A DNA stretch of 17,028 nucleotides, from NCBI GenBank assembly GCA_938003575.1, contig CALKYG010000319.1:1-17028 (forward strand), read 5' to 3'. Origin of the DNA: an uncultured Alphaproteobacteria bacterium. Lineage in GTDB: Bacteria > Pseudomonadota > Alphaproteobacteria > Caulobacterales > Parvularculaceae. The notes under the pieces were generated by a model, which ran no database searches, was not told the origin of the DNA, and saw only the letters and a list, made by a program, of their open reading frames with translations. Shown here piece after piece: positions 1 through 17,028 of the stretch; position 1 is the first letter of the stretch; the number at the start of each line of letters is the position of its first letter. The translations under genes and the position numbers were made by a program.

Positions 1-905
1 AATTCAGGCGTCGCTTCCGACATGTCTTCCCGCGTCGTCAGCGTAATGATATTCCGCCCCTTTGGGGTCAAATGCTCCTCGCCGGCCTTGCGTATCAGGA
101 CGCCGCAGCAGCCGACGCTGACCGCAAGATGGACCTCTTCCGCGGCGTCGCTGACGAAAAACGCCGCGGACTGCGCAAGCGCGACAAGCTGCAGGTGGTC
201 GGCCTTGCCCGTAATGTCGACAAGCTCAGGCGCGGCATGGGCGACTTCGTCCGCAAAGGAATGTAACTCCTTCGGACCAATCATAACCGGCATCACGCCG
301 CGTCTCGCCATCATCCGGGCGAATTCAGCGTAGCGCGCGGCCGGCCACCGGCGGGTCTCATCAATGCCGGGCATGAGAAGGCCGTACACCCCCGAAACGC
401 CGAACCATGACGGTTGCATGTTGGCGGAATCCTTACGCGACGCGAGCGCCCAGCTGAAATTCGGCAGGCGCTCCGGCGCGCTAAGTCCTACGGCGGCGGA
501 GAACCGCGATGTGTCGGGGAGACCCTCTTCGGGGGCGCCCCGCTTGCGCGCAGAGCGGGAAGCCGGCGCCACGGACCGCCATTTCGGCCGGAACAAACCG
601 AGCGCGGAATAAAGCCTCTTCGCGTCTTCATTCGCCGCCAGGTCGTAAATGTAGGCGAAATGCGACGCTTTCACTTGTTTGACGAACGCCTTCTTCGCCT
701 CCGGATCGCGAAAATCGGGCATCGCGGCAACCTGATCGAAATAGGGTGAGGCTCGCGCGACGCGCTGGAGATGATTTTGCGTAAGAAGGGAAATGCGCGC
801 ACCGGGATGCGCGGCGCGGATCGCCTCATATAAAGGCTCGGCGGCGACAAAAGCCGCAAGACCATCGGTCTTGATAACCAGGATGTTCTGACCGCGGCCA
901 GTCAT
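1..905 (-). CDS. Glycosyltransferase family 9 (heptosyltransferase-like), 3' end outside window
   Basis: Read on the minus strand from the ATG at 905, an open frame of at least 301 codons runs off the left edge. It matches GT9, the ADP-heptose:LPS heptosyltransferase family. The N-terminal Rossmann start NILVIKTDG (residues 7-15) is followed by EAIRAAHPGARISLLT (27-42). The second half has RRWPAARYAEFARMMARRG (185-203), an MIG strand end (208-210) and DITGKADHLQLVALAQSA (230-247), followed by a VSDAAEEVHLAVSVG stretch (251-265) and a TPKG turn (280-283). The family usually has a Gly-Asp at residues 17-18 and an N-D-T-G-P run at 253-257; here these read Ala-Ala and D-A-A-E-E, so the active site looks degenerate. 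Its ATG overlaps the stop of the upstream GT4 gene (ATGA, 902-905), so the pair is probably co-translated for one surface-glycan pathway. Fold assignment is firm; catalytic activity is doubtful. Confidence 0.8.
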   Translation of the reverse strand, partial: MTGRGQNILVIKTDGLAAFVAAEPLYEAIRAAHPGARISLLTQNHLQRVARASPYFDQVAAMPDFRDPEAKKAFVKQVKASHFAYIYDLAANEDAKRLYSALGLFRPKWRSVAPASRSARKRGAPEEGLPDTSRFSAAVGLSAPERLPNFSWALASRKDSANMQPSWFGVSGVYGLLMPGIDETRRWPAARYAEFARMMARRGVMPVMIGPKELHSFADEVAHAAPELVDITGKADHLQLVALAQSAAFFVSDAAEEVHLAVSVGCCGVLIRKAGEEHLTPKGRNIITLTTREDMSEATPE

Positions 906-2083
906 TGAACCCCGCTCGTCCCCGAAAGCAGGTCCTGATATCCCTCAATCGTCGCCCGCGTCATCGCGTCCGTCGAAAAACGGCGAGCGACCCATTGCCG
1001 CGCGCGCGCGCCCATAGCGCGGCGCCCGCTGTCCCCCAGAGCTGAAGCGGATAAAATCGCCGACGCCAGCGACTCGACCGATCCGGGTTGTGCAAGGAAG
1101 CCGGTTTCTCGATCGATTACAGTTTCCCGCGCGCCGCCGTGATCAGCGGCGATGACGACCCGTTCCATGGCTCCGGCTTCGACCGCGATTCGGCCGAAAG
1201 CCTCCGGCCTCGTCGCCGGCGACAGAATGATGTCGGCCAGCAAATAGGCCGCCGGCATGTCATCGCAATGTCCGACCCAACGAACCATTTCCTGAAGCCC
1301 CAACTCGCCAACCCTACGCATGAGGTCCCGGGCGAAATTCCCCCGCCCTTCTTCATCCCCCGCAAAAATTAACTGGAAAGGAGGAGAAACGCCAGACGCG
1401 GCGGTGGTCCCTTTTACCAGGCCGGCGACCGCATCGATCGCAAGCCTATGCCCTTTCCAGTCGGTCAGCCTGCCCGGCAACAGGAGGATGAGCCCGCCCG
1501 GAGGACCCGACAGGCCCCAGCAGTTCCTCAAGCGGGAAATCCGGCTTTCCGAAATCCCTAAAGGGTTGAATTCCCCCAGATCCGCGCCGCGAGGAATAAC
1601 TCTCATATTCTTCACATTTGGATAGGAGGATCGGATCGCCGCCGCGGTAAACTCGGAATTTGCGATCACAAGGTCGCCCCGCGCCATCGACGAATTGTAG
1701 ATCTTCTTGAGAGGGGACTGGGCGCGGTAAGCGCCATGATATGTGGTGACCAGGGGGACACGGCTCGCCCGGGCCGCGAACAACGCGCTCCAGGCCGGGG
1801 CCCGGCTTCGTGCGTGGACGATGTCCACCCGCTCCCTCTTGATGAGATCGATCAATCTTCCGCGATTGGCCATGATCGAAACCGGATTTTTCGAATGAGC
1901 GGGCATTTCGAAAAAGCCGCCGCCGGCTTTCTTGATCTCGTCAACAAGCCTTCCGCCCGAACTCGCAACAAGCGCCCTGCCGCCGGCCCCAATAATTGCG
2001 CGGGCGATCTCAACCGTCGTGCGCTCAGCGCCGCCTTCATCCAAAGCAGGCACGACCTGCAAGACTGTCTTTTCGAGCCGCAT
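902..2083 (-). CDS. Glycosyltransferase family 4 (GT-B fold)
   Basis: A 393-residue GT4 retaining glycosyltransferase that would transfer a sugar from a nucleotide-sugar donor at the cytoplasmic face of the inner membrane. The start at 2083 gives MRLEKTVLQVVPALDEGGAE, the typical N-terminal strand followed by the GGAERT acceptor-side loop (17-22). The C-terminal donor domain begins near LLPGRLTDWKG (201-211), continues with the strand QLIFAGDEEG (237-246) and VRWVGHCDDMPAAYLLADI (267-285), and contains the diagnostic E-x7-E pair E294 and E302 in PEAFGRIAVEAGA. The longer in-frame extension to 2176 was rejected because it runs into the divergent hydrolase gene and has no family similarity. The stop overlaps the GT9 start by four bases. 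The acceptor and sugar cannot be read from sequence; lipopolysaccharide core or exopolysaccharide synthesis is the likely pathway. Confidence 0.9.
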   Translation of the reverse strand: MRLEKTVLQVVPALDEGGAERTTVEIARAIIGAGGRALVASSGGRLVDEIKKAGGGFFEMPAHSKNPVSIMANRGRLIDLIKRERVDIVHARSRAPAWSALFAARASRVPLVTTYHGAYRAQSPLKKIYNSSMARGDLVIANSEFTAAAIRSSYPNVKNMRVIPRGADLGEFNPLGISESRISRLRNCWGLSGPPGGLILLLPGRLTDWKGHRLAIDAVAGLVKGTTAASGVSPPFQLIFAGDEEGRGNFARDLMRRVGELGLQEMVRWVGHCDDMPAAYLLADIILSPATRPEAFGRIAVEAGAMERVVIAADHGGARETVIDRETGFLAQPGSVESLASAILSASALGDSGRRAMGARARQWVARRFSTDAMTRATIEGYQDLLSGTSGVQ

Positions 2084-2153
2084 GGATTCAACGGTGGCTT
2101 TCAATCCGCACCCAAGCCATCTTAAGCGAGAGGACGAAAAGAAGATCAAGCCG

Positions 2154-2906
2154 ATGGAAGAAGAATTTGGGCGCATCGACGGCCCGAACGGCCGGCTCGC
2201 CTACCGCAAGCTGGATGGTTCGGGACCCGCAGTCGTCTGGCTTGGCGGGTTCCGCTCAGACATGAAGGGAACAAAAGCTGAAGCGCTGGCGGCCTGGGCG
2301 GCGCAGAACCGGCGGGCGTTCCTTCGTTTCGATTATTCCGGGCACGGCGAATCCGACGGAGACTTCCGGTCGGGTACGATTTCGGCGTGGCTCGCGGATG
2401 CGCGGGCCGCAATTGAACGTCTGACCGCGGGGCCGTTGATCGTCGTCGGATCCTCCATGGGCGGGTGGATCGCGGCTCTCGCGATTCCGGTCTTGAAGAA
2501 TCGCATCGCCGGCGCGGTATTCATCGCGCCAGCGCCCGATTTCACGGAAGAGCTTGTCTGGAAAGCGCTGACGGACGGCGAACGCGCAGCGATCCTGCGA
2601 GATGGGGAATATGTTGAAAAGTCTCAGTATTCAAGCGAACCAAACATCATCACGCGCGCCTTGATCGAAGACGGCCGCAAGCATCTGATCCTCGGCGGCG
2701 CGATTGATGTCGAATGTCCTGTACGGATAATCCAGGGCATGGCTGACCCCGATGTGCCCTGGCGACATGCGTTGAAATTCGCGAACCTTCTAAGGTCGCA
2801 GAACGTCGAGCTGCTGCTGATAAAATCCGGCGATCATCGGCTTTCTAAACCCCATGAGATCGCCCGAATCCTGAACGCTGTCAGTTCCGTTCAACTCGGC
2901 TCTTGA
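2154..2906 (+). CDS. Alpha/beta hydrolase (serine esterase/thioesterase-like)
   Basis: A 250-residue single-domain alpha/beta hydrolase with no signal peptide, so probably cytoplasmic. The start at 2154 (MEEEFGRIDG) avoids overlap with the divergent GT4 gene 70 bp away; the frame is open further upstream but without family similarity. The order is canonical: oxyanion strand VVWLGGF (27-33), RFDYSGHGESDG (58-69), nucleophile elbow G-S-S-M-G with S101, acid loop IIQGMADPDVPW (192-203) with D198 the likely catalytic acid, and SGDHRLS (225-231) with H228. The GSSMGGW elbow and the overall pattern resemble the ABHD10-like group of carboxylesterases and thioesterases, but the substrate is unknown. 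Its last 16 bases overlap the convergent PilZ gene. Confidence 0.85.
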   Translation: MEEEFGRIDGPNGRLAYRKLDGSGPAVVWLGGFRSDMKGTKAEALAAWAAQNRRAFLRFDYSGHGESDGDFRSGTISAWLADARAAIERLTAGPLIVVGSSMGGWIAALAIPVLKNRIAGAVFIAPAPDFTEELVWKALTDGERAAILRDGEYVEKSQYSSEPNIITRALIEDGRKHLILGGAIDVECPVRIIQGMADPDVPWRHALKFANLLRSQNVELLLIKSGDHRLSKPHEIARILNAVSSVQLGS

Positions 2907-3220
2907 AGAAACATCGCGCCGGCGAGCGATGTCGCCCGCCAGATGATCGTCGCGCGGCGAGCGCATTTGCCAAGGTCAATCTTGACGAGAATTTCCTCAG
3001 GCAACGCGTTGGCGTTCTCGATCTTGATGAGGCAGCCGCTGTCGCTGACATTGCGCACGACGCAATCAAGGGCGGTCCCGTCCTCCAGGATTATTTCTCC
3101 GGCCTTGAATGTCGGCGCGCGGACCGACCGCCGCCTCTCCTCAAGGTTGACGAGATCGATCGGGTCCGTCTTTCTGCGCGCCTGCCTTTTGCCGACGCCT
3201 GTCTTATTCTGATCGCTCAT
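2891..3220 (-). CDS. PilZ-domain protein (c-di-GMP binding)
   Basis: A 109-residue protein made almost entirely of one PilZ domain, the cyclic di-GMP receptor fold. The two binding signatures are both present: the R-x3-R arm in EERRRSVR (R30 and R34) and the N-x-S-x-x-G box NVSDSG (N57, S59, G62). The first ~25 residues are basic and probably flexible (KRQARRK). The ATG at 3220 is preceded on the minus strand by a good GGGAGAG ribosome site around 3228-3234. It has no output domain, so it would act by binding a partner, for example in motility or polysaccharide synthesis; no partner is identifiable here. It converges with the hydrolase gene with a 16-bp 3' overlap. Confidence 0.88.
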   Translation of the reverse strand: MSDQNKTGVGKRQARRKTDPIDLVNLEERRRSVRAPTFKAGEIILEDGTALDCVVRNVSDSGCLIKIENANALPEEILVKIDLGKCARRATIIWRATSLAGAMFLQEPS

Positions 3221-3392
3221 ATCGCGTCTCTCCCGCGACGCTGCAAATGAAGAGCTTGCGCACGGGGGGTTGAAAATCGCGTTAACCGAGGCGCCGCACG
3301 GACCGCCGCGTCAGGCCTGCGCTTTGCCGCAATGCAATAGTCACGGACGCAGCAGATCAGCAATAATGGCGAGAAAACCGGATCCGCCCGGG

Positions 3393-3421
3393 TTGCGACA
3401 TATGTAACAATGCGCTACATA
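3393..3421 (+). promoter_or_regulatory. Candidate promoter of the repressor/protease operon
   Basis: TTGCGA at 3393-3398 and TACATA at 3416-3421 are separated by 17 bases and form a plausible but weak -35/-10 pair. The implied leader before the ATG at 3456 is short and carries GGAG at 3445-3448. Both elements are overlapped by the inverted repeat at 3396-3426, which is the expected geometry for repression by promoter occlusion. The hexamers are imperfect matches, so the assignment rests on spacing and position. Confidence 0.4.
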
Positions 3422-3426
3422 TGTCG
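3396..3426. promoter_or_regulatory. BlaI/MecI-type operator, perfect 11-bp inverted repeat
   Basis: CGACATATGTA (3396-3406) and TACATATGTCG (3416-3426) are exact reverse complements separated by 9 bases. Each arm also contains its own 8-bp palindrome ACATATGT, with centres 19 bp apart, close to two helical turns. BlaI/MecI-family repressors are known to bind dyads of the TACA-NN-TGTA type as dimers, so this looks like two adjacent dimer sites. It lies 30 bp upstream of the BlaI-like gene, consistent with autorepression. Confidence 0.8.
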
Positions 3427-3455
3427 CCAGCCCAAGCCAAATCCGGAGAAATGCA

Positions 3456-3839
3456 ATGGCCGTCGATCCGTCGCTGCAGCCGACCAAACCAGAGCTCGCC
3501 GTGCTGAAGCTTCTCTGGCGGCGAAAGTCGCTGTCGGCGCGCGAAATAACCGATGTGGTCGCTCCCGAGTTCGACTGGACCTATTCGACCATGCGAACGG
3601 TCATCGAACGAATGTGTGAAAAAGGCCTCCTCAAGAAAAAATCCTCGGACGGCGTAAATGTCTATTCCGCAGCAATCGGAAAAGTTGCGCTCCTTTCACG
3701 AATGATCCTCGACTTTTCCGACCGCGTTCTCGAACTGGACGCGACCCCGTCGGCCGTCATGTTCGCAGATTCAAGACTCCTGTCTGACGATGAAATTGAA
3801 GAGCTCGAAAAGATCCTCAAATCGGAGAATCGAAAATGA
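3456..3839 (+). CDS. BlaI/MecI/CopY-family transcriptional repressor
   Basis: A 127-residue repressor. Residues 8-70 form the winged helix: QPTKPELAVLKLLW (8-21), SAREITDVV (27-35), the recognition region around DWTYSTMRTVIERM (40-53), and the wing with LLKKKSSDGVNVYSA (58-72). The C-terminal half (about 73-127) is the helical dimerisation segment, which in BlaI and MecI carries the protease cleavage site; LLSDDEIEELEKIL (107-120) matches the usual family ending. A GGAG ribosome site lies at 3445-3448. The gene sits behind the operator at 3396-3426 and its stop overlaps the ATG of the M56 gene by four bases, so the two are almost certainly translated together. It should repress its own operon and perhaps the pump. 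The name BlaI is by family only; no beta-lactamase gene is present. Confidence 0.92.
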   Translation: MAVDPSLQPTKPELAVLKLLWRRKSLSAREITDVVAPEFDWTYSTMRTVIERMCEKGLLKKKSSDGVNVYSAAIGKVALLSRMILDFSDRVLELDATPSAVMFADSRLLSDDEIEELEKILKSENRK

Positions 3840-6205
3840 GCGGTTTCGTCGGATTCACGCAATATCAGGCGGAAGCGCTGTTGATCTGCCTTATTGCATC
3901 GCTCGTTTGGGCCGGGATTCTGCTCGTCGGCGCACGTGGAATCGAGAGCGCCGCATCGATAAGATCAGCCGAACGGCTCTGGGCGGCGGCTTTGCTGTTT
4001 GCAATTCTTCCCTCGCTTGCCGCACCGACGCTCGCGGCTTTCGGGATTTCGCTGCGCGAGACGCCGATGCCCGTTGAGCGATCGCTAGAGTGGTCGGCGG
4101 CGGCTCCCAGCATGCTTTTAACGGCTGCAAACAACGAAGAGCGGTCCTTGTCAATCTCAACGGAACAGGTGATCGGCGCCGCCGCGCTTATTTATGTTTA
4201 TGGCGTCTTTCTCAGTCTTTTTCTCTGGGCGGCGCGGCAGGGAGGACTGCGGTTCGCCGTCGCCAGAGCAGAATTTGTGAGAGACAGCCGGCTCCTCGGC
4301 CGAATTGAAGAGTGGGCGGCGCGCCTTAATGCGCGGATGCCGGCGGTCAAGCGATCGCGCCATGTTTCGAGCGTATGCATCACCGGCGTCATGCGGCACA
4401 CGATTCTCATACCTCAAGGCATCGAGACCCGCGTCTCCTCGGACGATCTCGTCTTGATGTGCGCGCACGAGCTGGCGCATGTGCGTCGCGGCGACACCCG
4501 ACTTTTCACCGCCACGCAGCTTGCCCGCGTTCTTTTCTGGTTCAATCCGCTTGTCGCGCGCATCGCGTCAAATGCTGAGCTGGCGGCGGAAAAGAGCGCC
4601 GATGCGCTGGTCCTTGGGGCCGGCGTCGATCGACGCGCATACGCTGCGTGTTTTGTCGAAGGCCTGAAGTTTGCAGCATACAAGTTGAACGCCCAACCGG
4701 CGCTGACGCCCTCATTCACGCCGTCGGACCGCAACGGCCGGCGCAAGCGTCTGAACTCGATTCTCTCGCCTGAACCGGAGAGGCGCACGCCGATCGGCAA
4801 ACGTCTCCTGCTTTCAGCCGCAGCTTCAACTGTTGCGCTGGTTTCGCTGGGCCAGGCTGCGCTGGCGGTCGACCCGGAGAGCGCCGCCGATCGCAGGATA
4901 TCTCTTCGTAATTTTCCGGTGACGGGAAGCATCACACAGGCGTTCGGGGAAAAATCGCGCGCAACGGAAAGCGCCGAAGATCCGCGCCACGATGGACTCG
5001 ATATAAAAGCGCCTAAGGGTGCGAAGATAATTGCTCCCGGCGACGGCGTCGTCACTGAGGCTACTGACTATTACAATGACCGGCCGTCATGGGGCAAAGT
5101 CGTGGTGGTGGATCATGGTCGCGGCCTAGTCACCCGCTATGCGCATCTTGACAGCTATTCGGTCAAAAAGGGCCAGACTATAAAAGCCGGAGACGTGATC
5201 GCTAAAGTCGGCGATTCCGGAACAGTCACGGGTCCTCATCTCCATTTTGAGACTTTACGCAATGGCGAAGCGATCGATCCTGTTCGGGTCGTCGCAGGAG
5301 CTGGCGCCGCGCCCGAAGCGCCAGCGCCGGCGACAGCAGCGGCGGCGATCGCTCCTGAAGCGGCGAATTCGGAAGCCCCGACGCCGCCAATAGCGCCGCG
5401 GCCCGTGATTCCTGAAACGCCGTCGCCGGCAGCGGCGCCGGCGCCCGTCGCGCCGGATGTCAGCGAATTTTCGTTCAAGAATGCGCCTTCGGCTCCTGCC
5501 CGTTCGAGCGTCGACGGCGACGCCTTCGACGGCAGCCTCCTGGCGACGGCGACGGCGGAATATCTGGAGAGGCGCTTGCTCGGGGCCGCCAACGGCGAAA
5601 TCGACGGATCCTATCAGGTCACCCTCAAGAACGGGGACGCAGTTTACCGGTTCTCCAGCGATGAGCCGATGTCGGCGGCGCAGCGGTCGGAGTTCCGCAA
5701 GGCCGTCGCCGATTTGCGCAAGCAGGCGGAAAGGTGGCGGAAGGAAGCGGCGCAGCAACGAGAGAAATGGCGCCTTGAGCAGAAAAAGTTTGGATTAGGG
5801 CCGGAAAGTAAAACAGACGGCGCCGCCACGCCGAAATTCGAGAGCTGGGGCCAGGACCTCGCAGACATTCGCGAGGAATTCGAAGCAAGCCGCCGCGAAC
5901 ATCTTTTGATTCAGCGCAACGCCCTGGAAAAAGCCCGGGCCGCTATCGCGGATGGCATGCGCCGTGAACTCGAAGACGCGTTTTCTGACCTTGACGCCGC
6001 AAAGCGGGACCTGGAAAGCGCTGACATCCCGCGAGAGGAGCTGGCGGCTGCGCTCGCGGAGATACGGGAGCAGCGTCGACAGCTTGAACGGAACATGGAA
6101 ATCAGCAAGCGCGCGCATGACGCGGCTAGGCGTCAATTCGATCTTCAAATTGAAGAAGTGAATAGAATGTTAAAGGACTTGGACGAGCGGCAACCCGCAC
6201 CCTAG
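3836..6205 (+). CDS. M56 membrane metalloprotease fused to periplasmic M23 peptidase and coiled coil
   Basis: A 789-residue membrane protein. Hydrophobic segments lie at about 13-33, 47-69, 112-132 and 322-345. Between the third and fourth is the BlaR1-like M56 zinc protease: HELAH (H211, E212, H215) with the E-x3-D pair E252 and D256. By BlaR1 topology this part is cytoplasmic and would cleave the partner repressor. After the last membrane segment, where BlaR1 has its penicillin-binding sensor, there is a complete M23 (LytM-type) domain at about 355-485 with H385-x3-D389, H437 and H468-x-H470. M23 enzymes cut peptidoglycan cross-links. An Ala/Pro-rich linker (about 488-541), a small region (545-612) and a charged, predicted coiled coil (about 613-785) complete the periplasmic part. 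It overlaps the repressor gene by four bases. The fusion is seen directly; its role as a cell-wall sensor is inference. Confidence 0.9.
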   Translation: MSGFVGFTQYQAEALLICLIASLVWAGILLVGARGIESAASIRSAERLWAAALLFAILPSLAAPTLAAFGISLRETPMPVERSLEWSAAAPSMLLTAANNEERSLSISTEQVIGAAALIYVYGVFLSLFLWAARQGGLRFAVARAEFVRDSRLLGRIEEWAARLNARMPAVKRSRHVSSVCITGVMRHTILIPQGIETRVSSDDLVLMCAHELAHVRRGDTRLFTATQLARVLFWFNPLVARIASNAELAAEKSADALVLGAGVDRRAYAACFVEGLKFAAYKLNAQPALTPSFTPSDRNGRRKRLNSILSPEPERRTPIGKRLLLSAAASTVALVSLGQAALAVDPESAADRRISLRNFPVTGSITQAFGEKSRATESAEDPRHDGLDIKAPKGAKIIAPGDGVVTEATDYYNDRPSWGKVVVVDHGRGLVTRYAHLDSYSVKKGQTIKAGDVIAKVGDSGTVTGPHLHFETLRNGEAIDPVRVVAGAGAAPEAPAPATAAAAIAPEAANSEAPTPPIAPRPVIPETPSPAAAPAPVAPDVSEFSFKNAPSAPARSSVDGDAFDGSLLATATAEYLERRLLGAANGEIDGSYQVTLKNGDAVYRFSSDEPMSAAQRSEFRKAVADLRKQAERWRKEAAQQREKWRLEQKKFGLGPESKTDGAATPKFESWGQDLADIREEFEASRREHLLIQRNALEKARAAIADGMRRELEDAFSDLDAAKRDLESADIPREELAAALAEIREQRRQLERNMEISKRAHDAARRQFDLQIEEVNRMLKDLDERQPAP

Positions 6206-6314
6206 CAGCCCGGTTCGTCACTCCTGATTTTCCGCTTGTCGCATCAGCAATGCCTTTGGTCGAAATGCGCCCAAGGGCCCCTTGCCTTGATCGTCTCTGA
6301 AGGAGTTTATGTGA

Positions 6315-6330
6315 CGCGACACTTGTCGCG
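6315..6330. promoter_or_regulatory. Candidate second BlaI-type operator upstream of the RND pump gene
   Basis: CGCGACA (6315-6321) and TGTCGCG (6324-6330) form a perfect 7-bp palindrome with a 2-base centre. Its core ACACTTGT has the same ACA-NN-TGT form as both arms of the operator at 3396-3426, and it shares the outer GACA/TGTC with them. It lies about 33 bp before the pump start in the 157-bp gap after the M56 gene. A weak promoter-like pair (TTGCCT at 6282, GTTTAT at 6305) would put it at the transcription start. One such palindrome per window is not far from chance, so position and shared core are the argument. It could instead bind a TetR-type regulator. Confidence 0.45.
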
Positions 6331-6362
6331 CTTCAAAAGCCGCATGTCGATTCAGGGAGCGA

Positions 6363-9300
6363 ATGATGGGATTGACCAGGCTTTGCCTCAGGAATCCGGC
6401 AGCCGTCGGCGTCGTCCTTGCGTTAATTGCGCTCCTCGCGGTCATATCGGTTCAACGTCTTCCAATTCAATTGCTGCCTAACATCGAACGACCGGTGTTG
6501 GGCATCTGGACGGGATGGCGCGCCGCAAGTCCGCGCGAGGTCGAAAGCGAAATCATTGAGCCGGTAGAGCGAGAGCTGCGCGGGATTCCCGGACTGAAGT
6601 CAATGCAGTCCTGGTCCAATTCCGGCGGCGGCTTCGTCCAGCTCGAATTCGCGCTCGGAACCGACATGGACAAGGCGCTGACGGAAGTCACGAGCCGCCT
6701 TCAACGCGTGCGCGGCCTGCCGGCGGAGGCCGACCGCCCATCGGTCGGCGATTTCGGCGGCGGGAACGCCGGCGATACTCTGATCTTTCTTTTCCTTCAG
6801 CGCCTGCCCGGAGCCGACAACGCATCCGTCAGCATGACTGAGTTCGCGCGAGCGCGAATTGCGCCTGAATTGGAAGCGATTGAAGGCGTCGCAGGCATCG
6901 ACATCAATTCAGATGACGGAGAGGAAATTGTCAGAATCACATTCGACCCGTTTCGCCTCGCTCAGCTTGGCGTCACGATCGATGACGTCGCGCGGACCGT
7001 AAATCGCTCAACCGACGTAACTGGAGGGTCGGTTGAAGTCGGACGTCGAAATTACACGGTCCGATTTGAGGGCCGCTACGGCGCAGGTCAGCTCGGCCAG
7101 ACGATACTCGCATGGAGAGACGGCTCTCCCATTCGCCTCGCCGACGTGGCCGATGTTTCAGTTGTGAATAATCGGGGCGGCGGCGTCGTTTACCAGAACG
7201 GAAATCCGGCGATCGGCATGCGCGTCATCAGGGAGCCGGGATCAAACACTCTTGCCGCAATCGATGCGATCACCGAGAAAATCAATGAGCTGAACAACGG
7301 CCCGCTGGCGCAAATGGGCTATGCGGTACACAAGAGTTTCGACCCATCGCTCTTCATCAAGAACGCCTTGTCGATGTTGACGGGCAATCTCGTTCTCGGC
7401 GTCATCCTCGCGACAGCCGTTTTATGGGCTTTCCTGCGCCGGACGACGGCGACGCTGCTGATCGCGGCGGCGATTCCGGTTTGCCTCGCCTCAACGATCG
7501 TCTTCCTCAACATGACTGGAAGGTCGATAAACGTCATTTCCCTCGCCGGACTCGCTTTTGCGACGGGAATGGTGCTCGACGCCGCCATCGTCGTTCTCGA
7601 AAACTTCGTGCGCATGCGCGATGAAGGCCGCGAACCGAAGGAAGCGGCCGCGGCCGCCGTCAAACAGGTGTTCGGCGCGCTCTTCGCTTCAACCGTCACG
7701 ACGATCGCCGTTTTTCTGCCGATCATGTTTTTTGAGGATGTCGAAGGGCAATTATTCGCGGATCTGGCCCTGACAATCGCCGTCGCCGTATCATTCAGTC
7801 TCATTGTTGCGGCGACAGTCCTGCCGCTGGGCGCCTCGATTTTCATGAAAGAGAAAAAGAAGGCTCCAAGCAAAATCGCCAAGGCGTCAATTTTTGAGAT
7901 GATCCCGGAGATCGTGATGTCCATGACGGGCTCGCCGCGCAAGCGCCTTGCGTGGATTGCGGGTCTTACGGTCGCGCCCGTTGCGATCGGGTGGATGCTC
8001 TTTCCGTCGCTGAACTATTTGCCGCCGGTCAAGCGCGCCGCGATTGACGCCCAAGTATCCTTCCCGTCAGGCGCCAGCGCCGACATGATTAGGGAGGAGT
8101 TCGCAGACGTCGTGGTCAAGCGCCTTGACCCGTACATGAAGGGCGAAAAGGAGCCGGCGCTGCTCAATTATTACCTGTTCTCGGGATCATGGGGCGGCAG
8201 CATCGGCGTGCGGCCGAAAGTGCAATCGAAAATGGCCGAGCTGGAAAGGCTGGTGAACGAGGAAATTCTCACCGGCTTTCCGGATACGCGCGTCTTCGCC
8301 CGGCAGGGCGACCTTTTTGCGGAATTCGGCGGCGGCGGCGACATCAGAATTGATCTTCAAGCCGCCGATTACGATGCGCTGCTCAATTCCGTGCCCGCAG
8401 TCATGGATATTATTACCGCCGCAATACCGGGATCTTCCGTTTGGCCCAATCCCGATCCGCAGATTGTCAATCCCGAGATCAAGCTGATTCCAAACGATCG
8501 GCGGATTGCGGAAGTCGGCATGACGCGCGAAAGCGTCGCCAGCGCGCTGCGCGCTCTTGGAGACGGGCTGTGGCTCGGCGAGTTTTTTCACGAGGATTCG
8601 CGAATCGACATCCTGCTCCAGTCCAAGGAATGGGGCGAGCCCGAATATCTGTCGACCGTGCCGATTTCGACGCCCTCCGGCTCAATCGTTCCGTTGGGCG
8701 ACCTTGCAACAATTGAACGCAGCGTCGGCCCGCAGCAAATCAGCCGTATCGACGGGCGACGGACCATATCACTCGGCGTGATTGCGCCGGAAGGAATGGC
8801 GCTCGGCGACATCGTCGAAGCTTTGAAGGACGGCGCCGAAGAACAGATCTACGAGACGCTGCCCGCGGGCGCTTCACTAAAATACGCCGGAGAGGCGGAC
8901 AGTCTCAAGCGTGCGGTGTCCAACCTTGGCGGAAATTTCCTTCTCGCGATCGCAATCCTGTTTCTGGTTATGGCTGCGCTGTTCAAATCCGTTCGGGACG
9001 CCGCAATCGTCATTGTAGCGCTGCCCATGGCCGCGGTCGGCGGCGTCATTGCAATTCGCATCCTTAATATGGTTCACCAAACGCCGCTCGACCTTCTCGG
9101 CATGATCGGATTCATCATCCTGCTCGGAATTGTCGTGAACAACGCAATCCTTCTCGTCGAGCAAACGCGGCAGTCTGAAGCGGAAGGAAAGTCGCGCGAG
9201 GACGCGGTTCTTGAAGCCCTTCGGTTGAGAACCCGGCCGATCTTCATGACGACCGCGACGACGCTCATGGGCATGCTTCCGCTCATCATCGCCCCCGGGG

Positions 9301-9458
9301 AGGGAGCGCAGATTTATCGCGGCCTCGCCACCGTCATTTTCGGGGGGATGATGATATCGACGCTCTTCACGCTTCTACTGATGCCGGCGCTGCTCCAGCT
9401 CGGCGCTGCGAGAAAAAGGGTCAAGGGCGAGACCTTGATCCTTCAGCCCGCTGAATAG
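6363..9458 (+). CDS. RND-family efflux permease, HAE-1-like inner-membrane subunit
   Basis: A 1031-residue resistance-nodulation-division pump, the normal length, expected as an inner-membrane trimer exporting hydrophobic or amphipathic compounds on proton motive force. The first membrane helix is at about 13-30, the first periplasmic loop covers 31-335, helices cluster at 336-495, the second loop covers about 550-850, and the last helices run from 855 to 1012. Motifs include GMVLDAAIVVLENF (402-415), the repeated-half counterpart GIVVNNAILLVEQT (922-935) and RPIFMTTATTLMGMLPL (958-974). Of the AcrB proton-relay residues, one Asp of the pair is kept (D406, then Ala) and the Lys is Asn (N926). 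AGGGAG at 6354-6359 fits the second ATG at 6366 slightly better than the first at 6363. The adaptor gene follows 12 bp downstream; no TolC-type channel gene is present. The substrate is unknown. Confidence 0.95.
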   Translation: MMGLTRLCLRNPAAVGVVLALIALLAVISVQRLPIQLLPNIERPVLGIWTGWRAASPREVESEIIEPVERELRGIPGLKSMQSWSNSGGGFVQLEFALGTDMDKALTEVTSRLQRVRGLPAEADRPSVGDFGGGNAGDTLIFLFLQRLPGADNASVSMTEFARARIAPELEAIEGVAGIDINSDDGEEIVRITFDPFRLAQLGVTIDDVARTVNRSTDVTGGSVEVGRRNYTVRFEGRYGAGQLGQTILAWRDGSPIRLADVADVSVVNNRGGGVVYQNGNPAIGMRVIREPGSNTLAAIDAITEKINELNNGPLAQMGYAVHKSFDPSLFIKNALSMLTGNLVLGVILATAVLWAFLRRTTATLLIAAAIPVCLASTIVFLNMTGRSINVISLAGLAFATGMVLDAAIVVLENFVRMRDEGREPKEAAAAAVKQVFGALFASTVTTIAVFLPIMFFEDVEGQLFADLALTIAVAVSFSLIVAATVLPLGASIFMKEKKKAPSKIAKASIFEMIPEIVMSMTGSPRKRLAWIAGLTVAPVAIGWMLFPSLNYLPPVKRAAIDAQVSFPSGASADMIREEFADVVVKRLDPYMKGEKEPALLNYYLFSGSWGGSIGVRPKVQSKMAELERLVNEEILTGFPDTRVFARQGDLFAEFGGGGDIRIDLQAADYDALLNSVPAVMDIITAAIPGSSVWPNPDPQIVNPEIKLIPNDRRIAEVGMTRESVASALRALGDGLWLGEFFHEDSRIDILLQSKEWGEPEYLSTVPISTPSGSIVPLGDLATIERSVGPQQISRIDGRRTISLGVIAPEGMALGDIVEALKDGAEEQIYETLPAGASLKYAGEADSLKRAVSNLGGNFLLAIAILFLVMAALFKSVRDAAIVIVALPMAAVGGVIAIRILNMVHQTPLDLLGMIGFIILLGIVVNNAILLVEQTRQSEAEGKSREDAVLEALRLRTRPIFMTTATTLMGMLPLIIAPGEGAQIYRGLATVIFGGMMISTLFTLLLMPALLQLGAARKRVKGETLILQPAE

Positions 9459-9470
9459 GGACACCCCGTC

Positions 9471-10619
9471 ATGATGAGACTGACCTCCAGACGCCCGTTC
9501 AGACTAGCAGCCATAGCCGGCGTTCTCTTCACCGCAGCCGGCGGCGCGGCGTTTTTTATCGGCGCTTCCGGCCAGAAGTCGAATGCGGCGGCTGAAGCCG
9601 CCCCCGCCGGGCCGCCGCCCGCAGACGTCAGGGTGGCCGAGGCGGTGCTTACTGAACTCGCGCCGCACTCCGAAGCGCCGGGATCAGTGGTCAGCGTCAG
9701 CGACAGTCTCATCGCGGCGGCGACGGCTGGGAAGATTCTCTGGGTCGCCGATGTCGGCGCAGAAGTATCCGCAGGCGACATTATCGCGCGGATCGACCCT
9801 GCCGACGCAATTCTGCAACGGGATGAAAGCCGCGCGGATGTTAAACGCCTCGCGGCTCGCGCGGATTATTTGTCGAGACTTGTCGAACGGCATGAAGGGC
9901 TTGGCGAGGAGGGCGGCGAATCAGAAGCCTCCCTCGATCAGATGCGCGCCGACCGCGACGAGGCGCTGCAGAATCTCGAACGCGCCCGCGTTGCGCTGCG
10001 ACGCGCGGAAACCGCTTTGGAGCGCACGCAGGTGACGGCGCCGTTTTCCGGAAGGATTGCCGCCCGCGGCGTCGAGGTCGGCGAATTCGTGAATCCTGGA
10101 GGTGCTGTTGCGCGGCTGGTGAATACGGAAGAGTTGGAAGTCACCGCGCGCGCGCCGGACTCCCTTCTCACAGCGGTTGACGAAGGCGACCTGATCTCGG
10201 TTACAAACGGCGCGGAATCGCTCAACGCGCGCGTACGCGCCGTTGTCCCGGTCGGAGACACGATTAGCAGGACGCTTGAATTGCGACTCGTTTTGCCGAA
10301 AACCAACTGGCATATCGGATCGGCGGTGCAGGTCAGCCTCCCTCGCTCGGCGCCGAAGCGCGTCGTGGCCGTCAATCGGGACGCCCTGATCTTGCGCGCG
10401 AACAGCGTCAGCGTATTCGTCGTCGCCGAAGGCGGTCTCGCCAAACAGGTTGACGTCGAACTTGGCGCCGCTGAAGGCTCGTTGATCGAGGTGATCGGCG
10501 ACGTAAGCGCCGGAGACAAGGTTGTCGTTCGCGGCGGCGAACGTCTGAGAAACGGCCAGCCTGTCACGATTCAGGATATTGCGAATGGCGTCGCCGGGCC
10601 TGCCGGGCGGGCCTCCTGA
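9471..10619 (+). CDS. RND efflux periplasmic adaptor (HlyD/membrane fusion protein family)
   Basis: A 382-residue periplasmic adaptor linking the RND pump to an outer-membrane channel. An N-terminal membrane anchor or uncleaved signal occupies about 10-33, followed by an Ala/Pro-rich stretch. The first half of the lipoyl domain (AGKILWVADVGAEVSAGDII, 86-105) leads into an alpha-helical hairpin at about 112-186, and the second lipoyl half is RTQVTAPFSGRIAARGVEVG (185-204). A beta-barrel (about 220-295) and a membrane-proximal domain ending in GDKVVVRGGERLRNGQPV (348-365) complete the family order. TAGGGA at 9456-9461 is a suitable ribosome site and overlaps the stop of the pump gene, so the two are co-translated. 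The pump-then-adaptor order is the reverse of acrAB. There are only 19 bp to the convergent HPr gene and no clear terminator between them. Confidence 0.93.
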   Translation: MMRLTSRRPFRLAAIAGVLFTAAGGAAFFIGASGQKSNAAAEAAPAGPPPADVRVAEAVLTELAPHSEAPGSVVSVSDSLIAAATAGKILWVADVGAEVSAGDIIARIDPADAILQRDESRADVKRLAARADYLSRLVERHEGLGEEGGESEASLDQMRADRDEALQNLERARVALRRAETALERTQVTAPFSGRIAARGVEVGEFVNPGGAVARLVNTEELEVTARAPDSLLTAVDEGDLISVTNGAESLNARVRAVVPVGDTISRTLELRLVLPKTNWHIGSAVQVSLPRSAPKRVVAVNRDALILRANSVSVFVVAEGGLAKQVDVELGAAEGSLIEVIGDVSAGDKVVVRGGERLRNGQPVTIQDIANGVAGPAGRAS

Positions 10620-10638
10620 CGCATTGCGTAGTTTCCCG

Positions 10639-10938
10639 TCACTCTCCCTCGCCGAACTTGTCGGCGATGAGTTTTTTCAGCGTATCGATCGCTTCAGCGG
10701 CTTGAGGGCCCTTGGCTTCAAGCTCGATGGCGGAGCCAAGCCCCGCACCCAGCATAAGCAGCCCCATGATTGAACGGCCGCCGACAGTGATTGAGTCTTT
10801 GGTTACGGTGATTTTCGCGTCAAATGATCCCGCGACAGCGCAAAATTTCGCAGATGCCCGTGCGTGAAGTCCGCGGCGGTTGACAATCGTCACGACCGCC
10901 GATGCCGAATCATCGGATTGGGACGCGCGAGGGGTCAA
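10639..10938 (-). CDS. ptsH: HPr, phosphocarrier protein of the regulatory PTS
   Basis: A 99-residue HPr with about ten extra residues at the N-terminus. The active-site histidine is H25 in RRGLHARASAKF (21-32), which carries phosphate from enzyme I. The regulatory serine is S56 in GGRSIMGLLMLG (53-64), the site that HPr kinase modifies and that is Ser46 in the classical protein. The start is a TTG at 10938 that overlaps the EIIA stop as TTGA; no ATG lies before the essential region, and the only later candidate is a GTG at codon 16. It is the last gene of the chvI-chvG-hprK-EIIA-HPr run. No sugar-specific IIB or IIC genes are present, so a regulatory rather than transport role is likely. Confidence 0.93.
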   Translation of the reverse strand: MTPRASQSDDSASAVVTIVNRRGLHARASAKFCAVAGSFDAKITVTKDSITVGGRSIMGLLMLGAGLGSAIELEAKGPQAAEAIDTLKKLIADKFGEGE

Positions 10939-11342
10939 GCGCCCTCGCCGCCGAGCACCCAGGACGCGACGTTGATATATTTCCGTCCCGCCTCATGCGC
11001 TGCGGCGACCGCCTCCTTCAATGGCTTGTCCCCCCGAATTGAAGCCAGCTTGATCAACATCGGCAAATTGACGCCGGCGATCACTTCCGCATTCGCCTTC
11101 TCCATGACGGAAATCGCGAGATTAGACGGCGTGCCGCCGAACATGTCGGTAAGAATGATGACGCCTGCGCCGCCGTCCACACGCGCAGCGGCCGACACGA
11201 TATCGGCCCGGCGCTTTTCCATGTCGTCGTCCGCTCCGATCGAGACAGTTTCCACTTTTTCTTGCGGACCGACGACATGCTCCATGGCCGCAAGAAAATG
11301 CTCGGCCAGAGATCCATGCGTCACTATTACGAGCCCGATCAT
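10935..11342 (-). CDS. PTS EIIA component, mannose (ManX/EIIA-Man) family
   Basis: A 135-residue stand-alone EIIA of the mannose family. The phosphorylated histidine is H9 in IGLVIVTHGSLAEH (2-15), and the family loop LTDMFGGTPSN (64-74) supplies the conserved Asp. The remaining strands and GVNLPMLIKLA (90-100) match the family. The ATG at 11342 is preceded by a strong GAGGAAG site. It accepts phosphate from HPr; without EIIB, EIIC or EIID partners in the window it probably acts as a signalling output of the nitrogen/regulatory PTS, as is known for this alphaproteobacterial cluster. Forty-one bases separate it from hprK, and its stop overlaps the HPr start. Confidence 0.93.
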   Translation of the reverse strand: MIGLVIVTHGSLAEHFLAAMEHVVGPQEKVETVSIGADDDMEKRRADIVSAAARVDGGAGVIILTDMFGGTPSNLAISVMEKANAEVIAGVNLPMLIKLASIRGDKPLKEAVAAAHEAGRKYINVASWVLGGEGA

Positions 11343-11383
11343 TCTTCCTCTGCAATCTTCTGTGCGCCCTTATCCTGCGCACA

Positions 11384-11854
11384 TCATAGGATTTGTCCAT
11401 TCAAAATCGCTACGGCCATCTTACGGGCGCGGTGAGGCGCGCTCCCTTCCTGCCCCGCCCAGACGAAAGGGAACATCGGAATGCCGGGGCCGCCGGCGAT
11501 CGGCTGCAGAAGACTGCGTTCCGGCATCCTGGCGGCGCAATCCGCAAGATTGAGCGCAAGAAGCAACGGGACGCCTGAGTGCGACTTCAGGGGCGCTGGT
11601 CCGTATCCTCTTACCTCGAGCAGACCTTTAACGCGATCCGGCGCACTGGCGACGAGTTTGTCGCCCTCAGCCGTGATGATGGTGGCGTCGTCAGCCACCA
11701 GCAATGTTCGGGAATACCGGCACCCGTCGATCAGCGAAAGCGCCAACAGGGATTTTCCGGATCCTGTCGGGCCGAGTATCGCCAATCCTGCAAGCGGTCC
11801 GTCCGCATCGACGGCAAGCGCGACAGTCGTTGCGTGAATCAAGGCGGGACTCAT
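11384..11854 (-). CDS. hprK: HPr kinase/phosphorylase, short catalytic-domain form
   Basis: A 156-residue bifunctional enzyme that phosphorylates and dephosphorylates the regulatory serine of HPr. It has the Walker A loop GPTGSGKS (28-35), the acidic LLVADDAT segment with D55 and D56 (51-58), and the HprK signature LLEVRGYG (78-85). It lacks the N-terminal domain of Firmicute enzymes (about 310 residues), which is normal for alphaproteobacteria. The start at 11854 (MSPALIHATT) was chosen over the longer reading to 11890 because its ATG overlaps the chvG stop as ATGA and it begins at the first conserved residues. Its substrate HPr is encoded two genes downstream, with a serine in the right place. 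Confidence 0.92.
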   Translation of the reverse strand: MSPALIHATTVALAVDADGPLAGLAILGPTGSGKSLLALSLIDGCRYSRTLLVADDATIITAEGDKLVASAPDRVKGLLEVRGYGPAPLKSHSGVPLLLALNLADCAARMPERSLLQPIAGGPGIPMFPFVWAGQEGSAPHRARKMAVAILNGQIL

Positions 11855-13569
11855 GCGGTCGGCAACTCGACGACAAAACGAGCGCCGCATACGGCGCCGG
11901 CCTCGTCCGTCCGGTTCTCCGCCCAGATTACGCCGCCGTGACTCGCGACAATCTGGCGAGAAATCGCGAGCCCGAGCCCTGAATTATTGCCGAATGCCGA
12001 TCCTTGCGGGCGCTTGGTGTAAAATCTCGAAAAAATCTTCTCCAGCGCATCGGGCGGTATTCCAGGGCCGTCATCGTCAACAATAATCTGGGCGCTTCGA
12101 TGACGTTCCGTCGGCGGTGAAACATAGACGCGAACTTCACCGCCGGGCGGCGAAAACGACCTGGCGTTATCGATCAGGTTTCTGAAAACCTGACTCAGCG
12201 CAGTGGCGTTTCCGAACAGATAGATGGGCGACCCTGAAGGATCAAAACTCACGCGCGCCTCTTTGTCCTTGCCCGTCATTCTGTACAGTTCGGCGATATC
12301 GGTGAGGAGCTTTCTGATATCGACAGCCTCTCGCGCTTCGCGGGCAAGCTCCGCGTCAAGTCTTGACGCGTTCGAAATATCCGTGATCAGGCGATCCATT
12401 CGGGCGACATCTTTCTTGATGACGTCCATCAGCTTTTCCCGGGCTTCAGGCTTCGTCGCAATTTCAAGCGTTTCCGTTGCGCTGCGAATCGACGTCAGCG
12501 GATTCTTCAATTCGTGAGATACGTCGGCGGCAAAACTCTCGATCGCTTCAATTCGGGCGTATATCGCTTGAGTCATGGCGCGCAATGAGGCTGACAGCTC
12601 GCCGATTTCGTCGTTCCTGTGAGTGAAATCAGGAATGCGCGCGCGTCCGGCCGCGGCAATTCCCTCTCTCACTCTATCGGCTGCAAGCGCTAGATGGCGA
12701 ATTGGTTGAACGATCGCCGCCGTCAAAAGCAATGACGTCAGGATCGCGGCGGCGCATGCAAGGCCGAAGAAGGGTAAAATGGCGAGGCGCGCCTCGGAGA
12801 CGAGTTCCTCTATTCCGCCGGTTTCCGCCGTGACAAGTCCGTAAATCGCCTGAACGCGCCGGATCGGCACTGAAACCGAGGCGACAAGCTCGCCATCTTC
12901 ATTGAACCGGACCGACGTTGCGCCGCGCTCTTCAGCGAACGGCGAGGAAGCGAGGGCTTCGTTCAATTCATCTTCGATCGTTCTTTGCGCCGCATCTCTG
13001 CGGTAGCCGCCGGTCAAAAACCGTTCCAGAATGCTCCTCGACGTTTGTCCGAGCTTCCAGAAGGCGTTATCAGCCCGCGCGCCTTCGACCGGCGCCAGCT
13101 GCTCAACGACAATCTCATCTTCGCGCAGCATAACGTCGTCAATAAGCAGCGAACCTGCATCCTTGACGATTGGCGAATCTCCGGATCGGGGGGCGTTGAA
13201 AATGCGAACGCGCCCCTCAAAGCTGTCCCAGACGCGGTTGAACACCTCATTGACATCAGACTCAGACAACGTGTGGCTGCATATGCCGACGTCATCATCG
13301 CCCGCCGCGGCAGCCCCATCGCAGTCGGTTTCGGTGACTGCGGCCTGCGCAAGCACGTCAGCGAACAGCTGGGCCTGCGCGCGGACGCCCTCAAGCTTCG
13401 CCGCAACGAGGCCGTCGCGATATTGGGTGACGCCGAAAGATCCAACGAGAAGGATGACGAGGCCGATGAAGTTGGCGAGGACGATCGTCAGCGTCAGCCG
13501 CGACACGGCGACGCCGCCCCCCTCAAGCCGTGAGGGTCTGCGCGGTCGCTTGGCCGCCCCCTCCTTCAT
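11851..13569 (-). CDS. chvG: Sensor histidine kinase ChvG (ExoS)
   Basis: A 572-residue inner-membrane sensor kinase, partner of ChvI, which in rhizobia, Brucella and Caulobacter responds to acid and envelope stress. A first membrane segment (about 24-47) and a second (about 260-287) enclose a periplasmic sensor of roughly 210 residues. A HAMP region (288-340) leads to the phospho-accepting H-box SHELKNPLTS with H352, the N-box RNLIDNARSFSP (463-474), G1 DDGPGIP (499-505), the F-box around 513-518 and G2 GLGL (531-534). The periplasmic part has two cysteines, C83 and C97, that could form a disulphide. An upstream TTG at 13572 is possible, but the adjacent ATG at 13569 is preferred. ExoR, the usual periplasmic inhibitor, is not in the window. 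The stop overlaps hprK by four bases. Confidence 0.93.
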   Translation of the reverse strand: MKEGAAKRPRRPSRLEGGGVAVSRLTLTIVLANFIGLVILLVGSFGVTQYRDGLVAAKLEGVRAQAQLFADVLAQAAVTETDCDGAAAAGDDDVGICSHTLSESDVNEVFNRVWDSFEGRVRIFNAPRSGDSPIVKDAGSLLIDDVMLREDEIVVEQLAPVEGARADNAFWKLGQTSRSILERFLTGGYRRDAAQRTIEDELNEALASSPFAEERGATSVRFNEDGELVASVSVPIRRVQAIYGLVTAETGGIEELVSEARLAILPFFGLACAAAILTSLLLTAAIVQPIRHLALAADRVREGIAAAGRARIPDFTHRNDEIGELSASLRAMTQAIYARIEAIESFAADVSHELKNPLTSIRSATETLEIATKPEAREKLMDVIKKDVARMDRLITDISNASRLDAELAREAREAVDIRKLLTDIAELYRMTGKDKEARVSFDPSGSPIYLFGNATALSQVFRNLIDNARSFSPPGGEVRVYVSPPTERHRSAQIIVDDDGPGIPPDALEKIFSRFYTKRPQGSAFGNNSGLGLAISRQIVASHGGVIWAENRTDEAGAVCGARFVVELPTA

Positions 13570-13577
13570 CAACTCGT

Positions 13578-14273
13578 TCAGCTCTCCTTATATTTGTAGC
13601 CGACGCCGTACAGAGTCTCGATGGCGTCAAACTCCGGATCGACTACACGGAATTTCTTTCTGATTCGCTTGATATGACTGTCGATTGTGCGGTCGTCCAC
13701 ATAGACCTGATCATCGTAAGCGGCATCCATCAACGCATCGCGGCTCTTGACGAATCCGGGCCGTTGCGCAAGCGACTCAAGGATCAAAAACTCCGTAACC
13801 GTCAGAGTCACGGGTTCGCCCTTCCACAAACAGGCGTGGCGCATGGGATCAAGCGTCAGGCTAGACCGGCGAATGATCTGTTTCTCTTCCTCTTTCGTGG
13901 GGGTCGGGGCGGCGTTTCGCCGCCGCAGGACTGCCTTCACCCGCTCGAGAAGCAGACGCTGCGAAAACGGTTTCTTCACATAATCGTCCGCCCCCATGGT
14001 GAGACCGAGAACCTCATCGATCTCCTCGTCTTTCGACGTCAGGAAAATAAGCGGCAGATCCGACGCCTGGCGGATGCGCCGCAGCAGCTCCATTCCATCC
14101 ATGGTCGGCATCTTGATGTCGGAAATGACAAGGTCGGGCGGCGTCGCGGTGATTTCGGCGAGCGCAGACGCCCCCTCTTCAAAAGTCTTGACAGTATGGC
14201 CTTCGGCCTCAAGGGCCATTGAAACCGACGTCAGGATGTTCGCGTCGTCATCGACAAGGGCGATTATTGCCAT
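13578..14273 (-). CDS. chvI: Response regulator ChvI (OmpR/PhoB family)
   Basis: A 231-residue DNA-binding response regulator. The receiver domain (1-115) has the acidic pair D8/D9, the phospho-acceptor D52 in [11 protein letters not shown] (50-60), T79 and K101 in DDYVKKPF. The C-terminal winged helix (about 130-228) shows the OmpR-type pattern [18 protein letters not shown] (155-172), the recognition helix [17 protein letters not shown] (192-208) and the wing [11 protein letters not shown] (218-228). The ATG at 14273 is preceded by GAGGAAA. It is the first gene of the five-gene minus-strand operon and is followed by chvG after eight bases. The gene order with hprK and EIIA, plus the sequence, supports ChvI over other OmpR paralogues. 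Confidence 0.94.
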
Positions 14274-14321
14274 TTTCCTCTTCCCGGTGTTCGTTCAAGG
14301 GACCTTAGCGAGCTTCGCCGG

Positions 14322-14358
14322 GCGTCACAAAGGCGCCGCCGCGGCATTATTGTGACGC
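14322..14358. repeat. Perfect 9-bp inverted repeat upstream of chvI
   Basis: GCGTCACAA (14322-14330) and TTGTGACGC (14350-14358) are exact reverse complements with a 19-base spacer. The repeat lies 49-85 bp upstream of the chvI start and includes the last codons and stop of the dehydratase gene. It could be a regulator-binding dyad for chvI (GTCAC-type repeats would suit an OmpR-family dimer) or an RNA hairpin after the dehydratase gene. There is no T-tract on the minus strand, so a classical terminator is unlikely. Confidence 0.5.
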
Positions 14359-14640
14359 GATCCGGTTGATCGCCGCCGCAAGACGGAAATCCCGGTCAGT
14401 AAGGCCTCCCGCCTCATGGGTCGTAAGCCTGATCTCCACACGATTATAGACATTTGACCATTCCGGGTGATGATCTGACGTCTCGGCGAGCATCGCGACC
14501 CGCGTCATGAAGCCGAAAGCCGCGTTGAAGTCGACGAAACTGAAGGCGCGCCGAATCGAGAGGCAGTCCTCGGCCAACGTCCAGCCGTCCAACCCGGCCA
14601 TGCGTTCCGCGCATTGCAAGCGGTCAAGTCTTGAAACCAT
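14347..14640 (-). CDS. phhB: 4a-hydroxytetrahydrobiopterin dehydratase (pterin-4a-carbinolamine dehydratase)
   Basis: A 97-residue, full-length enzyme that dehydrates 4a-hydroxytetrahydropterin so that the cofactor of phenylalanine hydroxylase can be recycled. The family signature is complete: [20 protein letters not shown] (31-50), [18 protein letters not shown] (53-70) with H57, H58 and P59, and the [13 protein letters not shown] stretch (72-84) with H75. AAGG lies a suitable distance before the ATG at 14640. It is divergent from the amino acid permease (112-bp gap) and sits 73 bp upstream of chvI on the same strand. No phenylalanine hydroxylase gene is visible, so a role in aromatic amino acid catabolism is only suggested. 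Confidence 0.95.
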
Positions 14641-14752
14641 GGATCGCCTTTACACCCTAAGCGCCCATGACGCTACGCCTGCCCCTCCGCGCTCTTGCGC
14701 CCGATGGGAAAACCGGCCGACAGTCGCGCCAGGCAACCATTCGGAGCGGCGA

Positions 14753-16168
14753 ATGAAAGAACTCTTCAGGCGCAAGCCAATTGACCAGCTCATCGATCAC
14801 TCGGCGCCTGATCGCCTGCGTCCGACTTTGTCCGCATGGCACCTAGTCTTGCTCGGCGTCGGCGCGATTGTCGGCACCGGCATCTATACGCTGGTCGGCG
14901 TCGGCGCCGAGCGCGCGGGGCCGGCTGTCATTGTGTCATTCGCCATCGCCGGCGCGGTTTGCGCCTTCGCGGCGCTCGCCTACGCCGAGCTCGCAACCAT
15001 GATGCCCGCGTCCGGAAGCGCCTACACCTATTCATATGCATCGATGGGCGAGCTTGTCGCCTGGATAATAGGCTGGGCGCTGATCCTTGAATATTCCGTC
15101 GTCTGCTCGGCGGTTGCCGTCGGCTGGTCCGGCTATGCTGTCGGATTTCTGCATGGAGTCGGTCTCGATCTGCCGTCCGCATTGACAGGCGGACCGGCGA
15201 GCGGCGGCCTCGTCAATGTGCCGGCGATCCTGATTGTCGCCGCCGTCACCGGGATGTTGCTGATCGGCACTCGGGAGAGCGCCAATGTCAACAGCGTGCT
15301 TGTCGTCATCAAGATCGCCGCTTTGGCCGTTTTCGTCGCGCTGGCTCTGCCTGCCTTCAACGCCGAAAATTTCCAGCCGTTTTCGCCCTATGGCTTCGCA
15401 GCCCATGTCGACGCCAATGGTGCGGACCGGGGAATCATGTCTGCCGCTGCAATAATCTTTTTCGCCTTTTACGGTTTTGACGCGGTCTCGACAGCCGCCG
15501 AGGAAACCAGAGATCCTGGCCGGAACCTCTCTATAGGAATAATTGGATCGATGCTGGCCTGTACGGTCATTTACATGACTGTTGCAGCGGCTGCCGTCGG
15601 CGCCATGCCGTTCAAGGATTTCGCCGCCAGCGGCGAGCCGCTGGCGCACATCATGCGGACGCTTGGGCATGGAAAGTCAGCGGCCCTGATCGCAGCCGCG
15701 GCGGTCGTCGCGCTTCCGACCGTCATTCTCGCCTTTATGTACGGCCAGAGCCGCATTTTCTTCGTCATGGCGCGCGACGGATTGCTGCCTCGCGAGCTCG
15801 GCAGAGTTCATGAAAAAAGCGGCGCGCCCGTCGCCATGACGATCATCACGGGCGTTGTCTGCGCGCTGATCGCCGGCATCCTGCCGCTCGCGACGATCGC
15901 CGAACTTGCAAACGCCGGCACACTCGCGGCGTTCATCGCGACAGCGGCAGCGCTGATGATTCTCAGAGTCCGTGAACCGTCGCGCGAGCGCCCTTTCAAG
16001 ACGCCCTTCGCATTCATTGTTGCGCCGCTTGCAATTCTCGGCTGCCTTTATCTCTTCATCAGTCTTCCAGCGATAACGCAGACGCGCTTCTTCATCTGGA
16101 TGGCGATTGGACTCGTCGCCTATTTCGTCTTCAGCAGGGGTTCGAGCGTGCTCGCACAAAAAAATTGA
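14753..16168 (+). CDS. APC-superfamily amino acid permease (cationic amino acid transporter-like)
   Basis: A 471-residue inner-membrane permease with about twelve hydrophobic segments between residues 28 and 460. The first helix holds the unwound substrate-binding loop GAIVGTGIYTLVG (37-49). Other family marks are ALAYAELATMMPASGSAYTYSY (74-95, in two parts around the loop), FFAFYGFDAVSTAAEETRDP (236-255) and the QSRIFFVMARDGLLPRELG stretch (332-350). These features favour the cationic amino acid transporter group, but substrate specificity cannot be read safely. The start at 14753 (MKELFRRKP) has GGAG at 14743-14746 and gives the expected short cytoplasmic N-terminus; the open frame extends to 14507 but that part overlaps the divergent dehydratase and is not protein-like. 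It appears to be transcribed alone. Confidence 0.92.
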   Translation: MKELFRRKPIDQLIDHSAPDRLRPTLSAWHLVLLGVGAIVGTGIYTLVGVGAERAGPAVIVSFAIAGAVCAFAALAYAELATMMPASGSAYTYSYASMGELVAWIIGWALILEYSVVCSAVAVGWSGYAVGFLHGVGLDLPSALTGGPASGGLVNVPAILIVAAVTGMLLIGTRESANVNSVLVVIKIAALAVFVALALPAFNAENFQPFSPYGFAAHVDANGADRGIMSAAAIIFFAFYGFDAVSTAAEETRDPGRNLSIGIIGSMLACTVIYMTVAAAAVGAMPFKDFAASGEPLAHIMRTLGHGKSAALIAAAAVVALPTVILAFMYGQSRIFFVMARDGLLPRELGRVHEKSGAPVAMTIITGVVCALIAGILPLATIAELANAGTLAAFIATAAALMILRVREPSRERPFKTPFAFIVAPLAILGCLYLFISLPAITQTRFFIWMAIGLVAYFVFSRGSSVLAQKN

Positions 16169-16520
16169 TCTCAGGCGGCGGGATTCGCGTCATCATGATC
16201 CAGCTATCAGGTCAGCATCAGCATCATGATTGACGATTAAACGTTCGCGGACAGCCGCCTCGCCGGCGGATAGGACGCATCAGGCTGTGCGTTTCACCAA
16301 ACGGGACCGAAAGCACGCGAAACAAGCGCAATTGAAATGGCCTGTTCACGAATAAGGAAGGTCGGCCTGAAATGTTCCTGCCTCGTTTCGCTTGCGCCGG
16401 TTCCGCCGTTTTCGAGGGAGCTCGGACGAAGTGACGCGCGCCGATCCGAAATGGCGCAGCCTCAATGCAATGAGGATCCGGCGGCGGCGGCGCCGCGCGG
16501 TTCAATCGTCCGCACACGGC
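16169..16520. other. Intergenic gap of 352 bp between permease and FKBP genes
   Basis: No credible gene is seen in this convergent gap. The open frames crossing it have no family resemblance and no ribosome sites. Apart from the stem at 16188-16235 there is only a GGC-repeat stretch near 16477-16498. Neither gene end shows a hairpin followed by a T-tract. Confidence 0.6.
16188..16235. repeat. Imperfect inverted repeat after the permease gene
   Basis: CGTCATCATGAT (16188-16199) pairs with ATCATGATTGACG (16223-16235) over 12 base pairs with one bulged T and a 23-base loop. Each arm contains the palindrome ATCATGAT. It begins 20 bp after the permease stop, a place where a transcript-end or mRNA-stabilising hairpin would fit, but there is no T-tract. 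It could also be a protein-binding dyad. Confidence 0.4.
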
Positions 16521-17028
16521 CTAGTCGACGACTTTCAGCAGTTCAACATCAAAAATGAGCGCCTCATTGGGGCCGATTGGTCCGCCCGGCGTTCCGCGTT
16601 CGCCATAACCGAGGCCCGGGGGAATGAAAAAGCGAAACTTGTCGCCTTCGCTCATCAGCTGAACGCCTTCCGTCCAACCCGGAATTACGCGCGCCAATGG
16701 AAACTCAATCGGTTCGCCTCGCTCATAGGACGAGTCGAACACTGTGCCGTCGATAAGCCGCCCTTCGTAGTGGACAGAGACCTTATTGGCGTCTGTCGGG
16801 GATCTGCCGCCCGTCTTGCCTTTTGCGAGGATTTCGTATTGCAGGCCGGACGCAGTCGTCTTGATTCCCGCTTTCCTGCCGTTGTCGGCCAGAAATTTCT
16901 CGGCTGCCGCGAAGTTGCGTTCCGGATTGGAGACCTTGAGCAATTCAACATCAAAAATGAGCGCTTCATTGGGGCCGATCGGTCCGCCCGGCGTTCCGGC
17001 GGCGCCATAGGCGAGCGCCGGCGGAATG
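16521..17028 (-). CDS. Tandem FKBP-type peptidyl-prolyl isomerase, 5' part outside window
   Basis: Read on the minus strand, the frame is open from the right edge (first full codon ends at 17027) to the TAG at 16521, giving 168 residues. The first part, IPPALAYGAAGTPGGPIGPN onward to VELLKV, is the C-terminal end of one FKBP domain. A linker (SNPERNFAAAEKFLADNGRK, then AGIKTTASGLQYEIL) of the kind seen in FkpA/Mip proteins follows. A complete second FKBP domain then has VHYEGRLIDGTVFDSSYERG, FPLARVIPGWTEGVQLMSEG and FFIPPGLGYGERGTPGGPIG, ending VELLKVVD. FKBPs speed proline isomerisation in folding, often in the periplasm; the signal region lies outside the window so location is unknown. The TTG at 16943 that gives a 140-residue reading is internal, not the start. 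Confidence 0.88.
   Translation of the reverse strand, partial: IPPALAYGAAGTPGGPIGPNEALIFDVELLKVSNPERNFAAAEKFLADNGRKAGIKTTASGLQYEILAKGKTGGRSPTDANKVSVHYEGRLIDGTVFDSSYERGEPIEFPLARVIPGWTEGVQLMSEGDKFRFFIPPGLGYGERGTPGGPIGPNEALIFDVELLKVVD
16537..16626 (-). repeat. Domain-duplication repeat, copy in second FKBP domain
   Basis: This 90-bp stretch matches 16939-17028 at an exact 402-bp (134-codon) offset; by eye 12 positions differ. It encodes the IPP(G/A)L(G/A)YG to VELLKV end of an FKBP domain. High nucleotide identity points to recent duplication or gene conversion between the two domains. Confidence 0.85.
16939..17028 (-). repeat. Domain-duplication repeat, copy in first FKBP domain
   Basis: Partner of 16537-16626, offset 402 bp. 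It is cut by the window edge, so the true repeat is at least 90 bp and may extend through the whole FKBP domain. Confidence 0.85.

Follow-up and report, generated by a model that had tools for sequence, protein, structure and literature searches.

BlaR1-BlaI systems are known for sensing beta-lactams. In a 17,028-nucleotide stretch of DNA from an uncultured alphaproteobacterium of the Parvularculaceae (contig CALKYG010000319.1, here called the window), a BlaI-type repressor gene adjoins a gene for an M56 protease fused to an M23 domain, a type known from enzymes that cut the cell wall, and an RND pump follows. The locus raises the question of what such a pair would sense and which genes it would control; a first-pass annotation had proposed peptidoglycan or its damage as the signal and efflux as the output. 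The genes and domains concerned are the following.

3456..3839, + strand: BlaI/MecI/CopY-family repressor, 127 aa (Pfam PF03965 Penicillinase_R, E 2.6e-22)
3836..6205, + strand: membrane protein joining M56 and M23 (789 aa), a putative antirepressor protease
3932..4654, + strand: M56 protease domain of the fusion, with H211, E212, H215 and E252 (Pfam residues 33-273, E 5e-26)
4985..5281, + strand: M23 domain of the fusion, with Zn ligands H385, D389 and H470 and catalytic H437 and H468
6363..9458, + strand: RND-family permease, 1031 aa (Pfam ACR_tran, E 1e-188)
9471..10619, + strand: RND periplasmic adaptor, 382 aa (TIGR01730, 196.6 bits, cut-off 94.9)

The Pfam and TIGR matches and the coordinates bear out the earlier description of a repressor, a protease, a pump and an adaptor in one direction, and the 4 bp said to be shared by the repressor and protease genes are the ATGA at 3836-3839. 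Profiles identify both the permease, whose top phmmer match among solved chains is MdtB, and the periplasmic adaptor of an RND efflux system; Pfam was run on 20 window ORFs, some of which had no match, and reported no outer-membrane channel domain, so that this partner may be encoded elsewhere in the genome. The same set of ORFs contained no beta-lactamase or penicillin-binding-protein domain, in agreement with the absence already reported. A search of viral contigs gave no relative, and the three proteins tested matched none of the PADLOC defence models.

The fusion protein combines the M56 signature HExxH...E with all five M23 active-site residues. The M56 motif residues are invariant in three overlapping alignment sets (47/47, 25/25 and all 173 rows), and the M23 match spans residues 384-482 (Pfam, E 7e-32). 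The BlaR1 structures 8exp/8exs give a weak profile match to residues 111-263 (E 0.0046), the blaR1_generic profile scores 56.4 bits against a cut-off of 400, and Pfam finds M56 and M23 only, with no penicillin-binding, class D beta-lactamase-like outer domain. Hydrophobic segments at residues 10-38, 45-73, 110-134 and 320-346 (Kyte-Doolittle) are compatible with four membrane helices; the M23 domain lies C-terminal to the fourth, and the C-terminal tail is charged and coiled-coil-like, as judged from composition only. The domain matches and active-site residues uphold the earlier view of a BlaI/M56 antirepressor-type pair with M23 as the putative outer domain.

The best phmmer matches of the M23 domain among solved chains are Pgp3 entries, and the roles of its residues were assigned after Pgp3, following the accessible part of PMC6978369. 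The Zn triad (H-x3-D and the second H of HxH) is kept in all 20 distant members of the fusion family, and the catalytic His equivalent to H437 is Gln or Ser in ten of them. Five of the 32 close loci have Gln at this position, again with the Zn ligands retained, and none of 36 unfused-type M23 domains has the His replaced (rows L251 and L271 gave no usable reading in that comparison). Judged by residue conservation, fixed zinc ligands together with an often lost catalytic His would suit a sensor better than an enzyme. The window's own M23 domain may be a working hydrolase, because all of its catalytic residues are present. No M23 motif occurs in the fusion-gene ORF of L028 or of L023, the row closest to the window on the tree, and M23 therefore appears dispensable to some pairs.

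The repressor matches PF03965 with 79.8 bits (cut-off 22.6) and the MecI/BlaI structures as well; its best NCBIfam match is CopY/TcrY, at 56.4 bits and hence under the cut-off of 121.95. The MecI/BlaI cleavage site is N101-F102 according to the available part of PMC3305447, and in an alignment with MecI from the PDB it falls on M102-F103 of the window protein. The Asn is not kept, and F103 is invariant in 33 of 33 loci.

Candidate regulatory elements lie ahead of both the pair and the pump.

3393..3410, no strand: putative BlaI operator 1 upstream of blaI, TTGCGACATATGTAACAA, an 18-bp palindrome
3412..3429, no strand: putative BlaI operator 2 upstream of blaI, GCGCTACATATGTCGCCA, a palindrome 19 bp from operator 1
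6252..6278, + strand: GC-rich hairpin in the gap separating fusion gene and pump, resembling a terminator in some nearest relatives
6314..6331, no strand: putative BlaI operator ahead of the pump, ACGCGACACTTGTCGCGC, 49 bp before the RND start

Palindromes of the ACA-NN-TGT type had been noted before the repressor and the pump; they are indeed present at both places, but there are two at blaI and one at the pump. With at most one mismatch, the pattern CGACANNTGTNNC matches the window nine times (both strands counted) versus 3.2 expected, a number reached in 4 of 200 shuffles. By themselves these palindromes are suggestive; as candidate operators they become convincing because they are conserved in relatives. 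An operator lies upstream of blaI within the scanned interval in 31 of 33 loci, the exceptions being L019, which is cut at a contig edge, and L013, whose exact site is 421 bp upstream of the start of the ORF. Two copies at blaI are found in most relatives too, commonly spaced by 19 or 28 bp. A sigma-70-like promoter over the blaI operators (TTGCGA, 17 bp, TACATA) was read manually, went unreported by the promoter scan and was not used.

The pump operator scores 17.3 bits with a leave-one-out position weight matrix, versus a shuffle mean of -8.2. Within the window's clade (clade A), it is retained in all six pump-bearing loci while the surrounding gap diverges; across the six aligned gaps, the arms GCGACA..TGT.GC are fixed and the centre is varied. 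Each of the five scored clade-A sites beats all 200 shuffles, the sixth (L031) falling outside the scanned interval. When the seven loci without a following RND are left out, the operator is present in 8 of 26 pump gaps (6/6 in clade A and 2/20 in the others; Fisher p 1.2e-4, kinship not corrected) and missing from the 18 others scanned. Marinicaulis flavus (L021), which has both the pair and the pump, is among those whose pump gap lacks the operator. A single PF03965 gene is found in 10 of 21 genomes, including the pump-operator carriers G001, G002 and G009. These conserved DNA signals indicate that the switch would control the pump directly in this lineage. The hairpin in the same gap is weak in the window (z -1.4 over 51 nt and -0.4 over 105 nt), and the terminator scan gave nothing to confirm a terminator there; z values in relatives are -0.9 in L002, -2.2 (96 nt) and -4.0 (43 nt) in L001, and -4.0 in L003.

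The association of the pair with itself is much more widespread than its association with the pump. In the close loci BlaI immediately precedes the fusion without exception (32 of 32), and in the order's distant loci it lies just upstream every time (20 of 20). Of 200 genomes sampled from one order, at least 62 carry such a fusion. The adjacency of pair and pump that had been put forward for survey holds in 26 of the 30 close, Parvularculaceae-type loci with enough downstream sequence, but in none of the 20 distant ones. Since the pair occurs in distant genomes without the pump, the BlaI/M56-M23 pair is the module, with the pump as its predicted lineage-specific target.

Sites matching the operator exactly number 61 in 32 genomes, compared with 5 for a reversed control, and 32 of them precede blaI. 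When one mismatch is allowed, the count (86 versus 62 for the control, in 20 genomes) is barely above control. An orthologous TonB_C gene is preceded by the operator in 15 of 19 cases, one orthologue without it being L112 of G003, which adjoins ahcY; some TonB-dependent receptors are also marked. Marinicaulis flavus has such a TonB_C gene (L104). Seven exact sites fall within a gene for a MoxR AAA+ protein (identified by Pfam in L053, L055 and L056, and by 82-83% protein identity in the rest) and two within a response-regulator gene; these were set aside as targets, being probably coding, and are still counted in the 61. A LysM gene is a tentative target, with the operator in two of the eight orthologues checked. 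Three further sites, which could be assigned to no target, occur near a histone-deacetylase-like gene, near a 486-aa gene without a Pfam match and once in G001, and a DegP-like gene carries the operator in one genome. Efflux, which the first-pass annotation had named as the output, is accordingly well placed as an output in the window's lineage, where the clade-A footprint puts the pump under the same operator, but not as the output: most pump gaps have no operator, the distant loci have no pump near the pair, and a search at E up to 1e-150 gave no pump in 3 of 21 genomes (G005, G014 and G015) and a relocated one, lacking the operator, in G003; elsewhere the site marks TonB-related genes.

On balance, we consider it more likely than not that the locus encodes a switch of the BlaR1-BlaI type with a periplasmic M23 sensor. 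BlaI dimers would occupy TTGCGACANNTGTNGCAA-type operators and thereby keep their own operon repressed, as well as, in this lineage, the pump-adaptor unit through the separate operator ahead of it. The fusion protein would cross the inner membrane with M23 in the periplasm, where the zinc site would engage peptidoglycan peptides or their damage products; the engaged M23 would switch on the cytoplasmic M56 protease, which would cut BlaI near F103 and so release the pump. The pair, the operators and the retention of the pump operator in clade A are supported by comparison between genomes; we infer BlaI binding and cleavage, the membrane topology, the ligand (and with it peptidoglycan as the signal), which way the response runs and what the pump exports. 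Counted against the mechanism are the missing operator in most pump gaps, the genomes with no pump or a relocated one, the distant pairs without a pump beside them, the near-control number of one-mismatch sites, the pairs without M23 and the complete set of catalytic residues in the window's M23.

Three other explanations have to be weighed. Pair and pump could be neighbors by vertical synteny only, with the pump otherwise regulated. Much of the neighborhood is indeed syntenic in close loci (glycosyltransferases, a hydrolase, HPr, EIIA, ChvG and ChvI), and both the operator-free gaps and the pump-free distant pairs fit this explanation; against it stands the clade-A operator, kept amid a diverging gap and above every shuffle at the five scored sites, and we regard it as very improbable. 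The M23 domain could instead be the effector, that is, an autoregulated, membrane-tethered wall endopeptidase, with M56 resetting BlaI on another stimulus. The window and most close members do retain all five active-site residues, but the recurrent replacement of the catalytic His while the Zn ligands stay, and the location of M23 in the position of BlaR1's PBP-type sensor, make this unlikely.

RND pumps frequently export metals or toxic compounds, and a BlaI/CopY-like circuit could respond to a metal or to a compound that the pump exports, M23 then serving as no more than a passive wall anchor. The CopY/TcrY match, though below cut-off, points this way, as do the two close loci without an M23 motif and the copper precedent of PetRP (PMC7896320, in part). 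A passive anchor would nevertheless have no obvious need for the zinc ligands that all distant members keep, and we think this explanation quite unlikely. Extending the preferred M23-sensor switch to the whole order is a more tentative step, with chances somewhat short of even: the fusions would be BlaR1-like receptors in which a zinc-loaded M23 domain, its hydrolase His often lost, reads stem peptides and acts through BlaI proteolysis, on a regulon rewired between lineages to target the pump here and TonB_C or TonB-dependent receptor genes in sister lineages.

If true, an M23-tipped switch would uncouple M56/BlaI switching from beta-lactams and provide Gram-negative bacteria with a simple route for reporting the state of the wall to efflux and envelope genes. 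The combination of a kept zinc site and a repeatedly lost catalytic His also yields a sharp prediction on binding versus cutting. Nowhere in the literature searched, which most subscription papers lay outside, is an M56-M23/BlaI circuit described. The same architecture carries the NCBI name 'M23/M56 family metallopeptidase', as in the Parvularculaceae homologue P0031, a label for which no function, operator or regulon was found. With M23 peptidases and LytM factors such as Pgp3, ShyA, DipM and EnvC, the fusion shares the family and its H...D/HxH zinc site; the accessible parts of PMC9662197 and PMC8416486 present these as enzymes or amidase activators and do not describe M56 fusion or BlaI pairing, the former listing M56 among the catalytic partner domains of M23 in under 1% of hits. 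PetR-PetP of Synechocystis is likewise a BlaI/BlaR1-type pair serving a non-beta-lactam input, but it controls petE/petJ in a copper-dependent manner, and the available text of a commentary on it (PMC7896320) mentions no M23 fusion. A further precedent for the preferred switch is reported in PMC3305447, where a peptidoglycan dipeptide binds BlaI/MecI and destabilizes the DNA complex. Unlike BlaR1-BlaI and MecR1-MecI of Staphylococcus and Bacillus licheniformis, which have a penicillin sensor resembling class D beta-lactamases as the outer domain, the pair described here carries M23 and has an RND pump as its putative target, the scanned window ORFs being free of beta-lactamase and PBP domains; as in those systems, a BlaI-family repressor adjoins a membrane-bound M56 protease that has the HExxH...E motif, the regulator is preceded by palindromic operators, and the cleavage-site Phe is conserved.

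The gene order of the window, taken from open reading frames (ORFs) together with Pfam and NCBIfam scans, places a BlaI-type repressor, an M56-M23 fusion protein and an RND pump, consisting of a permease and a periplasmic adaptor, one after another:

2891-3220, PilZ gene (- strand)
3393-3410, ACA-NN-TGT palindrome
3412-3429, ACA-NN-TGT palindrome
3456-3839, BlaI repressor gene
3836-6205, M56-M23 fusion gene
6314-6331, ACA-NN-TGT palindrome
6363-9458, RND permease gene
9471-10619, RND adaptor gene
10639-14273, beside the pump on the - strand: HPr, EIIA-man, an HprK-like gene, a ChvG-like kinase and a response regulator (ChvG/ChvI-like two-component system)

The genes and palindromes described in the first-pass annotation are thus borne out by the ORFs, domain scans and palindrome positions, with the added detail that blaI has two sites. 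The BlaI and fusion genes overlap by 4 bp. Hydropathy gives the fusion four hydrophobic segments, with M23 placed after the fourth; the protein carries a complete set of M56 and M23 active-site residues and a C-terminal tail rich in A, E and R. The HPr to response-regulator block is syntenic in most Parvularculaceae-type (close) loci, and two-component systems of the ChvG-ChvI type are associated with envelope stress. Permease residues 402-408 (7566-7586) read G-M-V-L-D-A-A at the position where AcrB-type pumps have two adjacent Asp residues, and the class and substrate of the permease are therefore uncertain.

The closest homologue (P0003) is 98% identical and may come from the same organism as the window. 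One scan of genome contigs yielded 32 close loci (33 with the window), titled Parvularculaceae, Parvularcula, Marinicaulis, Amphiplicatus or Alphaproteobacteria only, and BlaI directly precedes the fusion gene in all 32. Three contigs stop at or just past the fusion gene (L004, L011, L029), leaving 30 of the 33 loci usable for pump adjacency; RND comes next in 26 (exceptions L009, L018, L019, L023). Of these, 22 have the whole adaptor, three have it truncated where the contig ends, and L002 stops before reaching it. An RND protein search of 21 genomes (E up to 1e-150) found no match in those of L023 (G005), L018 (G014) and L019 (G015), and an operator-free copy elsewhere in that of L009 (G003); incomplete MAGs are among these four. 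Adjacency of pair and pump alone proves little, since most of the neighbourhood is syntenic. Two fusion-gene ORFs, L023:10001-12166 and L028:10001-12145, have no M23 motif; L023, the window's closest neighbour on the fusion-protein tree, has lost the pump too, and L028 keeps a pump without an operator.

A position matrix for the predicted BlaI operator was built from 57 sites upstream of blaI in 31 of the 33 loci, with a consensus of roughly TTGC(G/T)ACANNTGT(C/A)GCAA and a free centre. The two loci without a matrix site are L019, truncated upstream by its contig, and L013, where an exact site lies 421 bp upstream of the ORF start. Intervals between fusion and RND genes (pump gaps) were scored against 200 dinucleotide shuffles, rebuilding the matrix each time without the tested locus. 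Seven of the 26 gaps contain a site above all shuffles (window, L001, L002, L003, L025, L030, L032); an eighth operator, in L031, is an exact site just beyond the scanned interval, since the RND ORF start is over-extended. When the fusion proteins are placed on a maximum-likelihood tree, the window, L001, L002, L003, L023, L030 and L031 form one side (clade A, support 100/100), and L025 and L032 are a separate supported pair. Repressor control of the pump, as proposed in the first-pass annotation, is supported for clade A, where the operator is present in all six members other than the pumpless L023, but not for the close group as a whole: matrix scoring found no pump operator in the other 18 of 26 gaps (L017 weak; 1.8 bits, p 0.01). 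Across the six aligned clade-A gaps GCGACA and TGT.GC are constant, while the centre dinucleotide and most surroundings vary; fixed arms with a changing centre and surroundings are what selection on an operator would be expected to leave, and this is the strongest evidence for BlaI control of the pump. Within the lineage of the window, BlaI very probably acts on the pump directly; across the wider close group the pump is often not among its targets. A GC-rich hairpin separates fusion gene and pump. It is strong in two relatives (L001, L003) and weak in L002 and the window, so that a separate pump transcription unit is only suggested.

Genome-wide, the exact pattern TGYKACANNTGTMRCA occurs at 61 sites in 32 genomes, against five for a reversed-pattern control. 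These lie at the genomes' own blaI (32), the pump (2), TonB_C genes (8), TonB-dependent-receptor-type genes (4), LysM genes (2) and a DegP-like gene (1), inside a MoxR gene (7) and a response-regulator gene (2), or are unclear (3); pump sites are only two because most pump operators deviate slightly from the strict pattern. With one mismatch allowed, the excess is small (86 sites versus 62 in 20 genomes), so weaker sites are not trustworthy singly. The receptor-type genes, each with the operator at its start, are L058:4139-6334, L127:4062-6227, L134:4178-6394 and L133:2793-4103, from four genomes. Operators at L063:4086, L064:4082 and L132:4083, in relatives of the window's clade, precede the DegP-like gene (one genome) and the LysM gene (two genomes). 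The palindrome, of the same form as the operator, within the MoxR-like gene of seven genomes (L053, L054, L055, L056, L085, L125, L130) probably reflects coding conservation.

Searching 26 genomes with the TonB_C protein of L065, we fetched 30 matches and took as orthologues the 19 that adjoin ahcY or the PAS-kinase gene after it (L093-L110, L112). Fifteen of these (L093-L107) have an operator 82 to 276 bp upstream of the matched start (shuffle control for the first 18, 0/1080), as do none of the eleven paralogues without that neighbourhood; three more operator-bearing TonB_C genes (L128, L129, L135) were found via the site and stand outside both counts. The orthologues without an operator are L112 (G003) and L108, L109 and L110 (G001, G002, G005); the last three belong to relatives within the window's clade, which have the operator at the pump instead, where a pump is present. 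Two genomes (G006, G020) carry it at both genes. This shift between TonB_C gene and pump is an apparent rewiring of the regulon. A second BlaI paralogue might read these operators; yet a single PF03965 gene, BlaI itself, was found in 10 of 21 genomes, including some with the TonB_C operator (G007, G013, G014, G015, G017) and some with the pump operator (G001, G002, G009), which makes such a reader unlikely there as far as the assemblies are complete.

Outside the close group too, matches spanning M56 and M23, counted by eye, occur in at least 62 of 200 genomes of the order (22 close, 40 distant). In a class sample of 289 genomes (E up to 1e-45), two of the matches listed, in G003 and G033, extend over both domains, and these two genomes belong to the order sample as well; the others listed cover M23 alone or with little before it. 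From the 40 distant loci we examined 20, for the most part higher-scoring ones. BlaI lies upstream in all 20, at a spacing of at most 4 nt or a slight overlap in 17, with two over-extended ORFs and one second M56 gene between; an operator scoring at least 12 lies near the blaI start in 17 of 20 (background 4/587 windows). The adjacency of BlaI, M56-M23 and RND described in the first-pass annotation, found in 26 of 30 close loci, does not recur: phmmer or tblastn detected an RND or adaptor homologue in 0/20 distant loci within roughly 7-8 kb on each side. With BlaI present and the pump absent, the module is BlaI plus M56-M23, and the pump is a local attachment. L219:8072-11184 holds tandem M56 genes behind a single BlaI, with an M23 match in one of the two only.

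The M56 catalytic residues are constant in 173/173 rows (121 homologues, 32 loci and 20 distant members, partly overlapping sets), and the fusion profile weakly recognises BlaR1 structures (E 0.0046). The bond cleaved in MecI, N101-F102 (PMC3305447), aligns to M102-F103 of BlaI, and F103 is constant in 33/33 close BlaIs, consistent with cleavage of BlaI by its partner M56 protease. For M23, a phmmer alignment places the zinc ligands of Pgp3 (His168, Asp172, His249) on H385, D389 and H470 of the fusion, and its catalytic His216 and His247 (PMC6978369) on H437 and H468. The zinc triad is present in 20/20 distant members, among which H437 is replaced by Gln in nine and Ser in one, and H468 by Gln in one. 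At H437 the 32 close loci have His in 23, Gln in five and a gap or other state in four (L023 and L028, without M23 motif; L029, at a contig end; L032, a split gene whose second ORF has an intact motif). As controls, 36 readable domains were taken from matches to M23 alone, 19 of 20 picked in the order list (some of which may be pieces of divergent fusions) and 17 of 18 class loci, and all 36 retain the H437 equivalent; by Fisher's test, uncorrected for kinship, the His loss has p 6e-4 against the 17 class controls and 5e-6 against all 36. A kept metal site with relaxed catalysis fits a binding or sensing role for M23. The window's own M23, with all its active-site residues intact, may still hydrolyse. 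Peptidoglycan is the leading hypothesis for the signal.

The arrangement of pair, operator and pump is real and beyond chance, and BlaI with M56-M23 makes up a BlaR1-type switch in variant form, present across the order. The architecture is already known as a label: in the available text of a review of M23, M56 is one of the catalytic partner domains found in <1% of hits and the combination has no stated function (PMC9662197). Our literature search found no description of an M56-M23/BlaI circuit. In Clostridium thermocellum, BlaI repressors control small regulons, to which their own operons belong (PMC8457756). BlaI/MecI are bound by a peptidoglycan dipeptide (PMC3305447). BlaR1 and MecR1 sense beta-lactams through a class D-like outer domain (PMC7593790). 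PetRP is a BlaI/BlaR1-like pair in the service of copper (PMC7896320).
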